Below are positions 1 through 64,000 of a DNA stretch of 64,000 nt, piece by piece. Location: positions 310,001-374,000 of the forward strand of contig NZ_JAINFJ010000003.1 in NCBI RefSeq assembly GCF_019966595.1. Direction: 5' to 3'. The position numbers were made by a program, and so were the translations under genes. The notes under the pieces are model-generated. The model was not told the DNA's origin, made no database searches, and saw only the letters and a program-made list of their open reading frames with translations. Numbering within the stretch: the stretch's first letter is position 1; each line of letters starts with the position of its first letter. The stretch comes from Oricola indica. GTDB taxonomy: Bacteria > Pseudomonadota > Alphaproteobacteria > Rhizobiales > Rhizobiaceae.

Positions 1-620
1 CGCAGCTGATGGGGAATGTCGACTTCCTCGAATTCTGCCAGCACCCCGATATCCTCGATATGGTCGAGCAGGTTATCGGACCGGACATCATCCTCTGGGG
101 TTCGATGCTGTTCGCCAAACCGGCCGGAGACGGCAAGGCCGTGCCGTGGCATCAGGACGGACGCTACTGGCCGATCGAGCCGCTGGAAACGGTGACCGTG
201 CGCGTGGCCATAGACGGATCCGACCTTGAAAACGGCTGCATGCAGTACATTCCGGGCTCGCACAAATCGCGCTCGCTGGAGTTGCACGAGATCGACATCC
301 GCGACGACATGGCACTGGGCCAGCGCATGGCGGAAGTGGACGATTCCAAGGCTGCCGACTGCATTCTCGCCCCCGGCCAGATTTCGCTGCACGATGTCTA
401 CACCGTACACGGTTCGGCACATAACCGCTCGACCAAGCGGCGTGCCGACTATGCGATTCGCTACATGCCGGCGACCTCGCTCTACGACCGGTCGGACGAT
501 CATCCGGCGACCGTCTACGCCCGAGAGAACTCGCCCAACATGAACTACACGAAGCGCCCGATCTGGCTGGTTCGCGGACAGGATCGCGCCGGCAACGACT
601 TCAGCGTCGGCAAGGGCTGA
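1..620 (+). CDS. Phytanoyl-CoA dioxygenase (PhyH) family protein, 5' end outside the window
   Basis: The open frame enters from the left edge, so the N-terminus is missing and the Met codon at base 9 is probably internal. The remaining ~205 residues show the Fe(II)/2-oxoglutarate signature: the HxD pair in PWHQDGRYW and the distal His in VHGSAHNRS, followed by an RRADYAIRYMP segment typical of PhyH proteins. Such enzymes hydroxylate a small substrate in the cytoplasm using O2 and 2-oxoglutarate. The gene ends 27 bases before a ThDP enzyme and an SDR on the same strand, so the three are likely co-transcribed. The substrate cannot be told from the sequence. Confidence 0.88.
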   Translation, partial: QLMGNVDFLEFCQHPDILDMVEQVIGPDIILWGSMLFAKPAGDGKAVPWHQDGRYWPIEPLETVTVRVAIDGSDLENGCMQYIPGSHKSRSLELHEIDIRDDMALGQRMAEVDDSKAADCILAPGQISLHDVYTVHGSAHNRSTKRRADYAIRYMPATSLYDRSDDHPATVYARENSPNMNYTKRPIWLVRGQDRAGNDFSVGKG

Positions 621-647
621 GGCCCATCGCAAGGAAAAAGAACAGCA

Positions 648-2339
648 ATGACAAAGACAAATGAAGCTGTGGTCCGGACTCTGGTCGAGTCCGGCGTCAA
701 CCGCGCCTTTACGCTGCCGGGCCTGGGCATCACATGGTCCCTGCCCGCATTCCACGACGCCAAGGCCGATTTCGATGTGGTTCTGACCCGCAACGAGTGG
801 ATCGCTTCCATCATGGCGCAGGTCACCGGCCGCCTGACCGGCAGGCCGGCGGTTCTGATGGGACAAGGTCCCTGGGTTACGACGATCGGCGGCATAGGAA
901 TACTCGAGGCGCACTTCTCGGGGTCGCCCATGGTCGTCCTGACAGAGACCTCGGACTATGACGGCTACGGTCAGATGGGCGTCTACCAGACGATGACCGG
1001 AGATTACGGCGGCGCAGACGCGATGGCTTCGCTAAAGCCAATCACGAAATACTGCACCTATGCGACGACGCCCGAGGAAGCCGTCTACGGCACACAGATG
1101 GCGGTCAAACACGCGGTCCTGCCCCGACAGGGGCCGGCCGCAGTGGTCATGAAGACACCGATCATCCGTGCCGAAATGCCGGAGACCTCGAAACCGAAGC
1201 TCTATCCGTCGCAGGGATATTACGCATACACGCCGTCGCGGCCCGATACCGGCGCCGTTTCGCGGTTGGCCGAGATGATCGACAAGGCCGAGCGTCCGCT
1301 GATCATCGCGGGCAACGGCGTGCTTTCGTCAGGTTGCGGCGCGGCATTGCAGGAACTGGCCGAAGCGGCCGGCGTCGGCATCGCCACGAGCTACAACGCC
1401 AAGGGCGTAATATCCGAAAACTCCGACATCTGTGTCGGCATGATGGGAACCTGGGGACACCGCGCAGCCAACCGCGCGGTCGCTCAAGCCGACCTCGTGG
1501 TCATGCTGGGCGCCTCGATGGGGCCGGACTACACGCGATTCCGCGAGGAAGGATTGATCCGACCCGGCGACCAGACGCTGGTGCAGGTGGATATCGATCC
1601 ACGCAATGCGGGTTGGGTCTATCCTGTCGATCTCGCCATCACAGGCGACGCGAGCGACGTCGTTGCGATGCTGGCCGAACAGGGCCTGTCGGGAGCAAGG
1701 CGCGAAACACGCGTAGGAGCGCTGACCGACGGGAAGAAACGCAACGGCTATTTCGATCTGCCCGACCTGCCGTCAGCACAGGGCACGGTACATCACTCCG
1801 ATGTCGTGCGCGGCCTGCAATCCTTTCTCGGGCCGGACGACCTTCTGGCGCTCGACGCCGGGTCGAACCGGATCTGGGCGACGTTCGGGCTCAGAATGCC
1901 CTATCCCGGCCAGCTCCTTGTGCCCGGCGGTACCGGCGCGATGGGCTGGGGCGGACCGGCCGCGGCGGCGGCGAAGCTCGCCCTGCCCGAAAAGCGCGTT
2001 ACCTGCCTTGCCGGCGACGGTGGTTTCATGATGACGGTTCAGGTGATCCCCACCTGCGTCCAGCAGAACCTGGACGTGGTGTTTCTGGTCTCGAACAATT
2101 CCGGCCTCGGCATGGTTCGCGACAATCTGGGCGACAAGCGTCTCGCGGTCGATTTCAACGAAGTGGACTTCGTCAAGGTTGCCGAGGGCATGGGCGGCAA
2201 GGGACTGGCCGTCTACCATCCCGACGAAATCCGTGATGCACTCGATGAGGCGCACAAGATGGGCGGACCCGTCGTCGTCGACGTGAAGGTCGATCCCGAT
2301 GCCAGCCACCATCCGGCGGTCGACAATGAACCGCTTTAA
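648..2339 (+). CDS. Thiamine-diphosphate-dependent enzyme (acetolactate synthase-like)
   Basis: The 563-residue protein has the three-domain layout of the acetolactate synthase / benzoylformate decarboxylase family. The N-terminal Pyr domain carries the activating Glu in RNEWIASIMAQ. A central domain (about 195-330) contains RPLIIAGNGV. The C-terminal PP domain has the ThDP/Mg motif GDGGFMMTVQ, with NN about 30 residues later. The usual HEQ of acetolactate synthases is replaced by NEW, so this is probably not a biosynthetic AHAS; a C-C lyase, decarboxylase or sulfoacetaldehyde acetyltransferase-like role is equally possible. The start is preceded by AAGGAAAAAG. Its 3' end overlaps the next gene by 14 bases, which suggests translational coupling. 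Confidence 0.9.
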   Translation: MTKTNEAVVRTLVESGVNRAFTLPGLGITWSLPAFHDAKADFDVVLTRNEWIASIMAQVTGRLTGRPAVLMGQGPWVTTIGGIGILEAHFSGSPMVVLTETSDYDGYGQMGVYQTMTGDYGGADAMASLKPITKYCTYATTPEEAVYGTQMAVKHAVLPRQGPAAVVMKTPIIRAEMPETSKPKLYPSQGYYAYTPSRPDTGAVSRLAEMIDKAERPLIIAGNGVLSSGCGAALQELAEAAGVGIATSYNAKGVISENSDICVGMMGTWGHRAANRAVAQADLVVMLGASMGPDYTRFREEGLIRPGDQTLVQVDIDPRNAGWVYPVDLAITGDASDVVAMLAEQGLSGARRETRVGALTDGKKRNGYFDLPDLPSAQGTVHHSDVVRGLQSFLGPDDLLALDAGSNRIWATFGLRMPYPGQLLVPGGTGAMGWGGPAAAAAKLALPEKRVTCLAGDGGFMMTVQVIPTCVQQNLDVVFLVSNNSGLGMVRDNLGDKRLAVDFNEVDFVKVAEGMGGKGLAVYHPDEIRDALDEAHKMGGPVVVDVKVDPDASHHPAVDNEPL

Positions 2340-3099
2340 GAACCAAACCGCCCTGGTCACCGCCGCTGCAAGCGGCGTTGGCCGCGGCGTGGCCCTCCGG
2401 CTCGCGCTCGAGGGCGCGAAGGTCACGGTCTGGGACCGCGACACGGCGAAGCTCGACGACCTTTCGGGCGAAGTCGCCGCCGCCGGACTTCCGGTAACCG
2501 CCGAGGTGGTGGACATGACGGATGGCGATGCTGTCGTTGACGCCGTCGCGCGGATGGCCGACCGCAACGGCAGGATCGACGTGCTGGTGAACAATATCGG
2601 CGGTTCGCTGCACACGCCCTTCCATTTCCTCGAACAGAGCGACGAGGACTGGGCGCGGGTCATGGACGTAAACGTGTCCGCATGCGTGCGCACGACGCGG
2701 GCTGTTCTTCCGCACATGATCGAGGCGGGATATGGACGCATCATCAATATGGGGTCGAAGGCGGGCCGCTTCGGCAGCCTGTTCGCCGGAGCGAACTACA
2801 GCGCCTCCAAAGGCGCGATGCAGGCCTTCACGCTGCAGATCGCCCAGGAATTCGGGCCGCACGGCATAACCTGCAACACGCTGTGTCCCGGTGCGATCAT
2901 TACGGAGCGCGTCGAGCGGTTGCTCGCCGAAAGGCAAAGCGCAGAGGAGCGCGCGCGCGTTCTGGAGAGCATTCCGGTCCGCCGCCACGGTCGCGTGGAG
3001 GATGTCGCCGCGGCGATCGCCTATCTCGCATCCGAGGAAGCCGGTTTCGTCAACGGCGCTTCTCTCGACCTGAATGGCGGGCAAGCGATGGTCATCTGA
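2326..3099 (+). CDS. Short-chain dehydrogenase/reductase (SDR)
   Basis: A classical SDR of 257 residues. The Rossmann start ALVTAAASGVGRG carries the glycine pattern. It also has an NN(I)GG segment (VNNIGG), the Ser of NMGSKAG, the catalytic YxxxK in NYSASKGAMQ, and the C-terminal GxxLxxNGG typical of FabG-like enzymes. It should reduce or oxidise a carbonyl/hydroxyl with NAD(P). I chose the ATG at 2326 because homology begins at NRFKNQTALVTAA; an in-frame ATG at 2299 would add nine residues of no family character. It overlaps the ThDP gene and probably acts on the same pathway. Confidence 0.92.
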   Translation: MNRFKNQTALVTAAASGVGRGVALRLALEGAKVTVWDRDTAKLDDLSGEVAAAGLPVTAEVVDMTDGDAVVDAVARMADRNGRIDVLVNNIGGSLHTPFHFLEQSDEDWARVMDVNVSACVRTTRAVLPHMIEAGYGRIINMGSKAGRFGSLFAGANYSASKGAMQAFTLQIAQEFGPHGITCNTLCPGAIITERVERLLAERQSAEERARVLESIPVRRHGRVEDVAAAIAYLASEEAGFVNGASLDLNGGQAMVI

Positions 3100-3284
3100 C
3101 GGCTGGCCGCCCGTAAGGTTCCGCCCAAAGGCCGGAAACGTGCAGTAAGCTGCTTCCGCAGAGGATGCGCCGTGTTGGGTCCTCAGGATGCCGGAAAGCA
3201 GTTTAGCAAACCGATCCCGACGTCGTTCCGTTCCGTCGCGAAATGACCCGCATCGAAGACCCGCGCGGACTAAGAGGGCGAACT

Positions 3285-3465
3285 GGTTCGGGCGCTATGG
3301 CTAAAGGCGCATCCACTGGCTGCTTGAGCAGGACGGCTGGTCTGTCCGTCTCAAGCACGTGAAGCGCATTTGGCGGCGTGAAGGGCTCAGAATCCGCATA
3401 AACGGCCTAAGCGGGGAAGGTTCTGGTTCAATGGCGGCTCTCTGGCCATTGGAAGGCCAGGCAGG
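3285..3465 (+). mobile_element. IS3-family transposase (orfB) relic
   Basis: Translation gives the characteristic OrfB stretch RYG-stop-RRIHWLLEQDGW, then VKRIWRREGLRI, and in another frame PHKRPKRGRFWFNGGS. The family normally reads RYGYRRI, so the Tyr codon has become TAA (3302-3304), and a frameshift lies near 3390. Only about 60 codons remain, with no terminal inverted repeats seen, so it is dead. It fills the gap between the SDR gene and the convergent lactonase gene and suggests past rearrangement at this edge of the catabolic cluster. Confidence 0.8.
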
Positions 3466-3479
3466 ATGGGCAGCGCCGA

Positions 3480-4388
3480 TCAGGACGGATATGGCAGGCC
3501 GGTCGTGTTCAAAAACACCGAATAGATCCCGGTCGTCGCCGTTATGAACAACCTGTTGTTGCGCGCGCCGCCAAAAGTGACGTTTGCGACAACTTCGGGA
3601 ACCAGGATTTTTCCGATCAGTTCGCCCGAGGGTGTCAGACAGTGAACGCCGTCCCAAGCGCTGACCCAGAGATTACCGGCTGTATCGACCCGGAACCCGT
3701 CCGGAATTCCGGGTGCGATTTCCGCCAGGACCCAGGACGTGCCAAGTTTGTCGCCGTCAACCTCGAATGCCCTGATGTGATGCGGTGCGCTCCGATCCGT
3801 CAGCCAGCCGGAATCGGCGATGTAGAGCAAGCTTTCGTCGGGCGAAAACGCCAGACCGTTCGGCATATCGAAATCGTCGGCGACGACCGTCACGTCGCCG
3901 CTGTCGGGGTCGATCCGGTAAACGTTGCAGGTCTCTTGTTCCTGCGCCGCCTTTCGCCCGACATAGTCGGAGATGATGCCGTAGTTCGGATCGGTGAACC
4001 ATATGGATCCGTCCGATTTGACGACGACATCATTGGGGGAGTTCAGCCTCGCCCCGTGGGCACTGTCGGCCAGCACGGTGACATGGCCATCATGCTCCGT
4101 GCGGACAACACGCCGTCCGCCCTGCTCGCAGGTCACCAGGCGCCCTTCCCGGTCGCGCGTCGACCCGTTCGGATTGGACACTCCGGCACGGAAAACGGAA
4201 ACCGCGCCGGTCTCCTCCTCCCATTTCAGCATTCGGTCATTGGGAATGTCGCTCCAGATCAGGCAACGCAAATCCGCGAACCAGACCGGCCCTTCCGCCC
4301 ATCGGTTTTCGCCGTGGAGCTTTTCGAGAAACGCCACCGGGTCGATGAGCGAATTGAATCTCGGATCGATGATCTCGTAGCAGTTCAT
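3480..4388 (-). CDS. SMP-30/gluconolactonase family protein
   Basis: The 302-residue protein follows the SMP-30/gluconolactonase/LRE beta-propeller pattern: the metal-binding Glu in WAEGPVW, then CLIWSDIPN, SNPNGSTRDREGRL, LNSPNDVVVKSDGSIWFTDPNYG, PNGLAFSPDESLLY and a late DGFRVD. These enzymes hydrolyse sugar lactones with a bound divalent metal. The ATG at 4388 has GGAGG just upstream; a longer open frame exists but its extra 55 residues lack family character. It is the last gene of the leftward operon, 26 bases after an aldehyde dehydrogenase. That fits opening of a lactone formed by the upstream oxidoreductase. The gene ends close to the IS3 relic, but its 3' end looks intact. Confidence 0.92.
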   Translation of the reverse strand: MNCYEIIDPRFNSLIDPVAFLEKLHGENRWAEGPVWFADLRCLIWSDIPNDRMLKWEEETGAVSVFRAGVSNPNGSTRDREGRLVTCEQGGRRVVRTEHDGHVTVLADSAHGARLNSPNDVVVKSDGSIWFTDPNYGIISDYVGRKAAQEQETCNVYRIDPDSGDVTVVADDFDMPNGLAFSPDESLLYIADSGWLTDRSAPHHIRAFEVDGDKLGTSWVLAEIAPGIPDGFRVDTAGNLWVSAWDGVHCLTPSGELIGKILVPEVVANVTFGGARNNRLFITATTGIYSVFLNTTGLPYPS

Positions 4389-4414
4389 GCCGTCCTCCCT
4401 TTCGCACCTGCCGG

Positions 4415-5917
4415 TTACGGCAGGCGCATCGCGACTGTCTTCGTCTCCGTGTAGAGATCGAGGGCCTGGGCGCCGAGGTCGCGGCCCCATCCCGACTGCT
4501 TGAAGCCGCCGAACGGCATCGTGACGTCGTTGAAGTTGTGCGTATTGACCCACACGGTCCCGGCCTTGATCTTTGCCGCCAGGCGGTGAGCCTTGCTCAG
4601 ATCGTTGGTCCAGATCGCCGAGGCGAGGCCGTATTCGGTATCGTTGGCCGCACGCGCCACCTCGTCGAGACCATCATCGTCGAAGGGAATGGCGCAGACG
4701 ACCGGGCCGAAGACCTCTTCGCGCATGACGGCCATGCTGGAACGCACATTGCCGACAATGGTCGGCGAGACGAAATAGCCTTCCCGGTTGGGAGCGAAGC
4801 CGCCGCAGACGATCTCCGCGCCGTCGTCCCTGCCCTCTTCGAGAATGCGGAAGATGCGCGACTGTTGCTTTTTCGAGACGACCGGGCCGAGTTGCGTGGC
4901 GGGATCGATACCCGCGCCCATCTGCATGGCCGCACCCTGCTCCGCGACACCTTCGACCACGCGGTCATAGACATCGCGGTGGACGTAAAGCCGGGTTCCG
5001 GCCCCGCAACTCTGGCCGGCATTGAAAAAGGAACCGCTCGCCGCGCCGGCAATCGCCATATCCAGATCCGCATCGGGGAGAATGATGGTCGGTGCCTTGC
5101 CGCCGAGTTCCAGGCTCACCTTTTTCAGGTTGCCGATGGCCGCCGTGGCGATGGCCCGGCCGGTCGCCGTCGAGCCGGTGAACGCAATCTTGTCGACGCC
5201 CGGATGCGCAGACAGCGCCGCTCCGGCCGTCGCGCCATATCCCGTCACAACGTTGAGCACGCCTTCCGGCAGGCCCGCTTCCATTGCAAGCTCGGCCAGC
5301 CGCAGAGCGCCGATGGGCGTCTGCTCCGCCGGCTTCAGCACGATGGTGCACCCTGTCGCCAGCGCGGGCGCCACCTTCCAGGCCAGCATCGCCAGCGGGA
5401 AGTTCCAGGGAATGATCTGCGCGGTGACGCCAATCGGCTCGCGGCGGGTATAGGTGTGCCAGTTGCCGGGCGCAGAAACCGTCATGGTCTCGCCGTTGAG
5501 CTTGGTCGCCCAGCCGGCGTAGTAGCGAAACACATCGGCGGTGAATGGCACTTCGCCGTTCAGGCTGTCGCCGATCGGCTTGCCGTTTTCCAGCGTGTTG
5601 ATCGTCGCCAGTTCGCCGGCATGATCCAGGATCAGGTCGGCCAGGCGCCAGATGATCCGGCTGCGCTCCGACGGCGACATCTCGCTCCACGGACCTTCGA
5701 AGGCGCGCCGCGCCGCCATGACCGCGGCATCGACATCGGCCTTGTCGCCTTCCGCGACGCGGCCCAGGACTTCGCCGCTGGACGGGTCCTCCACATCCAG
5801 CATCTGCCCGGACACCGGCGGTACTTGTTTCCCGCCAATGAACAGCATGTGGTCGCGGCGGACAAAAGCCTCCCCGTCGCCCGACTGGCCGGGCGCTGCA
5901 ACGTCTTGAATTATCAT
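4415..5917 (-). CDS. NAD(P)-dependent aldehyde dehydrogenase (first of two)
   Basis: A full-length 500-residue ALDH. It has the oxyanion/substrate Asn region IIPWNFPLAM, the cofactor loop FTGSTATGRAIA, the general-base Glu in LELGGKAPTI, and the catalytic Cys in NAGQSCGAGTRLYV. The C-terminal NTHNFNDVTMPFGGFKQSGWGRDLG is split here across the usual PFGGxKxSGxGR motif. It oxidises an aldehyde to the acid in the cytoplasm. The start at 5917 follows GGGAGATAACG. It sits 25 bases after a paralogous ALDH in the same operon; the two share the fold but differ clearly, so they probably handle different aldehydes of the pathway rather than being a recent duplicate. Confidence 0.95.
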   Translation of the reverse strand: MIIQDVAAPGQSGDGEAFVRRDHMLFIGGKQVPPVSGQMLDVEDPSSGEVLGRVAEGDKADVDAAVMAARRAFEGPWSEMSPSERSRIIWRLADLILDHAGELATINTLENGKPIGDSLNGEVPFTADVFRYYAGWATKLNGETMTVSAPGNWHTYTRREPIGVTAQIIPWNFPLAMLAWKVAPALATGCTIVLKPAEQTPIGALRLAELAMEAGLPEGVLNVVTGYGATAGAALSAHPGVDKIAFTGSTATGRAIATAAIGNLKKVSLELGGKAPTIILPDADLDMAIAGAASGSFFNAGQSCGAGTRLYVHRDVYDRVVEGVAEQGAAMQMGAGIDPATQLGPVVSKKQQSRIFRILEEGRDDGAEIVCGGFAPNREGYFVSPTIVGNVRSSMAVMREEVFGPVVCAIPFDDDGLDEVARAANDTEYGLASAIWTNDLSKAHRLAAKIKAGTVWVNTHNFNDVTMPFGGFKQSGWGRDLGAQALDLYTETKTVAMRLP

Positions 5918-5942
5918 CGTTATCTCCCTTGGGCTTACGGCC

Positions 5943-7424
5943 CTAGCGTTGAACGAACGGCGCAGGAATCGAGTTTTCCATGTCGATCCAGACCGATTTC
6001 TCCTGCAGATATTCGCGAATGGCCGTTTGGCCGTTTTCCCTGCCGAAGCCCGATTGCTTCATCCCGCCGAACGGCGACAGGGGACTGGTGGCGCGGTACA
6101 TGTTCACCCATACGGTGCCCGCGACGAGCCGCTTCGGCAGGCGCAACGCGCGCCCGACATCCTGCGTCCACACACCGGCCGCGAGGCCGAAAATGGTGTC
6201 GTTGGCAATGCGCACCGCATCGTCCTCGTCCTCGAACGGGATAATGGAGAGTACCGGCCCGAAGACCTCTTCCTGGGCGATCCGCATTTGCGGGCTGACA
6301 TCGCCGAAGATCGTCGGCTGGACGAACCAGCCATTGCCCTCCGGAACGCCGCCGCCGAGCAGGCATGTCGCGCCTTCCGACTTGGCGATGTCGATATAGT
6401 CGAGCACCTTCTTGCGCTGCGGTTCGGTCGTGATCGGCCCGACCTGGGTGTCCTCCAGCAGCGGATCGCCGATCCGCGCCGTCCGGGCAAAGCCGACGAG
6501 CCGCTCAACCACCTCGTCATAGACGGAGCGTTGAACCAGCGCGCGCGAGCCCGCGATGCAGGTCTGTCCGGACGCCGCGAAAATACCCGACACGATGCCT
6601 GGTACGGCGCTGTCCATCTTCGCGTCGGCGAACACGATGTTGGCCGACTTGCCGCCGAGTTCCAGCGTCACCTTCTTCAGCCCCTCGGCCGCGCCGCCAT
6701 AGACCTTGCGGCCGGACGCGTCACCGCCGGTGAACGCCACTTTGGCCACCTTGGGATGCTTGACCAGCGCCTCGCCGATCTCGTGGCCGAAACCAGTGAC
6801 GATGTTGACGACGCCGTCGGGAAATCCTGCCTTCTCGAACAACCGGCCAAAGGCCAGCGCCGAAACAGAGGAATACTCAGACGGTTTCCAGACCACCGTA
6901 TTGCCGGCGGCCAGCGCCGGCGCCAGCTTCCATGTCGCCAGCATCAGCGGCGAATTCCACGGCGTGATTGCGGCGATCACGCCAAGCGGCTCTTCCAGCG
7001 TGTAGTTGAACACGCCGGGCTTATCGATCGGGATGACCCGGCCCTCGATCTTGTCGGCCAAGCCACCGAAGTATCGGAACCATTGCGGCATGTAATTGAG
7101 CTGCATCCGCATTTCGCTGATCAGCTTGCCGTTGTCGCGGGTCTCAAGCCTGGCCAGGTTTTCGGCTTCCTCGGCCAGCAGATCGGCGAAGCGGCACAGC
7201 AACAGCCCACGCTTCGACGCCGTCATCGACCGCCACTCACCCTGAAAAGCCACCTCGGCGGCTTCCACCGCGTCGGCGACATCGTCGGCCGAAGAACGCG
7301 GGACACGCGCCCACGTCTCCCCGGTATAGGGATCGTGGCTGTCGAAGGTGCGCTCTGTGCGGGAGCCGGTCCACCGGCCCCCGACAAGCATGTCGTAACG
7401 TTCGACAGGCAGTTGCTCACGCAT
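5943..7424 (-). CDS. NAD(P)-dependent aldehyde dehydrogenase (second)
   Basis: The 493-residue ALDH carries ITPWNSPLML, the cofactor loop FTGGDASGRKV, the Glu of LELGGKSANIVF and the catalytic Cys of ASGQTCIAGSR, closing with SPFGGMKQSGFGREN. It lacks a signal peptide, so it acts in the cytoplasm. The gene begins 2 bases after the stop of the carboxymuconolactone-decarboxylase-family gene (transcription order), which implies tight coupling. Together with the neighbouring GMC oxidoreductase it would complete alcohol to aldehyde to acid oxidation. Confidence 0.95.
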   Translation of the reverse strand: MREQLPVERYDMLVGGRWTGSRTERTFDSHDPYTGETWARVPRSSADDVADAVEAAEVAFQGEWRSMTASKRGLLLCRFADLLAEEAENLARLETRDNGKLISEMRMQLNYMPQWFRYFGGLADKIEGRVIPIDKPGVFNYTLEEPLGVIAAITPWNSPLMLATWKLAPALAAGNTVVWKPSEYSSVSALAFGRLFEKAGFPDGVVNIVTGFGHEIGEALVKHPKVAKVAFTGGDASGRKVYGGAAEGLKKVTLELGGKSANIVFADAKMDSAVPGIVSGIFAASGQTCIAGSRALVQRSVYDEVVERLVGFARTARIGDPLLEDTQVGPITTEPQRKKVLDYIDIAKSEGATCLLGGGVPEGNGWFVQPTIFGDVSPQMRIAQEEVFGPVLSIIPFEDEDDAVRIANDTIFGLAAGVWTQDVGRALRLPKRLVAGTVWVNMYRATSPLSPFGGMKQSGFGRENGQTAIREYLQEKSVWIDMENSIPAPFVQR

Positions 7425-7426
7425 GG

Positions 7427-7804
7427 TCAGGCTTCCAACTCGGCCAGCGCCTCTTTGGCGGTGCGGAAGCTGTCGACGCCCGCCGGTACGCCGGCATAGA
7501 TCACGACCTGAAGCAGCACTTCGCGAATTTCTTCCTTGGTGACGCCGTTACGGATCGCGCCTTTGACATGCATCGTAAGCTCATGCTTGCGATTGAGCGC
7601 GCTGAGCATCGCGATGTTCAGCATCGAACGCGTCTTCTTGTCGAGCGTGTCCCGGCCCCAAACGGCGCCCCAGCAATACTCTGTGACAAGCTCCTGGAGC
7701 GGAAGATTGAAATCATCCGCGCTGGCAATCGACTTCTCGACGAATTCCGCGCCTAGCACGGATTTGCGGATTTCGAGGCCCTTCTCGAAGGTTTCCTTGC
7801 TCAT
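7427..7804 (-). CDS. Carboxymuconolactone decarboxylase family protein
   Basis: The 125-residue protein matches the all-helical CMD/AhpD-like family in size and pattern: EYCWGAVWGRDTLDKKTRSMLNIAMLSALNRKHEL, given here only as a region (about 44-78), then HVKGAIRNGVTKEEIREVLLQ and AGVPAGVDSFRTAKE. It lacks the CxxC of AhpD-type peroxidases, so the 4-carboxymuconolactone decarboxylase-like branch fits better. Members catalyse decarboxylation or lactone chemistry, but the true reaction in this cluster is unknown. It lies between the GMC-subunit genes and two ALDH genes in one operon. Confidence 0.85.
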   Translation of the reverse strand: MSKETFEKGLEIRKSVLGAEFVEKSIASADDFNLPLQELVTEYCWGAVWGRDTLDKKTRSMLNIAMLSALNRKHELTMHVKGAIRNGVTKEEIREVLLQVVIYAGVPAGVDSFRTAKEALAELEA

Positions 7805-7841
7805 GTCGTTTGTCTTCCTTTCAATGTGTCGGAGATGAAAT

Positions 7842-8255
7842 TCAAAGCCCCGGGGTGGGGCGATAGGTCTGGCCGCGGGCGATCACTTTCGCCAGCGATC
7901 CGTCCACGAGGTAGGGTTGCGTCGCTTTGGAATCGTAGGTGACGCTTTCCTGGCCGGGATAGCCGATCAGTTCGCGAACCTTCTGGTCCATGTAGTAGGT
8001 ACAGACCGCCACGGTGCTGAGCGCGTTGAACGCCTCCGCATCGCCTTCGGCCATCTTCTCAAGCGCGCCTTCGGCGCCATCCTTCAAATCGACGGCGACG
8101 GCGCGCTCGAAGCCTTCCTTGAGGTCGATGCGAAAATCCAGTGCGGCCAGCGCAGTGTCATAGGTGCAGACCTCCGAATAGGCCGGCATGTCGCCATGTC
8201 GCGGGATCAGGAAATCCGCCAGCGCGAGAAAGGTATCGCCATGTTGCTCACTCAT
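7842..8255 (-). CDS. Gluconate 2-dehydrogenase subunit 3-like protein, without signal peptide
   Basis: The 137-residue product (start ATG 8255) resembles the small subunit of GMC-type gluconate/sorbitol dehydrogenases: an early FLALADFLIPRHGDMPAYSEV and a late CTYYMDQKVRELIGYPGQE. Homologues normally carry a Tat signal and act with a flavoprotein in the periplasm; here the protein starts directly at the conserved region, with no signal peptide or twin-arginine motif. The gene starts one base after the stop of the GMC oxidoreductase gene (TGAcATG), so the two are almost certainly a complex. Only the sequence pattern and context support the family call. Confidence 0.78.
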   Translation of the reverse strand: MSEQHGDTFLALADFLIPRHGDMPAYSEVCTYDTALAALDFRIDLKEGFERAVAVDLKDGAEGALEKMAEGDAEAFNALSTVAVCTYYMDQKVRELIGYPGQESVTYDSKATQPYLVDGSLAKVIARGQTYRPTPGL

Positions 8256-8256
8256 G

Positions 8257-9921
8257 TCATGCCACCTTCTGGTTGCGCCGCTCGGCAATCATGCGGCGGG
8301 TGTTTCGCAATGCGACGGCCATGATGGTCGCAGTCGGATTGGTCGCGCCCGATGTCGGGAAGGTCGATGCATCCATCACGTAGAGATTCGGGACGTCATG
8401 GGTTGCCCCCCACTGGTCCACCACCGACTTGCGCGGGTCGTCGCCCATCACGGTGGTTCCGATCAGATGCCAACCGCTTTCCCGGACCGGCGTGCTGACC
8501 AGCGTCTCGATCGCGCCGGCCGCATTCACGCTCTCGAGGCACCGCTCGATGTTGAAGTTCAGCAACCGGTTGGAGTTTTCGTTGACCTGATACTTGATCT
8601 GGGGTGCCGGCAGGCCGTCGCTATCGACGAGATCCTTCGACAGCACCACCTGGTTATCTTCCTCTGGCAGGTCTTCGCCCACGATGCCCCAGATCAGCGA
8701 ATGTCCGAAACGCCGGGCAACGTTTTCATGCAGGTTCTTGCCCCAGAAATCGCGGAAATCTCCATCTTCGGACACATAAACCTTCGACCCGATCGCGCCG
8801 GAGACCCCAACAGGTCCTCCGGAGGGCATGCAGTTCCACTTCGATCCCCGGAGGAATCCCCGGCTCTCGTCGGTTTCGTAGAATTCGAGCGAGTAGATCT
8901 GCTGGCCAAACGGCCCCCGCCAGCTGTCGAGCGGATCCTCGAACGAGGCGAGCACGCTTGCGAACGGGTGCATCATCAGCCGCTTGCCGACAAGGCCGGA
9001 GGAGTTGGCGAGACCGTCCTCGCCGCCCGACATCAGCAGCAGCCGCGGTGTTCCGACACCGTTCGCGCACAGAATGACGACCTTGGCCTTCTGGCGCCGA
9101 GTCCGCCCGTTGCCGTCGATATAGACGACGCCAGTGGCAAGGCCGTCGGCATCGGTCTCGATCTCGCTGACGCGCGCATTCGTTACAAGAGTGGCGCCAG
9201 CCTTCAGCGCCAACGGCCAATGCGACCGGTCGGTGGTCGATTTCGCCCCTTCGGGACAGCCGGTCAGGCAAGTGCCCCTGCGCACACACGGATTGAGCTG
9301 ACCGAACGATTCCGACGGGATGGCGTTGGACCCGGGCCACCAGTGCCAACCCATCTCTTCCTGACCCATGATTCCGCGATGCCCTACGCTGCCCATCGGC
9401 AGGGCGGGAAACGGATACGGGCCGCGTGGTGGATAGGCGGGGTCTCCGGACAGACCGGACACACCGACCTGGCGTTCGATTTCGAGCTGGAAGGGCAGAA
9501 GATCCTCATAGGTGAACGGCCAGTCGTCGGCCACGCCATCCATGCTTCGAACCTTGAAATCGGACGGGAGGAAATGCATCCACTGCGCGCCATAGAGGTT
9601 CGCGCTTCCCCCCACGCCGGCATACATGAGCGGATTGATATCGGTCGTCGAGGTATCGACGGGATAGTCGCGCGGATTGTCGCGCACATTCGGATTGGGG
9701 TGCCAGAGCTTGGTCGCCACCAGCTCGTGCTCCGGGCGCGCACCGGTATAATCATCGTAGTCGGGCCAATCGCCCTGCTCCAGCACGACGACCGAGATAC
9801 CGGCCCGCGCCAGTTCGAGCGCAGCCACGGATCCCGACGGCCCCGCCCCGACGATGACGACGTCAACCTCCTCGTCGCGCCGCGGGCGGCTTCGTCTCGG
9901 CTCCAGTTTTTCGACAGACAT
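8257..9921 (-). CDS. GMC-family FAD-dependent oxidoreductase (large subunit)
   Basis: This 554-residue flavoprotein starts with the FAD dinucleotide motif VDVVIVGAGPSGSVAALEL near residue 20. It has the Cys-rich segment CVRRGTCLTGCPEGAK seen in GMC enzymes paired with a subunit 3, and the GMC C-terminal signature with the active-site His of GWHLIGTTVMG and NLYVMDASTFPTSGATNPT. It probably oxidises an alcohol or sugar hydroxyl. The N-terminus (MSVEKLEPRRSRPRR) is basic but not a Tat or Sec signal, so a cytoplasmic location is inferred. No cytochrome c subunit gene is nearby, which is odd for this dehydrogenase type. The ABC transporter genes are immediately upstream in the operon. Confidence 0.92.
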   Translation of the reverse strand: MSVEKLEPRRSRPRRDEEVDVVIVGAGPSGSVAALELARAGISVVVLEQGDWPDYDDYTGARPEHELVATKLWHPNPNVRDNPRDYPVDTSTTDINPLMYAGVGGSANLYGAQWMHFLPSDFKVRSMDGVADDWPFTYEDLLPFQLEIERQVGVSGLSGDPAYPPRGPYPFPALPMGSVGHRGIMGQEEMGWHWWPGSNAIPSESFGQLNPCVRRGTCLTGCPEGAKSTTDRSHWPLALKAGATLVTNARVSEIETDADGLATGVVYIDGNGRTRRQKAKVVILCANGVGTPRLLLMSGGEDGLANSSGLVGKRLMMHPFASVLASFEDPLDSWRGPFGQQIYSLEFYETDESRGFLRGSKWNCMPSGGPVGVSGAIGSKVYVSEDGDFRDFWGKNLHENVARRFGHSLIWGIVGEDLPEEDNQVVLSKDLVDSDGLPAPQIKYQVNENSNRLLNFNIERCLESVNAAGAIETLVSTPVRESGWHLIGTTVMGDDPRKSVVDQWGATHDVPNLYVMDASTFPTSGATNPTATIMAVALRNTRRMIAERRNQKVA

Positions 9922-9959
9922 CGAAAGTCTCCTCCAGTTCAGGTTTGTTTCGGCGGCGG

Positions 9960-10928
9960 TTACATCAGCCGCTGACGATAGAAGGCGGCCGCCCCGATGA
10001 TGATGACGCCCTTGATGACCTCCTGCATCTCGATCGGAAAACCGAGCAGCAATACGAGGTTGCTGATAACGACAAGTACGACGACGCCGAGAAGCGCACC
10101 GACGATCGTCCCGCGACCGCCGGAAAGCGCGACGCCGCCCATGACCGCGGCCACGATGGAGTCGAGCTCATAACCCTGCCCCACCCAGTTCGAGACAGTT
10201 CCGACATAGCCGAGCAGGAACAGCCCACCGATCCCGGCGCAAACCGAACTGAGAACGTAACAAAGGATCGTGATCCGCTCGGGAGAGGTTCCGTTCAGGA
10301 ATGCGGCACGGGGATTGGTGCCGACCATGTAGATCTGACGCCCGATGCGCGAACGGTGCAACAACACGCCGGCGAATACGGCAAGGATCCCCAAGGCGAG
10401 CAGATTGACCGGGATTCCGAATACGCGGCCTGACGCCAGCCATGCCATCCCCGGTGGCAAAGTAGAGATGGGCGCGCCGCCGGTGTAGGCGAACCGGGCG
10501 CCTTGCAAGATGATCATCGTGGCAAGTGTCGCCAGGAACGGGCTCACACCGCGCTTCGCAATCAGCCATCCATTCAGCAAGCCGACCATGGCCGAGAGGA
10601 TGATGGCGGCCACGAAAATCAAAGGAATGACGCTGTCGTCGGTGGCCTTGAACGCCGTGGCGAGGACCGCAACCGTAGCCATGAGAGAGGCGACCGAAAG
10701 ATCCAGGCCGCGGACCAGAATTGCAAAAGTCTGGCCAATGACGACCATCCCCAGGGGAGCCGCGATGGTCAACACGTTTACGAGATTCTGAGGCCCGAGA
10801 AATGCCGGCGAAGTGACCGCGGCAATTATCAGGAGCAGAGCCAGGAAGACAATCAGCCCGTATTTCTCGAACATGCCGGCCATCGACATGCCTTCGCGCC
10901 TGATCGCGGCGTTATCTACCTCGGTCAT
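9960..10928 (-). CDS. Ribose-type (CUT2) ABC transporter permease
   Basis: A 322-residue polytopic membrane protein of the RbsC/XylH family. It has the PxxLVNVLTIAAPLGMVVIGQTF region, LDLSVASLMATV, NGWLIAKRGVSPFLATLATM and the family signature VMGGVALSGGRGTIVGALLG. It forms half of the inner-membrane pore. The start is the ATG at 10928, which overlaps the stop of the upstream permease gene by four bases (ATGA); a longer frame to 10994 would only extend into that gene. The substrate is unknown but probably a sugar or polyol, given the downstream dehydrogenases. Confidence 0.93.
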   Translation of the reverse strand: MTEVDNAAIRREGMSMAGMFEKYGLIVFLALLLIIAAVTSPAFLGPQNLVNVLTIAAPLGMVVIGQTFAILVRGLDLSVASLMATVAVLATAFKATDDSVIPLIFVAAIILSAMVGLLNGWLIAKRGVSPFLATLATMIILQGARFAYTGGAPISTLPPGMAWLASGRVFGIPVNLLALGILAVFAGVLLHRSRIGRQIYMVGTNPRAAFLNGTSPERITILCYVLSSVCAGIGGLFLLGYVGTVSNWVGQGYELDSIVAAVMGGVALSGGRGTIVGALLGVVVLVVISNLVLLLGFPIEMQEVIKGVIIIGAAAFYRQRLM

Positions 10929-11881
10929 CCGCCCCTCCTGTCGGACCGGTAAATGCCGACTGCAATAATGATGATCAGGCCTTGAACAACCCACTGCCAG
11001 TAGGATGAAACACCAGCGAAGTTCAGAAGGTTGTTAAGGATCGAAACCAGAAGGACGCCCAGAAACGTTCCGAACACGCCGCCACGACCGCCGGCGAGAA
11101 TGGTGCCGCCCACGATTACGGGTGTGATGGACTGCAGCGTCAACGGCAGACCGATGCGCGGATCGCCTACCCCGGTCTTGGCCACCAGGAACAACGCGGC
11201 AAGCGACGTGCAAAAACCGGCGAGCGCATAAGCGAGTATCTTCACGCGCCTGACCGGAACGCCATTGAGGCGTGCCGCTTCCTCATCGCCGCCGACGAAA
11301 TAGAGCATCCGTCCCGTCCCCGTGCGTTGCAGCCAGACCCCCGCGATCGCGAACGCGGCAACCAGCGCATAGGCGGTTATCGGGATGCCCATGAAGTTAT
11401 TGTATGCGATATCCTCGAACACGATCGGTACAGAGCCGCCTGGCTGCTTGCGGTACATCAGCGTCAGTCCGAAAATGACGGACGACATTCCCAGCGTGAC
11501 GATGAGAGGATGCACCCGGAGGAAAACGGACAACGTGCCGTTGATGGCCCCGATCCCCGCGCCGAGCATCATTGCTACTGGCACCGCAACCCATATCAGG
11601 TCCGGCCGCCAATCCAGGAAGGATGCGACAAAGACGGTAATGGCTCCGGCCAATGCGCCGATCGAAAGATCAATGCCGCCGATCAGAATGGTGAATGTCT
11701 GGCCAAGGCTGACAAGACCGAGAACGACCATCTGCTGAAACAGGAAGGAGAAATTGCGGACAGTGAGAAAGCGATCGGAGATCAGCGTGCCCGCCACGAT
11801 TATGATCGCCAGCAAGAGCAGGACGACCATATAGTTGGGAAGCAGACGATTCCTCCGCATTGTCGCGACTATAGCGCTCAT
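10925..11881 (-). CDS. Ribose-type (CUT2) ABC transporter permease
   Basis: The 318-residue second permease has the same family pattern: FLFQQMVVLGLVSLGQTFTI, GGIDLSIGALAGAI, INGTLSVFLRVHPLIVTLGM and ITPVIVGGTILAGGRGGVFG. It has about eight to ten membrane helices and should pair with the downstream permease. The start overlaps the stop of the ATPase gene by ATGA, and its own stop overlaps the next permease the same way, so ATPase and both permeases are translationally coupled. Confidence 0.93.
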   Translation of the reverse strand: MSAIVATMRRNRLLPNYMVVLLLLAIIIVAGTLISDRFLTVRNFSFLFQQMVVLGLVSLGQTFTILIGGIDLSIGALAGAITVFVASFLDWRPDLIWVAVPVAMMLGAGIGAINGTLSVFLRVHPLIVTLGMSSVIFGLTLMYRKQPGGSVPIVFEDIAYNNFMGIPITAYALVAAFAIAGVWLQRTGTGRMLYFVGGDEEAARLNGVPVRRVKILAYALAGFCTSLAALFLVAKTGVGDPRIGLPLTLQSITPVIVGGTILAGGRGGVFGTFLGVLLVSILNNLLNFAGVSSYWQWVVQGLIIIIAVGIYRSDRRGG

Positions 11882-13416
11882 GCTGCCGCCTCCCGTTCCG
11901 CGTCGCTCGCCCTATTGGGCGCGGCGACGGCGAAATGCATGATGCTGTCTTCCGTGATCTCGTCGCCTGCGACCTCCCCGGTCACTTCGCCATGCGCCAT
12001 GACGACGACCCGGTCGGACATACCCACGACCTCGGGCAACTCCGAACTGATCATCAAGATCGCCAGTCCGCGTTCCGCCAGTTCCCTGATGATCCGGTAG
12101 ATTTCAACCTTGGCGCCGACATCGACGCCCCGGGTCGGTTCGTCGAGGATTAGCAGTCGGTCCGCAATGCGTGTCCAGCGGGAAAACAGGATCTTTTGCT
12201 GATTGCCACCCGACAGGGCTCCGACGCGCGTGGACACGGTCGGGGTCGCGACCGAGAAAGCCTTGACCTGGCCTTCCGCCATTTCCCTTTCGCGCCCGTT
12301 GTCCACGAGCATACCTTTACTGACGTCGCTCAGTGCGGGCGCGAAGATGTTCGCCGCCACGGACATGTCCAGGAAAAGCCCCGAACCTTTCCTGTCCTCG
12401 GTCAGGTAGCCGATGCCGCGCCCAATGGACACGGACGGCCGGTGACCGGCGATGCGCGAGCCGTCGAGCTCTATACTGCCGTGATCGATTGGTGCGATTC
12501 CGAAAATGGCGTCGGCGACCTCGGTGCGCCCGGACCCGACCATACCCGCGAGACCGACGATCTCGCCGGCGCGTACGTCGAGGCTGACATCGCGAACCCG
12601 CTTTCCCGACGCCAGATTGCGCACACGCAAGACCGGCCCTTCCGCAGCTTCGGTGTTGGCGCTCGCCTTCGCCGGAAAAATCTGCGTGATCTCGCGGCCG
12701 ACCATCATGTTGATCATGCGGCTTCTCGTGAGTTCCTCCACGGGAGCCGAACCGACAAGCTTGCCGTCCTTCAACACGGTCACACGATCCGCGATATCGA
12801 AGATTTCCTCGAGGCGGTGCGAGATATAGACGATTCCGATTCCCTGCGAGCGGAGATGGCGCATCCGGTCGAAAAGCAGATCGACCTCCTTGCCGGAAAT
12901 GACCGCAGTCGGCTCGTCGAGAATGAGTAGCTTGACCTCGCCGACGAGCGCCTTGGCGATCTCGACCATCTGCTGGTCCGCCAGGGCAAGTTCGTCGATG
13001 CGGGCAGACGGATCGATGCTGATGCCAAGAGACTTGAGGATGGTCTTCGCTTGCCTCGTCCGCTCCCGCGCTGACAGCAGTCCGAGCCGCCCACGCGGCT
13101 GATGATCGACGAGAATATTTTCCGCGACGGTCAGTTCGGGAAAGAGCGCGAGTTCCTGATGAATGACATGAATTCCAGCGTCGCGCGCTTCCCTGGGATT
13201 ACGCCATTCCACTTCCCTGCCCTGATATTTGATAGTTCCACCGTTTGGCCTGATCGCACCACCGATCACATTGGTGAGCGTCGATTTGCCGGCTCCGTTC
13301 TCGCCCAAAAGCGCATGAACTTCTCCTGGCACGACGTCAAAGCTAACCCGATCCAGCGGCTTGACGCCCGGATAGATCTTTTCGATCAGAGTCAACTCGA
13401 GTACAGGCTCGACCAT
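11878..13416 (-). CDS. Sugar-type ABC transporter ATP-binding protein (two ABC domains)
   Basis: A 512-residue RbsA/MglA-like ATPase with tandem nucleotide-binding domains. The first has Walker A GENGAGKST, a diverged signature LALADQQMVEIAKAL and Walker B LLILDEPTAVISG. The second has the degenerate P-loop GMVGSGRTE usual in this family, the signature LSGGNQQKILFSRWT and LLILDEPTRGVDVG. It powers the two permeases. The ATG at 13416 follows GGGAAAGTCGAAA and lies only 13 bases after a strong intercistronic hairpin, so its translation may be lower than that of the binding-protein gene upstream. Confidence 0.95.
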   Translation of the reverse strand: MVEPVLELTLIEKIYPGVKPLDRVSFDVVPGEVHALLGENGAGKSTLTNVIGGAIRPNGGTIKYQGREVEWRNPREARDAGIHVIHQELALFPELTVAENILVDHQPRGRLGLLSARERTRQAKTILKSLGISIDPSARIDELALADQQMVEIAKALVGEVKLLILDEPTAVISGKEVDLLFDRMRHLRSQGIGIVYISHRLEEIFDIADRVTVLKDGKLVGSAPVEELTRSRMINMMVGREITQIFPAKASANTEAAEGPVLRVRNLASGKRVRDVSLDVRAGEIVGLAGMVGSGRTEVADAIFGIAPIDHGSIELDGSRIAGHRPSVSIGRGIGYLTEDRKGSGLFLDMSVAANIFAPALSDVSKGMLVDNGREREMAEGQVKAFSVATPTVSTRVGALSGGNQQKILFSRWTRIADRLLILDEPTRGVDVGAKVEIYRIIRELAERGLAILMISSELPEVVGMSDRVVVMAHGEVTGEVAGDEITEDSIMHFAVAAPNRASDAEREAAA

Positions 13417-13429
13417 TTTCGACTTTCCC

Positions 13430-13488
13430 GCAAAATTGTCCCGGTTGTCCTTCCGGCGAAACGCCGGAAGGATTCGACCGAATTTTGC
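13430..13488 (-). terminator. Intercistronic hairpin between binding-protein and ATPase genes
   Basis: An 11-bp perfect stem (13448-13458 with 13462-13472, loop AAA) reads TCCTTCCGGCG / CGCCGGAAGGA. Outer arms GCAAAATT (13430-13437) and AATTTTGC (13481-13488) also pair, giving an extended imperfect hairpin directly after the stop codon of the binding-protein gene. It may act as a partial terminator or 3' stabiliser that keeps binding-protein mRNA in excess. No strong T-run follows, so full termination is unlikely. Confidence 0.6.
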
Positions 13489-14664
13489 TTACTTCGGATA
13501 CTCGGGATCGAACGTCGCGGGATTGTATCCCTCGGGCAAACCGTTGCTCGGCGAGAGGTCACCCGGATCATCCATGCTCACATGATCGAGCAGGTAGCGG
13601 TCGGCCTTGACGGAGGCTGTTTCCGCATCGGGCGACGTGACAATCTGCATGTTGACCTCGACACGGGACGGCACCGGCACGCCGTTGAGCACATCGAGCG
13701 CGGTTTCGACACCGGTAATGCCCATTGATGTCGGATAGTCGATCCCCATCATCGGCACGTCGTATTCGTGCGCGAGTTGGTACATGCGCGCCACATCGCC
13801 ACCGGTCATCGGAGGGATTTCGCCCTTGCCGTAACCCGCGTCCAGATAGGCTTCGATGGCGCCGTATCCCTGCAGAGCGCTGTCTGCGAGCACGCCATCG
13901 ATCTTGTCGCCGTACTTCTGGATCAAGGCGGCCATGGTCGCCTTGCCGGTCGCCGGGTTCCAGTCGGTATATTGCATTTCCAGAACGTTGATGCCCGGAT
14001 ACTTCGAAAAGACCTCCTTGTTGGCCTTGATCCGGATTTCGGCCGGGCTGGCGCCGGCGATGCCGGGGAGCATCACGATGTCGCCTTCCCCGTTCAAATA
14101 CTCGGCCATCCACTGGGCTTCCATCCGGCCCACAACGGTGTCGGATGCCGTCACGAAGGTAATGTAATTTTCGGGGCTCGACACCTTCCGGTCCACCATC
14201 ACCACGGGGATGCCTTGTCGCATCGCACGACCCACGACGCTGTCCAGAGCTTCCTCGGTCGCCGGTGCGATAAGAAGCAGATCGACTCCCTGGCTGATCA
14301 GGTCCTGAATATCGGAAATCTGCTTGGCCGGATCATCATTTGCGTCCGTTACCAGGAAGCGTTCGATCTGGTCGGAATTCTGCCCGGCAGACCAGAGAAT
14401 ACCGTGTTGAAACGCGACGCGCCAAGCGTTCGATATGGAGGCGTTGGAGAAGCCGATGGTATACGGACCTTCCTTCTTCCACTTCGCCGTATCGACCATC
14501 TCGTTGAAGTTCGGGTTCCAAAGCCACGTCCGCGGAACGCCCTCATAGCCTTTTCGCCCAGCGTCCTGTGCAGACGCCGGAACCACTGCCAGCACTCCCG
14601 CGACCAATACGCCGGCGATACCTGCGGCGAAGACCGCTTTTGTCTTATGACGAATTGAATTCAT
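13489..14664 (-). CDS. Periplasmic sugar-type substrate-binding protein
   Basis: The 391-residue protein begins with a Sec signal peptide (about 1-33, ending VVPASAQ before DAGRKG). The mature part is a type-1 (ribose-binding-like) fold: TIGFSNASISNAWRVAFQ, SDIQDLISQGVDLLLIAPAT, GIPVVMVDRKV and IDGVLADSALQGYGAIEAYL. It delivers the ligand to the CUT2 permeases. I chose ATG 14664, preceded by GGAGGAGAAAAATCA; a frame opening further upstream has no signal. It is the first gene of the leftward operon and faces the etf operon across about 290 bases of shared promoter region. Confidence 0.93.
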   Translation of the reverse strand: MNSIRHKTKAVFAAGIAGVLVAGVLAVVPASAQDAGRKGYEGVPRTWLWNPNFNEMVDTAKWKKEGPYTIGFSNASISNAWRVAFQHGILWSAGQNSDQIERFLVTDANDDPAKQISDIQDLISQGVDLLLIAPATEEALDSVVGRAMRQGIPVVMVDRKVSSPENYITFVTASDTVVGRMEAQWMAEYLNGEGDIVMLPGIAGASPAEIRIKANKEVFSKYPGINVLEMQYTDWNPATGKATMAALIQKYGDKIDGVLADSALQGYGAIEAYLDAGYGKGEIPPMTGGDVARMYQLAHEYDVPMMGIDYPTSMGITGVETALDVLNGVPVPSRVEVNMQIVTSPDAETASVKADRYLLDHVSMDDPGDLSPSNGLPEGYNPATFDPEYPK

Positions 14665-14953
14665 TGATTTTTCTCCTCCCGGAAATCCGGTTCTCATGAA
14701 TATCGGCAGCGTCAGACCGCCTCAAAATCCGAAGATCTCTGACATTCCTCCAAAGATGTGGAGCGACGCCTGGGCAACGCCTCACAGGCAAAAAATAGCT
14801 ATCGATACCCGCATCAGGTCAATCTGCAATCCGGTAATATCCGGTATTACCCGACGCCTGCTGGTCGCGGCGGAAAACCGCGTTTAGCCTCCCGAGGAAA
14901 AGGCATTGCATTCGCTCTTTCGGCGTTTGCGGCCAGGAATTTGGGAGGAAGAA
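14665..14953. promoter_or_regulatory. Divergent promoter region between transporter and etf operons, with a 19-bp inverted repeat
   Basis: The 289-base region separates two divergent operons of the same pathway. It contains a perfect inverted repeat, GGTAATA-TCCGG-TATTACC, at 14833-14851, the size expected of a dimeric regulator site. The LysR gene of this cluster is at 20414-21328, but the repeat is not an obvious T-N11-A LysR box, so the binder is unknown. No confident -35/-10 pair was assigned. The ribosome-binding site GGGAGGAAGAA for etfB closes the region. Confidence 0.5.
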
Positions 14954-15706
14954 ATGAGGATTCTCGTCATCCTTCGGATGATGCCTGATCCGGCGTCCGA
15001 ACTGGAATTGAATGAGGACGGTCTGACCCTGGACCGGGAGTGGCTCGACTTCAAACTGAACGATTTCGACGACCAGGCCCTAGAGGAAGCAATCCTTCTG
15101 AAAGAGGCCACCGGTGCCGAGGTGACGGCGGTTGGTGTCGGGGAAGGCTCCCGCAGGACATTGCAGATGGCGCTCGCGCGCGGCGCCGATCGGGCCATCG
15201 AGGTCGAAACGGACCCGGATGCGATGATCTGTTCGCGCACCATCGCGAAGGGGATCGTGAAGATCATCCGGGATGAAAACGCCGACCTGGTGCTGACAGG
15301 CGTTCAGACCCCGGAAGACCTCTACGGCCAGCTGGCGCCGTATCTCGCAGCGTTTCTGGACTGGCCGTCCCTTTCGGGCACGAGCCACGCCGCGCTGTCG
15401 GGAAATTCGCTTTCCGTCGCCCAGGAACGCGGAGGCGGACGCACCGCAAACTACGAAATCGCACTTCCCGCCGTTCTCGGCGTTCAAACGGCATCCAAGG
15501 CGCCCCGCTACGTTTCGGGAAGTAAGCTGCGTGAAGCTGCCAAGACGCCTATCGAAAGCGCTGAGATCGAAGCTCCGCCGCTTGCTCCCTCCGGGCAACT
15601 GGTCGAACTCGCGGCGCCTCAAAGCAATGGCGGCGGCATATCGCTTGGCAGCACGGCAGATGAAGCCGCAGCCCGCCTGATCGATATTCTCGCCACGGAA
15701 GCATGA
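14954..15706 (+). CDS. etfB: Electron transfer flavoprotein beta subunit
   Basis: The 250-residue product has the EtfB pattern: an N-terminal VILRMMPDPASELELNEDG, LKLNDFDDQALEEAI-like region (seen as KLNDFDDQALEEAILLKEA, about 35-53), GVGEGSRRTLQMALARGADRAI and NADLVLTGVQTPEDLYGQLAP. EtfB binds AMP and part of FAD contacts in the EtfAB heterodimer, a soluble carrier from flavin dehydrogenases. The start at 14954 follows GGAGGAAGAA. Its stop overlaps the etfA start. It is the first gene of an operon opposite the sugar-type transporter operon, so it is probably pathway-specific, not the housekeeping ETF. Confidence 0.93.
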   Translation: MRILVILRMMPDPASELELNEDGLTLDREWLDFKLNDFDDQALEEAILLKEATGAEVTAVGVGEGSRRTLQMALARGADRAIEVETDPDAMICSRTIAKGIVKIIRDENADLVLTGVQTPEDLYGQLAPYLAAFLDWPSLSGTSHAALSGNSLSVAQERGGGRTANYEIALPAVLGVQTASKAPRYVSGSKLREAAKTPIESAEIEAPPLAPSGQLVELAAPQSNGGGISLGSTADEAAARLIDILATEA

Positions 15707-16677
15707 CCATGAAAATCCTTGTAGTCGCAGAAACCCTTGACGACGGAATCGATCCGGTCAGCCTGGAACTGCTCACAGCGGCGCGCACTGTTGCCGAAAC
15801 GACCGATGAGGTCGTCGCAATTGCGTTCGCCGAAACGTCCTCCACTCCCGCAGAATCTCTTGGAAGCGCGGATCGGTTGATCTGCGTCGAGGGCGCGAAC
15901 ACGGATACGCTGACGCCGGAAGCGATCCAGAGCCATGTGCTGGAGATCCTCGAGTGCGAAACGCCGGAGCTTGTTCTTGTCGCCTATTCCGCGATGGGCC
16001 TCGACTTGGCGTCGTGGCTTGCGGCGCGCGCAGAGATGGGTCTCACCGCCTACGTCAACGCATTGGAGCACGAGGAGGGCGGCAAGATCGTCGCGCACTC
16101 CCAGCTCTATGGCGGCAAAATGCTCGCGCGTACCGAATTGGCATTGCCGAACGTCTTGTCGATTACGCCCGGCAATTTCCCGGAAGCACCCAGAACCGCC
16201 GCTGAGAAGGTCGAAGCCTTTGAGCCAAAGCCCCTCGAAAACTGCCAAATCCAGCTGAAATCTCTGCAATCGCCCGAACTTGAGGGCGTGAACCTGACGA
16301 CGTCGGATCGGATCCTCTGCATCGGCCGGGGCATTTCCGACGAAAACGGCGTCGAACAGGCGCGGCAACTGGCGACGCTTCTGTCGGCGGATCTCGCCGG
16401 AAGCAGACCTGTCGTGGACGGCGGCCTGCTTGAGAAGCGCCGTCAGGTCGGCAAATCGGGACAGAAGGTGAAGCCCAAGCTCTACATCGCACTTGGTGTA
16501 TCGGGCGCACCGGAACACCTTGAGGGCATGGCGGGTTCCGAAAAGATAGTCGCCGTCAACACCGATCCGGATGCCCCGATCTTCAATGTCGCCCATTATT
16601 CGGTGAATTGCGACCTGTTCGATTTCATGCAGGCACTCGGCGACAGGCTCGAGGAAAGTCCGGCGGAAACTGGGTAA
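15703..16677 (+). CDS. etfA: Electron transfer flavoprotein alpha subunit
   Basis: The 324-residue EtfA has the N-terminal domain beginning KILVVAETLDDG and the C-terminal FAD domain with ILCIGRGISDENGVEQA, GSRPVVDGGLLEKRRQVG, LYIALGVSGAPEHLEGM and AVNTDPDAPIFNVAHYSV, which matches the usual FAD-binding order. The start ATG overlaps the etfB stop by ATGA; an alternative ATG lies two codons later. The usual SGQTG is seen as KSGQKVKPKLY, with Gly-to-Lys-type change at the FAD N5-contact region. This hints at a specialised ETF. It is followed after 6 bases by the DgcB-like iron-sulfur protein. Confidence 0.93.
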   Translation: MTMKILVVAETLDDGIDPVSLELLTAARTVAETTDEVVAIAFAETSSTPAESLGSADRLICVEGANTDTLTPEAIQSHVLEILECETPELVLVAYSAMGLDLASWLAARAEMGLTAYVNALEHEEGGKIVAHSQLYGGKMLARTELALPNVLSITPGNFPEAPRTAAEKVEAFEPKPLENCQIQLKSLQSPELEGVNLTTSDRILCIGRGISDENGVEQARQLATLLSADLAGSRPVVDGGLLEKRRQVGKSGQKVKPKLYIALGVSGAPEHLEGMAGSEKIVAVNTDPDAPIFNVAHYSVNCDLFDFMQALGDRLEESPAETG

Positions 16678-16683
16678 CCGGGC

Positions 16684-18693
16684 ATGCGCGACACTGCAAT
16701 CCTGTGGGCTCTGACCGGCTCCGCTGTTGCCATCACACTTTGGCGAAGCCGGTTTCTGATCGCTCCTCTCGTCGCTGCCGGCAGGCCGGTCGAAGACCGC
16801 ACCGGTCATCCCGGCAGGCGCTTATCCGGCGTCCTGGCTGCGGTCGGACTTCATCGCAAACTTCTGCAACGCCCGGTTTCCGGCGTGCTTCACGCGATGA
16901 TCTTCTCGTCCTTTCTGGTCCTGCTGACGGCGATCGTTCAGGCGTTCGGGAGCAAGCTCTTCCCCGGTTTCTCGCTTGCTGCGGTGGGCGGGGAAACCTG
17001 GTTCCGGCTGATGCAGGATATCTTCGGAGTCGTGATGCTGCTGGGCGTCACCCTGGCCATCTGGCACCGCTACTATCTGAGGCCCGCGAGATTCAGGGGC
17101 TCCAACAATGCCGACGCGACCTGGATCTACGTATTGATCGCGGCAATCGTCGGCTCGATGTTCATGGAAAGCGCGTTTGCGATCCAGGCCCACGGATCGA
17201 CTGCCTGGCGGCCCGTCTCAGGTCTGATCGCTCAGGCACTCGGTGCCGCCGGTTTGAACTGGCCGGCCGGCGAAGCCTTTTTCTACTGGGCGCATGTTAT
17301 CGCGATCCTCGCCTTCCTCGTTTACATCCCCGGCTCGAAACACCGGCACATGTTTCTGGCGGCGCCGAATATCTTCCTGCGGAACCTTGAACCGAAAGGC
17401 ATGTCGCCGGCGGTCCCCGCCGATCGCGAGCAGCCGGGGGTCAATCACTTTTCCGATTTCGGCTGGAAGCATAATCTCGACCTCCTGACATGTACGGAGT
17501 GCGGACGTTGCCAGGCGGCCTGCCCGGCCTATGCGGCCGGTTTGCCGCTAAGCCCGAAATTGCTGATCACCGATCTGCGCGACGCGATGATCGACCCGTC
17601 ATGCACGCACGAGCCGATCGTTGGCGGCGCGATTTCACCGGAAACGCTCTGGGCATGCACGACATGCCGTGCCTGTGTGGAAGCCTGCCCCGTCGAGATC
17701 GAGCACCTGCCGAAGATAATCGATCTCCGCCGCACCCTCGTCGAAGCCGGTACGATCAATCCCGGCATGCAGGACGCCTTCACCAATCTGGGCAATCTCG
17801 GCAATTCCCTGGGACAGCCGTCGCGCCAGCGCGCACGCTGGACCAAAGGCCTGCCCTTCAAGGTGAAGGATGCGCGAAAAGAGCCGGTGGATGTCCTCTG
17901 GTTCGTCGGCGACTACGCGTCTTACGATCCAAGAGTGCAGGAGGTCACCCGCAAGATCGCGATGCTCCTCCATTCGGCCGGCGTCGACTTCGGCATTCTC
18001 TATGACGCCGAACAAAACAGCGGCAACGACGTCCGGCGCGCAGGCGAAGAAGGTCTCTTCGAAATGCTCGCTCAATCGAATATCGACGCGCTAGAAGCGG
18101 CCGACTTCAATCGCATCATGACCACGGATCCGCACACGCTGAATGCATTGCGGAACGAGTACCGGTATCTCGGCGCAAACTATGATGTCGTTCACTACAC
18201 CACCCTGCTCGCCGAACTCGCGGAAACCGGTAGCCTCCGGATCAAGAAGACCGCGGAAGGCGGGACAGCGACATATCACGATCCTTGCTACCTCGGACGC
18301 TATAACGGCGAGTTCGATGCTCCGCGCACGCTGATAACTTCAGTCGGCCTGAAACTGCACGACATGCCTCGATGCCGCGAAAACAGCTTCTGCTGCGGCG
18401 CCGGCGGCGGCCGCATCTGGCAGGATGACGAAGGTGTCGTGGAACGCCCAAGCGAGAACCGAATTCGCGAGGCGCTGGATATAGAAGGCGTTTCGGTCTT
18501 CGTCACCTCCTGTCCGAAAGACAAAGTGATGTATTCGGCCGCGGTCGACGCGCTGGGCGTCGGAGATCGCATCATCGTTCGCGACATCGCGGAAATCCTG
18601 GAAATCGAAACGGATAATAACACAGCACCGTCTGCAGATGCGCACGGCGGAAACGAACGGCGCGTGGCGCGGGATAGGAAGGAGACATCTTAA
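16684..18693 (+). CDS. Membrane iron-sulfur oxidoreductase, DgcB-like (ETF to quinone)
   Basis: The 669-residue protein has about five N-terminal membrane helices (within 1-225, for example MIFSSFLVLLTAIVQAF and YVLIAAIVGSMFM). A ferredoxin domain follows, with two Cys clusters (CTECGRCQAACP and CTTCRACVEACP), and then a C-terminal heterodisulfide-reductase-like CCG region (HDPCYLGRYN and FCCGAGGGRIW). This is the architecture of DgcB of dimethylglycine catabolism, which takes electrons from EtfAB and is thought to pass them to the quinone pool. Its position directly after etfBA supports that role. No amine demethylase gene is present, so the upstream donor differs from the known dgc pathway. 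Confidence 0.85.
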   Translation: MRDTAILWALTGSAVAITLWRSRFLIAPLVAAGRPVEDRTGHPGRRLSGVLAAVGLHRKLLQRPVSGVLHAMIFSSFLVLLTAIVQAFGSKLFPGFSLAAVGGETWFRLMQDIFGVVMLLGVTLAIWHRYYLRPARFRGSNNADATWIYVLIAAIVGSMFMESAFAIQAHGSTAWRPVSGLIAQALGAAGLNWPAGEAFFYWAHVIAILAFLVYIPGSKHRHMFLAAPNIFLRNLEPKGMSPAVPADREQPGVNHFSDFGWKHNLDLLTCTECGRCQAACPAYAAGLPLSPKLLITDLRDAMIDPSCTHEPIVGGAISPETLWACTTCRACVEACPVEIEHLPKIIDLRRTLVEAGTINPGMQDAFTNLGNLGNSLGQPSRQRARWTKGLPFKVKDARKEPVDVLWFVGDYASYDPRVQEVTRKIAMLLHSAGVDFGILYDAEQNSGNDVRRAGEEGLFEMLAQSNIDALEAADFNRIMTTDPHTLNALRNEYRYLGANYDVVHYTTLLAELAETGSLRIKKTAEGGTATYHDPCYLGRYNGEFDAPRTLITSVGLKLHDMPRCRENSFCCGAGGGRIWQDDEGVVERPSENRIREALDIEGVSVFVTSCPKDKVMYSAAVDALGVGDRIIVRDIAEILEIETDNNTAPSADAHGGNERRVARDRKETS

Positions 18694-19616
18694 TGAGCAG
18701 CAAGAAGATCGGTTTTGTCGGCGTGGGGAAAATGGGAGCGCCGATGGCTCTGCGCCTTATCGCTGCCGGCCACGAGTTGGTGATTCACGACAAGAATCTG
18801 GCCGCAGTCGAGATGGTGACCGAAAGCGGGGCAAAAGCAGTCGATTCTCCGAAGGCCGTCGCAGACGAATGCGAGATCGTCATCGTCAGCCTCCCCAACC
18901 CGCAGATACTGGAAACCGTTGCGCTGGGCGCCGACGGTCTCGCGCACGGGAAGACGATACGAATTCTCATCGATCTCTCGACGACTGGTCCGAAAACAGC
19001 CGCGCACATCGCCAACAACCTCTCCGAAAACGGCGTCAAAATGATCGATTCACCCGTCAGCGGCGGCTTGAAGGGTGCGCGCGAGGGGACGCTCGCTGTC
19101 ATGAATTCGGGACCGCAATCCGCGTATCAGGAAGTGAAGCCGGTTCTGGAAACCTTCGGCCGGCTGTTTTATCTCGGCGAGATCGCGGGTGCCGCGCAGA
19201 CCATGAAGCTCGCCAACAATCTACTCGCCGCCTCCGCTCTCGCCGTCTCCTGCGAGGCCGTCGTCATGGGCGTCAAGGCGGGCCTGGATCCGAAGATCAT
19301 GCTCGACATCATCAATGCGGGAAGCGGCCGCAACAGCGCCACCGAGGACAAGTTTCCCAAATCCATCCTCCCCAGGACTTTCGACTTCGGCTTCGCGACA
19401 GGCCTGTCGTTCAAAGACGTGCGCCTTTGCGTCGATGAAGCCGAGGCCATGGGGGTTCCCATGGTCGTCGGCAGCGCGGTCCGGCAGATGCTCAGCATGA
19501 CCAACCAGGTCTATGGGCCTGACAGTGATTTCACCTCGATGATAAAGATCGTCGAAGGTTGGGCCCATGTCGAGGTCGGAGAAGCGCAACCGGAAAGGAC
19601 CGAGGTCCAGGGCTGA
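18693..19616 (+). CDS. 3-hydroxyisobutyrate dehydrogenase-like NAD(P)-dependent oxidoreductase
   Basis: This 307-residue beta-hydroxyacid dehydrogenase has the Rossmann motif GFVGVGKMGAPMA, the substrate motif DSPVSGGLKGAREGTL, and the catalytic Lys in MKLANNLLAASALAV. It should oxidise a 3-hydroxy acid (or reduce a semialdehyde) in the cytoplasm. Start and preceding stop overlap (TAATG), and its own stop overlaps the next start (TGATG), so the operon is translationally coupled. Its exact substrate is not evident. Confidence 0.92.
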   Translation: MSSKKIGFVGVGKMGAPMALRLIAAGHELVIHDKNLAAVEMVTESGAKAVDSPKAVADECEIVIVSLPNPQILETVALGADGLAHGKTIRILIDLSTTGPKTAAHIANNLSENGVKMIDSPVSGGLKGAREGTLAVMNSGPQSAYQEVKPVLETFGRLFYLGEIAGAAQTMKLANNLLAASALAVSCEAVVMGVKAGLDPKIMLDIINAGSGRNSATEDKFPKSILPRTFDFGFATGLSFKDVRLCVDEAEAMGVPMVVGSAVRQMLSMTNQVYGPDSDFTSMIKIVEGWAHVEVGEAQPERTEVQG

Positions 19617-20410
19617 TGGGTCAAGAACACTACGAGATCTATGCCGTCCGTTATGGTCATGATGGACGGCGGTCTTCGCAAAACTTCCTGGGCGGAGATC
19701 CCCACGACACCGATATGCCGCTGGACTACTTCGTCTGGGTGATCGCATCGCCAAAGCGCAAGATCGTGCTGGACACCGGCTATTCACCCGAATCGGGCGA
19801 GAAGCGCGGCCGCAAGACCATTCGTCCGGTCAATGAGGGCCTTGCCGCGATCGGATGCGACCACACGGCCGTCACGGACGTGATCATCTCGCATCTCCAT
19901 TACGACCACGCGGGCAATCAGGATCTTTTTCCTGAAGCGACATTCCACCTGCAGGACGCCGAGATGGGATACGCGACGGGGCGCTGCATGTGCCACCACG
20001 CGATCAACCACCCCTTCGACGTCGACGACGTCACCGCCATGGTAAAACGTGTCTACCGGGGAAAGGTCTGCTTCCACGAAGGCGACGAGGAGTTCGCGCC
20101 CGGCATTAGCTTGCACCACGTCGGCGGTCATTCGCAGGGGCTGCAGATCGTCCGGGTCGAGACCGCGCGCGGACCCGTTGTGCTCGGATCCGATGCCGCG
20201 CATTTCTATGCGAACATGGAACGCGGGATACCGTTCCCGGTATGCGACAGCCCGGCCGACGTGCTGGAAGGCGTTACACGCATGCGCAAGCTTGCAGCCA
20301 GTGACGACCACATCATTCCCGGGCACGATCCGCTCGTCACGGCCCGGTATCCTTCCGTGTCCGCCGACCTGCCGGATATCGTGAGGCTGGACCTGCCACC
20401 GGAGAAATAG
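19616..20410 (+). CDS. Metallo-beta-lactamase-fold hydrolase (AHL-lactonase-like)
   Basis: The 264-residue protein has the dinuclear-metal motif HLHYDHAGN, a second His in HHVGGHSQGLQIV, the bridging Asp in GSDAAHFY and a terminal His in IIPGHDPLV. This order matches N-acyl homoserine lactonase-like enzymes, but given the pathway context a lactone or ester of the catabolic substrate is at least as likely. The ATG at 19616 overlaps the preceding stop (TGATG); an upstream in-frame ATG at 19559 lies inside the dehydrogenase gene. It is the last gene of the rightward operon, convergent with the LysR gene four bases on. Confidence 0.88.
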   Translation: MGQEHYEIYAVRYGHDGRRSSQNFLGGDPHDTDMPLDYFVWVIASPKRKIVLDTGYSPESGEKRGRKTIRPVNEGLAAIGCDHTAVTDVIISHLHYDHAGNQDLFPEATFHLQDAEMGYATGRCMCHHAINHPFDVDDVTAMVKRVYRGKVCFHEGDEEFAPGISLHHVGGHSQGLQIVRVETARGPVVLGSDAAHFYANMERGIPFPVCDSPADVLEGVTRMRKLAASDDHIIPGHDPLVTARYPSVSADLPDIVRLDLPPEK

Positions 20411-20413
20411 CAG

Positions 20414-21328
20414 TCACGGCCGCCACGGGAAGGTGGATATGATATCCCGGATTTCCTGGCGGACCGTGCGCATCAGCGCACGAAAGGTCGGAGACATCGG
20501 TTTGCCGGTGCTCGTCGCCAGAAGCAGTTTCCGGGTCATTGCGGGCTCGAATCGCCATACCCTGACCTTGTCTGCCTGGACCAGCGAATGCACGGTCGCA
20601 TAGGGGAGTATCGTATAGCCCTCCCCCTCCTCCACCAACAGCAGCGTCGAAGGCATTGCTTCCAGCTCCAGCTCGATCTGGGCAACGATGCCTTCCTTCG
20701 CGATCGCGCTGTCGATAAGACGGCGCAAACCGTGCGGACGGCTGGGTAAAATCATCGGAAGCCTTTGGAGGACGTCGAGCTTCACCGTTTGGCCCTCGGG
20801 GCCATCCTTGGATTGAAACGGGCCGATCAGGCAGAGCTCGTCCTCGACGAGCGGCTCGGTGACGACCGACGGGATCGTGGGCGGATTATAGAGAACAGCC
20901 GCATCGATACGCCCTGCAGTGAGCCATTCCAGAATATGTCCCGAGAAGCCCTCGATCACGCGAGGCGTCACATTCGGGAACTCGTTCTTGATTTTCTTGA
21001 CGAGAGGAACGGTCAGCACTGTTCCGACCGATGGCGGCACGCCCAATACGAGCTTGCCTTGCGGGGATTTTTGCATCGCCGAGACGATGTTCTTGGCATC
21101 CGCCGTCCTGTCGAGAATTTCATCGACGAACTCCTTCATCAGGACGCCCGCCTCCGTCAGCAAGACGCCCCGCCCTGTCCGATAGAACAGCTCTACGCCG
21201 AGCTCTTCCTCCAATTGCCGGATGTACCGCGTAACCATCGGTTGAGTGACTGACATTTCAAGGGCGGCCTGCGAAAGGCTGCCAACCCTGGCGACCACCT
21301 GAAAAGCAGTCATTTGTCGAAGTTCCAT
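20414..21328 (-). CDS. LysR-type transcriptional regulator
   Basis: A full-length LTTR of 304 residues. The N-terminal winged helix reads MELRQMTAFQVVARVGSLSQ then VTQPMVTRYIRQLEEELGVELFYRTGRGV, followed by a periplasmic-binding-like effector domain (about 90-300). It probably controls the adjacent catabolic operons in response to a pathway intermediate. It converges on the metallohydrolase gene with a 3-base gap, which is unusual since LTTRs are more often divergent from their target. Its own promoter faces the IS5-relic region. Confidence 0.93.
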   Translation of the reverse strand: MELRQMTAFQVVARVGSLSQAALEMSVTQPMVTRYIRQLEEELGVELFYRTGRGVLLTEAGVLMKEFVDEILDRTADAKNIVSAMQKSPQGKLVLGVPPSVGTVLTVPLVKKIKNEFPNVTPRVIEGFSGHILEWLTAGRIDAAVLYNPPTIPSVVTEPLVEDELCLIGPFQSKDGPEGQTVKLDVLQRLPMILPSRPHGLRRLIDSAIAKEGIVAQIELELEAMPSTLLLVEEGEGYTILPYATVHSLVQADKVRVWRFEPAMTRKLLLATSTGKPMSPTFRALMRTVRQEIRDIISTFPWRP

Positions 21329-21666
21329 AGTTCTATTCTAGCACCCAACCCCTTGAAAGGGAAAGGAATTTTCCAGAAAACACCAGAGGTACACATCTAC
21401 TCTCTCGCTGCATCAGACGCAGGAAAACAACTATCAAATTGCAGTAAATGCGTTATCGCCAAGGATTGGAATTTACGTTGGGTCAATTTGACCTTGTTTG
21501 TTCAGCGTCAAGCACCTCAAGCGTTGGGAAACGCGACTTTCTTACAGCGATTCCTGGCAATCATCACTTGCCGCCAGCACACAGAAAAACCGTGTTCACT
21601 TCGATTGGTGATGACGCATCGAAAATAGAATGAAGGCTGTGGAATGAATGCTGCAAATCGCTGGGC
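21329..21666. other. Non-coding, AT-richer spacer upstream of the LysR gene
   Basis: No convincing gene is visible. The composition is AT-richer than the flanking genes. A short palindrome, GGTCAA-T-TTGACC, lies at 21481-21493 and could be an operator, but nothing else supports it. The LysR promoter should lie near the left end. Confidence 0.4.
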
Positions 21667-21935
21667 TCATTGAAGCCACCATGTGACGATTGCCGTGATT
21701 GTGATTGCGGCCATTAAGACGTTAGCGCGCCTGTCATAACGCGTGGCAATGCGCCGCCAGCTCTTGAGGTTTGTGAACACATCCTCGATTGTAGAGAGTT
21801 GTTTGTATTAGGTTTTACAAGACGCTGCAGGCCATCTTTCAAGACACAGATGACGTCCGAAATGATCCGGCGCTCATCCACCCGCGCCACCCTGTGCGAC
21901 TTCGGGAAGAATGGCACGATCTTCGACATCCGGCG
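21667..21935 (-). mobile_element. IS5-family transposase relic with internal deletion
   Basis: Read on the minus strand, the beginning matches the N-terminus of IS5/IS427-type transposases (RRMSKIVPFFPKSHRVARVD, then RRIISDVICVLKDGLQ). After a short scrambled join the sequence resumes, in another frame, with the family C-terminus (VFTNLKSWRRIATRYDRR, LMAAITITAIVTWW), ending at a TGA (21667-21669). The whole catalytic DDE centre is missing. With the IS3 relic at 3.3 kb it brackets the catabolic cluster. Confidence 0.78.
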
Positions 21936-21952
21936 GGCGAAAGCAGAAATGA

Positions 21953-21984
21953 ATCAGGGTGGCAAACTCCTTTGCCACCCTGAT
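21953..21984 (-). terminator. Stem-loop downstream of the SGNH/ABC operon
   Basis: A perfect 14-bp stem (21953-21966 with 21971-21984) closes a CTCC loop about 40 bases after the SGNH hydrolase stop. On the minus strand the 3' side runs into TCATTTCTGC, a weak T-rich tail. This is probably the terminator of the leftward ABC transporter operon; it could also limit read-through from the right-hand side. Confidence 0.65.
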
Positions 21985-22024
21985 CCACACAACGCCAATC
22001 AACGCCGATTAATGGGGCCTGAGC

Positions 22025-22705
22025 CTACACGGCCTCGGCTGGAGTCCTGGCGAAAATCTCCTTCACCTTCGAAGCAATCGCCACGCCGAGATCGATATTG
22101 TTTTGCGTCGTGAAATGAATCCCGTCGCAGCCATCGGTCGTGATGAAGTCGCTCGCGTCGACGAAATCGATTTTCATGAAATCAGCCATGGCCCGATATT
22201 GCTGGCCGAGCTCGGCCGTCTTCTCATGTCCGCCGCCGAACATTCCCTGGAAGTATGGATGAGGCATGGGCGTCAGCGGTGGTGGCGCGATCACGAGGCA
22301 TTTGGGCGCAGGATATGTTGTGCCGACACCGCCGCCGCCTGTCAGCACCTGGCCGACCAGCTTCGCCATGCCATAGGCGATGTCATAGGGGGTTCGGTTG
22401 AAGAACGGCTTGGTGTCGTTGGTGCCGAGCATGATGATCACCAGGTCGAGCGGCAGATGACTGGCAATGGCCGACGGCAGATACTGGCTGCCGTTGAGGC
22501 GTGGATCGTTCGGATCGTCGGCGCTGGTCGTGCGCGCGCTCAACCCTTCCTCGATGATGTGGTAGCCTTGTCCGAGTTCCGCTGCCATCGCCCCTGTCCA
22601 CCGCTTTTCGTAGGGATAGCGCAAGGTAGGCGATCCCTCCACGACCGGGATCCAGCCCCAGGTCAGAGAGTCGCCAAAACACAATACGGATTTCTTGTCG
22701 GACAT
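22025..22705 (-). CDS. SGNH/GDSL hydrolase (esterase), last gene of the second ABC operon
   Basis: The 226-residue cytoplasmic protein shows all four SGNH blocks: the nucleophile Ser in CFGDSLTWG, Gly in IEEGLSARTT, Asn in MLGTNDTKPF, and Asp/His in DGCDGIHFT. Family members remove acetyl or other acyl groups from carbohydrates or small esters. It has no signal peptide. It follows the last permease gene by 28 bases, so it is likely to act on the imported ligand. A homologue (27718-28359) lies on the other side of this transporter. Confidence 0.9.
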   Translation of the reverse strand: MSDKKSVLCFGDSLTWGWIPVVEGSPTLRYPYEKRWTGAMAAELGQGYHIIEEGLSARTTSADDPNDPRLNGSQYLPSAIASHLPLDLVIIMLGTNDTKPFFNRTPYDIAYGMAKLVGQVLTGGGGVGTTYPAPKCLVIAPPPLTPMPHPYFQGMFGGGHEKTAELGQQYRAMADFMKIDFVDASDFITTDGCDGIHFTTQNNIDLGVAIASKVKEIFARTPAEAV

Positions 22706-22733
22706 TGTTTCCTCCTCGTTTCAAAACATCTGG

Positions 22734-23690
22734 TCAGTTGGATCTGGCGGTTCTCACGCCGTAGAAAATGGCGGCGAGCAGGATGATCAGCCCCTGCGCG
22801 ATCAGTTTTCCGGGCTCGTCTATGCCGAAGGTGGTCATCACGACGAATAACAGCGCGAATGACAGGACGCCGAAGAACGGCCCCCAGACGCCTCCCTCCC
22901 CGCGCCCGAAGACAACGCCGCCAAGGATTGTCGCGGCGACCGCGAGGATCGGCAGGTCGAGCCCGACGCGCACGCTGCCGACCGCGATCGAGGCGGTCTG
23001 AACCAATGCGGCAATGGCGGCGATGAAGCCGGCGATCATGTGGGCGAGGATCACCGTGCGCTCGACGGGAACCCCGGCAAAGTGCGCCGCCTCCGCGTTT
23101 TCGCCGACCGAGGTCACGTAGCGGCCAAACACCGTCTTCGACAGGAACAGCGCCATGATGGCGGTGAGGAACACCCAGAAGATAACCGGTGTCGGCACCG
23201 GCCCCAGCTTGGTGTTGTAGATGTCGTTGAACACGGAAGGCACGTCGCCCGGCGGCTTGCCGCTCGACAGGAACTGCACGAACCCGACCAGGATGATGCT
23301 GACGGCCAGCGTCACGATCACCGCCGAAACGCGGCGCTTCGCGACCATCACGCCGTTGAAGAGTCCGATCAGCGTGCCGGTCGCCAGCGCCAGCGCGACG
23401 AAAAAGGCGACTGATGCGCCGGGAAACAGGCCGGACGATATGAAGTAGTTGACGAGCAGGATCACCCCGCCCCCCGAAAGATCGATGCTCTTGACCCGCA
23501 TCACCAGCAGCTGCCCGAGAACCAGAACGCCGAGCGGCGCGACCTGGCGGATGAAGATGCCCAAGATGTTGGCGTTGAGCATATGCGGACGAGCGATCCA
23601 CAGGATGATCATCAGAATCGCGAAGACGAAATAGGCGGGCGGAATCCGCGTGACTCGCTGGACGACGGCGTTGTTCAGGGCAGCAGCCAT
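22734..23690 (-). CDS. Ribose-type (CUT2) ABC transporter permease
   Basis: A 318-residue membrane protein of the RbsC family, with QVAPLGVLVLGQLLVM, KSIDLSGGGVILLV, LFNGVMVAKRRVSAVIVTLA and the signature VAATILGGVVFGRGEGGVWG. The LSGGxGG-type motif of the family is altered to FGRGEGG, a mild divergence. It pairs with the preceding permease, whose stop is only one base upstream of this start. It is in the same operon as the SGNH hydrolase. Confidence 0.92.
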   Translation of the reverse strand: MAAALNNAVVQRVTRIPPAYFVFAILMIILWIARPHMLNANILGIFIRQVAPLGVLVLGQLLVMRVKSIDLSGGGVILLVNYFISSGLFPGASVAFFVALALATGTLIGLFNGVMVAKRRVSAVIVTLAVSIILVGFVQFLSSGKPPGDVPSVFNDIYNTKLGPVPTPVIFWVFLTAIMALFLSKTVFGRYVTSVGENAEAAHFAGVPVERTVILAHMIAGFIAAIAALVQTASIAVGSVRVGLDLPILAVAATILGGVVFGRGEGGVWGPFFGVLSFALLFVVMTTFGIDEPGKLIAQGLIILLAAIFYGVRTARSN

Positions 23691-23691
23691 G

Positions 23692-24654
23692 TCAGAGCCC
23701 CATCTTCTTGCGCGATTGCAGGCCGACGACGAGCAGCAACAGGCTGCCCTTGATCGCCGTCTGGATGAAGGGTGAGACGTTGGTCAGGTTCATGCCGTTG
23801 GAAAGAAGCGCCAACACCGCCGCGCCGATCACGGTTCCCTGCAGGCTGCCTATGCCGCCGGAAAGCTGGGTGCCGCCAATGGCGACCGCGGTGATTGCGT
23901 CGAGTTCAAACAGCAAGCCGACATTCGGATCGCCGGACACGATCCGGCCGGCGAGAAACACGCCGGCAAGCGCGGCGAAACAGGACGAACACACATAGGC
24001 GAGCACGACCGTGCGCTTGTCGGCGACGCCGAAATTGCGCGCGGCGTCCTGGACCCCCGAGGCGATACCGCCGCCGATCGCAAACAGATGCAGGCCGAAC
24101 CGCGAACCATGCAGCAGTTTCCAGGCAACCAGAATGACGAAGAGACCCCAGTAGACCGGCATCGGAACTCCGAGGAAGGTTTCCGACACCGCCCAGATGA
24201 CGACATCCGGCACGGTCCCGCCTGAAACCGGCCGCAGGATCCGGGTGATGCCGAGGATGATGTACTGCATCGCCAGCGTCGCGATGATGGGGTGGACATT
24301 CAGCCGCGTGACGACGAAGCCGTTGGTCGCACCGACAAGCGCGGCGAGGATGAAGACCGCGGGAATGAGAACATAGCCGGGCCCGTCAAGCGCCAGGATC
24401 GCGGTGGTGAAGCTGATCAGCGACCCGACTGACAGGTCGAGCCCCCCGACGACGACGACGAACATCTGGCCGATGGCCGTGATGACCAGCGGCATCGCCT
24501 GCGCGACGAGATTGAGCAGGTTTTCCGGATTGGCGAATTGCTCCGTCCGTACGGCGAGAAAAACGCAAATAATGACCGCGAGGACCAGCGGCAGCATCCA
24601 CATGCCCTGCCGGCTCTGACTTCCGGTCATCAGTCTTCTTATACTCCGGCTCAT
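23692..24654 (-). CDS. Ribose-type (CUT2) ABC transporter permease
   Basis: The 320-residue permease has LVAQAMPLVITAIGQMFVVV, GGLDLSVGSLISFT, NGFVVTRLNVHPIIATLAMQ and AVAIGGTQLSGGIGSLQG, all RbsC-family landmarks. I chose ATG 24654, which follows AGGAGAAGT; the frame stays open into the ATPase gene but without a plausible start. It sits between the ATPase and the second permease in one operon. The ligand is unknown. Confidence 0.92.
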   Translation of the reverse strand: MSRSIRRLMTGSQSRQGMWMLPLVLAVIICVFLAVRTEQFANPENLLNLVAQAMPLVITAIGQMFVVVVGGLDLSVGSLISFTTAILALDGPGYVLIPAVFILAALVGATNGFVVTRLNVHPIIATLAMQYIILGITRILRPVSGGTVPDVVIWAVSETFLGVPMPVYWGLFVILVAWKLLHGSRFGLHLFAIGGGIASGVQDAARNFGVADKRTVVLAYVCSSCFAALAGVFLAGRIVSGDPNVGLLFELDAITAVAIGGTQLSGGIGSLQGTVIGAAVLALLSNGMNLTNVSPFIQTAIKGSLLLLVVGLQSRKKMGL

Positions 24655-24680
24655 ACTTCTCCTGCCCGGTCTTGCCGCCG

Positions 24681-26174
24681 TCACGCGCTTAGCGCGGCGT
24701 CGAGGATGTCGTGCTCGGTCGCCGATGCCGCCGGCATTTCCGAAACGACGGTATTGTCGTGGATGACGTAGATGCGGTCGCACAGTCCGATCAGCTCGAT
24801 CGTCTCGCGCGAAAGGACGAGCACCGCACCACCCTTGTTTGCGAAGTCGCGCAGCAGCCCGTAGATTTCGGACTTCGCGCCGATATCGACGCCGCGCGTC
24901 GGCTCCTCGATCAGGAGAATGTCCATGTCCGCGGCGAGATAGCGCCCGAGCAGGACCTTCTGCTGGTTGCCGCCGGAAAGCGAGCCGACGATGGCCGACG
25001 GACCGTCCGCCTTGACGTTCATGCTGGCCATGACATCGGCGACTGTGTTGCGATGCCCTTTTGCGACCGACAACTCACGCGCCCTGGCATGCAGCCCGAT
25101 GGCGATGTTGTGCTCCACCGGCAACCCGAGGAAGAGGCCTTCCTCCTTGCGGTCTTCAGGAACGAAACCCACGCCGGCCGCCTGCAGCTGGCGAATGCCG
25201 CCCTCTTGTCCGACCGGCAGGGAAAGCCCCTTGCCCTTGATCGTGACGGTGCCGCCGAAGGGCTGGAACTGGCCAACCAACGCGCGCAGGAATTTCTGCT
25301 GGCCCTGCCCCTCAAGCCCGGCAAGCGCGACGATCTCGCCCTTCGAAACATGCAGCGAAAAGGCTTTCGAGGCCGTGTCGATCCTGAAATTTTCGACGGA
25401 CAGGATTTCATCTCCGGCCGCCTTCTCGCGCGGCGGAAACAGGTCCTGCAACTCGCGACCGACCATCATTGCGATGAGCGACGCCGGCGTCATTTCGGAG
25501 AGCGGCCGGGTGCCGATGAGCTTGCCGTCCTTCAGGACGGTCACCGCGTCGCAAATGGCGAATATCTCGTCCATCCGGTGGGAAATGTAGACGACCGCCT
25601 TGCCCTCGTCGCGCAAACGCCGAATGTGGCGGTTCAGAACCTCGACGTCGGCGGCGTTCAGAGCGGCCGTTGGCTCGTCGAGAATGAAGATCGAGGCGTC
25701 TGCCTTGATTCCATGTGCGATTTCAACGAATTGCCGCTCCGCGATCGACAGTTCCGAGACAAGCGTTTCCGGATCGAGTGTCAGGCCGAGTTCGCCGAGC
25801 GCGTTGCGCGTCTCCGCGTTCATCCTGCGGTAGTCCACCGTACCGAACCGCGTCACCGGCTCGCGGCCAAGGAACATGTTCTCGGCGATCGTCAAGTTGG
25901 CGAGAAGCGATAATTCCTGGAAAACAGTGGAGATGCCGGATTCGAGCGCCTCGCCAGGGCTGGCGAAGGCGATTTCGAGACCATCCTTGCGGATCGAGCC
26001 GCGGTCAGGCTGATGGACGCCTGCGAGAATCTTCATCAGAGTGGACTTGCCGGCACCGTTCTCGCCCATCAGCGCGTGAACGCTTCCCGGCAGTAGTTCG
26101 AGCGATACCCGATCGACAGCAAGGTTGCCGCCGAACGACTTCGATATGTTCGACATCTCGATTAGATTGACCAA
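24681..26174 (-). CDS. Sugar-type ABC transporter ATP-binding protein (two ABC domains)
   Basis: An RbsA/MglA-like ATPase of about 497 residues. Domain 1 has Walker A GENGAGKST, LSIAERQFVEIAHGI and Walker B FILDEPTAALN. Domain 2 has the altered P-loop GLEGQGQQK, signature LSGGNQQKVLLGRYL and LLIEEPTRGVDIG. The start is uncertain. A TTG at 26174 has GGGGAGG at ideal spacing, a GTG at 26177 is also possible, and the first ATG is at 26156 (MSNISKSFGGN), just where homology begins. It energises the two downstream permeases. Confidence 0.93.
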   Translation of the reverse strand: MVNLIEMSNISKSFGGNLAVDRVSLELLPGSVHALMGENGAGKSTLMKILAGVHQPDRGSIRKDGLEIAFASPGEALESGISTVFQELSLLANLTIAENMFLGREPVTRFGTVDYRRMNAETRNALGELGLTLDPETLVSELSIAERQFVEIAHGIKADASIFILDEPTAALNAADVEVLNRHIRRLRDEGKAVVYISHRMDEIFAICDAVTVLKDGKLIGTRPLSEMTPASLIAMMVGRELQDLFPPREKAAGDEILSVENFRIDTASKAFSLHVSKGEIVALAGLEGQGQQKFLRALVGQFQPFGGTVTIKGKGLSLPVGQEGGIRQLQAAGVGFVPEDRKEEGLFLGLPVEHNIAIGLHARARELSVAKGHRNTVADVMASMNVKADGPSAIVGSLSGGNQQKVLLGRYLAADMDILLIEEPTRGVDIGAKSEIYGLLRDFANKGGAVLVLSRETIELIGLCDRIYVIHDNTVVSEMPAASATEHDILDAALSA

Positions 26175-26219
26175 CACCGGCCTCCCCGGAAAACTCGTCC
26201 ATGCCCCGCGATCGCGACC

Positions 26220-26239
26220 GCCGGACCCGAAAGTCCGGC
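26220..26239 (-). terminator. Intercistronic hairpin after the second binding-protein gene
   Basis: A 7-bp stem GCCGGAC (26220-26226) / GTCCGGC (26233-26239) with loop CCGAAA lies between the binding-protein stop (26266) and the ATPase start. Its location copies that of the hairpin in the first transporter operon, so it likely holds binding-protein mRNA above that of the membrane components. Confidence 0.5.
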
Positions 26240-26265
26240 AGCCACCATCTCCCGGGAGGAGACTA

Positions 26266-27336
26266 TTACTTGCCGTAGAGTTCCTGCAGCTTTTCTTCAG
26301 AGAGCTCGGTCGGCCACCACACATTCGCCGAGAGGTCGGGACGGTAGTATTCCTTCGCCTTCTCGACAGTCCAGCCATCGGGGTTGTAGTCGTAGTGCTT
26401 GTACAGCTCCTTGCCTTCCAGCAAAGCAACAGCCGCACGGACACCCGCGGCGCCCTGGGCCGGAGCATATTCCGCCGAGATCGAATCAAAACCGTCGGCG
26501 ATCCACTGGCCGAAATAGCCATTGTTGCCCTCGCCCGAAATCGGCGGGATCGGCGTGCCGAACTGCTTGAAGACATCGACGCAGGCGCGCGTCATATCCG
26601 CGCCCGAAGACCAGATACCGTCGACACTCGGATTGTTCAGATAAAGGGTCTCGCAGAGCTTCTTGGCCTTGTCGTACTGCCAGTCGCCGTGCTCCTCGGC
26701 GAGAATTTCGATATCCGTTCCCTCCAGAGACTGCTTCAGCCCGTTGTAGCGATTGGTGTCCTCCGGATGCCCGGCAAGACCGCGAAGAACCCAGATTTTG
26801 CCGTCGTTTCCGACCTTTTCGACAAGCCAGTCGCCCATCACCTTGCCAAAATGCTCCGCGCCACCCTGAATTTCGGTGGTGAATGCGTCGCTCTCGATAC
26901 GGCCTGTATGCAGTACGACCGGAATTCCCGCGGCGACGGCCTTCTCGATCGATGCGTTCGCGGATGTCGAGGTCACCGGCTGGACAATGATCGCGTCCAC
27001 TTTCTGGGCGATCAGGTCCTCGATATCGGCAACCTGCTTTTTCTGGTCGAAGGCAGCGTCAAGCAGGATGAACTTGTTGATACAGGAGTTCTTGGCGGCA
27101 GCTTCTTCGGATTCATGAGCGACCTGAACCGTCCAGGTGTTGGCGTTGACGCCGAAGTGGCTCATGCCGATGACCCAGCCGCAATCCTTCTTGTATTTCC
27201 CGCCCTCGACCATCGGATTATCGCCGGCGCGCGGCGTGACGCCGTCCATCAGGTTGACATCCTCGGCCAGAGCCGCGCCGGAAAGAAATGTCGCGGCGAG
27301 AAGCGCTATCGCCGCCGCTGTTTTATTGAGTCTCAT
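26266..27336 (-). CDS. Periplasmic sugar-type substrate-binding protein
   Basis: The 355-residue protein starts with a Sec signal peptide (MRLNKTAAAIALLAATF to LSGAALA, cleavage before EDVNL). The mature domain is of the type-1 sugar-binding class: GMSHFGVNANTWTVQVAHES, VADIEDLIAQKVDAIIVQPV, GIPVVLHTGRI and DGIWSSGADMTRACVD. It contains several Cys residues, possibly disulfide-bonded in the periplasm. ATG 27336 follows GGAGGAAGACCTT. It is the first gene of the leftward transporter operon, divergent from the second SGNH hydrolase and ROK regulator. Confidence 0.92.
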   Translation of the reverse strand: MRLNKTAAAIALLAATFLSGAALAEDVNLMDGVTPRAGDNPMVEGGKYKKDCGWVIGMSHFGVNANTWTVQVAHESEEAAAKNSCINKFILLDAAFDQKKQVADIEDLIAQKVDAIIVQPVTSTSANASIEKAVAAGIPVVLHTGRIESDAFTTEIQGGAEHFGKVMGDWLVEKVGNDGKIWVLRGLAGHPEDTNRYNGLKQSLEGTDIEILAEEHGDWQYDKAKKLCETLYLNNPSVDGIWSSGADMTRACVDVFKQFGTPIPPISGEGNNGYFGQWIADGFDSISAEYAPAQGAAGVRAAVALLEGKELYKHYDYNPDGWTVEKAKEYYRPDLSANVWWPTELSEEKLQELYGK

Positions 27337-27717
27337 AAGGTCTTCCTCCACATTTCAGGCTCCATCAGATCGCCTTTCGAAAGCCGCTGACGCCCGATAA
27401 CTCAGCCGGCTCGCGTCGCGGACGCCTTGCCAAGGCAAGTCGCCACACATCGATTGCGGGTTGGGGCCACAAGACAAAGAGCTTCCCCGCCGCGGCAATA
27501 CCGTCGCCGCGGTTTGGACTTGCACCGAGTGAATTGGGACCTCCCCCGGCCCTCATTCAACACGTTCCGGCTTGCGTGTCAATAATTAGTCAGATTGAAT
27601 GATTATCTGTGAAGCTTGTCTCGAAAGCGATGCGATGTCATGAATGCAATCCTCGAGGCAGGCCGGACTTTCGGCGAACCTGTTGCTTTTTTTAATCTTT
27701 TCAGGGCGATACGCATC
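27337..27717. promoter_or_regulatory. Divergent promoter region with inverted repeats
   Basis: The 381 bases hold no gene. Two structures stand out. One is a GC-rich inverted repeat, CCGCGGC (27490-27496) / GCCGCGG (27506-27512). The other is an AT-rich stretch with TCAAT (27579-27583) / ATTGA (27594-27598), about 15 bases between arm starts, which resembles the AT-rich operators favoured by ROK regulators. The ROK gene two genes to the right is the natural candidate binder. No firm promoter boxes were assigned. Confidence 0.45.
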
Positions 27718-28359
27718 ATGCGAACAGTTCTGTGTTACGGCGATTCCAACACGCATGGCCAAGCACCTGGCGGAACGCCGCTCGACCGTTACCCTCTTTC
27801 GAAGCGTTGGCCCGGTGTTTTGGCACGCGAGCTCGGCGCCGAATGGTACGTCATCGAAGAAGGCCTGAGCGGCCGCACGACCGTTCACGATGATCCGATC
27901 GAAGGAGCAATAAAGAATGGCCGGACTTATCTTCGACCCTGCCTGATGAGCCACGCCCCGGTGGATCTCGTGATCATCATGCTGGGGACCAACGACCTGA
28001 AAGCGCGCTTCGGCCAGCCGGCCTCGGAAGTCGCCATGGGAATCGGATGCCTGATCCACGATATTCGCGAACTGGCGCCGGGACCGCATGGCCGGACGCC
28101 GGAAATCATGGTCGTTGCCCCTCCCCCGATGCTCGACGACATCAAGGAATGGGAGCAGATATTCAAGAACGCGCAGCCGAAATCCAGGGAGCTCAACCTG
28201 CAGTTCGAGATCATGGCCGACTCACTGGAGGTCCATTTCTTCGACGCTGGGTCTGTCTGCGAATGCGATCCCCTGGACGGTTTCCACATCAACGATTCTG
28301 CGCATCTGGCACTCGGTGAGGCGCTTGCGCGTGAAGTGGAGGCAATCGGCTGGAAATGA
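27718..28359 (+). CDS. SGNH/GDSL hydrolase (esterase)
   Basis: The 213-residue protein has Ser in CYGDSNTHG, Gly in IEEGLSGRTT, Asn in MLGTNDLKARFG, and Asp/His in DGFHINDSAH. This GDSN variant of block I is common in arylesterase/acetylesterase-like SGNH enzymes. No signal peptide is seen, so it acts in the cytoplasm. I chose ATG 27718 since homology begins at RTVLCYGDS; the frame is open further upstream. It heads the rightward SGNH-ROK operon and is related to the hydrolase at 22025-22705. Confidence 0.9.
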   Translation: MRTVLCYGDSNTHGQAPGGTPLDRYPLSKRWPGVLARELGAEWYVIEEGLSGRTTVHDDPIEGAIKNGRTYLRPCLMSHAPVDLVIIMLGTNDLKARFGQPASEVAMGIGCLIHDIRELAPGPHGRTPEIMVVAPPPMLDDIKEWEQIFKNAQPKSRELNLQFEIMADSLEVHFFDAGSVCECDPLDGFHINDSAHLALGEALAREVEAIGWK

Positions 28360-28407
28360 TCGGTTCGAACATCAGGTTTTCGGAAGCGAAAGAAACGGTG
28401 TGCGGCC

Positions 28408-29499
28408 ATGCCTGACATGCGCTTCGCTCCCCCCAATCCTTTGCGTATCGCCGACCGCGCGACCGGCCTGAATGCCGTCAGCGTACGCAGTTACAACGAG
28501 CGTCTGGTGCTTTCGCTTCTGCTTCAGAACCAATCGGTGACCCGGCTCGAAATAGGCGAACGGACCGGCCTTTCCGCGCAGACAGTCTCCGTGCTTGTGC
28601 GCTCTCTGGAGCAGGAAGGGCTTGTCGCCAAGGGCGAGGCGCAGAAGGGCCGTGTCGGACCGCCGACCGTGCCGATTTCACTCAATCCGGAAGGCGCGTT
28701 TTCAGTCGGCATCAGCGTGGGCAATCGCCAGACCGATGTCGTGCTGATCGACTTCATCGGCGCGGTCCGTTTTCACGCCACATTGCCCAATCCGGAACCA
28801 GGGGCAGGCAGCAATCACTCGGAATTTCTGGACACGATTCGGAATGCTGTTTCCATGTTGCCCGCAACCGCGCGTGTGCGGCTCGCAGGCGTCGGGCTGG
28901 CACTGCCGCAAAGCGTCTCGAAAGGGCGCGACGAAGAACCCTATTTCCGGGCGCTTCAGGAAGAGATCGAGGCAACGCTCGGCATTTCGGTTTTCGTCCA
29001 GAACGACATCACCTCCGCCGCAAGCGGCGAAAGCATGTTCGGCGTTGCCAAGCAGCTCACCGACTACATGTTTTTCTATCTAGGGGCCCGCTTGCACGGC
29101 CGGCTCGTCCTCAACCATCAAATACATGCCGGCAATTCCCCGATCAGCTTCGATGTGGGGATCGCTTCACTCGAGAAGGTATTGTCCGAACACGGGGAAC
29201 CCCTCGAGCCACTGTGGGAACGTGCTGGTCAGTGGCCCGATTATGGCGGGCTTGTCAGCGCATGGGAGGAACAATTGATCGAGCAGTTGCGGCAGTCCCT
29301 CGCCGCTGTGAGCCAGTTCGTCGAATTGGAGACTGTTGTCCTTTCTTCCTACGCACCGAAGAGCGTTTGCGAGGACATCTGCCGCAAGCTGCAGGACGCG
29401 GTGCCAGGTGTCAGAGCCATTGCCGGCACCCTCACGCCTTCTCCTAAAGCTGTCGGTGCTGCCAGCTTGCCGTATAGTTCGCGATTCATGGTCGAGTGA
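28408..29499 (+). CDS. ROK-family transcriptional regulator
   Basis: The 363-residue protein has an N-terminal winged helix (about 25-85; NERLVLSLLLQNQSVTRLEI then TGLSAQTVSVLVRSLEQEG) and a C-terminal ROK-like domain starting FSVGISVGNRQTDVVLIDF. The usual zinc motif CxCGxxGCxE and the glucokinase-type catalytic EIGH segment are not visible. It is therefore probably a pure sugar sensor, not a kinase. It most likely represses the divergent transporter operon. The start at 28408 is preceded by GAAAC-GGTG, a weak site; a later Met (28417) is possible. Confidence 0.87.
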   Translation: MPDMRFAPPNPLRIADRATGLNAVSVRSYNERLVLSLLLQNQSVTRLEIGERTGLSAQTVSVLVRSLEQEGLVAKGEAQKGRVGPPTVPISLNPEGAFSVGISVGNRQTDVVLIDFIGAVRFHATLPNPEPGAGSNHSEFLDTIRNAVSMLPATARVRLAGVGLALPQSVSKGRDEEPYFRALQEEIEATLGISVFVQNDITSAASGESMFGVAKQLTDYMFFYLGARLHGRLVLNHQIHAGNSPISFDVGIASLEKVLSEHGEPLEPLWERAGQWPDYGGLVSAWEEQLIEQLRQSLAAVSQFVELETVVLSSYAPKSVCEDICRKLQDAVPGVRAIAGTLTPSPKAVGAASLPYSSRFMVE

Positions 29500-30018
29500 A
29501 TCGCGGCTACATTTTTCGGCTAAACATCCCTGTTCCCGAAATTCGAGACCCGGGCGCTTGGTCGGCTGAACTGCACCGTCACCCGCGATCATCGAAGATA
29601 AAAACGAATTCGCGGCGCCGCGTGCTCGCCATCCTCGTCCGGGCAACGATCACATAACCACTTCGAGATGTCCGTTTTCTGCCCGACCCCCATTCGCTCG
29701 GCTCGCACCGCAAGCAAATAGTGCGATTGCCATTTGTGATCTCTCTCGAAAGGAGATTCTCGCGATAGCGGCGTTACAAGTGCCAGATTTAAAGTGAAGG
29801 TGGCCAGTACTCGAGGACAGTTCTCGTATTCAGGATATGGAAGCACATAACGTCCTCACGGCATCAGGGCCGCGGCCCTCGTCCGAAGTACGCTTGTTTT
29901 CCAAGCTTGCTCATGAGCTGCCTATTGACCCTGCTTACGGCAGTTGGAGTTCGCACTCCTAACGACAATCGAGGGAAAATTAATCTGTCAGAGAACTACA
30001 TAAACCAAGGCAAAAAAA
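29500..30018. other. Intergenic stretch with no recognised gene
   Basis: About 520 bases between the ROK gene and tRNA-Ser. Open frames here are short and have no family character or good ribosome-binding sites. The segment near the tRNA is AT-rich. I see no terminator, repeat or attachment site that I could defend. Confidence 0.4.
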
Positions 30019-30108
30019 TGGCGGAGAGGAAGGGATTCGAACCCTCGAGACGGGTTACCGCCTACTCCCTTAGCAGGGGAGCGCCTTCGACCACTCGGCC
30101 ACCTCTCC
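30019..30108 (-). tRNA. tRNA-Ser (anticodon GCU)
   Basis: On the minus strand the sequence begins GGAGAGGTGGCCGAGTGG and ends with the T-arm GGGTTCGAATCCC, the acceptor complement CTCTCC and an encoded GCCA. The anticodon loop CTGCTAA gives anticodon GCT, decoding AGC/AGU. The long variable arm and 90-base length are typical of class II tRNA-Ser. No integrase or duplicated 3' end was seen next to it. Confidence 0.97.
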
Positions 30109-30408
30109 ATGCCATGAAATCCCTCAGGATTTCGGCCTGACCGACTCGATTGCATCGTGACCGCAAGGCCGCGCGGCAACGCTATCGGTGGCAGGCTCTT
30201 TGCCACGTCCGCAGCGGGACTGCAACACCTGATCGGCTGGCCGACGCGACGCTTTTTCGCCGGCCTTTCCTGTACCATCGAGGAAAACCGGACGTTTCCA
30301 TCGCAACGCAGCGTCATCGGGGCAGAAGGGGCCGGCCTGCGCATGCCAACTGCGCTTGACAGATGCCGAAAGTCCGGTTTGCTGGCGGGATTGAAACCGG
30401 AGATGTGC

Positions 30409-31509
30409 ATGCCGAAAGCCAATCCGCTGGTTGCTTCCCTCCCCGCAAGCACACCATTTGTCGGGCCGGAGCGGCTCGAACGCCAGAACGGACGCCTGTT
30501 CAAGGCCCGCATCGGCGCAAACGAATGCAATTTCGGAGCCTCCCCGAAAGCCATTGAGGCGATGGACCGCGCGGCGCGCGAGGATGTCTGGAAATATTGC
30601 GACCCGGAGAACTGGGACCTGCGCCAGGCGCTCGCCGCCCATTGCGGCGTCACACCCGATGAGATCGTGGTCGGCGCAGGTATCGATAATCTGCTCGGCA
30701 CCACCGTGCGCATCTTTTCCGATGTCGGCGATGCGATCATCAATTCCGACGGCGCCTATCCGACATTCAACTATCACGTAAACGGTTACGGAAGGCGGCT
30801 CGTCACGGTGCCCTATCGCCATGACAAGGAGGATCTGCTTGCCCTTTCGGAGGCCGCGCGGCGCGAAAACGCGAAGATCGTCTATCTCTCCAACCCCGAC
30901 AATCCGATGGGGACGTGGTGGGACGCAGCCGCGATCGAGGGTTTCATTGCCGGGTTCCCATCCGAAACGCTGCTGATCCTCGACGAAGCCTATGGCGAAC
31001 TGGCCCCGCCGGGTGTCCTGCCGCAGATCGATACCGGACAGGCGAATGTCATCCGCATGCGCACCTTTTCCAAGGCCTATGGACTGGCCGGACTGCGCGT
31101 CGGCTATGCGATCGGGCCTGCCGAACTGTGCACGGAATATCACAAGGTGCGCGACCACTTCGGCGTCAACGTGATGGCGCAAAAGGCCGCGCTCGCCGCG
31201 CTGGCGGATACGGAATGGCTGGCTCAACTGACCACGCAGTTCGAGGCTGCGCGCAGGCATATCGAACGGATCGGCGTCGCCAACGGTCTCGTGCCAATCC
31301 CCTCGGCGACGAACTTCGTGACGCTCGATTGCGGCCGTGACGGCGATTTTGCGATGCGCCTGCTGCAAGAGCTCAACGCGCGGGACGTGTTCATCCGCAA
31401 GCCGATGGGACCGGGTATCGACCGATGCATCCGGGTGAGTTGCGGACTTCCGCACGAACTCGACTATCTGGAGGCCGCCCTGCCCGAAGCATTGCAGGCG
31501 GCGGGCTAG
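30409..31509 (+). CDS. Histidinol-phosphate aminotransferase-like PLP enzyme
   Basis: A fold-type I aminotransferase of 366 residues. It has NECNFGASPKAIEAM near the start, GAGIDNLLGTTVRIF (cofactor phosphate region), YLSNPDNPMGTWWD, LILDEAYGEL (Asp for the PLP nitrogen) and RTFSKAYGLAGLRVGYAIG with the Schiff-base Lys, then the C-terminal Arg in IRVSCGLPHE. This resembles HisC-type class II enzymes, but the same pattern covers aromatic or threonine-phosphate aminotransferases and no his genes are adjacent. I prefer ATG 30409 for its spacing after CGGAG; ATG 30403 is the alternative. Confidence 0.88.
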   Translation: MPKANPLVASLPASTPFVGPERLERQNGRLFKARIGANECNFGASPKAIEAMDRAAREDVWKYCDPENWDLRQALAAHCGVTPDEIVVGAGIDNLLGTTVRIFSDVGDAIINSDGAYPTFNYHVNGYGRRLVTVPYRHDKEDLLALSEAARRENAKIVYLSNPDNPMGTWWDAAAIEGFIAGFPSETLLILDEAYGELAPPGVLPQIDTGQANVIRMRTFSKAYGLAGLRVGYAIGPAELCTEYHKVRDHFGVNVMAQKAALAALADTEWLAQLTTQFEAARRHIERIGVANGLVPIPSATNFVTLDCGRDGDFAMRLLQELNARDVFIRKPMGPGIDRCIRVSCGLPHELDYLEAALPEALQAAG

Positions 31510-31541
31510 CGCGCGGGGCGATTGCGGTCTACTTTGCTGCA

Positions 31542-32210
31542 ATGCAAAAAACACCCGAAAACGCGAATTCCGCCGCACCCGAGACGCAGAATCCCGCCCT
31601 AGCAGGTTTCCGGAAATCGCGACACAGCCTCGCCGAGGACGTATTCGCGATCGCCATCGGCACAGCGCTCGTTTCTTTCGGTGTCTTTCTCTATCAGCAG
31701 TCGTCGCTGGTGCTTGGCGGGCTCGCCGGTGTCTCGCTCATCCTGGACTATCTCACACCGTTCGGCTTCGGCGTCATCTTCTTCGCGATCAATCTGCCGT
31801 TCTGTCTCTTCGGCGTCGGGCGGCTCGGATGGGGCTACATCATCCGCACCTTCGCCGCCGTCACCGCCATGTCGTTGATGGTGCGGTTTCTCCCCCAGGG
31901 TATCGATATCTCCGGCGTTCATCCGCTGGTCGCATCGACGATGGGCGGCGCGATGATCGGGCTGGGGCTGCTCGCCCTGTTCCGGCACGGCGCGGGGCTC
32001 GGCGGCGTCAATATCCTCGTCGCCTTCCTGCAGGAAAGGTTCAATCTGCGGGCCGGCTATGTGCAACTCGGCATCGACCTGGCGATCCTCGCTGCAGGCA
32101 GCCTTGTCGTATCGCCGGTGCAATTGCTCTGGTCGATCGCCGGAGCGGTCATTTTCAACATGATCCTCGGCGTCAACCACAAGCCGGGCCGCTACATGGC
32201 CTTCAGTTAG
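31542..32210 (+). CDS. YitT family inner-membrane protein
   Basis: The 222-residue protein has about six membrane helices, for example DVFAIAIGTALVSFGVFLYQ, GLAGVSLILDYLTPFGFGVI and GGAMIGLGLLALFRHGAGLG, and the YitT-type GLGGVNILVAFLQ. The function of the family is poorly known. ATG 31542 is only 32 bases after the aminotransferase stop. A second, truncated copy of its 3' end lies at 35281-35399, so this gene marks one edge of a possible insertion. Confidence 0.85.
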   Translation: MQKTPENANSAAPETQNPALAGFRKSRHSLAEDVFAIAIGTALVSFGVFLYQQSSLVLGGLAGVSLILDYLTPFGFGVIFFAINLPFCLFGVGRLGWGYIIRTFAAVTAMSLMVRFLPQGIDISGVHPLVASTMGGAMIGLGLLALFRHGAGLGGVNILVAFLQERFNLRAGYVQLGIDLAILAAGSLVVSPVQLLWSIAGAVIFNMILGVNHKPGRYMAFS

Positions 32211-32231
32211 GCCTGCCCTGCCTCTCAGTCC
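32118..32231 (+). repeat. Direct repeat copy 1: 3' end of yitT plus trailing bases
   Basis: The last ~90 coding bases and ~20 bases past the stop match 35281-35399 with only about five substitutions and one 4-base indel. Shared landmarks are ATTGCTCTGGTCGAT, the stretch around ATGATCCTCGGCGTCAACCA, and TTAGGCCTGCCCTGCC. The two copies enclose the DUF3494-autotransporter and L,D-transpeptidase genes. Confidence 0.9.
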
Positions 32232-32578
32232 CCACGGCCTCGATCCCTCCGTGAAGTCATGCCGCGGGATCCAGAGACATTCAACATCGCGGCCGGGCAT
32301 TCCGATGCGTCCAGGCGACTCTCGCGCGCCTCGGGGGCCGCCGAAACAACGTGACTGGTCAGCCGTAATTAAATAAAAAGCAGATCTGTTTTCGGTTGCG
32401 CAATTAACAGCTGCGCTCTATCGTAATTTTTTTCTACCCAAGAAAATATTTTTGGATAAATACTAGGCGGTTCACCTCTTCTTCCGCCTTTTTAATTTTA
32501 TCGATTCTTCTTTTTTGTCTCCATGATTTCACGTGCTTTCTTCTAAAAGACGTACTCTAACTCATTCAGGACAAAATC
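32232..32578. promoter_or_regulatory. AT-rich leader of the DUF3494-autotransporter gene
   Basis: From about 32360 the composition drops to clearly AT-rich, unlike flanking genes. It contains a near-perfect palindrome CCAAGAAAATATTTTTGG (32438-32455). It also has a small stem, AGGCGG (32465-32470) / CCGCCT (32484-32489), followed by TTTTTAA, which could be an attenuator or a terminator for read-through from yitT. The ribosome-binding site AGGAC lies 6 bases before the ATG at 32579. No promoter boxes are assigned. Confidence 0.45.
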
Positions 32579-34609
32579 ATGAACATTATTTGGGCCTTAG
32601 ACTCCTCGGCAGATGCCCTGTTCAGGAGATGCGACCGAGTTGAGTCCGGGGTGAGCGCACCATCCGCGCTGCGAGATGTCGGAGATTTCGAGGCGCGTTT
32701 CCGACGCATGCGTTTCGCGGCGGGCGCGATAGCGGCTCTGGTTCCGTTTTCGGCGTTCAACGTCCCCGGCGCGCAAGCGCAGGATCTGGACAGTTTCGCG
32801 ATCCTTGCCGGCTCGGGGATCACGAATACCGGTGCGACAACCATTTACGGAAACATCGGCTCCAGTCCGACCGGCAGCTACACCGGATCCGGAAGCGTGA
32901 CGCAGACGGGCTCCGTATATCTGGCAAACGCCGTCGCCGCGCTGGCGCAAAACGAACTGACCACACTCTACAACTATCTCGAGGGACAGCCGACCTCATT
33001 GGGTGGAGACCTCACCGGTCAGGAACTCGGCGGCATGACCCTGCTTCCAGGCGCATATAATTTCGACAGCTCGGCCGGCCTTTCGGCGGGCCAGACGCTG
33101 ACGCTCGACGGCAATGGTGATCCAGATGCCACGTTCGTCATCAATATCGGGTCGACGCTCACCGCCGGAAGCGGATCGACGGTTCTGCTTCAAAACGGTG
33201 CGCAAGGCGGAAACGTGTTCTTCCGGGTCGGAAGCTCTGCAACACTGGATACATCAGCCAATTTCGTCGGGCAGATTGTTGCCTATACAAGCATCACGCT
33301 CAACACATCGGCGGACATACTGTGTGGCGCGGCCCTCGCCCGCAATGGAGCGGTTGCCCTGGATTCCAATACGATCGGGATCTGTGTCCTGACGTCGGGA
33401 ACCTTCGTAGACTCGCTGGACGATATGGACGATTCGACGGAGACGAGCGGCAATGCCACGAGCGTTGCCGACGCGCTGGACGACTATGTCTCGAATGGCG
33501 GAATCCTTCCTCAAAGCTTCACCATTCTTGCCGCACTCATGACGCCCCAGGAACTCGCCGACGCTCTCGAGCAAATGGCCGGTGAAACAGCCACCGGCGT
33601 GGCCCCTACGGGCATGCAGGCCATGGATTCCTTTCTCGATGTCGCCCTCAACCACCGAAGCTTTCCAACAGCGCCCGCGACTCCGGCTGCACCGACGGGT
33701 CCGGCGACTGTAAGCGTTCTGGGCTACGTATCCCCTACCGACACTGCTTCGGACCAGCCGTTTCGTTCCATCGACGCCGACCGTCCGCCGCCAAGCTTGT
33801 CGACCTGGGCGGGCGGCTACGGCGGTTACCGCGAAGCCGGAGGCGACGCGGTGGCAGGTACACATGAGCGCACTTCGCGCGACTACGGGCTGGCGCTGGG
33901 CGTCGATTATCACTTCGACAACAACACGACGATCGGCATTGCCGTCGCAGCAGGCCGGTCGAGTTTCGAAATTGGAGAACTCGGCAGCGGGAACGCGGAC
34001 ACCTATCATGTGGCGCTTCACGCCCGTACCGAAACCGATGCCGTTTATCTCGTCGGCGCGGTTGCCTATGGCTACAGCGACGTTGACACCAACCGGACCG
34101 TCACGATCGCCGGAACAGACAGCTTTAACGCCAATTTCGCGGCAAATGACGTGGCCGGGCACATCGAGGCGGGTTACACGCTCGGCTGGATTACCCCCTA
34201 TGCCGCGCTTCGCGCCCAAACCTTCCGAACGCCCGCCTATAGCGAAGTGACGGTTGCCGGCGTTTCGACCTACGCTCTCGACTACGAAGCGCGCACCGCG
34301 ACCTCCATTCGCAGCGAACTGGGCGTCGGTGTGGAATGGTCCCCCGACACGACGCTGACGCTCAGCGCGCGGGCCGCATGGGTTCACGAATACGGATCGG
34401 ACACGGACGTCGCCGCCCAGTTCCAATCGATCGCGGGAGCCGGCTTTGACGTCGCAGGTGCCGAGTCCGACACAGATTCCGTGCAGGTTTCCGCCGGAGC
34501 GGACGTGGGTCTGTACGAAGGCCTGTTTCTTGCCTCGTCGATTGGCGGCAGGTTCGGCGTCAATGCCCAGGCATATTCGGGCAATATCAAGCTCGGCTAC
34601 AACTGGTAG
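32579..34609 (+). CDS. DUF3494 (ice-binding-like) domain fused to an autotransporter beta-barrel
   Basis: The 676-residue protein has a signal peptide (44-67, FAAGAIAALVPFSAF then GAQAQ) after an N-terminal extension. Residues 70-270 match the DUF3494/IBP fold: FAILAGSGITNTGATTIYGN, DLTGQELGGMTLLPGAYNF, TFVINIGSTLT and the C-terminal ILCGAALARNGAVALDSN. A linker (about 275-400) includes an autotransporter-type MTPQELADALEQMAGE, then a Pro/Ala stretch. Residues 405-676 form a type V autotransporter barrel (WAGGYGGY, YGLALGVDYHFDNN, ending GYNW with the usual terminal aromatic). It should be surface-displayed. ATG 32708 would give a plain signal peptide; 32579 has the better ribosome-binding site. 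Ice binding is not proven. Confidence 0.85.
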   Translation: MNIIWALDSSADALFRRCDRVESGVSAPSALRDVGDFEARFRRMRFAAGAIAALVPFSAFNVPGAQAQDLDSFAILAGSGITNTGATTIYGNIGSSPTGSYTGSGSVTQTGSVYLANAVAALAQNELTTLYNYLEGQPTSLGGDLTGQELGGMTLLPGAYNFDSSAGLSAGQTLTLDGNGDPDATFVINIGSTLTAGSGSTVLLQNGAQGGNVFFRVGSSATLDTSANFVGQIVAYTSITLNTSADILCGAALARNGAVALDSNTIGICVLTSGTFVDSLDDMDDSTETSGNATSVADALDDYVSNGGILPQSFTILAALMTPQELADALEQMAGETATGVAPTGMQAMDSFLDVALNHRSFPTAPATPAAPTGPATVSVLGYVSPTDTASDQPFRSIDADRPPPSLSTWAGGYGGYREAGGDAVAGTHERTSRDYGLALGVDYHFDNNTTIGIAVAAGRSSFEIGELGSGNADTYHVALHARTETDAVYLVGAVAYGYSDVDTNRTVTIAGTDSFNANFAANDVAGHIEAGYTLGWITPYAALRAQTFRTPAYSEVTVAGVSTYALDYEARTATSIRSELGVGVEWSPDTTLTLSARAAWVHEYGSDTDVAAQFQSIAGAGFDVAGAESDTDSVQVSAGADVGLYEGLFLASSIGGRFGVNAQAYSGNIKLGYNW

Positions 34610-34718
34610 GTTCCGCAGCGGGCGCCCATCACACGCGCCCGGGCTGACAGTCAGGAACAAGCGTTCAGAGCAATGCGCCGGATCGGGTGACCGATGGGCC
34701 GGACAACGAGGTTATGTC

Positions 34719-35246
34719 ATGCGTACAGTCCGCCAAAGCATCGGCGCGCCGGCACTATCCGGCGTTCTCGGAATGGTGCTGAGTCTCGCTCTTCCGCCCC
34801 TCGCCGCAGCCGGCGTGCAGGTCGCCTTCGAGGACAATGTCAAATCGGGCACGATCGTTATCCGCACGCGAGAGCGTCGGCTTTATCTCGTGCTCGGCGG
34901 CGGTCGCGCCATTCGCTATGTGGTCGGCGTCGGGCGCAAAGGCTCGCAATGGGCGGGAAAGTCGGCCATCGAGGGCAAATTCATACGTCCCAACTGGGCT
35001 CCCCCGGAATCCATCCGCCGCGAGCACCCCAACCTGCCTAAACTGATCGCCAGCGGTTCTCCTTCCAATCCCATGGGTGCCGCAGCGATGACGCTTTCCG
35101 GCGGCTCCTATGCGATCCATGGCACCAACTCGCCGAAATCGATCGGCGGCTTCGTGTCACATGGATGCATCCGTATGTACAATGCGGATATCATGGATCT
35201 GCTCGACCGGGTCCGGGTTGGAACGCCGGTGCTCGTGACACGCTGA
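34719..35246 (+). CDS. L,D-transpeptidase (YkuD domain)
   Basis: The 175-residue protein has a signal peptide (about 1-28, GVLGMVLSLALPPLAAAG). Its YkuD catalytic domain carries the family hallmarks HGTNSPKSIG and SHGCIRMYNADIMDL, with the nucleophilic Cys in place. Such enzymes make 3-3 peptidoglycan crosslinks or anchor outer-membrane proteins to peptidoglycan. ATG 34719 follows GAGG at 7 bases. It follows the autotransporter gene by 109 bases, so co-transcription is possible. Both lie between the yitT direct repeats. Confidence 0.92.
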   Translation: MRTVRQSIGAPALSGVLGMVLSLALPPLAAAGVQVAFEDNVKSGTIVIRTRERRLYLVLGGGRAIRYVVGVGRKGSQWAGKSAIEGKFIRPNWAPPESIRREHPNLPKLIASGSPSNPMGAAAMTLSGGSYAIHGTNSPKSIGGFVSHGCIRMYNADIMDLLDRVRVGTPVLVTR

Positions 35247-35280
35247 ATGTGCGCATTCCGTGCGTGCGCGGGCCGGCTCG

Positions 35281-35399
35281 GTGCCATTGCTCTGGTCGAT
35301 AGCCGGCCGGTGCGGTCATCTTCAACATGATCCTCGGCGTCAACCACAAGCCGGGGCGCTATATGGCCTTCAGTTAGGCCTGCCCTGCCCCATCAGTCC
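35281..35399 (+). pseudogene. Direct repeat copy 2: frameshifted yitT 3' end
   Basis: This is a ~115-base near copy of 32118-32231. It reads LLWSIAG, then shifts frame at an extra 4 bases (the GGCCGGTGCGG area), then resumes FNMILGVNHKPGRYMAFS and a TAG stop. Four of the five substitutions against copy 1 are silent third-position changes (ATC/ATA, ATT/ATC, GGC/GGG, TAC/TAT). So this copy diverged while still coding and was truncated later. It overlaps the end of the next, convergent gene by a few bases. Confidence 0.88.
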
Positions 35400-36451
35400 A
35401 CGGGAAACTTTTCTCGGTAAGCGGCCAGGACTATCGGCGCGGTCAGGACTGTCAGGTTCTCGGGAAACTCCCTGCCCGTAAACTCCCGGCATTCGAGAGC
35501 GGCGGTACGGGTCTTTTCACCGGCAATACCGTCGACGGGCCCGGCGTTGCATCCGAGCGCATTCAGATGCGCCTGCAACTCGCGAATGACCTCCCTGTCG
35601 TCGGGGCCATAAAGGCTGACGCCGCTATCGATTTCGATATTGCGCATCATGAGCGTGATGCCCTCCGGCTGAATGTCGGTGAACTGCGACAGCTTTCCGA
35701 ATTTCTTCCATTCCGGTCCAAAGCCCGCCATGACCGGACCCAGCGCAAAGAGGAATTTCTCCGGGTGTTTCTCCACGTTCGGTTCGCACTGGTTGGTGAT
35801 GTAGCAGTGCGGCGCCTGGTTTGTCGCCAGCCCCTCCGCCAGGTGGATCGTTTTGCCGTTGCAGGCGACGCGTATCCAGCCCCGGTCGTCATCCGCCCAG
35901 CGGATCTTCATCGAGAAACTGTTCCATTCGCCGAAACGGTCGGGTCCGAAGCATGTTTGGTCGAGGAAATAGGCTCCGCGCAGGCTGTCCAGCTTCAGCA
36001 TGTAGATGAAGTTGTGCAGCAACGGCCCCTCCCAGGAGGCGATGCGCAGACGGCTGTCATGGTTTTGCAGCGGCCATGTCTGGCCGACGCCGAGGAACCC
36101 CCATGCGTGCGGGTTTTCGTAGCCGCGATAGCGGAATTCCTTCTCGACGAAGATATCGAAACGATACTCGACCGTGTCGCCAAGCCGTTCGGAAAAGCCA
36201 CGCGATAGGATCGAACGCACATTGCCATTGTGGCAATCGGTCTCGCCGCGCCCGTCGCCATAGGGCACGTCGCTGCATTTCCTGTCGAAGATACGAAAGG
36301 TGGTGACGCCGTCTTCCGTCACCGGATCGACCGGATTGAACTTGTGGTCCTGCAACCCCGCCGGGTGCGGATCCGCGACCGTACCGACGCAAACCGCCAG
36401 CAACGAGAAAATCACCGGCACGATCCGGTAGAGGACCGACTTCATTCCCAT
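35393..36451 (-). CDS. Secreted polysaccharide-lyase-like protein with C-terminal peptidoglycan-binding-like domain
   Basis: The 352-residue protein has a signal peptide (about 1-25, VLYRIVPVIFSLLAVCVG). A jelly-roll-like domain (about 35-270) includes RSILSRGFSERLGDTVEYRF, GQTWPLQNHDSRLRIASWEG and FSMKIRWADDDRGWIRVACNG, resembling the heparin-lyase-I-like polysaccharide lyase family. A C-terminal segment (about 280-330; REVIRELQAHLNALGCNAG and VDGIAGEKTRTA) resembles a peptidoglycan-binding-1 domain. I chose ATG 36451, preceded by GGAG; ATG 36445 is possible. The substrate is unknown. The stop codon lies inside the yitT repeat copy. Confidence 0.65.
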   Translation of the reverse strand: MGMKSVLYRIVPVIFSLLAVCVGTVADPHPAGLQDHKFNPVDPVTEDGVTTFRIFDRKCSDVPYGDGRGETDCHNGNVRSILSRGFSERLGDTVEYRFDIFVEKEFRYRGYENPHAWGFLGVGQTWPLQNHDSRLRIASWEGPLLHNFIYMLKLDSLRGAYFLDQTCFGPDRFGEWNSFSMKIRWADDDRGWIRVACNGKTIHLAEGLATNQAPHCYITNQCEPNVEKHPEKFLFALGPVMAGFGPEWKKFGKLSQFTDIQPEGITLMMRNIEIDSGVSLYGPDDREVIRELQAHLNALGCNAGPVDGIAGEKTRTAALECREFTGREFPENLTVLTAPIVLAAYREKFPVD

Positions 36452-36668
36452 CGCAACATTGCTCCGCACGCTTCCGGTGCGTCGCAAACTAAGGCGCTTT
36501 CCCGTGGGAGATCAACGCCTTCTGCGGCAGAGTCATTCACGTTTTTCCCGATACCATGAACGAGGCGGCGCGGACCGCAGTCCATCCCCATGAGCCTGCG
36601 GCCCGCCCCGTCCCGATGCACTGTCCGGGAACGTCGCCGCAACCTGCGGCGATGGCATCAGTATCCGC

Positions 36669-36935
36669 TCAGTGGCAGGTCATCCACTCGCGCGCTTCGC
36701 GCAAGGCGGCCGCGAGGTCCGGCTTCGACATCGTTTCCGCGATTTCCGCGCGCAAAGCGGCGGCGCGGGCGCAGCCCTTGATCGCGGCGATATTGAACCA
36801 CTTGTGTGCAGCGATCATGTCGACCTCGCATTCGCGGCCGGTCGCATACATGAGACCCATTTCAAAAAGAATGTCGGCATTGTTGGCGGCGCCAAGAGCC
36901 GCCATGTCTGCATTTTCCATTTCGATGCGTGCCAT
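36669..36935 (-). CDS. Sel1-like repeat protein, small
   Basis: The 88-residue protein reads as one or two SLR/TPR-like helical hairpins: LGAANNADILFEMGLMYATG and MIAAHKWFNIAAIKGCARAA, then a C-terminal helix. Small SEL1-like proteins of this length and with this N-terminus are common in Hyphomicrobiales. The role is unknown; such repeats serve protein-protein contacts. No signal peptide or membrane segment is seen. It stands alone. Confidence 0.85.
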   Translation of the reverse strand: MARIEMENADMAALGAANNADILFEMGLMYATGRECEVDMIAAHKWFNIAAIKGCARAAALRAEIAETMSKPDLAAALREAREWMTCH

Positions 36936-37348
36936 TGTCTTTGTCCCCGTTCATTCCTGTTTCAACTCCCGAGACCGCTTTTTTCGTTTGATGTCGCGGG
37001 TCGGTGCGATAGGCCCAAGAATGACGCTGCCGGCTGAATCGCTCGCTAAAAAGCGTGCTTAATTTCGGGCAAACAAAGTTCAAACTCTTCGTAAACTTGA
37101 CTCTACGTTAACGCACTAACCTGCTGTTTTTATTTGTTTTAGAGGAAATATTATCGGCAATTTCCACCTGCGCGCTAAAGGCTTTGTTCACCGTGAAGGA
37201 CGAAGCGCCAGGCGAATCTACACTAGCCGGCCGGTGGAACGCGTGGGCGCCAACGGCAAAAACCGCGCCTTGAATTCGGAATTACTTTTACGTAATGGTA
37301 AGCGACTTTGGCGCGGCATCGGGCCGGCCAGGTTTTCGGGAGGAAACA
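36936..37348. other. Intergenic region with divergent promoters, no gene seen
   Basis: About 410 bases between the Sel1-like gene (leftward) and the DUF2147 gene (rightward). The centre is AT-rich (around 37080-37160). A small inverted repeat ATTAC (37281-37285) / GTAAT (37292-37296) lies about 50 bases before the DUF2147 start and may be an operator. No coding pattern was found. Confidence 0.4.
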
Positions 37349-37690
37349 ATGATCCGACAAATCTTTCTTGCCGGCGCCATCGCCGGGCTAATCGCCACGC
37401 CGGCACTTTCCGCTGAGGCCATCGAGGGAACGTGGCTGCGCCCGAGCACAGGAACGCTGGTGAAGTTCGCGCCTTGCGGCAGCGCCTATTGCGGCACCGT
37501 GCTCAACGGAAGTTACAAGGGCAAGTCGATCGGTAAGCTGTCCGGTTCAGGTGGCAACTACAAGGGCAAGATCACCGATCTGGCCGCCGGGAAAACCTAT
37601 ACCGGCAAGGCGAAGGTGAGCGGCAACACGATGGACCTGAAGGGCTGCGTCCTCGCCTTCTGCAGAGGCGAAAAGTGGAACCGTAAGTAA
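37349..37690 (+). CDS. DUF2147 family secreted protein
   Basis: The 113-residue protein has a signal peptide (MIRQIFLAGAIAGLIATP, cleavage after LSAEA-type site). Its mature part shows the DUF2147 pattern: IEGTWLRPSTGTLVKFAPCG, YCGTVLNG, YKGKITDLAAGKTYTGKAKV and MDLKGCVLAFCRGEKWNR, with two Cys pairs. The domain is a small beta-barrel of unknown function. ATG 37349 follows GGAGGAAAC. A terminator follows at 37714. Confidence 0.88.
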   Translation: MIRQIFLAGAIAGLIATPALSAEAIEGTWLRPSTGTLVKFAPCGSAYCGTVLNGSYKGKSIGKLSGSGGNYKGKITDLAAGKTYTGKAKVSGNTMDLKGCVLAFCRGEKWNRK

Positions 37691-37713
37691 CCCGAAACTC
37701 GACCGATTTGCGC

Positions 37714-37747
37714 AGGGCGGCCTTCCAGTCGGAACGCCGCCTTTTTC
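37714..37747 (+). terminator. Rho-independent terminator of the DUF2147 gene
   Basis: A GC-rich stem, GGCGGC (37716-37721) / GCCGCC (37736-37741), is followed directly by TTTTTC. It lies 26 bases after the stop. Confidence 0.75.
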
Positions 37748-37901
37748 TTTGCCATGTGTCATTAGTCCAGGACAGCCTTCCACAGGTTGGCCGGGCAACG
37801 AAGTGTCAATCATCTTGAACCGCACATGAACGACGCCGTCAGCGACCATTCAGCGTCGTGAGGCGATCATCTCCCGAAATCATCATTCGGGGGGCCGATC
37901 C

Positions 37902-38069
37902 ATGCTTATGCGCCGATTTACCGTCATATGTTTCCTGGCCGCGTTCGCGGGCGGAGGGCTGGCGATGCTGATACAGGAAACCGGACGCTCTCCCTATAGC
38001 TGGCGCGCGGAAACGGCACGCGTCTGTCCGCTGGGTTTCACACCGGATTGCCTGCGCCTGATCAATTGA
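37902..38069 (+). CDS. Small membrane or secreted protein (55 residues)
   Basis: A short frame with a strong ribosome-binding site (GGGGGG, 6-7 bases before ATG). It encodes MLMRRFTVICFLAAFAGGGL, a signal-anchor or signal peptide, then a short tail with two Cys (VCPLGFTPDCLRLIN). It is too short for a family call. The hydrophobic start, codon bias and start site make it credible. A similar small gene follows at 38176. Confidence 0.55.
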   Translation: MLMRRFTVICFLAAFAGGGLAMLIQETGRSPYSWRAETARVCPLGFTPDCLRLIN

Positions 38070-38175
38070 AGTCTCTGGCGACGGTCTCGCAGATGAATGC
38101 ACGCTGAACGGCTGTCTCAGCACAGGTTCAGCGGTGATCGTTCATAGTCGCGTCAACGATTGAAGGGACACGACC

Positions 38176-38352
38176 ATGACCACCAGACGCAACCGCTACC
38201 AGGCACTCCGAATCGCCGCCCGCGCCGGTATTCTTGCGCTCGCGCTGATCGGCCCGCTCGCCGGTTTCGCGGCCGCGCAGGACGACGGATTTCACCGCGG
38301 CAACTCGGGCGCCGGTTTCGTGCTTTACGTCTCGCTGATGCGCAACGCCTGA
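38176..38352 (+). CDS. Small secreted protein (58 residues)
   Basis: A short frame with AAGGGACACGACC before ATG. It encodes a basic N-terminus, MTTRRNRYQ, then a hydrophobic stretch AGILALALIGPLAGFAAAQ that looks like a cleavable signal (AAA before QDDG). The remainder is only about 20 residues. No homology is recognised. It is possibly a small envelope peptide. Confidence 0.5.
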   Translation: MTTRRNRYQALRIAARAGILALALIGPLAGFAAAQDDGFHRGNSGAGFVLYVSLMRNA

Positions 38353-38434
38353 CGCGCGGCGCTTTACGCTTTCGCGCGATCCGACTACCCTTGCAACAGG
38401 CTCCATGGGGGACATGGAGGGAGCGAGGCATCCT

Positions 38435-39094
38435 ATGACAGAGAAAATCTGGTTCTACGCGATCAACGGCGAACAAAAGGGCCCGATCGACGGCGCCGAA
38501 CTCGATCTCTTGACCGGCGTCTCGACCATCGGGCCGGATACGCTCGTGTGGCGCGATGGCATGACCGACTGGCAACCCGCCTCCGAGGTTCTGCCAGACA
38601 TCCATATTCCGGAAGGCTGGCCGAAACGCGCGGCCCCTCCTCCGCCACCACCGCCTTCCGCGGCGCCGGCTCCAACGGACATGCCCGCATCCGAAGGCGC
38701 GCCATCCTACGAGGAATGGACGGCCACGGACCATCCGACCGAATTCATGGATTGCGTGAAGACCTGCTTCAACAAATACGCGCATTTCCGCGGACGCGCC
38801 CGGCGTCCGGAACTCTGGTACTTCGTCCTCTTCAACTTTCTTGTCAGTATCGGGCTGAACATCGTCGATGGGATGATCTTCGGCTTTGGCAGCGACGTTT
38901 CGCTGTTCGGCGGTCTCTATTCACTTGCCGTGCTGGTGCCGTCTCTCGCCGTCGGCGCGCGCCGCCTGCACGATATCGGCCGGTCAGGCTGGTGGCTGTT
39001 GGTCGCCCTCATACCGCTCATCGGCTGGATCATCCTGATCATCTGGTATGCCAGCCGCGGCGATGACCGAGACAATGAATATGGACCGGCCTGA
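38435..39094 (+). CDS. GYF_2 plus DUF805 domain membrane protein
   Basis: The 219-residue protein starts with a GYF_2 (DUF4339) domain (WFYAINGEQKGPIDGAEL, LVWRDGMTDWQPASEV). A Pro-rich linker (about 75-95) follows, then a DUF805 membrane domain (about 115-215) with FRGRARRPELWYFVLFNF, ARRLHDIGRSGWWLL and LIPLIGWIILIIWYASRG. Both domains often occur together in envelope proteins of unknown role. ATG 38435 follows GAGCGAGG. It is not clearly in an operon. Confidence 0.88.
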   Translation: MTEKIWFYAINGEQKGPIDGAELDLLTGVSTIGPDTLVWRDGMTDWQPASEVLPDIHIPEGWPKRAAPPPPPPPSAAPAPTDMPASEGAPSYEEWTATDHPTEFMDCVKTCFNKYAHFRGRARRPELWYFVLFNFLVSIGLNIVDGMIFGFGSDVSLFGGLYSLAVLVPSLAVGARRLHDIGRSGWWLLVALIPLIGWIILIIWYASRGDDRDNEYGPA

Positions 39095-39167
39095 GCGGCA
39101 GGGCGTCGAAACGCATTCGATCGACAATCGCCATTTTCCTGTAGTGATTTCGCCTTTATAAGGCGAC

Positions 39168-40685
39168 ATGACCATACAGACTCTTGAAACACTTCCGCAA
39201 AATCCCGTCTCGAGCGCTGGCTGCGACATGCCGCCCGCCCAGGAGACGCAATCCTTCACCAACGCAAAAGATGCCGTTGCGGCGCTGCAGGCGCTTTACG
39301 AGCGCAACACGGCCTTTCTGCGCGCCCGCTTCGAGGCGGTCACGCGCGGCGAGGAACAATCCGCCCGCGTTCGCGCCTTCTATCCGATGCTCGAATTCGA
39401 GACCGATAGCTATTCCAACGTCGATTCGCGTCTCGCCTACGGCCATGTCGTCGCGCCGGGGCGCTATATCGGCACGATCACCCGACCGGATCTCTTCGAC
39501 AACTATCTCGAGACGCAAATCGCCCTGATCATGCGCAATCACAACGTGCCGGTGAAAGTCGGTGAATCGGATACGCCGATCCCGCTGCACTTCGCCTTCC
39601 TCGAAGGCACTTATGTCGAACAGGGCGACGCCAACGCCTCCAAGCCGTTGCGCGACACGTTCGACGTGCCGGACCTGAACACGACGAATGACGAGATCGT
39701 CAACGGCGATTTCGAACCGCAGCCGGGCCACCCATTACCGCTCGCGCCGTTCACCGCGCAACGCGTCGACTACTCCCTGCACCGCCTTTCGCACTACACA
39801 GCGACCAGCCCGTCACATTTCCAGAACTTCGTCCTGTTCACCAACTACCAGTTCTACATGGACGAGTTCTGCCAGTATGCGCGCGATATCATCGCCAAGG
39901 GCGAAGGCGGCTACACGGCGTTCGTGGAGCCCGGCAATCTCGTCACGCAAGCGGGCGATAAAGAGCCCGTTTCCGGTGTCAATCCGGCACGCATGCCGCA
40001 AATGCCGGCCTATCATCTGAAGAAGGCCGACAATTCCGGCATCACCATGGTCAATATCGGCGTCGGCCCCTCCAACGCCAAGACCATTACCGACCATATC
40101 GCCGTTCTGCGCCCGCATGCATGGCTCATGCTCGGCCACTGCGCCGGATTGCGCAATTCCCAGGCGCTCGGCGACTATGTTCTGGCGCATGCCTATGTCC
40201 GCGAGGACAATGTGCTGAACGAGGACATCCCGCTTTCCGTCCCTGTCCCACCGCTTGCAGAGGTGCAGGTGGCGCTGGAGCAGGCTGTTGAGGAAGTGAC
40301 TGGATATACCGGCTACGAACTGAAGAGGATCATGCGCACGGGAACGGTCGCGACGATCGACAATCGCAACTGGGAACTGCGTGACCAGCGCGGTCCGGTC
40401 CGCCGCCTGTCGCAGTCGCGGGCCATCGCGCTCGACATGGAGTCGGCGACCATCGCGGCCAACGGCTTCCGCTTCCGGGTCCCCTACGGCACGCTGCTAT
40501 GCGTTTCGGACAAGCCGCTGCACGGGGAACTGAAACTGCCGGGCATGGCGACGGATTTCTACAAGCGCCAGGTTGCCCAGCACCTGATCATCGGCATCCG
40601 CGCGATGGAAAAGCTCGCCCAGATGCCGCCTGAGAGGCTGCATTCACGCAAGCTCAGGAGCTTCAACGAGACGGCCTTCCAGTAA
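39168..40685 (+). CDS. amn: AMP nucleosidase
   Basis: The 505-residue product matches AMP nucleosidase in length and order. An N-terminal regulatory domain (YPMLEFETDSYSNVDSRLAY, RPDLFDNYLETQIALIMRNH) is followed by a nucleoside-phosphorylase-like catalytic domain: ITMVNIGVGPSNAKTITDHI, WLMLGHCAGLRNSQALGDYV, LDMESATIAANGFRFRVPYG and LLCVSDKPLHGELK. It hydrolyses AMP to adenine and ribose 5-phosphate. The ATG at 39168 has AAGGCGAC before it. It stands alone. Confidence 0.95.
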   Translation: MTIQTLETLPQNPVSSAGCDMPPAQETQSFTNAKDAVAALQALYERNTAFLRARFEAVTRGEEQSARVRAFYPMLEFETDSYSNVDSRLAYGHVVAPGRYIGTITRPDLFDNYLETQIALIMRNHNVPVKVGESDTPIPLHFAFLEGTYVEQGDANASKPLRDTFDVPDLNTTNDEIVNGDFEPQPGHPLPLAPFTAQRVDYSLHRLSHYTATSPSHFQNFVLFTNYQFYMDEFCQYARDIIAKGEGGYTAFVEPGNLVTQAGDKEPVSGVNPARMPQMPAYHLKKADNSGITMVNIGVGPSNAKTITDHIAVLRPHAWLMLGHCAGLRNSQALGDYVLAHAYVREDNVLNEDIPLSVPVPPLAEVQVALEQAVEEVTGYTGYELKRIMRTGTVATIDNRNWELRDQRGPVRRLSQSRAIALDMESATIAANGFRFRVPYGTLLCVSDKPLHGELKLPGMATDFYKRQVAQHLIIGIRAMEKLAQMPPERLHSRKLRSFNETAFQ

Positions 40686-40710
40686 GCCGGAAATGCGAGA
40701 GTGTCGGGCT

Positions 40711-41202
40711 CTATTTGAGCCCGGCCAACCGCGCGATCTTGCTGGCGCCGCGGTCGATCAGGTTCAGCAAATAACGCGGCGGACGCCGGTTGAACGCAAT
40801 CTTGCGAATATAGCGAGGAACCTCCCAAACCGCCGATGTCCCGGCGGGGAAGAAAATGCTGACGCCGGGCTCGGCGCGAAAGACGTTCCCCTCATCATCC
40901 GTGATGATGGCTTCTCCTTCGAGAAAGAGCACTGTCTCATCCCATCCGTAGTTCCAGCGGAACCGACCGGCAGTGCATGACCAGTGTGCGCTGTTGGCGC
41001 CGCCAAGCGTGCCCTGCGAGAGATATTCACAACGCGCCTTCGGCTCACCTTCCAGAATCCATTCCGGGCGGATCGGAGACGATTTCAGCGCTGCCTTGTC
41101 GAGCGTCGCAGCCTGAATGGCAGGCTTTCCCGCGCGGACTGGCGAAGCCAGTTTCAGCTTATTGGCCGGTGCGCTGACGAAGCCGCGAATTACTGTCGGC
41201 AT
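40711..41202 (-). CDS. Cupin-domain protein
   Basis: The 163-residue protein has one cupin barrel: WILEGEPKARCEYLSQGTLG, RFRWNYGWDETVLFLEGEAI (with a His-less first motif) and EPGVSIFFPAGTSAVWEVP. It resembles the cupin_3 (ureidoglycine aminohydrolase-like) class. The first metal motif, normally G(X)5HxH, has no HxH here, so metal binding may be altered. ATG 41202 follows GGGGGATCGAAAC. It has no obvious partner gene. Confidence 0.82.
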   Translation of the reverse strand: MPTVIRGFVSAPANKLKLASPVRAGKPAIQAATLDKAALKSSPIRPEWILEGEPKARCEYLSQGTLGGANSAHWSCTAGRFRWNYGWDETVLFLEGEAIITDDEGNVFRAEPGVSIFFPAGTSAVWEVPRYIRKIAFNRRPPRYLLNLIDRGASKIARLAGLK

Positions 41203-41426
41203 GTTTCGATCCCCCAATCGATTTCCGTGAAATCTTACTGCACCGACCTCGCCTAATTCGGCGTCAAGAACATTGGTAAATTGCAATTTAACGACGGGAT
41301 GACATGACATCGGCGAGGCTGCCGCCCGCAGCTCCGGACGGGGCGCCCTTCCCGCCGAGTCAATATGCTGCTTTAATGCCGTAAGGTAAGATCGGGGCAG
41401 TAACGATTTACGGGGTGCGAGGCCGC

Positions 41427-43400
41427 ATGACGTTGACCATGCAGTTTCTCGGAAGCTTCAAGGCCGAGACCGGCGGCAAGCATCTCCATATCGCATCCAA
41501 ACGTGGCCGCGCCCTGCTCGCGTCATTGGTGCTCGCACCGGAGATGAGGTTGTCGCGTCAGAGCCTGACGGCCCTTCTTTGGCCCGACAGGGACGAAGCG
41601 CAGGCGCGCGCCTCGCTGCGACAAGAGCTTTCGACGCTGAAGAAAGCGCTGGGCCCCACGGGCAGCGAAATACTTACATCCGATACCGACTCCGTTTCGA
41701 TCGCGACCGGCGCTCAGGTCGATTGCGATCTGTGGACGATTCTGAAGGACGATGCCGCGCCGGAAAACGCGATGACGCTCTTTCGCGGCGAGCTGCTGGA
41801 CGATGTCGACCTGCCGCTGGAGAATTTCGAGGAATGGCTCGCAAGCCAGCGCCGCGTCCTACGCACCAGGCTAATCGAACTCGCGGAACGGCACCTGAAG
41901 GCAACTGTCGGCAGCGCGGACTGGCCAGCTTCCGAAGCCTGCGCAACTCGACTTCTCGAGATCGACCCATTCAACGAAACGGCGCTTGAGGCCCTGATGC
42001 GGGCCGCGGCGGCGAATGGCAGGCGCGCACAGGCGCTCTCCCTGTTCGAGGATTTCTCAGCCCGGCTGGACGACGACTTGCAAGCCAAGCCCGGCGCGGC
42101 TGTCGCCCGTCTGCGCTCGGAGATTGCCGGCGGAGACGCCCCCGGCCCGACTGCAGAAAATGCACCACCGGCGAGCCCGACCGCGTTTGCCGACAGACCG
42201 GCAGTGCTGGTGATCGCCGTCGACTGCCTTTCGACCAGCGAAGACGACCGGATGCTGGCCGACGGCCTGACCGAGGAAATCCGTACGACGCTCAGTTATT
42301 GGCGCTGGTTTCCGGTGATCGGACCTGAGAGCATCGGATGGAAAACCGCGCGAAACACGGATATCCGCGAAGCCGCGAGAACGGTCAGGGCTTCTTACGC
42401 GGTCACGGGAAGCCTGCGGCGACACGGTGACCGCGCGCGGATCACGGTCAGTCTGATCGACACGACCTCCGGCCAGTCGATATGGTCTCAGAATTTCGAT
42501 GGCGATCTGGAAGATGTTTTTTCCTTCCAGGAAGATGTCTGCCGTTCGGTGGTCGCTCAGATCGAGCCGCAAATCGCCCATGCCGAGGCGGAGCGCGTCA
42601 CCCGGACACCGCCGGCGGACCTTGCGGCATGGCATCTGGTCGCCAAGGCCGATGAAATCGACCGTCTCGGCGGGCCGGGATACGGGACGCCGGAAAGCAA
42701 TGCCGCGCAGTTGCCGCTACTCCTGAAGGCCACGGAACTCGAGCCCGGCTATGCCCGGGCCTGGTCTCGAATTGCAAGATACCACTGGCGCAATTTCATC
42801 ATGGGCTGGCGCAGCGATCGCGAAGCCTGTGCCGCAGAATCGGGAGAAGCCTCACAACGCGCCATCGCGCTCGACCCGGCCAACTGGGAGGCGCATGCCT
42901 TCCAGGCTCTCGTGCAAGTCTTTGCCTACAAGAACTACAAAGCCGGCGAGTATCATTGCCTCGAAGCGGTTCGCCTCAATCCGTCTGCTGCGCTCGCGCG
43001 CCAGGTAACCGGTTGTACGATGGAATGGCTCGGACGCCCGCGTATCGCTCTCGACAATCTGGAAATGATCTTCCGGCTCGATCCCGATCCGAGCGCCAAA
43101 GCCGCGATCTATGGCGACATGGCCACATGCTACATGCTGAACGGTGACACCGAGCAATCCGTCGAAGTCGCGAAGCGGCTGCTGGAAATCGGCGGCAGTT
43201 ACTCACGCGGACTGCAGCGATGCGCCGCAACTTTCGGCCATGCCGGAGAAATGGAATTGGCCGCTGCGACTGTGGCGAAGTTGCGGGCAGCGCACCCTGA
43301 CTTTAGCGAAGACTATGTGCGCTCGACCTACCCATTCAGCAGAACGGAGGACCTCGAATTCTTCATCGAGGGCCTCCGGAAGGCGGGCTGCTGGTCCTGA
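41427..43400 (+). CDS. BTAD/TPR transcriptional regulator with TolB-like domain
   Basis: The 657-residue protein begins with an OmpR-like DNA-binding region (MQFLGSFKAETGGK, LLASLVLAPEMRLSRQSLTA LLWPD). A bacterial transcriptional-activator domain (about 90-235; RQELSTLKKALG, ALMRAAAANGRRAQALSLFE) follows. A TolB/FlgO-like segment (about 260-390; ADGLTEEIRTTLSYWRWFPV, VTGSLRRHGDRARITVSLID) and C-terminal TPR-like repeats complete it. This is a SARP-related layout often labelled adenylate-cyclase-like, though no cyclase domain is present. ATG 41427 follows GCGAGGCCGC. The target is unknown. Confidence 0.85.
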   Translation: MTLTMQFLGSFKAETGGKHLHIASKRGRALLASLVLAPEMRLSRQSLTALLWPDRDEAQARASLRQELSTLKKALGPTGSEILTSDTDSVSIATGAQVDCDLWTILKDDAAPENAMTLFRGELLDDVDLPLENFEEWLASQRRVLRTRLIELAERHLKATVGSADWPASEACATRLLEIDPFNETALEALMRAAAANGRRAQALSLFEDFSARLDDDLQAKPGAAVARLRSEIAGGDAPGPTAENAPPASPTAFADRPAVLVIAVDCLSTSEDDRMLADGLTEEIRTTLSYWRWFPVIGPESIGWKTARNTDIREAARTVRASYAVTGSLRRHGDRARITVSLIDTTSGQSIWSQNFDGDLEDVFSFQEDVCRSVVAQIEPQIAHAEAERVTRTPPADLAAWHLVAKADEIDRLGGPGYGTPESNAAQLPLLLKATELEPGYARAWSRIARYHWRNFIMGWRSDREACAAESGEASQRAIALDPANWEAHAFQALVQVFAYKNYKAGEYHCLEAVRLNPSAALARQVTGCTMEWLGRPRIALDNLEMIFRLDPDPSAKAAIYGDMATCYMLNGDTEQSVEVAKRLLEIGGSYSRGLQRCAATFGHAGEMELAAATVAKLRAAHPDFSEDYVRSTYPFSRTEDLEFFIEGLRKAGCWS

Positions 43401-43404
43401 GAGA

Positions 43405-43638
43405 TCAATCGGCGCTGCGAGGCGTGAACTGGCGCAGGAATGCGTCGTCCTGCTGGCGTTTCGTGATGCCCATGTCGCGCAATTGTTCCGCGGTCAGATC
43501 CTTGAACCGGAAGTAGCCGATGAAGGCTGCGTTGAGATCGCGAAGCCAGCGGAACGGCGACGGGATAATGGGCTGGATGCGGCCGTTTTCGGTCTTGGCG
43601 ATTGAGGTATCGATGGTGGAAAGCGTGTTGGTCTGCAT
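43405..43638 (-). CDS. DUF1127 (YjiS-like) protein
   Basis: The 77-residue protein has the DUF1127 C-terminal pattern RFKDLTAEQLRDMGITKRQQ, preceded by a helix, PFRWLRDLNAAFIGYF. Some DUF1127 proteins affect phosphate or RNA metabolism, but this one is uncharacterised. ATG 43638 follows AGGAGAGAACCG. It converges on the BTAD regulator with 4 bases between stops. Confidence 0.88.
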   Translation of the reverse strand: MQTNTLSTIDTSIAKTENGRIQPIIPSPFRWLRDLNAAFIGYFRFKDLTAEQLRDMGITKRQQDDAFLRQFTPRSAD

Positions 43639-43749
43639 CGGTTCTCTCCTTGCTGGAACTGGACCCAGCTTCGTGCAGGACCGCAAATCCCGCGCAAAAA
43701 CGAACCGGTACAGACGCCGCGCAAGCGCAAAAAACGCGTAAAAAAGCGA

Positions 43750-44817
43750 TCAGGCTGCGGTAGCGGCGGGTCGGGCGCGCCACCACTGCGTCAACGGGCG
43801 CTCCAGATAGTGCCAGGACAGCGCCGCAGCGGCGACGCTTGCGATCGAGACGACGATTGCGAGGGGCAGCGGATCGAAATAGTCGTGCAGCGCCAGTTCC
43901 CAAGGCGACTGCCAGAGATAGATGCCGTAGGAGATCGTCCCGAGATAGACCATGGGTCGTGCGGACAATGTTCGCGAGATCGCGGATTGCTCCGCCAAGA
44001 GATGCAGGATCAGGACCGCCGTGGTGACCTCGACGATGGTCACGCCCAGGATCATCGCGACGGTCACCGAGGAATTGATGCTGAGTTGCACCGCGAGTGC
44101 GATGGCGCATCCGATGACAAGTGCCCTGCCCGGTCGCCAGTCGACGAAGGAGATCAACGCCCCAAGGACAAGGCCGGTGAGCCGGTCGTCGAACCGGAAA
44201 TAGGTGCGGGTTGTATCTTCGAACATGAGCATGTCGGCGACACGCCAGCCCCACAAGGCCATGAATACCGCAGCCAATATCAGGACGGCCGCGCGATCGC
44301 GTTTTCCGGCAAGCCAGACGGCGACGAATGGCCAAAAGAGATAGAATTTCATCTCCACGGCGAGCGACCATGTGTGTCCGAAAGTCTTTTCCGCAAAGCC
44401 TGTCGCCGCAACGTAGTCCATCAAATAGGCGGCCGAGTACGCCGCGCCCCGGTACTCGGTATGCCCCAGGAAAATCTGCTGGACCGCCATAACGACCAGC
44501 AACATGGCAAAAAGCGCGGGCACCAACCGGACGATACGCTTTCCCAGAAAGCCCGCGAAATCGAAGGAACCGTTCGCGCGCTGTGCCTGCACGATGATGC
44601 TTGTGATCAGAAAACCGCTCAGGACGAAAAAGACATCCACCCCGTAAGACCCGCCCCACGCCATGGGCAGCTTGCAGTGGTACGCGATGACCGCGAAGGC
44701 GGCCACGGCACGCAGACCGTCAAGTGCAGGGTTGTATTTCAAAGGCGTTTTCCGGTTGCAGCTTGCGGACCTGCTGGTATCGGCGGCAGGAGAGACCCGC
44801 CCGGCGGAACCTCGCAC
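43750..44817 (-). CDS. Acyltransferase family 3 membrane protein
   Basis: The 355-residue protein has about ten membrane helices. Its N-terminal motifs are typical of OafA/NodX-type O-acyltransferases: LDGLRAVAAFAVIAYHC with the conserved His, GVDVFFVLSGFLITSII, and later TWSLAVEMKFYLFWPF. These enzymes acetylate or acylate polysaccharides or lipids. The start is a GTG at 44817 (or a later codon around LKYNPALDGLR); no strong ribosome-binding site distinguishes them. No polysaccharide gene is adjacent. Confidence 0.9.
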   Translation of the reverse strand: MRGSAGRVSPAADTSRSASCNRKTPLKYNPALDGLRAVAAFAVIAYHCKLPMAWGGSYGVDVFFVLSGFLITSIIVQAQRANGSFDFAGFLGKRIVRLVPALFAMLLVVMAVQQIFLGHTEYRGAAYSAAYLMDYVAATGFAEKTFGHTWSLAVEMKFYLFWPFVAVWLAGKRDRAAVLILAAVFMALWGWRVADMLMFEDTTRTYFRFDDRLTGLVLGALISFVDWRPGRALVIGCAIALAVQLSINSSVTVAMILGVTIVEVTTAVLILHLLAEQSAISRTLSARPMVYLGTISYGIYLWQSPWELALHDYFDPLPLAIVVSIASVAAAALSWHYLERPLTQWWRARPAATAA

Positions 44818-44946
44818 AAACCGGTAAACATCTCGCTACAATCGCAGATTGTATTTTCGCGACACCGAAAGGGCGGTGTATTCCGGACGCTTCAAATTGC
44901 GCAAACCACGTTCTAGGGTGGCGCAAATCAATCGCCGGACACAGTC

Positions 44947-46233
44947 ATGCCTTTCCTGCCCCGCGCCGTCTATCCGCTCATGATCGGTTCAGCCCTGCTG
45001 ATGTTCGCGGGCGGCGTGAACGGTCTGATCCTGCCGTTGCGCGGCAGCCAGGAGGGGTTTTCCTCCTTTGCGCTCGGCCTGCTCGGTACGGGATGGGCGA
45101 TGGGCTACATCCTGGGCTGCCTCGTCATGCCGCGAACCGTTGCCCGCGTCGGTCATATCCGTGCATTCGGCGCCATGACGGCACTCGCCGTGGTCTCGGT
45201 GCTGGCCTCGCTGCTCGTAATACAATCCTGGGCCTGGGTTCCCTTGCGCGGGGTCGCCGGATTCGCCTTCGCCGGTGCGGCGATGATCGTGGAAAGCTGG
45301 CTGAACGAGCGCGCCGAATCCGCCTCGCGCGGCAGGGTTTTCGGGCTTTACACGATGGTCAATCTCGCCGCGACGACGCTTGGCCAGCTTTCCCTGACGC
45401 TCGGACCGACATCGACCCATCTGTTCTTCGTGCTCGCCGCCATTTTCTATGCGCTCGCGCTGCTTCCAAGTGGGCTTTATGCCAGCCATCAGCCCAATCC
45501 GCTGGTCGGTGCATCGCTCGATCTGCCGACGCTCTGGCGCAACTCGCCCGTTGCCGTCGTCTCGGTCATCCTTGTCGGCGTTTCCAATTCGGCTTTCGGG
45601 ACACTCGGCGCCGTCTATGCCGACCGGATCGATCTCGATATCGCGACGATCGCCTTCTTCATGAGCCTCGCGATCCTCGCCGGCGCGGGCGCCCAGATTC
45701 CGATCGGCTACCTCTCCGACCGGATGGACCGCCGTCTCGTTCTCGTCGCGATTGCCGGCGTCGCATTTCTGGTCGACCTGTTCCTGATCGTCGTCCAGCC
45801 CTCCAGCGTGCCGATGGCGCTCGCCGCTTCGGCCGTGTTCGGCGCATGTATCTTCTCCATGTATCCGGTCATCGTCGCGCATGCGAACGACCACGCTCCG
45901 GAGAATTATTTCCTGCGTACGTCCGGCGGCCTGCTGCTGCTGTTCGGCGTCGGTTCGATCGCGGGTCCGCTGCTCGCCGGCGTGATCATGTCGGCAGCCG
46001 GCCCGTCGGGATTGTTCATCACGACGGCCCTGACCCATGTCACGCTGATTGGCTATGCGCTCTGGCGTATCCGCCAACGCGCTGCACCGACCCAGGAGAA
46101 CAAGACCGACTTCGTGCCGGTGACATCGGCGCGTTATTCGACGATGGAAACGGCTTCACTCGACCCTCGCGCCGAAGAAGAGGAGATAGAAGAGCAGCGT
46201 GTGGAGACGCCCACGGAAGACGAGAATGGCTAG
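44947..46233 (+). CDS. MFS transporter
   Basis: A 428-residue permease with 12 predicted helices. It has ALGLLGTGWAMGYILGCLVM, RGVAGFAFAGAAMIVESWLN (ESW-type motif of YcaD-like MFS), GRVFGLYTMVNLAATTLGQL and IPIGYLSDRMDRRLV (MFS motif A in the second half). The substrate is unknown. The C-terminus is a hydrophilic acidic tail (EEEEIEEQRVE). Its start lies 129 bases from the divergent acyltransferase gene. Confidence 0.92.
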   Translation: MPFLPRAVYPLMIGSALLMFAGGVNGLILPLRGSQEGFSSFALGLLGTGWAMGYILGCLVMPRTVARVGHIRAFGAMTALAVVSVLASLLVIQSWAWVPLRGVAGFAFAGAAMIVESWLNERAESASRGRVFGLYTMVNLAATTLGQLSLTLGPTSTHLFFVLAAIFYALALLPSGLYASHQPNPLVGASLDLPTLWRNSPVAVVSVILVGVSNSAFGTLGAVYADRIDLDIATIAFFMSLAILAGAGAQIPIGYLSDRMDRRLVLVAIAGVAFLVDLFLIVVQPSSVPMALAASAVFGACIFSMYPVIVAHANDHAPENYFLRTSGGLLLLFGVGSIAGPLLAGVIMSAAGPSGLFITTALTHVTLIGYALWRIRQRAAPTQENKTDFVPVTSARYSTMETASLDPRAEEEEIEEQRVETPTEDENG

Positions 46234-46469
46234 TCGTGCGAACAAACGTTCGCGCTGCCCGGAAACCACGGGTCGGAGCTTGCGTACTCTCCCTGCGCGC
46301 CACAGGGCATGTGAGCAGTGTGCGCAAGAGCACGGACAAGCCATAAATCCGCCGCGGCGCACTGTTTTTCGTTAAAATTGTGGGCTATACGCGCCATATT
46401 TTCAAAGGGCGGTAATACGGTGGGCAAGTCGGGCGATTCTGTTCGATGCTCTCTGCAGGGAGGTATTTG

Positions 46470-46499
46470 ATGAACAGGGCTGGGGTGGCTTCATGCTGA
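46470..46499 (+). CDS. Possible 9-codon leader (minicistron) before the ZorA-like gene
   Basis: A GGGAGG Shine-Dalgarno at 46458-46463 precedes ATG 46470, which reads MNRAGVASC and stops at TGA 46497-46499, overlapping the ATG of the large gene (ATGCTGA). The large gene has no strong ribosome-binding site of its own. Ribosomes finishing the leader could restart on it. This is a pattern only, with no evidence of expression. Confidence 0.4.
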   Translation: MNRAGVASC

Positions 46500-49400
46500 A
46501 TTGGACGATGAGTTCCGGCTTTGACATCGTGATCGTAATTCTCGCCATCGTGGCCGGCCTTGGGCTCACCGGGTGGATCGTCAGACGGGCCGCGCGTGAT
46601 GTCGATGACCTGGAAAAGGCCGCCTCCGTCATTCTGTCCGCCTCCCAGGAGGAATTGCCTCCCAGGGAAGCTTTTTCCGCCCAGTTCGAAACAGTTCATG
46701 AGAAGCTGAAGACAAACGATACGATCGGAAGGGCGTGGCAGCGCTTCTCATCGACGATCGTGCCTCTCGAAGCCGATGACGGCATCGAGAAGGAAAAGAC
46801 CCTGGTCTCGCGGTCCACATCCCCTGCCCGCTATTTCACGCTGGAAAGCCTCGGGCTCGAGAACACTTCCGTCAACATGGTACCGGCGGCCTTTTTGGCA
46901 GTCTTCGCGCTGATCGCCGGCGTGGGGCTGGCAGGCGCGCTTGGCGGCATCGCGGCAGCCTTCGCACCGGCCGGTGCGGATGCCGGCGTTTCCGGCGAAA
47001 TGATGCGCGCGGCAATCGGCAGCGCAGGGGTGAAGCTCTTCTTCATCGCCATCGTGATCGCGCTGTTCATGGCGCTCAGACTGGCCGTGTCATGGTCTCG
47101 CAACGCCAAGGCGAGCGCGGTCCAGCATTTTTGCGACGCCCTGCTCGACCGCATCTATTTCGAGAATGCCGAATCCGCCGGTACGAGACGGCAAGATGCG
47201 ATGCACTTTCAGACCAAGAGCCTGCAAAGGTTGGGCGAAAAGCTTGCGACGTCGATCGGCGGAACCACACGCGACGCCATTGTCGAAGGCTATATGGACG
47301 TGGTCTCGCGCATGGAAACACTGACCAAGCGCTACGACGATCTCGTCTCGGCGGCGCAAAAAGGCGCGAAGGAGGCGGTCACCAAGGCTTTCGACGAGTC
47401 CGTCGAAACCAGCGCCGATATCGTGGTCAAGCGGATGGAAGCGGTCGCAGAGCATCTGTCGGCCATTCCCGAGCGAATGGAGCAGGCATCGCGCTCACTC
47501 GAAACCGCCGGCGCGAATATCTCGTCGGAGCAGCAGCGCTTCGCCGCAGATCTCCAGGCGACCGCGAACCAGAGCGTCGCTTCGGCTGCGAGCGCGGTTG
47601 CCGGCAATGTCGAGGAAACCATCCGCGGCGTGTTGGCGGAGACCCACGAGGTGTCGGCCGCGGTTTCGGAACGCCTCGGACGTCTCCCGGACCGTATCGA
47701 AGAGGCCGCCCGTACATTCGAAACGGCGTCGAGCCAGATGATCGAAGTCCAGGGCACGGTCGCGGAAGAAACGCAGGCACGCACCAAGCAGGCCGTCGAG
47801 GCCGTGACGGGGATGATTTCCGATGCCGTGGGTGAAGTCGCGAAAGCGGTTGACGAAACCATCGCGAATTCGCTGCTGCAGACGACGCAGACGTTGCGCG
47901 CCGTCGGCGAGGACATGACGCTGTTGCCCGACCGGCTTTCCGGTGTTGCACGGGCACTCGAACAATCCAGCGACCGCATCGCCGAAACGCACGCCCAGAT
48001 CCTTGCGGACCTCAAGATGGGTGCGCGCGAGATGACAACGACAGCGGCCGACACGATCATCGAGCGGGTCAACGAGAACACGACCGGGTTTATAGACAAA
48101 CTCTACGAGGCAAACGACGCGTTCGAAGCCCGCACGGAATCGCTTTCCGGCCTGTTCGCCGCTATCGAGCGGACCAGCGACCAGATCGCGCAAACCCATG
48201 CCCAAACGCTTGCCGACTTCAAGACCAGCGCCAGCGAGATCACCGCTGTTACCGCCGACGCCATCGCCGCGCGCGTCAATGAAAACACGGATACATTCGT
48301 CCAGAGACTGAACGAGTCCAATGACGCGTTCGAGGCGCGCGCCGAACGGCTATCCAGCCTGTTCGCCGCTATCGAGCGCACCAGCGACCAGATCGCGCAA
48401 ACCCATGCCCGGACGATTGCTGACTTCAAGACCAGCGCCAGCGAGATCACCGCGGTGACGGCCGACGCCATCGCCGCGCGCGTCAATGAAAACACGGATA
48501 CATTCGTTCAGAGACTGAACGAGTCCAATGACGCGTTCGAGGCGCGCGCAGAACGGCTATCCGGACTCTATTCGACGCTGGAGCAGGCCAACGAACGGAT
48601 CGCGGAAACGCACACCCGTTTCATGGCGCAGATGCAGCAATCAACGCGCGACATGACAGCCGCAACGGCCCAATCGGTGTCGCGCCATATCAACGAGAAC
48701 ACGGAAGCCTTCCTCGCGAAGCTCAACGAATCCAATACCGTGTTCGAGGAACGGGCCCAGGCGCTCACCGGGCTTTTCGCGACCCTTCAAACGGCCAGCG
48801 ACAGGATCGCGGCGACGCATACGGGCTTCATGGAGCGCATGCATGAGGGCGCGCGCGAACTGACCGAGGCCACTGCCGATACGCTTGCACGTCATGTCAA
48901 CGAGAACACGCTCGGCTTTGTCGACAAGCTCAATGAATCCAACGCCGCCTTCGAGGAACGCGCACAGGCGCTGACGGGGCTGTTCGCGACGCTTCAGAAG
49001 GCCAGCGACCGGATTGCCGAAACCCATACGCGCTTCATGGGTGAAATGCAGGACAGCACCCGCGACGTCATCGCGAAGACGACGAGCACGATCGCAGCCG
49101 AAATCCAGAAAAACACCGCGGATGTGGTTTCGCGGCTGCGCGAATCCGACGATTTCTTCGCATCGCGCGTCGAGGCGCTGGCATCGGTGCTGCCGCAGAT
49201 CGATCAGACCGGGCGGGCGCTTGCGGAAATCATGGAGCGGGTCTCGGCTGAAAACGGGCGCGTCGGCGTAGAATTGACGGAACTGGCCGGCTCGCTGCGG
49301 GACGCGACGGGCAGTATCAAGCAGTCCGCAGACCGGTTCTCGAACAACCTGCTCGAGGTCCAGCAGTCGCTCGACGATTTCCAGAAGCTCTCGAAAGAGA

Positions 49401-49684
49401 CCGTCGAAACGGTTGGCACGTCGCAGCGGAACTTCAAGGAATCCATCGGCATGCAGGCCGAGCTCTGGCAGCGCCATGTCGAGCGGTTCGACGATGTCGA
49501 CCGGAAACTCGGCGACGTCTTTGCCGAAATGGCTTCGCAGATCGATACGCAGACACGGCTGATGCGCGACCAGGTGGCTGAAATGGACAGTTCACTGGCT
49601 ACGGCCGTGACACATCTCGGCGAACTCGTGGAAGAGCTCAACGAAACGCGTTCGGGCTCGGGTGAAACCGGGACCTATCGCTGA
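46493..49684 (+). CDS. ZorA-like membrane protein with long repeat tail
   Basis: The 1063-residue protein has three membrane helices (about 10-30, 129-152 and 177-200). Helices 2-3 resemble the ZorA/MotA-type motor core: NMVPAAFLAVFALIAGVGLA, GSAGVKLFFIAIVIALFMAL, then VQHFCDALLDRIYF, a pattern I associate with ZorA. The rest is a long helical tail with six 69-residue repeats (489-902). ZorA with ZorB forms a proton-driven anti-phage motor in Zorya defence. Here no ZorB (MotB/OmpA-like) or ZorD helicase is next door; instead an EH-signature-like gene follows 2 bases later. The family call rests on my pattern matching. Confidence 0.65.
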   Translation: MLNWTMSSGFDIVIVILAIVAGLGLTGWIVRRAARDVDDLEKAASVILSASQEELPPREAFSAQFETVHEKLKTNDTIGRAWQRFSSTIVPLEADDGIEKEKTLVSRSTSPARYFTLESLGLENTSVNMVPAAFLAVFALIAGVGLAGALGGIAAAFAPAGADAGVSGEMMRAAIGSAGVKLFFIAIVIALFMALRLAVSWSRNAKASAVQHFCDALLDRIYFENAESAGTRRQDAMHFQTKSLQRLGEKLATSIGGTTRDAIVEGYMDVVSRMETLTKRYDDLVSAAQKGAKEAVTKAFDESVETSADIVVKRMEAVAEHLSAIPERMEQASRSLETAGANISSEQQRFAADLQATANQSVASAASAVAGNVEETIRGVLAETHEVSAAVSERLGRLPDRIEEAARTFETASSQMIEVQGTVAEETQARTKQAVEAVTGMISDAVGEVAKAVDETIANSLLQTTQTLRAVGEDMTLLPDRLSGVARALEQSSDRIAETHAQILADLKMGAREMTTTAADTIIERVNENTTGFIDKLYEANDAFEARTESLSGLFAAIERTSDQIAQTHAQTLADFKTSASEITAVTADAIAARVNENTDTFVQRLNESNDAFEARAERLSSLFAAIERTSDQIAQTHARTIADFKTSASEITAVTADAIAARVNENTDTFVQRLNESNDAFEARAERLSGLYSTLEQANERIAETHTRFMAQMQQSTRDMTAATAQSVSRHINENTEAFLAKLNESNTVFEERAQALTGLFATLQTASDRIAATHTGFMERMHEGARELTEATADTLARHVNENTLGFVDKLNESNAAFEERAQALTGLFATLQKASDRIAETHTRFMGEMQDSTRDVIAKTTSTIAAEIQKNTADVVSRLRESDDFFASRVEALASVLPQIDQTGRALAEIMERVSAENGRVGVELTELAGSLRDATGSIKQSADRFSNNLLEVQQSLDDFQKLSKETVETVGTSQRNFKESIGMQAELWQRHVERFDDVDRKLGDVFAEMASQIDTQTRLMRDQVAEMDSSLATAVTHLGELVEELNETRSGSGETGTYR
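47957..49198 (+). repeat. Six tandem 207-base coding repeats in the ZorA-like tail
   Basis: Units start at 47957, 48164, 48371, 48578, 48785 and 48992. Each encodes 69 residues with landmarks (S)DxIAxTHxxx, VNENTxxFVxxLNESN and FEARAExLxxLFA. Copies 2 and 3 are nearly identical, with about ten substitutions over the first ~190 bases, mostly third-position, so they arose by recent duplication. The last unit is degenerate. All units stay in frame. Confidence 0.92.
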
Positions 49685-49686
49685 CC

Positions 49687-50604
49687 ATGGCCAACTTCAC
49701 CGGACTGAGAGAGCGGCTGGATAAACACCTCGGCCAGACAGTGCCGGGAGGGCAAACAGCGGCTCCCATTCCCGGTCGTGTGAAGGATGTGGCCAAGAGA
49801 TGGGCGCGCAAGCGTGCGGCAGCCCGCATTCCCGAGCAGGGCCGCAGGCGGCGCCTGCGCGAGACGGCGCGGAAACTCAAGGAAGGACTGGGCGCGGAAA
49901 TTCCGCTGAGCGACATCCGGCTTTCCCTGTTTCACATGCGTGACGAGGACGCCTTCACGTCGAGTACCATTGCGCGGCACCGGCTTGTCACCGAAGCGAT
50001 GACGCGGCCGGGCAAGACACCCGTCAACGTCCTCTTCAACGCCTTCTTCCATATTTTCGAACGGGGCAGCCCCGAGACCGATCGGATCTACCAGCACCTG
50101 CGCAAGAACCAGGCGTCGCTGCGGATCAGTTCGCGGGAGTTCGTGGAGAAAACGAAGTTTTTCGACGGCGGTTATGGTCTGGACACAATCATCGACAGTG
50201 TCGATCTGAGGAACCCCGTTCGTTCGCTTGCCCGCTCGGGCCTTAAAGACGACGTGCAGGATTCATTGTACGGACTGGCGATCAAATGCGCCCTGATCGA
50301 ACGGACGCTCGCGCATGTCGATCTCGACGCACAGCCGCTCAAGACCATTCTGGGATGGATCGAACTGGGCGAACGCAGGCGCCCGGACCTTGAATGCGCC
50401 TATTACGAAATCCTGCTTTCGCCTTTCGTCGCCCGAGACCCCTCGCCCGATGTGAAGAGAACGATCAGCCGTTTCCTGCTCGGCCATTTCGGCGACCCGC
50501 GTTCGGTCTCGTGGCCGAAACTGAGAGAGGATACGGGTCGCCTCAAGCGGGACGCTTGCATGAGCGTAATGGTTCGGTGGCTCGACACGGGAATCCTGCG
50601 CTAG
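49687..50604 (+). CDS. EH-signature-like protein (ZorC-like candidate)
   Basis: The 305-residue protein is basic near the N-terminus (35-65, RKRAAARIP, QGRRRRLRE) and otherwise soluble. The C-terminal third has the arrangement I associate with the EH_Signature domain of ZorC: Glu residues in DLECAYYEILLSPFV (236 and 241), a His in FLLGHFGDPRSVSW (267), the GDPR-W motif, and the closing MVRWLDTGIL. In Zorya, ZorC helps degrade invading DNA with ZorD. It starts 2 bases after the ZorA-like gene, so the two are one operon. The domain call needs a profile search. Confidence 0.55.
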   Translation: MANFTGLRERLDKHLGQTVPGGQTAAPIPGRVKDVAKRWARKRAAARIPEQGRRRRLRETARKLKEGLGAEIPLSDIRLSLFHMRDEDAFTSSTIARHRLVTEAMTRPGKTPVNVLFNAFFHIFERGSPETDRIYQHLRKNQASLRISSREFVEKTKFFDGGYGLDTIIDSVDLRNPVRSLARSGLKDDVQDSLYGLAIKCALIERTLAHVDLDAQPLKTILGWIELGERRRPDLECAYYEILLSPFVARDPSPDVKRTISRFLLGHFGDPRSVSWPKLREDTGRLKRDACMSVMVRWLDTGILR

Positions 50605-50628
50605 ACGAACACGCGAGCCGGCAGAAGC

Positions 50629-53331
50629 CTAGATGGGCCGGTCCGGCGGAATCGGCACAATGTCCGGGATAATCGGGCGTCCGGGCTCCGCGTCAGCGAC
50701 GGCTGCAGTTTCAGGCACCTCTTCAGCTGACGTATCCGCGGGCGCTTCGGAAGGCGCAATGGCGAGTTCGGGTTCTGCAGCCGGCTGCTCTGCCGGTGCG
50801 GGCGCAGGTTCCGGCGCAGCAGCTTGAACCGCGGCTTCTTCGCCCCAGGCTTCAGTGGCCGAACGGAACACCTCGCCGCCCGTCGCGCCGGTCACGAGAC
50901 GCAGTGTCGAACGCCGTCCGCTGAAATAGACAAACGGTATCTCGATCAGATCGGGATTGCTCATCAAGCTGGCGTGCAATTCGCGCGCCGCGGGAACATC
51001 CGCGAGAGCGAACAGGAAGATATTGTCGGCGATCTTGACGATGGAACCCACCAGAGGCTGGCTCCGGTCCTGCCCGCTCTGTACGAAGGTAATGCCTTCG
51101 ACAGAAGAAATCTCGCTGCTGGAAACACTGTCAGCCGGCGCGAAGACCAGTTCAAACAGGTGCGAAGCTGGTAGCGTTTCATCGAGATTGCGCCGCAAGG
51201 TCAGCGTCGCGCGCAGGCCCTCGCCCGGTATCGTGATCTCGCCGCGAATGGCAGGCTCCGCCGCAGCACCGGGACTCGGCGCTGACTGGATCAACGACCA
51301 GACGACATTGCCGGTGGCAACCGGTTGCTGCCCACCCGAGGTGGCGAACAGGAACGCCTTCTCGCCATCGATGGCGGCCACCGCCGGTTCGGCGGCAGGT
51401 TGTTCCGCGGTCTCTTCCTGTGCGACCGCAGCGGCTTCCGCCGTGTCCGTTTCGGAAACTGTTTCAGTTTCAGCGACTTGCGTCCCGGCGGATTCGTCGG
51501 CGAGCGCCGGTTCTCCCACCGCATCGCCTTCGCCGGCATCCGTCGTTGCGCTGCGCAATGAATCGGAGGATTCACCGGCAAGCCCGGCGACAAACTCGAC
51601 GACCCATCCGGCAGTGGACTTGGCCTTCGCCGCATAGCGCGACGTCATGTCGGGAAGCGCAAAGGCGGTCGCGATCACTCCTACGATCAGCAAGACCAGC
51701 AATATGGCAAACATCCGGCCCGACCCGCCACGTCGGCGGGGCCTGTCGTCTTTCGCACGGACCTGCTGGGCAGCTACCGGACCGGCCGGTTCATCCATCG
51801 CGAATTCCTGATCGAAGGCATCTTCCGGCAATTCGAAGGAATCATCCATCGCCCAACGATCGACCTCCGCGGGCGCGGGGTTCGCGCGGCCGTGATCGGC
51901 GTAGTTCTCATCCGTATCATCGTCGTCATACTCGACGCGTTCACGACGTGCGGGGCGCTGCGGTTTCTTCGCCGGCTTGCTGCGAATCTGGTGCCGGGAG
52001 GTGTCCGCAGCGATCAGATCCTGTACGGCCTCCTCGACTTCATCGTCTATCGAGCGCGGTGCAACGAGGTCTTCCTCGGGAAAATCGAAGTCCAGTTCTA
52101 TGTCGTCTTCGGGAACAGTGAGTTCCTGGACGGCTTCCTCGACCTCGTCGGCAATCGTGCGTTCCAGATCGAATTTCTCGGGCATTGGCGGCGCGGCCGG
52201 GCGCACCGGTTTCTCGACCTTGCGAACCTGTGGCTGCTCGTCATCCGCGGACCAGATATCTTCCAGTTCACTGATGAAGCCGCCCTTATCGGCACTGTCA
52301 GTTGCGGCGTCTGTATCGACGGCCTTGGACGACTGTTCCGACTCGACCTCGCGAATCGCCTGGTTGAGCCTTTCGATATGCCCGTGAACGGTATCGAAGT
52401 CCGGTTGGGGCGACAAAGCCTTGAGATAGCGGACCAACGCGTTGCGTGCTCTGCGATAGATGATCTCGCGCGTCGCCGAGTCGCGCATGTCCTCATTGCT
52501 GACAGCCTTGAGCAGCATGAGTTTGACGTCGAATTCCGGCTTCTCCGACTTCGTTTGCGCTACACCGGCGGGCTCCGGCGCCGATTCAGGTTGCGGAGCG
52601 GGTTCGGGTTGTGGAGCCGGTTCAGGTTGCGGAGCTGCAGCCGTCTGCTCCTGCTTCGGTTCTTCAACGGGTTCCGGATCCGGCGTCGCAGCCGATTTTG
52701 TTTGCTGCTCTTCCTCAGGCGTGATCGGAAGCGCCAATTCGGCCGTCAATGCGGACTGGAATTCCGCAAGCGGATCGCTTTCGCCGGCTTCCACCTTGAG
52801 AGCCTGGCTGGCGGAGCCGCCGATCGCGGTCGTGCGCTGCGGCGTGTATTGCGGCTTTTCGTTGGTTGTGTTCGCGACCGGCGCCTCGGGTGCCGATGGT
52901 GTCTTCGCGACTTCGGGATGCGGCGCAGACGGGGCCGTATCGGCCGGCGTCGGCTCATTCGCGCTGGCGGCGACAACAGGCTCCCTGCCGGCGGGCTCCG
53001 GATTCTTTCGGATAATCGGCGTTACGTTGCTTTCCGGCGTATAGGCCGGTTTTACAGCGGAAGGCTCGGGTCGTGCAGGTGGTTCCGGCTGTGCGGCGGG
53101 CGCAGGCGGCGCCGGTTTCGCCGGGACCATGAGTTGCTCCGCCTCAAGGTCCAGAATGGCGTTTTCCAGCTCCTCCATCGTGTCGTAAATTTCGGCTTCG
53201 CCGGCCGAACGGGCGTCGAGTTGGCGCCTTATCGTCTTGCGCACTTTCTCATAGGCCGATGCCCGCGACAGCGGGGTATTTTCAGAAAGCCCCTGAATAG
53301 CGACGCGAATGTAATTGGCAAAATCCGACAC
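50629..53331 (-). CDS. Large transmembrane protein with duplicated N-terminal helical module, unknown function
   Basis: The 900-residue protein has two related helical modules: near 1-65 (ANYIRVAIQGLSENTPLS, YEKVRKTIRRQLDAR, MEELENAILDLEAEQL) and again near 275-335 (LKAVSNEDMRDSATREII, HIERLNQAIREVESEQ). A Pro/Ala/Glu-rich disordered middle and one membrane helix (about 543-563, MFAILLVLLIVGVIATAFAL) follow. The C-terminal globular region (about 650-835) contains SIVKIADNIFLFALADVPAA. I do not recognise a family. Orientation suggests the first 540 residues are cytoplasmic and the last part periplasmic. It converges on the ZorC-like gene, 24 bases away. Confidence 0.6.
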   Translation of the reverse strand: MSDFANYIRVAIQGLSENTPLSRASAYEKVRKTIRRQLDARSAGEAEIYDTMEELENAILDLEAEQLMVPAKPAPPAPAAQPEPPARPEPSAVKPAYTPESNVTPIIRKNPEPAGREPVVAASANEPTPADTAPSAPHPEVAKTPSAPEAPVANTTNEKPQYTPQRTTAIGGSASQALKVEAGESDPLAEFQSALTAELALPITPEEEQQTKSAATPDPEPVEEPKQEQTAAAPQPEPAPQPEPAPQPESAPEPAGVAQTKSEKPEFDVKLMLLKAVSNEDMRDSATREIIYRRARNALVRYLKALSPQPDFDTVHGHIERLNQAIREVESEQSSKAVDTDAATDSADKGGFISELEDIWSADDEQPQVRKVEKPVRPAAPPMPEKFDLERTIADEVEEAVQELTVPEDDIELDFDFPEEDLVAPRSIDDEVEEAVQDLIAADTSRHQIRSKPAKKPQRPARRERVEYDDDDTDENYADHGRANPAPAEVDRWAMDDSFELPEDAFDQEFAMDEPAGPVAAQQVRAKDDRPRRRGGSGRMFAILLVLLIVGVIATAFALPDMTSRYAAKAKSTAGWVVEFVAGLAGESSDSLRSATTDAGEGDAVGEPALADESAGTQVAETETVSETDTAEAAAVAQEETAEQPAAEPAVAAIDGEKAFLFATSGGQQPVATGNVVWSLIQSAPSPGAAAEPAIRGEITIPGEGLRATLTLRRNLDETLPASHLFELVFAPADSVSSSEISSVEGITFVQSGQDRSQPLVGSIVKIADNIFLFALADVPAARELHASLMSNPDLIEIPFVYFSGRRSTLRLVTGATGGEVFRSATEAWGEEAAVQAAAPEPAPAPAEQPAAEPELAIAPSEAPADTSAEEVPETAAVADAEPGRPIIPDIVPIPPDRPI

Positions 53332-53817
53332 GGAAATCCGATTCTCCGTTTCATGTCAGACATACAACGGAAACCCCGGAATTACCCGAACCGCGTACAC
53401 CCGTTAAAATACAAGGCAAGCCCGCCCGTACCGATGATTACGCCATCTGGACCAAACGATCAAGAAACGGCCGGGCTCGCATAACAATAGGGAACCGCGT
53501 CCAGAATCATTCCGAAACCGCGACTCCAATCGCGGGGACACTAGCTCTTTTCATTTGCCGCAACAAGATTCGGGAATATCGAGGCTTTTTTGGGGTTTGA
53601 CCGCGTTTTTTCTGGCCGCACGCTGATTTCGTCCACAAAGCATGTGGATTTGATGCCGTCTCCTTGATCGCGGTCATGGACCGCGTTCCGTTCGCGCGTT
53701 CTTTTGGCCCCCACTTGAAATGCGAAGCAGCAACATATATTGAAGTTCGCAAATATACTAAATCAGGAATGTTTTCATACCCGTCAGGGCGTGACAACCA
53801 GAAAGCAGGACTTGAAC
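53332..53817. other. Intergenic region, no gene recognised
   Basis: Roughly 490 bases between the leftward 900-residue gene and the rightward RND adaptor. The right part (around 53725-53765) is AT-rich, for example ATATATTGAAG and AAATATACTAAAT, and probably carries the efflux promoter. No regulator gene is encoded here, and I saw no tRNA, repeat or terminator. Confidence 0.4.
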
Positions 53818-54801
53818 ATGCGCGCGACACTTGCCGCCATCACATCCGCAATGGCGCTGGCTTTGATGCTTCCGCCCGTCGCGGGAGCCGAAACCTTCAC
53901 GCTCGAACCAACCGACGTGACCGAATGGAAGGCTGTCTATGCCCGCATCGAGGCGCGAGACCGTATCCCCGCCCGCGCAAGGCTCGGCGGCACGCTTGTC
54001 GAACTCTCGGTGACCGAGGGCGATCTCGTCGAATCGGGGCAGAAACTCGCGCGGATCGTCGATGAGAAGCTCGACTTCCAGATGAATGCGATCGACGCGC
54101 AGCTTCAGGCACTTAATTCGCAGCTCGTCAACGCACAGTCCGAACTCTCCCGGGGCGAGGAATTGCTTCAGCGCGGCGTTACCACCGTGCAGCGGCTCGA
54201 CGGTCTGCGCACCCAGGTCGAGGTGCTGACCAACCAGATCGAGGCGACGCGTGCCGAACGGCGGGTGCTCGAGCAGCAGGTTTCCGAAGGTACCGTGCTC
54301 GCACCATTGTCCGGTCGGGCGCTGGACGTGCCTGTCGCAGCCGGAGCGGTCGTGGCGCCCGGCGAATCCATTGCCACCATTGGCGGCGGAGGTTTCTTCC
54401 TGCGTTTGGCCGTGCCGGAGCGCCATGCAGGAAGCTTCCGCGAAGGCGATACGATCCAGATCGAGACTGACGAGACGGTCGAAGGCAAGCTGGCGCGCGT
54501 CTACCCGCAGATCGAGAATGGCCGCGTGATCGCCGATGTCGAAGTCGAGGGCCTCGACGATGCGTTCGTCGATGCACGCGTGCTGGTGCGTCTCCCGGTC
54601 GACACGCGCCCTGCCCTGCTGGTGCCGCAAGACGCGGTCGAAACCGTCTCAGGGCTCGATTTCGTGACGATCACGGAGGGCGGTGAACCCGTCAGGCGCA
54701 CCGTAATAACCGGCATTCATCACATGGTGGATGGCAAGGACATGGTCGAGATCGTCACCGGTCTCGAAGGCGGCGAAGACGTGGTGACCAACGATGAGTG
54801 A
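53818..54801 (+). CDS. RND efflux periplasmic adaptor (MFP)
   Basis: The 327-residue protein has a signal peptide (MRATLAAITSAMALALMLPP, cleavage near VAGAE). A lipoyl/barrel-sandwich domain (ARLGGTLVELSVTEGDLVES) is followed by an alpha-helical hairpin (70-125, DAQLQALNSQLVNAQSEL) and the returning lipoyl half (GTVLAPLSGRALDVPVAAG), then beta-barrel domains. It bridges the inner-membrane pump and an outer-membrane channel. ATG 53818 follows AGCAGGACTTGAAC. It overlaps the pump start by eight bases. Confidence 0.93.
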   Translation: MRATLAAITSAMALALMLPPVAGAETFTLEPTDVTEWKAVYARIEARDRIPARARLGGTLVELSVTEGDLVESGQKLARIVDEKLDFQMNAIDAQLQALNSQLVNAQSELSRGEELLQRGVTTVQRLDGLRTQVEVLTNQIEATRAERRVLEQQVSEGTVLAPLSGRALDVPVAAGAVVAPGESIATIGGGGFFLRLAVPERHAGSFREGDTIQIETDETVEGKLARVYPQIENGRVIADVEVEGLDDAFVDARVLVRLPVDTRPALLVPQDAVETVSGLDFVTITEGGEPVRRTVITGIHHMVDGKDMVEIVTGLEGGEDVVTNDE

Positions 54802-57800
54802 CGGACAATTCGACGGACGGCTCGGCATTGCCGGGCACCTCACGCGCGCGTTCATCGTCTCGCCGCTGACGCCGCTCTTCATCATCGCCGCTCTTGCGGT
54901 CGGGCTCGTCGCGCTGATTTCGCTTCCGCGCGAAGAGGAACCGCAAATCTCCGTGCCCCTGGTGGATATCCACCTGCAGGCTCCCGGCCTGAAGGCCGAG
55001 GACGCGGTGAAACTCGTCACCGAGCCGATGGAAACCATCGTCAAGGGCATCAACGGCGTCGAGCATGTCTACAGCCAGACCAGCGACGACTACGCGATGG
55101 TCACGGCCCGCTTCCTTGTCGGCACATCGTCCGACGCGGCCATTTTGCGCGTGCATGAGAAACTGCGCGCCAACATGGACCGTATTCCGGTCGGCATAGA
55201 GGAACCGCTGATCGTCGGGCGCGGCATCGATGATGTCGCCATCGTCTCGCTGACGCTCTCACCGGAACCGGGCCTCGACATCACCGCGAACGACCTGACC
55301 CGGGTCGCACGCGAACTGCGTGCCGAGGTCGCGAAGATCGAGAATGTCGGCCTGACCTATCTCGTCGGCGAGGCACCGGAAGCGATCCGTATCGCGCCCG
55401 ATCCTGAGCGGCTGGCGCTTTACGGCGTCACGCTGCAGCAACTCGCCGGCAAGGTGCAGTCTGCCAACCGGACCTTCTCAACGGGCAAGCTGCGCGACAA
55501 TGGCGAGCAGATCGATCTTGTCGCCGGCGAAACGCTCACCGCGCCAGCCGAGGTCGCAAACCTCCTGCTGACGTCCCGCGACGCCCGTCCGGTCTACGTG
55601 CGCGATGTGGCGACCGTCGAATATGTGTTCGACACCTCGGACCAGATCGTCGCCAACGTGACGCGCAACGAGGCAGGCGAAATACAACGCACGCCCGCCG
55701 TGACCCTGGCGGTCGCGAAACGGGCCGGCGCCAATGCCGTGGTGGTGGCTGAGGAGATCCTGCACAAGGCGGAGGAACTGGAAGGGCACCTGATTCCGGA
55801 TGGCATCGAGGTGCAGGTCACCCGCGACTATGGCGAAACGGCCAACGAAAAGGCCAACGAACTGCTTTTCCACCTCGGCCTCGCCACCGTTTCGATCATC
55901 GCGCTGGTGCTGTTCACTATCGGCTGGCGGGAAAGCATCGTGGTCGCGATCGTCATCCCCGTGACCATCCTGCTGACGCTCTTTGCCGCATGGATCATGG
56001 GTTACACGCTGAACCGCGTTTCGCTGTTCGCGCTGATCTTCTCCATCGGTATCCTAGTCGACGACGCCATCGTCGTGATCGAGAACATCGCCCGGCACTG
56101 GGGAATGAGCGGCGGCAAGCACCGTGTCGCGCGCGCCATCGAGGCCGTCGCGGAAGTCGGTAACCCGACCATTGTCGCGACGCTGACCGTGGTGGCCGCA
56201 TTGCTGCCAATGCTGTTCGTGTCCGGCCTGATGGGGCCGTATATGAGCCCCATCCCGGCCAACGCGTCGGCGGCGATGATCTTTTCCTTCTTCGTCGCGG
56301 TGATCGTTACCCCGTGGCTGATGGCGAAGATCGCGGGCGGCGCACCGGTTCACGATCACGAGGGCCCCGGACATCAGCCCGGCGGCAAGCTAGGCGGTCT
56401 CTACACGCGCTTTGCGCGGCCGATCCTGGCAACCAAGGGACGCAGCCTCGCATTCCTCCTGATCACGGCGGCGCTGTCCTTCGGCTCGCTCGCCCTGCTC
56501 TACACCAAGGATGTGACCGTCAAGCTGCTGCCGTTCGACAACAAGTCGGAACTGGCCGTTGTCATCGACATGCCGGAAGGCTCGTCGGTCGAAGAAACGG
56601 ATGCCGTCGCCCAGGTCGTGGCGCGGACCGTCACGCAACTGCCGGAAGTGGTTTCGGTGCAGACCCACGCGGGAAGCGCCTCGCCGTTCAACTTCAACGG
56701 CCTCGTGCGTCACTACTATCTGCGCGCGCAGCCCAATTTGGGCGACCTGCAGATCAACCTGACGCCGAAAACCGAGCGAGACCGGGAAAGCCACGATATC
56801 GCGCTGGAAATCCGTGAGCGGATCAGCGAACTCGACGTACCGGAAGGCACCAGCCTGAAGACCGTCGAGCCGCCGCCCGGGCCGCCCGTGATCTCGACGC
56901 TCCTCGCCGAGGTGTATGGCCCGGATGCGGAAACCCGTCGCATGGCGGCCGCGAAAATCCGGGAGGCCTTCGAGGCCGTGCCGTTCGTGGTCGATGTCGA
57001 TGACAGTTTCGGCACCCAGGCACGTCGCCTGCGCGCCACGATCAACACCGACGACTTGGAGTTCTTCCAGGTCCAGGAAAGCGACGTGTTCGACACGCTC
57101 GCAATCCTCAACGGTGGTTCGACCGTCGGTTACTCGCATCGCGGAGATGGCCGCCATCCGATCCCGATCCGTGTCGAACGGGCGAAGGGCGACCGGGTTC
57201 TCGATGAGCGATTCATGTCCACACCGATCCCGGCCAATGTTCTCCCCGGCGCTCGCGGCGTGGTGGAACTGGGCGACGTGATCGATGTCGAAGAGGAAAA
57301 AGCGTCCTATCCGGTGTTCCGCCACAACGGACGCGATGCCGAGATGGTCACGGCCGAACTCGCCGGCGACTACGAAGCGCCGCTCTATGGCATGATCTCG
57401 GTCACGGAAGAGCTGGAGAAAATCGACTGGCCCGAAGGCACCAAGCCTTTGATCAAGCTGCATGGCCAGCCGGATGACGAAAGTGTCGTGACGCTGTTGT
57501 GGGACGGCGAATGGGAAGTGACCTGGGTGACATTCCGCGACATGGGCGCCGCCTTCATGGTTGCCCTTCTCGGCATCTACATCCTCGTCGTCGCGCAGTT
57601 TGGCTCTTTCAAGCTGCCATTGGTCATCCTGACCCCGATCCCGCTGACCTTCCTGGGCATCATGGGCGGCCACTGGCTGTGGGGCGCGCCGTTCTCGGCA
57701 ACATCGATGATCGGCTTCATCGCGCTTGCCGGCATCATCGTGCGCAACTCGATCCTGCTCGTCGACTTCATTCGGAATGCCGACACCGAGGGCAAGACGA

Positions 57801-58003
57801 AGATCGATATCCTGCTGGAAGCCGGCGCAATCCGCTTCAAGCCGATCCTCCTGACCGCGGTCGCGGCGATGATCGGCGCGGTGGTGATCCTGGCCGACCC
57901 GATCTTCCAGGGGCTGGCGCTGTCGCTGCTCTTCGGCCTGCTGTCGTCAACGCTGCTGACGGTGCTCGTGATCCCGGCGATCTATCGCGTCCTCAGGACC
58001 TGA
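54794..58003 (+). CDS. RND efflux pump, inner-membrane transporter
   Basis: The 1069-residue protein has the RND plan: an N-terminal helix (PLFIIAALAVGLVALISL), a large periplasmic loop, a block of six helices including GILVDDAIVVIENIARHWG with the paired Asp in TM4, then a second loop and a second helix block (PLTFLGIMGGHWLWGAP, GIIVRNSILLVDFIRNADTE). It is a proton antiporter exporting drugs, solvents or metabolites. No outer-membrane channel gene follows, so it presumably shares a TolC-like one encoded elsewhere. A strong terminator follows. Confidence 0.95.
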   Translation: MSDGQFDGRLGIAGHLTRAFIVSPLTPLFIIAALAVGLVALISLPREEEPQISVPLVDIHLQAPGLKAEDAVKLVTEPMETIVKGINGVEHVYSQTSDDYAMVTARFLVGTSSDAAILRVHEKLRANMDRIPVGIEEPLIVGRGIDDVAIVSLTLSPEPGLDITANDLTRVARELRAEVAKIENVGLTYLVGEAPEAIRIAPDPERLALYGVTLQQLAGKVQSANRTFSTGKLRDNGEQIDLVAGETLTAPAEVANLLLTSRDARPVYVRDVATVEYVFDTSDQIVANVTRNEAGEIQRTPAVTLAVAKRAGANAVVVAEEILHKAEELEGHLIPDGIEVQVTRDYGETANEKANELLFHLGLATVSIIALVLFTIGWRESIVVAIVIPVTILLTLFAAWIMGYTLNRVSLFALIFSIGILVDDAIVVIENIARHWGMSGGKHRVARAIEAVAEVGNPTIVATLTVVAALLPMLFVSGLMGPYMSPIPANASAAMIFSFFVAVIVTPWLMAKIAGGAPVHDHEGPGHQPGGKLGGLYTRFARPILATKGRSLAFLLITAALSFGSLALLYTKDVTVKLLPFDNKSELAVVIDMPEGSSVEETDAVAQVVARTVTQLPEVVSVQTHAGSASPFNFNGLVRHYYLRAQPNLGDLQINLTPKTERDRESHDIALEIRERISELDVPEGTSLKTVEPPPGPPVISTLLAEVYGPDAETRRMAAAKIREAFEAVPFVVDVDDSFGTQARRLRATINTDDLEFFQVQESDVFDTLAILNGGSTVGYSHRGDGRHPIPIRVERAKGDRVLDERFMSTPIPANVLPGARGVVELGDVIDVEEEKASYPVFRHNGRDAEMVTAELAGDYEAPLYGMISVTEELEKIDWPEGTKPLIKLHGQPDDESVVTLLWDGEWEVTWVTFRDMGAAFMVALLGIYILVVAQFGSFKLPLVILTPIPLTFLGIMGGHWLWGAPFSATSMIGFIALAGIIVRNSILLVDFIRNADTEGKTKIDILLEAGAIRFKPILLTAVAAMIGAVVILADPIFQGLALSLLFGLLSSTLLTVLVIPAIYRVLRT

Positions 58004-58023
58004 CATCGCGCCAGAACAGACGA

Positions 58024-58057
58024 AAAAGGCCGCCCGCTTCATCGCGGGCGGCCTTTT
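58024..58057. terminator. Bidirectional terminator between RND pump and creA
   Basis: A perfect 14-bp stem, AAAAGGCCGCCCGC (58024-58037) / GCGGGCGGCCTTTT (58044-58057), closes loop TTCATC. T-runs flank both sides, so it works for the rightward pump operon and the convergent leftward creA. Confidence 0.92.
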
Positions 58058-58074
58058 CAATTCCGGCGAGGAGA

Positions 58075-58560
58075 TTACTTCTCCGCGATCGGCTCCACCT
58101 CTCCGTAGAGTGGCACGGTCGAGATGGCCATCTTCGCGGAGCCGTCCTGTACCTGGCGGGAATGCGACAGATAGATCAGCGTGTTGTTATCGCGATCGTA
58201 AATCCGCTTCACGACGAGTTTCTTCCAGATCAGCGAACGCGAGCTCTTGAAGATCTCTTCCCCGTCTTCGTCCAGGTCGATATCCCCAATCTTGATGGGG
58301 CCGGTCTGGCGGCAGGCTATGGAGGAATTGGACGGATCCTCGAACCAATTGCCCTTCTGCAGACGGTCGATCAGGCCGCGGTCGAAATAGGCAACGTGGC
58401 ATGTCACGCCATCGACTTCGGGATCGGCGATCGCCTCGATGACAATATCGTTGCCGAGCCAGTCGACACCGACCTCTCCGACCTGCTCGGCGGAGGCAGC
58501 GGACGGGGCCATGACCGTCATGGCAAGGCCAAGAAACGTGTTTCGTAAAATCTTCGACAT
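58075..58560 (-). CDS. creA: CreA family secreted protein
   Basis: The 161-residue protein has a signal peptide (KILRNTFLGLAMTVMAPSAA, AASA before EQVGEV). Its mature part shows the CreA pattern: DPEVDGVTCHVAYFDRGLI, DPSNSSIACRQTGPI, SLIWKKLVVKRIYDRDNNTLIYL written here as separate pieces, and SAKMAISTVPLYGE. The function of CreA is unknown. ATG 58560 follows GGAGACCGTAC; an upstream ATG at 58590 is possible. Confidence 0.9.
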   Translation of the reverse strand: MSKILRNTFLGLAMTVMAPSAASAEQVGEVGVDWLGNDIVIEAIADPEVDGVTCHVAYFDRGLIDRLQKGNWFEDPSNSSIACRQTGPIKIGDIDLDEDGEEIFKSSRSLIWKKLVVKRIYDRDNNTLIYLSHSRQVQDGSAKMAISTVPLYGEVEPIAEK

Positions 58561-58729
58561 GTACGGTCTCCGGGTAATGGAATCGTCCATTATGTTTGTT
58601 CGCGCCGCCTCTCCCGCAAGGCCGAGGCGCTTCTTTGTGCCGCAGGCCCGCCATCCGGCAGTCCGTCTGCCTTGTTGCGATGCATCAAATCGGCATAGTC
58701 TCCATAGGACATAGAGAGGGCGATGGGGC

Positions 58730-59581
58730 ATGAGCAAGAAATCCGGCGGCATGAAATCCCGGGACGGGACGCCCAGACTGGCCGATGTGGACCTTACGCT
58801 TCACCTCGGCCGATCCGCCTATGAGAACAAGCTGACCAAACTTCAGCATCTCCTCACACAGATCCAGCAAGCCTACCTCTTTTCGGGGCAGTCGGCGGTT
58901 ATCCTCTTCGAGGGCTGGGATGCGGCTGGCAAGGGCGGCACGATCCGCCGTATCTCGGCGGCGCTCGATCCGCGCAGCTTCAAGGTCTGGCCTATCGGCG
59001 CGCCGCGAAAATACTATCTCGAACGCCATTTCCTGTTGCGTTTCATGGAGCGGATGCCGCCGAATGGCGCGATCACGATTTTCGACCGCTCGTGGTACGG
59101 TCGCGTTCTGGTCGAGCGCGTGGAAAACCTCACTCCCGAAAAACGCTGGAGAAGCGCCTACAAGGAGATCAACGACTTCGAGCGCATGCTCCATGACGAC
59201 GACACGCGGCTGGTGAAACTGTTCTTCCACATATCGCCCGAGGAACAGCTGGCGCGGTTCGAGGAACGATTGAAAAACCCTCTGAAGCGCTGGAAGCTCT
59301 CCTACGAGGATTTCCGCAACCGCAACCGCTGGGACGACTATGCCACCGCGATCGACGAGATGTTCGAGCGGACCTCCACGGATTACGCCCCCTGGCATCT
59401 GATCCCGGCCAACGACAAGAAACACGCAAGGATCGCCGCGATGAAGACGATCACCAGCGAGTTGAGCAAAGGCGTCGACCTCGAGCCGCCATTGCTGGAC
59501 GAGACCGTCCTCGACGCGGCGAAGGAGCACATGGACATCACCCCTTCCCTCATCGAAAGCCTGGCAGGCCGAACAGAATAG
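58730..59581 (+). CDS. ppk2: Polyphosphate kinase 2
   Basis: The 283-residue protein has the PPK2 P-loop kinase motifs: Walker A in FEGWDAAGKGGTIRRI, the lid/phosphate region RHFLLRFMERMP and Walker B in FDRSWYGRVLVERV, then KNPLKRWKLSYEDFRNR. PPK2 uses polyphosphate to phosphorylate nucleoside di- or monophosphates. Length and single domain suit class I (NDP substrates), but class cannot be fixed by eye. It starts at ATG 58730 and converges on the CDF gene with 13 bases between stops. Confidence 0.93.
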   Translation: MSKKSGGMKSRDGTPRLADVDLTLHLGRSAYENKLTKLQHLLTQIQQAYLFSGQSAVILFEGWDAAGKGGTIRRISAALDPRSFKVWPIGAPRKYYLERHFLLRFMERMPPNGAITIFDRSWYGRVLVERVENLTPEKRWRSAYKEINDFERMLHDDDTRLVKLFFHISPEEQLARFEERLKNPLKRWKLSYEDFRNRNRWDDYATAIDEMFERTSTDYAPWHLIPANDKKHARIAAMKTITSELSKGVDLEPPLLDETVLDAAKEHMDITPSLIESLAGRTE

Positions 59582-59594
59582 ACGCTCCGCCGGC

Positions 59595-60527
59595 TTATCC
59601 GTGACCGTCGCCGATCCGATCGGGATGGTCGCAGGCATGCAGGCTGCACTCCATCTCCAGTGTCGAATGGCCGATGCCGAATTTCTCGGACAGCATCGCC
59701 TTGACCCGAAGCTTGATGTCGTCGGCGTGATCCCATGCGCCGCGATCAATCACCAGATGGGCATCGAGCGCGTTGTCATGTTCGTTCATCTGCCAGAAAT
59801 GGGCGTGATGGATGCCGGCGACGCCTTCGACGGCTTCCATTTCGCCGATGACGGCATCGGTGCGGATATCCGGGGGACTGCCGAGCATCAGGATGCGGAT
59901 CACGCCTCCGATCTCGGCGAATGCCTGCCAGAGGATGTATCCGGCGATCAGCAGGGTCACGAGCGGATCGATGAGCCACCAGTCGAAGAGCAGGATCAGC
60001 GTGCCCGCGACAATGACGGCAACGGAGCCCAGCGCGTCGGCGACATTGTGGAGGAAGGCTGCGCGAATGTTCACGCTCTCCTTCGACAGGGCGAAGGTGA
60101 GTGCCGCCGTAACGACATCGACGACGAGCGCGATGGCCGCAATGATCACGACGGTCCAACCCGCGACATCCTGCGGATCGAGGAACCGCATCGCCGCCTC
60201 GTAGACGAGATAGACCCCGATCACGATCAGCGTGGTGTAGTTGATCAGCGCGGCGACGATCTCCACGCGGCCATAGCCGAAGGTCATCGCCGAATCGGAG
60301 GGACGGCGGGCGATCTTGCGGGCCGCGAATGCGATGATCAGCGAAATCGCGTCGGAGAAATTGTGCAGGGCGTCGGCAATCAGGGCCAGGCTGCCGGCCA
60401 AGACGCCACCCACGACCTGCGCGACCGTCAGGGCGAGATTGACTCCGACGGCCAGCGCCACGCGCATGTCTCCCGCCTCGGGATCGACGTGATGGTGGTG
60501 ATGGCCGTGCTTGTGCCCATGCGCCAT
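59595..60527 (-). CDS. Cation diffusion facilitator (CDF) transporter
   Basis: The 310-residue protein has a His-rich N-terminus (AHGHKHGHHHHHVD), six membrane helices with the transport-site HxxxD pairs (LIADALHNFSDAISLI and FLHNVADALGSVAVI), and a cytoplasmic C-terminal domain (about 205-300) ending with HSTLEMECSLHACDHPD. It is probably a Zn2+ or Co2+ exporter (DmeF/CzcD-like). The GMC of the His tail suggests metal capture. No MerR/ArsR gene is adjacent. Confidence 0.93.
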   Translation of the reverse strand: MAHGHKHGHHHHHVDPEAGDMRVALAVGVNLALTVAQVVGGVLAGSLALIADALHNFSDAISLIIAFAARKIARRPSDSAMTFGYGRVEIVAALINYTTLIVIGVYLVYEAAMRFLDPQDVAGWTVVIIAAIALVVDVVTAALTFALSKESVNIRAAFLHNVADALGSVAVIVAGTLILLFDWWLIDPLVTLLIAGYILWQAFAEIGGVIRILMLGSPPDIRTDAVIGEMEAVEGVAGIHHAHFWQMNEHDNALDAHLVIDRGAWDHADDIKLRVKAMLSEKFGIGHSTLEMECSLHACDHPDRIGDGHG

Positions 60528-60654
60528 GACAGACTCCTTTGGTTCCTCTGTCCCGCAGAGATAGTGTCTCTAGCGACTAGAGCTTCAAGAGGAAAAATAG
60601 ACGGTTGTCCGATCACGGTTCAATGTTACGAAGATGACCGCGAAGGAGAGATTG

Positions 60655-61557
60655 ATGTCAGCAAAGAAGCGTATCCTTTTCACCGGCGGATCGGGCAAGG
60701 CAGGCCGGCATGTCGTCCCCTACCTGCTCGACAAAGGCCATCGGGTGGTCAATGTAGACCTGACGCCGCTCGACCATCCGGGCGTCGACAACCTGACGGC
60801 CGACATCGCCGATTCCGGCCAGATGTTCAACGTGATGAGTTCCTATGCGAATTTCGACGAGCTGGAGCCCGGCAACGGCGTGCCATCGTTTGACGCGGTC
60901 GTCCATTTCGCCGCCATTCCGCGAATCCTGATTAATCCCGACAATGAGACGTTCCGCATCAATACGGTCGGCACGTACAATGTCATCGAGGCGGCGGTGA
61001 AGCTCGGCATCCGCAAGATCGTGATCGCTTCATCGGAAACGACCTACGGCATCTGCTTCGCCGACGGGAAGCGCGATCCGGTATCGCTGCCGCTCGATGA
61101 GGAATACGACGTCGATCCGATGGACAGCTACGGGCTTTCGAAGGTCGTCAACGAGAAGACCGCCCGCGCCTTTGCGCTGCGTTCCGGCTTCGATATCTAC
61201 GCGCTGAGGATCGGCAACGTGGTCGAGCCGCACGAATATGAGCAGAACTTCCCGACCTATTTCGCCAATCCAGGAATGCGGAGGCGCAATGCATTCTGCT
61301 ATATCGATGCGCGCGATCTCGGCCAGATCGTCGATCGCTGCCTTGCGACCGACGGTTTGGGCTTCCAGGTTTTCAACGCCGGCAACGACACCAACGGGAT
61401 GAACATCCCGACAGCGGAGCTGGCCGAACGCTTCTTTCCCGGCGTGCCGCTGACCCGCGAAATGGGGGAGAACGAGGCACTGTTCTCGAACAGGAAAATC
61501 CGCGAAGTTCTCGGCTTCGAGGAAGAGCATGACTGGCGGAAATATGTGAAGGGCTGA
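60655..61557 (+). CDS. NAD(P)-dependent epimerase/dehydratase
   Basis: The 300-residue extended SDR has the Rossmann motif RILFTGGSGKAGRHV, FDAVVHFAAIPRI, the Ser in VIASSETTYG, and YxxxK in SYGLSKVVNEK. It resembles UDP-sugar epimerases and uronate dehydrogenases; the exact sugar is unclear. ATG 60655 follows AAGGAGAGATTG. No glycosyl partner gene is nearby. Confidence 0.9.
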   Translation: MSAKKRILFTGGSGKAGRHVVPYLLDKGHRVVNVDLTPLDHPGVDNLTADIADSGQMFNVMSSYANFDELEPGNGVPSFDAVVHFAAIPRILINPDNETFRINTVGTYNVIEAAVKLGIRKIVIASSETTYGICFADGKRDPVSLPLDEEYDVDPMDSYGLSKVVNEKTARAFALRSGFDIYALRIGNVVEPHEYEQNFPTYFANPGMRRRNAFCYIDARDLGQIVDRCLATDGLGFQVFNAGNDTNGMNIPTAELAERFFPGVPLTREMGENEALFSNRKIREVLGFEEEHDWRKYVKG

Positions 61558-61751
61558 GGCAGTACGCAGCCGCTCAGCACGTCTTCCAGACCTCTACGCG
61601 TCCCGCGCTCGCTCGGCTTCATGCCAAACGGCGGGGACCGCGCCGCCTGACGTATCGAGGCGCTGCCAATTGCCGCGCGAAAAGTCGAGAACAAGCCCCT
61701 TAAGCTCGTGTACGTGGCGCACTGCCAGTTCCGACATCCGCCCATCCAGGA
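61558..61751. other. Intergenic remnant region before the Omp stub
   Basis: No complete gene is visible. On the minus strand, two short frames that look partly coding (MSELAVRHVHELKGLVLDF, then in another frame NWQRLDTSGGAVPAVWHEAE) are joined by a frameshift near 61680, suggesting a decayed small gene. This is weak. Confidence 0.3.
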
Positions 61752-61822
61752 CCTGCCAGATGGCAGGCTACAACAATACCGTGACACTCAAGGTCGGATA
61801 TTCCTACAAATTCGGACGATAG
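61752..61822 (+). pseudogene. C-terminal stub of an outer-membrane beta-barrel protein
   Basis: The frame 61760-61822 reads MAGYNNTVTLKVGYSYKFGR then stop, the typical last strand of Omp25/porin-like proteins. Nothing upstream in frame continues the barrel. The break point coincides with an inverted repeat, CCTGCCA-GA-TGGCAGG (61752-61767). It is therefore a remnant left after deletion or insertion. Confidence 0.7.
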
Positions 61823-61884
61823 AGCGCGCCACACTGCGGTCATCGTTCCCCTGCTAATGCACGTCGGCAACAGCAAGGAAAACG

Positions 61885-62829
61885 GTGCGCGTGTTCAGGA
61901 CAGTCTTCGTTCGGCTTTCGGCAGCTGCGGTGATATTGCTCGCCATTCCGACCGGCTTGTCACTGCTCAACCGGTTGGCTCCGCAATTCGATTCCCTCGC
62001 CCATTTCCGGCTCCATCTCGCAGCCGCGCTCACCGCCGCCGCGATACTGGCGGCATTTCTCGGCGCGCGGAGAATGGCCATGGTCGGCGGACTGACCGTT
62101 GTGGCCGCGCTGGTTCTCACCTATCCCTATCTTCCGGGTCTTTCGCCGGGCTCCTTCTCGAGCGCCAATGCGTCGCCCCGCAGTTTGCGGGTGCTGCAGT
62201 TCAATACCTTGTATGACAATACGCAGACCGATCTCGCCGCCCGGGTCATCCGCGCCGCAGACCCGGATGTTGTTTTTCTGCAGGAGGTCACGGACAGCCC
62301 CAAAGCGCTGATCAACCTGCTGAAGAACGACTATCCGGTACAACTGCGTTGTGGCGATTCGGCAATCGGCGGCGCGACGGTGATCTCGCGCCTTCCGGCA
62401 GCCAGGGACAAGATCGACTGCGTCGAAAGTTTTGCCCTGTCGGCGATCCGGCTCGACCTCGGCGGCGAACCGATAACCTTCGCGAGTTACCACGGTTTCT
62501 GGCCTTGGCCGTTCAACCAGCAAGAAGGGATCGACAAGCTGTCCGGACAACTCGCCGCCCTGCCCCATCCGCTCATTCTGGCTGGTGACTTCAATGCCAC
62601 GACATGGAGCGAAGGCGTTCATCAGATTGCTCGGCTCACGGACACCGCGCCGGCTCCGGGGGTACGCGCGACCTGGCTTTCGTCGCATCTGCCGAACGCG
62701 CTGAAACCTCTGATCGGCCTGCCGATCGATCAGATCATGGTCTCGGACGAATTCACGATCACCAGCATCGAGACATTGCCGTTTGCTGGAAGCGACCACC
62801 TGCCTGTGGTCGCCGATATCGCGTTCTAA
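61885..62829 (+). CDS. Endonuclease/exonuclease/phosphatase (EEP) family membrane protein
   Basis: The 314-residue protein has three N-terminal membrane helices (about 5-30, 40-60 and 65-85). An EEP domain follows: LRVLQFNTLYDNTQT, Glu in PDVVFLQEVTD, LILAGDFNATTWSEGVHQ, and IDQIMVSDEFTI, with a terminal GSDHLPVVADIAF. The D-N and SDH catalytic motifs are intact. It probably hydrolyses phosphodiesters or phospholipids on the periplasmic face. The start is a GTG at 61885 after AAGGAAAAC. Confidence 0.88.
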   Translation: MRVFRTVFVRLSAAAVILLAIPTGLSLLNRLAPQFDSLAHFRLHLAAALTAAAILAAFLGARRMAMVGGLTVVAALVLTYPYLPGLSPGSFSSANASPRSLRVLQFNTLYDNTQTDLAARVIRAADPDVVFLQEVTDSPKALINLLKNDYPVQLRCGDSAIGGATVISRLPAARDKIDCVESFALSAIRLDLGGEPITFASYHGFWPWPFNQQEGIDKLSGQLAALPHPLILAGDFNATTWSEGVHQIARLTDTAPAPGVRATWLSSHLPNALKPLIGLPIDQIMVSDEFTITSIETLPFAGSDHLPVVADIAF

Positions 62830-62838
62830 GCGCCCCTC

Positions 62839-64000
62839 TTACATATTCGGATAGACCGGCCCCTCGCCGCCCTGCGGCACCGTCCAGTTGATGTTCTGGT
62901 TCGGGTCCTTGATGTCACAGGTCTTGCAGTGGACGCAGTTCTGGGCGTTGATCTGGAAGCGGACCGCATCGCCCGGCTTGCGGTCAGCGTCCGCCGGGAC
63001 CGAGTTGCCGTCGGCATCGATCCATTCGTACACGCCAGCCGGGCAATAACGGGCGGAAAGTCCCGCGAATTCAGCATATTCGGAGGATTTCTGAAGGTCC
63101 ATGTCCTTGACCTTGAGATGGACCGGCTGATCCTCCTCATGGTTGGTGTTCGACAGGAACACCGAGGACAGTCGGTCGAAGGTCAGCACGCCGTCGGGCT
63201 TCGGATAGGCGATCGGCTTGAACTTCGACGCCTTTGCCGTGGCAGCGTAATCCGGCTTGCCGTGTTTCAGCGTACCGAGCGGCGACCAGCCGCCGGTGAT
63301 CTGCGCGATCCACATGTCGATGCCGCCGATACCGACGCCGAGAGCCGTGCCGAAACGCGACCAGAGCGGCTTGACGTTGCGCACGCGTTTCAGGTCCTTG
63401 CCGATCTCGCTGTCGCGCCACTCGTTCTCATAGGCATCGAGCGCGTCGTCATTGGCCTTGCCAGCCTTGAGAGCCTCCGCCACCTTGTCGGCAGCCAGAA
63501 TGCCGGACAGCACCGCGTTGTGCGAGCCCTTGATGCGCGGCACGTTCACGAAGCCGGCCGAACAGCCGATCAGAGCGCCGCCGGGGAAGGAAACCTTCGG
63601 AACGGACTGGAATCCGCCTTCGGTGATCGCGCGCGCACCGTAAGCGATGCGCTTGCCGCCCTCGAACGTGTCGCGGATGGCGGGATGTGTCTTGAAGCGC
63701 TGGAATTCCTCGAAGGGATAAAGATAAGGATTCTGGTAATTGAGGTGCAGCACGAAGCCGACCGCGACCAGATTGTCCTCAAGGTGATAGAGAAAAGAGC
63801 CGCCGCCGGTCTTCATGTCGAGCGGCCAGCCGAAAGAGTGCTGCACCAATCCCTGGCGGTGCTTCTCGGGGCGGACCTCCCAGAGTTCCTTGATGCCGAT
63901 GCCGAACTTCGGATAGTCGCTTTCGGAATCGAGCTCGAACTTCGCGATCAGCTGCTTGGCAAGCGAGCCGCGCACGCCCTCGCCGATCAGCGTGTACTTG
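62839..64000 (-). CDS. Electron transfer flavoprotein-ubiquinone oxidoreductase, C-terminal part
   Basis: The gene runs off the right edge, so only ~387 residues of the C-terminal part are visible. They include EGVRGSLAKQLI, the ETF-QO motif FGWPLDMKTGGGSFLYHLED, VNVPRIKGSHNAVLSGILAA and the 4Fe-4S cluster region CPAGVYEW plus NCVHCKTCDIKDPNQNI. The enzyme oxidises reduced ETF and reduces ubiquinone at the inner membrane. It converges on the EEP gene with 9 bases between stops. With DgcB-like at 16684 the genome has two ETF-to-quinone routes. Confidence 0.95.
   Translation of the reverse strand, partial: KYTLIGEGVRGSLAKQLIAKFELDSESDYPKFGIGIKELWEVRPEKHRQGLVQHSFGWPLDMKTGGGSFLYHLEDNLVAVGFVLHLNYQNPYLYPFEEFQRFKTHPAIRDTFEGGKRIAYGARAITEGGFQSVPKVSFPGGALIGCSAGFVNVPRIKGSHNAVLSGILAADKVAEALKAGKANDDALDAYENEWRDSEIGKDLKRVRNVKPLWSRFGTALGVGIGGIDMWIAQITGGWSPLGTLKHGKPDYAATAKASKFKPIAYPKPDGVLTFDRLSSVFLSNTNHEEDQPVHLKVKDMDLQKSSEYAEFAGLSARYCPAGVYEWIDADGNSVPADADRKPGDAVRFQINAQNCVHCKTCDIKDPNQNINWTVPQGGEGPVYPNM

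Follow-up and report, generated by a model that had tools for sequence, protein, structure and literature searches.

A Zorya-derived gene pair in Oricola encodes a ZorA homologue without its conserved channel residues and a truncated ZorC

In the current view, Zorya is a motor powered by ion flow that brings in effectors, and particular Glu and His residues are required in its component ZorC. Every described Zorya type has ZorA together with ZorB, and in the ZorAB structures a ring of ZorA Ser/Thr residues packs against the ZorB Asp (PMC11890865). Defence is reported to need ion flow, the peptidoglycan-binding domain of ZorB, the tail/extension of ZorA and the effectors (PMC11890865). We analysed a gene pair of the marine bacterium Oricola indica that departs from this arrangement. 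The window, i.e., the whole stretch of DNA that was analysed, comprises 64,000 nucleotides (NZ_JAINFJ010000003.1, positions 310,001 to 374,000), and positions below refer to it. The pair is genuine and derives from type I Zorya, yet it is not a Zorya motor, and we treat it as a Zorya-derived variant rather than a member of Zorya. Among titles and abstract starts of the open-licence PMC literature, no description was found of a ZorB-less, channel-less ZorA with a ZorC lacking its E/H half, nor any paper linking Oricola with Zorya in that literature. The features of the pair are as follows.

46493..49684, + strand: gene A, ZorA-derived membrane protein with a long coiled-coil tail, 1063 aa (open reading frame; profile and structure matches)
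46514..46585, + strand: transmembrane (TM) helix 1 of A, about aa 8-31 (hydropathy; AF2 helix 8-49)
46865..46960, + strand: TM helix 2 of A, aa 125-156, with A142 (codon 46916-46918) where other ZorA have Thr (25/25) (AF2, alignment, hydropathy)
47006..47101, + strand: TM helix 3 of A, about aa 172-203, with I185 (codon 47045-47047) where other ZorA have Ser (25/25) (AF2, alignment, hydropathy)
47108..47347, + strand: tail root of A, aa 206-285, which across the four orthologues is better conserved than the other three N-terminal stretches compared
48105..48562, + strand: section of the tail where tandem copies of its 207-bp (69-aa) repeat are clearest (207-bp array; lag-69 self-identity)
49202..49681, + strand: tail tip of A, last 160 aa, conserved in the orthologues, with a match to the end of ZorA profiles (PADLOC ZorA1 profile, 454-679 of 700)
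49687..50604, + strand: gene C, N-terminal part of ZorC without the E/H half, 305 aa (open reading frame; profile matches)
50491..50502, + strand: GDPR motif, aa 269-272, near the C terminus of gene C (motif, alignment)

The two genes are separated by 2 bases in the window. Of the four orthologous pairs, two have this 2-bp spacing and the other two a 4-bp overlap (two of the starts being assumed), and C is probably translationally coupled to A. An MFS transporter gene lies upstream (44947-46233; Pfam MFS_1, 6e-41), and a convergent gene on the minus strand (50629-53331) ends 24 bases past the stop codon of C, which confirmed the layout and coordinates of the original prediction. The convergent gene gave no family match worth keeping in PADLOC, Pfam and NCBIfam scans; beyond it, the Pfam scan identified efflux genes of the HlyD and AcrB type. 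In three genomes (G000, G003 and G005) the pair stands beside this same convergent gene and the efflux genes. In G001, however, the pair occupies a different locus, and the orthologue of the convergent gene is found with its efflux genes at a separate place that lacks the pair; we therefore did not count the convergent gene as a part of the system. The G+C content of A (0.617) and C (0.612) is at the level of the window, with GC3 values of 0.77 and 0.74, slightly lower than that of the AcrB-type gene (0.82). A promoter and terminator scan returned nothing convincing.

The N-terminal 290 aa of A alone matched the PADLOC ZorA1 profile with an E value of 7e-13 and the C-terminal 244 aa with 5e-17, parts of the tail also matching other coiled-coil families weakly. 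Profile-profile comparison of A with ZorA gave a probability of 98.8, and the best PDB matches of a template-free model of A were ZorA. Conversely, when 20 Zorya loci were searched with profiles made from the four Oricola proteins, the ZorA reading frame was recovered in 17 (E up to 5e-5) and the ZorC reading frame in 15 (E up to 0.05). Pfam MotA_ExbB did not match A, and profile A2 had no match in the PDB at E 0.001. Hydropathy analysis placed three hydrophobic helices within the first 205 aa; A is a ZorA homologue with a three-helix membrane core, though its NCBIfam ZorA_1 score of 117 bits falls below the cut-off of 190. The first protein had been predicted to be ZorA-like with three helices and a very long tail, and the ZorA profiles, hydropathy and model matches all bear this out. 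The HMM searches likewise placed it with ZorA, rather than in a chemotaxis or other coiled-coil family, and the second protein with EH_Signature.

We then compared the loci for the partners of ZorA and ZorC. The ZorB profile detected ZorB in all 25 comparison loci with ZorA and had no match at the four Oricola loci. In each of the four genomes, a ZorB query hit one small protein, with the match confined to the OmpA part (within residues 155-268) and the TM part of the query unmatched. The genome of the window has seven places with an OmpA domain, which from context and reading of the open reading frames are Pal, MotB, a lipoprotein, a separate MotA/OmpA-like pair and three larger proteins, none of them with a ZorB start. 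A small ZorB hidden upstream of A was also considered and rejected, as no ZorB TM motif could be seen by eye in the plus-strand stop-to-stop stretches of at least 20 aa between 46234 and 46492. No ZorB combining a TM Asp with an OmpA-like peptidoglycan-binding domain was thus found, and a distant, very diverged ZorB may lie elsewhere. With a ZorD query, ZorD was absent beside the pair in all four Oricola loci and present in 15 of 20 loci of the order and in all four loci of the family (one being the source of the query); run on the four whole pair-carrying genomes, the same query found nothing, and no ZorD helicase/nuclease was identified. The predicted absence of ZorB and ZorD accordingly held both next to the pair and in the genome-wide check proposed for distant copies. 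A missing ZorD does not by itself set the Oricola pair apart: none was found either beside the complete zorABC of L057 and L058, beside the EH-less triplets L061 and L062, or at L059, where a contig end interrupts the locus.

To assess the channel, the four Oricola A proteins were aligned with 25 other ZorA (20 from the order, among them the two that belong to the EH-less triplet, four from the family and one from the class). The TM2 position occupied by Thr in 25/25 other ZorA is Ala in each of the four orthologues, and the TM3 position occupied by Ser in 25/25 is I, F, L or M; the two columns were mapped onto the structural Ser/Thr ring by alignment, not by published residue number. The Glu pair of the EFxET motif, present as Glu in 19/25 and 21/25 of the other ZorA, is lost in all four Oricola proteins as well. 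The helices had been credited with ZorA-like patterns, which is right for the fold and wrong for the polar residues conserved in ZorA. Since both Thr/Ser sites are non-polar and there is no ZorB to supply an ion-binding Asp or a peptidoglycan anchor, A should not conduct ions or rotate. Judged by sequence the motor is disabled, and A would be a case of a MotA/TolQ-type ion-motor subunit that seems to have no ion path left. Compared with the MotA, ExbB and TolQ channel subunits, A differs in lacking polar channel residues, in having no TolR-, ExbD- or MotB-like gene beside it, and in its huge tail.

Gene C matched PADLOC ZorC1 with an E value of 4e-12 and scored 29.7 bits with Pfam EH_Signature (cut-off 27.5). 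Its orthologue in G001 also passes, with 28.5 bits, while those in G003 and G005 (25.3 and 24.1) remain below the cut-off. In a profile-profile comparison with nine canonical ZorC (probability 98.6), nearly all of C aligned with positions 5-305 of 467. All four C orthologues end right after the GDPR..W..RWL stretch, near position 300 of the about 430-467 positions of ZorC profiles, whereas complete ZorC continues in the alignment for ~150 aa with an EWS motif and a later conserved His. The motif EWS[HQF].G or EGSH is found in 19 of the 25 rows of the tree set and is missing in the four Oricola rows and in L061 and L062. It is itself variable, being unmatched also in the full-length ZorC of L071 and L077, and its His is replaced in three proteins of a wider set. 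The missing half gave no tblastn match in the loci better than E 0.18. The matches that did appear (E 0.18-0.94) were scattered, two of them inside gene C itself, and were discarded as candidates for an EH remnant. Judged from these alignments, gene C is the first two thirds of a ZorC and does not encode a complete EH_Signature domain. The prediction had read both a GDPR-W and an E/H arrangement in this protein; the ZorC relationship and GDPR..W are there, and the E/H arrangement is absent because the protein ends before that half. The structure models suggested at the time agreed for A alone: the predicted model of C (pLDDT 68) had no PDB match at E 0.001 in a fold search. When a solved ZorC was sought, A1 returned nothing worth keeping (best E 0.22) and canonical ZorC nothing at E 0.1.

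The cytoplasmic tail of A is long and helical and exceeds that of other ZorA. The four A proteins measure 845, 988, 1063 and 1194 aa (with the start of the longest assumed), compared with 617-749 aa in other ZorA, and a 69-aa repeat occurs in three of them, with lag-69 self-identities of 41 (the window's protein), 31 and 33 percent as against 15 percent in G001. To locate the constraint on A, we compared TM2-TM3 with the 80 residues that follow. Among other ZorA, 293 of 300 pairs had TM2-TM3 as the more conserved region, and so did 117 of the 118 pairs with a similar overall identity. In contrast, all six Oricola pairs showed TM2-TM3 to be less conserved than the following 80 residues, an order seen in at most 7/300 pairs elsewhere. 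The last 160 aa behave in the same manner: mean identity among the Oricola proteins is 63.5 percent there and 47.4 percent in TM2-TM3, whereas in other ZorA the order is reversed, with 27.4 and 48.2 percent. As measured by these identities, constraint is shown to have moved from the channel to the root and tip of the tail.

A decaying Zorya, with genes on their way out after the loss of zorB and zorD, had been among the options first offered, and it would account for the missing partners, the truncated ZorC, the lost channel residues and the two of six genus genomes that have no pair. Several observations speak against it. The reading frames are intact in all four pairs, which stand at 47-73 percent identity to the window's, and in all comparisons third codon positions differ most and second positions least (3 > 1 > 2). 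The dN/dS ratios were 0.15-0.50 for the whole of A (0.18-0.62 within the first 290 codons) and 0.16-0.54 for C, values that are rough because pS, at 0.53-0.72, is near saturation. The C orthologues share their end point, and tail root and tip are conserved more strongly than the old channel. Given the intact frames and whole-gene dN/dS of 0.15-0.54, decay is unlikely, and as a full account of the pair we consider it quite improbable. On balance, we favour a different explanation, in which a type I Zorya operon shed zorB, zorD and the E/H half of zorC, and the remaining pair, maintained by selection thereafter, now probably serves as a static membrane-anchored scaffold.

According to this favoured explanation, A, which keeps the three-helix ZorA core, would assemble in the inner membrane as a fixed platform, probably a pentamer as in ZorA, carrying a coiled-coil rod that would be longer than that of ZorA through expansion by 69-aa repeats. 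C would bind the rod, with the region of the conserved tip as the most likely site, and would act as an adaptor rather than an effector, because the effector-like half of ZorC has been removed. The complex could then form a static, membrane-tethered scaffold that reaches into the cytoplasm and holds a partner near the envelope, or alternatively serve as a reduced defence or decoy module. It is tempting to go further and to propose that a rotary motor of defence has turned into a stationary rod, with a tail grown by repeats and the N-terminal part of ZorC as a tip-bound adaptor, working without motor, EH half or nuclease; this more specific version is tentative, and we would place it just short of evenly balanced. 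Because selection has kept the tail of ZorA and the N-terminal part of ZorC while the motor and the effector half were discarded, these two look like a separable unit. The prediction that follows is that the ZorC N-terminal part is a tail-binding module, and the pair offers a natural test of which Zorya part contacts which. With type I Zorya the pair has in common the ZorA membrane core and tail, the ZorC N-terminal part, and the order of zorA before zorC on one strand. It differs in the absence of ZorB, ZorD and the ZorC E/H half, in the replaced channel Thr/Ser, in the longer, repeat-built tail and in the shift of constraint from channel to tail.

A reduced yet working anti-phage system, in which A and C would still detect infection at the membrane and cooperate with a nuclease or host factor encoded elsewhere in the genome, is a minority possibility. 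Both proteins descend from a defence system, and the pair is patchy (4/6 genus genomes) and at another locus in G001, as defence genes often are. However, most of the requirements reported for Zorya defence (PMC11890865) are missing or altered here, and the neighbourhood contains no integrase or defence gene among eight window neighbours scanned with Pfam or two scanned with PADLOC. The motor/effector pair suggested in the original prediction also appears unlikely, with Thr/Ser gone in 4/4 A proteins and neither ZorB nor the EH half present; of its options, another role or a much reduced defence module is what is left. We are doubtful, too, about an envelope or polarity scaffold like the growth pole ring protein (GPR) of Agrobacterium, for which the ZorA core would be a mere membrane anchor. 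Agrobacterium belongs to Hyphomicrobiales, and Oricola (Ahrensiaceae) is placed in the same order. The tail of A resembles apolipoprotein-type helices (Pfam Apolipoprotein, 30.3 bits, under the cut-off of 90), and GPR is likewise described as a long apolipoprotein-like helical protein (PMC8262873). Coiled coils nevertheless resemble one another by composition, the pair is absent from two of the six genus genomes, and GPR is a different and larger protein of 2,115 aa, in whose published abstract no ZorA core is mentioned (PMC8262873). Finally, A might be a generic coiled-coil membrane protein that stands beside an unrelated helical protein and has no relation to Zorya. Long coiled coils do match falsely, as illustrated by reading frames of 1593-2171 aa in six genomes that hit the ZorA profile with E values of 6e-10 to 1e-8. 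Here, though, the non-repetitive 290-aa core matches ZorA by itself in all four species, the top structural matches are ZorA, and the neighbour is independently a ZorC relative, so that a generic coiled coil was rejected as the identity of A and we regard this explanation as hardly credible.

To investigate how widely the pair occurs, we searched related genomes with C. As a single query it matched four of 151 relatives, all in the genus of the window (4/6 of its genomes; Oricola and kin). An alignment of the four C proteins matched four of 397 genomes of the order, namely that of the window and three with zorB and full-length zorC, and a wider alignment matched nine of 385 genomes of the class: that of the window, seven with ZorB and a ZorC of 406-500 aa in open frame, and G813, which has no ZorA, ZorB or ZorC match at all and was set aside as a chance hit. 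The pair is thus restricted to one genus and patchy within it, so that the refuting case named in the original prediction, a core gene set of all relatives, did not arise. Only four genomes carry it, the named records besides the window's being Ahrensia sp. SAT55, Oricola sp. HH_bin22 (both metagenome-assembled) and Oricola nitratireducens NBU1457; it has been kept in the marine host and in these three relatives. Four other genera of the family carry ZorABCD. Plasmids and phages gave no match to the pair, and none was confirmed in viral contigs.

Trees of the N-terminal regions of ZorC and ZorA, with 25 rows each, united the Oricola rows in one clade with support of 100/100 in both. Some branches of the trees are long, that of Oricola reaching 3.3 changes per site in the ZorA tree, and we are unsure of its exact placement. 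A comparable layout is that of the EH-less triplet (ZorA, ZorB and EH-less ZorC; G443 and G270, loci L061 and L062), from two genomes of another family of the order. Its ZorC also ends at about position 305 of 467 and no ZorD was found adjoining it, but in contrast to the Oricola pair it retains ZorB and the channel Thr/Ser. The triplet groups with the canonical system of G756 (L083) with support of 100/98 and 99/99, and in the ZorC tree a branch supported at 97/96 separates it from Oricola. Since its ZorA and its ZorC alike fall with a canonical system, there seem to have been two separate losses of the E/H half at the same boundary, and this apparent repetition supports a likely domain boundary of ZorC at that point.

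A second Zorya form was found in two genomes from another family within the same order as the window, each carrying a three-gene operon:

L061:878-4821, ZorA, ZorB and a ZorC that ends before its E/H half
L062:1736-5676, the same three genes

ZorC comprises 304 aa in this operon, the channel residues of ZorA (the TM2 Thr and TM3 Ser) are retained, ZorD is absent from the operon at both loci, and an MFS-like gene follows next after it. The truncation in this form appears to be separate from that of the window pair.

Two further loci (L057 and L058) carry zorABC with a full-length ZorC, and ZorD was not found in the 13-15 kb searched of each. At another Zorya locus, L084, which may be interrupted, the ZorA match covers only about 304 aa and the ZorC match is split across two ORFs. 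A ZorA profile also matches very long coiled-coil ORFs (open frames of 1593-2171 aa) through their tails alone, a false-positive trap in Zorya annotation; these ORFs are possibly proteins like GPR, the growth pole ring protein of Agrobacterium.

The following genes lie near the pair, the first set in G001, a genome of the same genus, and the second in the window:

L007:11141-15067, in G001, where three ORFs lie downstream of the pair
Window 50629-53331, convergent gene, proline-rich, apparently with one TM segment

A Pfam search of the three ORFs gave no match at E 0.01. The C-terminal part of the convergent gene was matched in all six genus genomes compared.

Elsewhere in the window's own genome lies a further gene pair, separate from the ZorA/ZorC-derived pair and with no link to it, which has stator-like features:

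L019:2857-4928, MotA-like (345 aa) and OmpA-like (343 aa) genes
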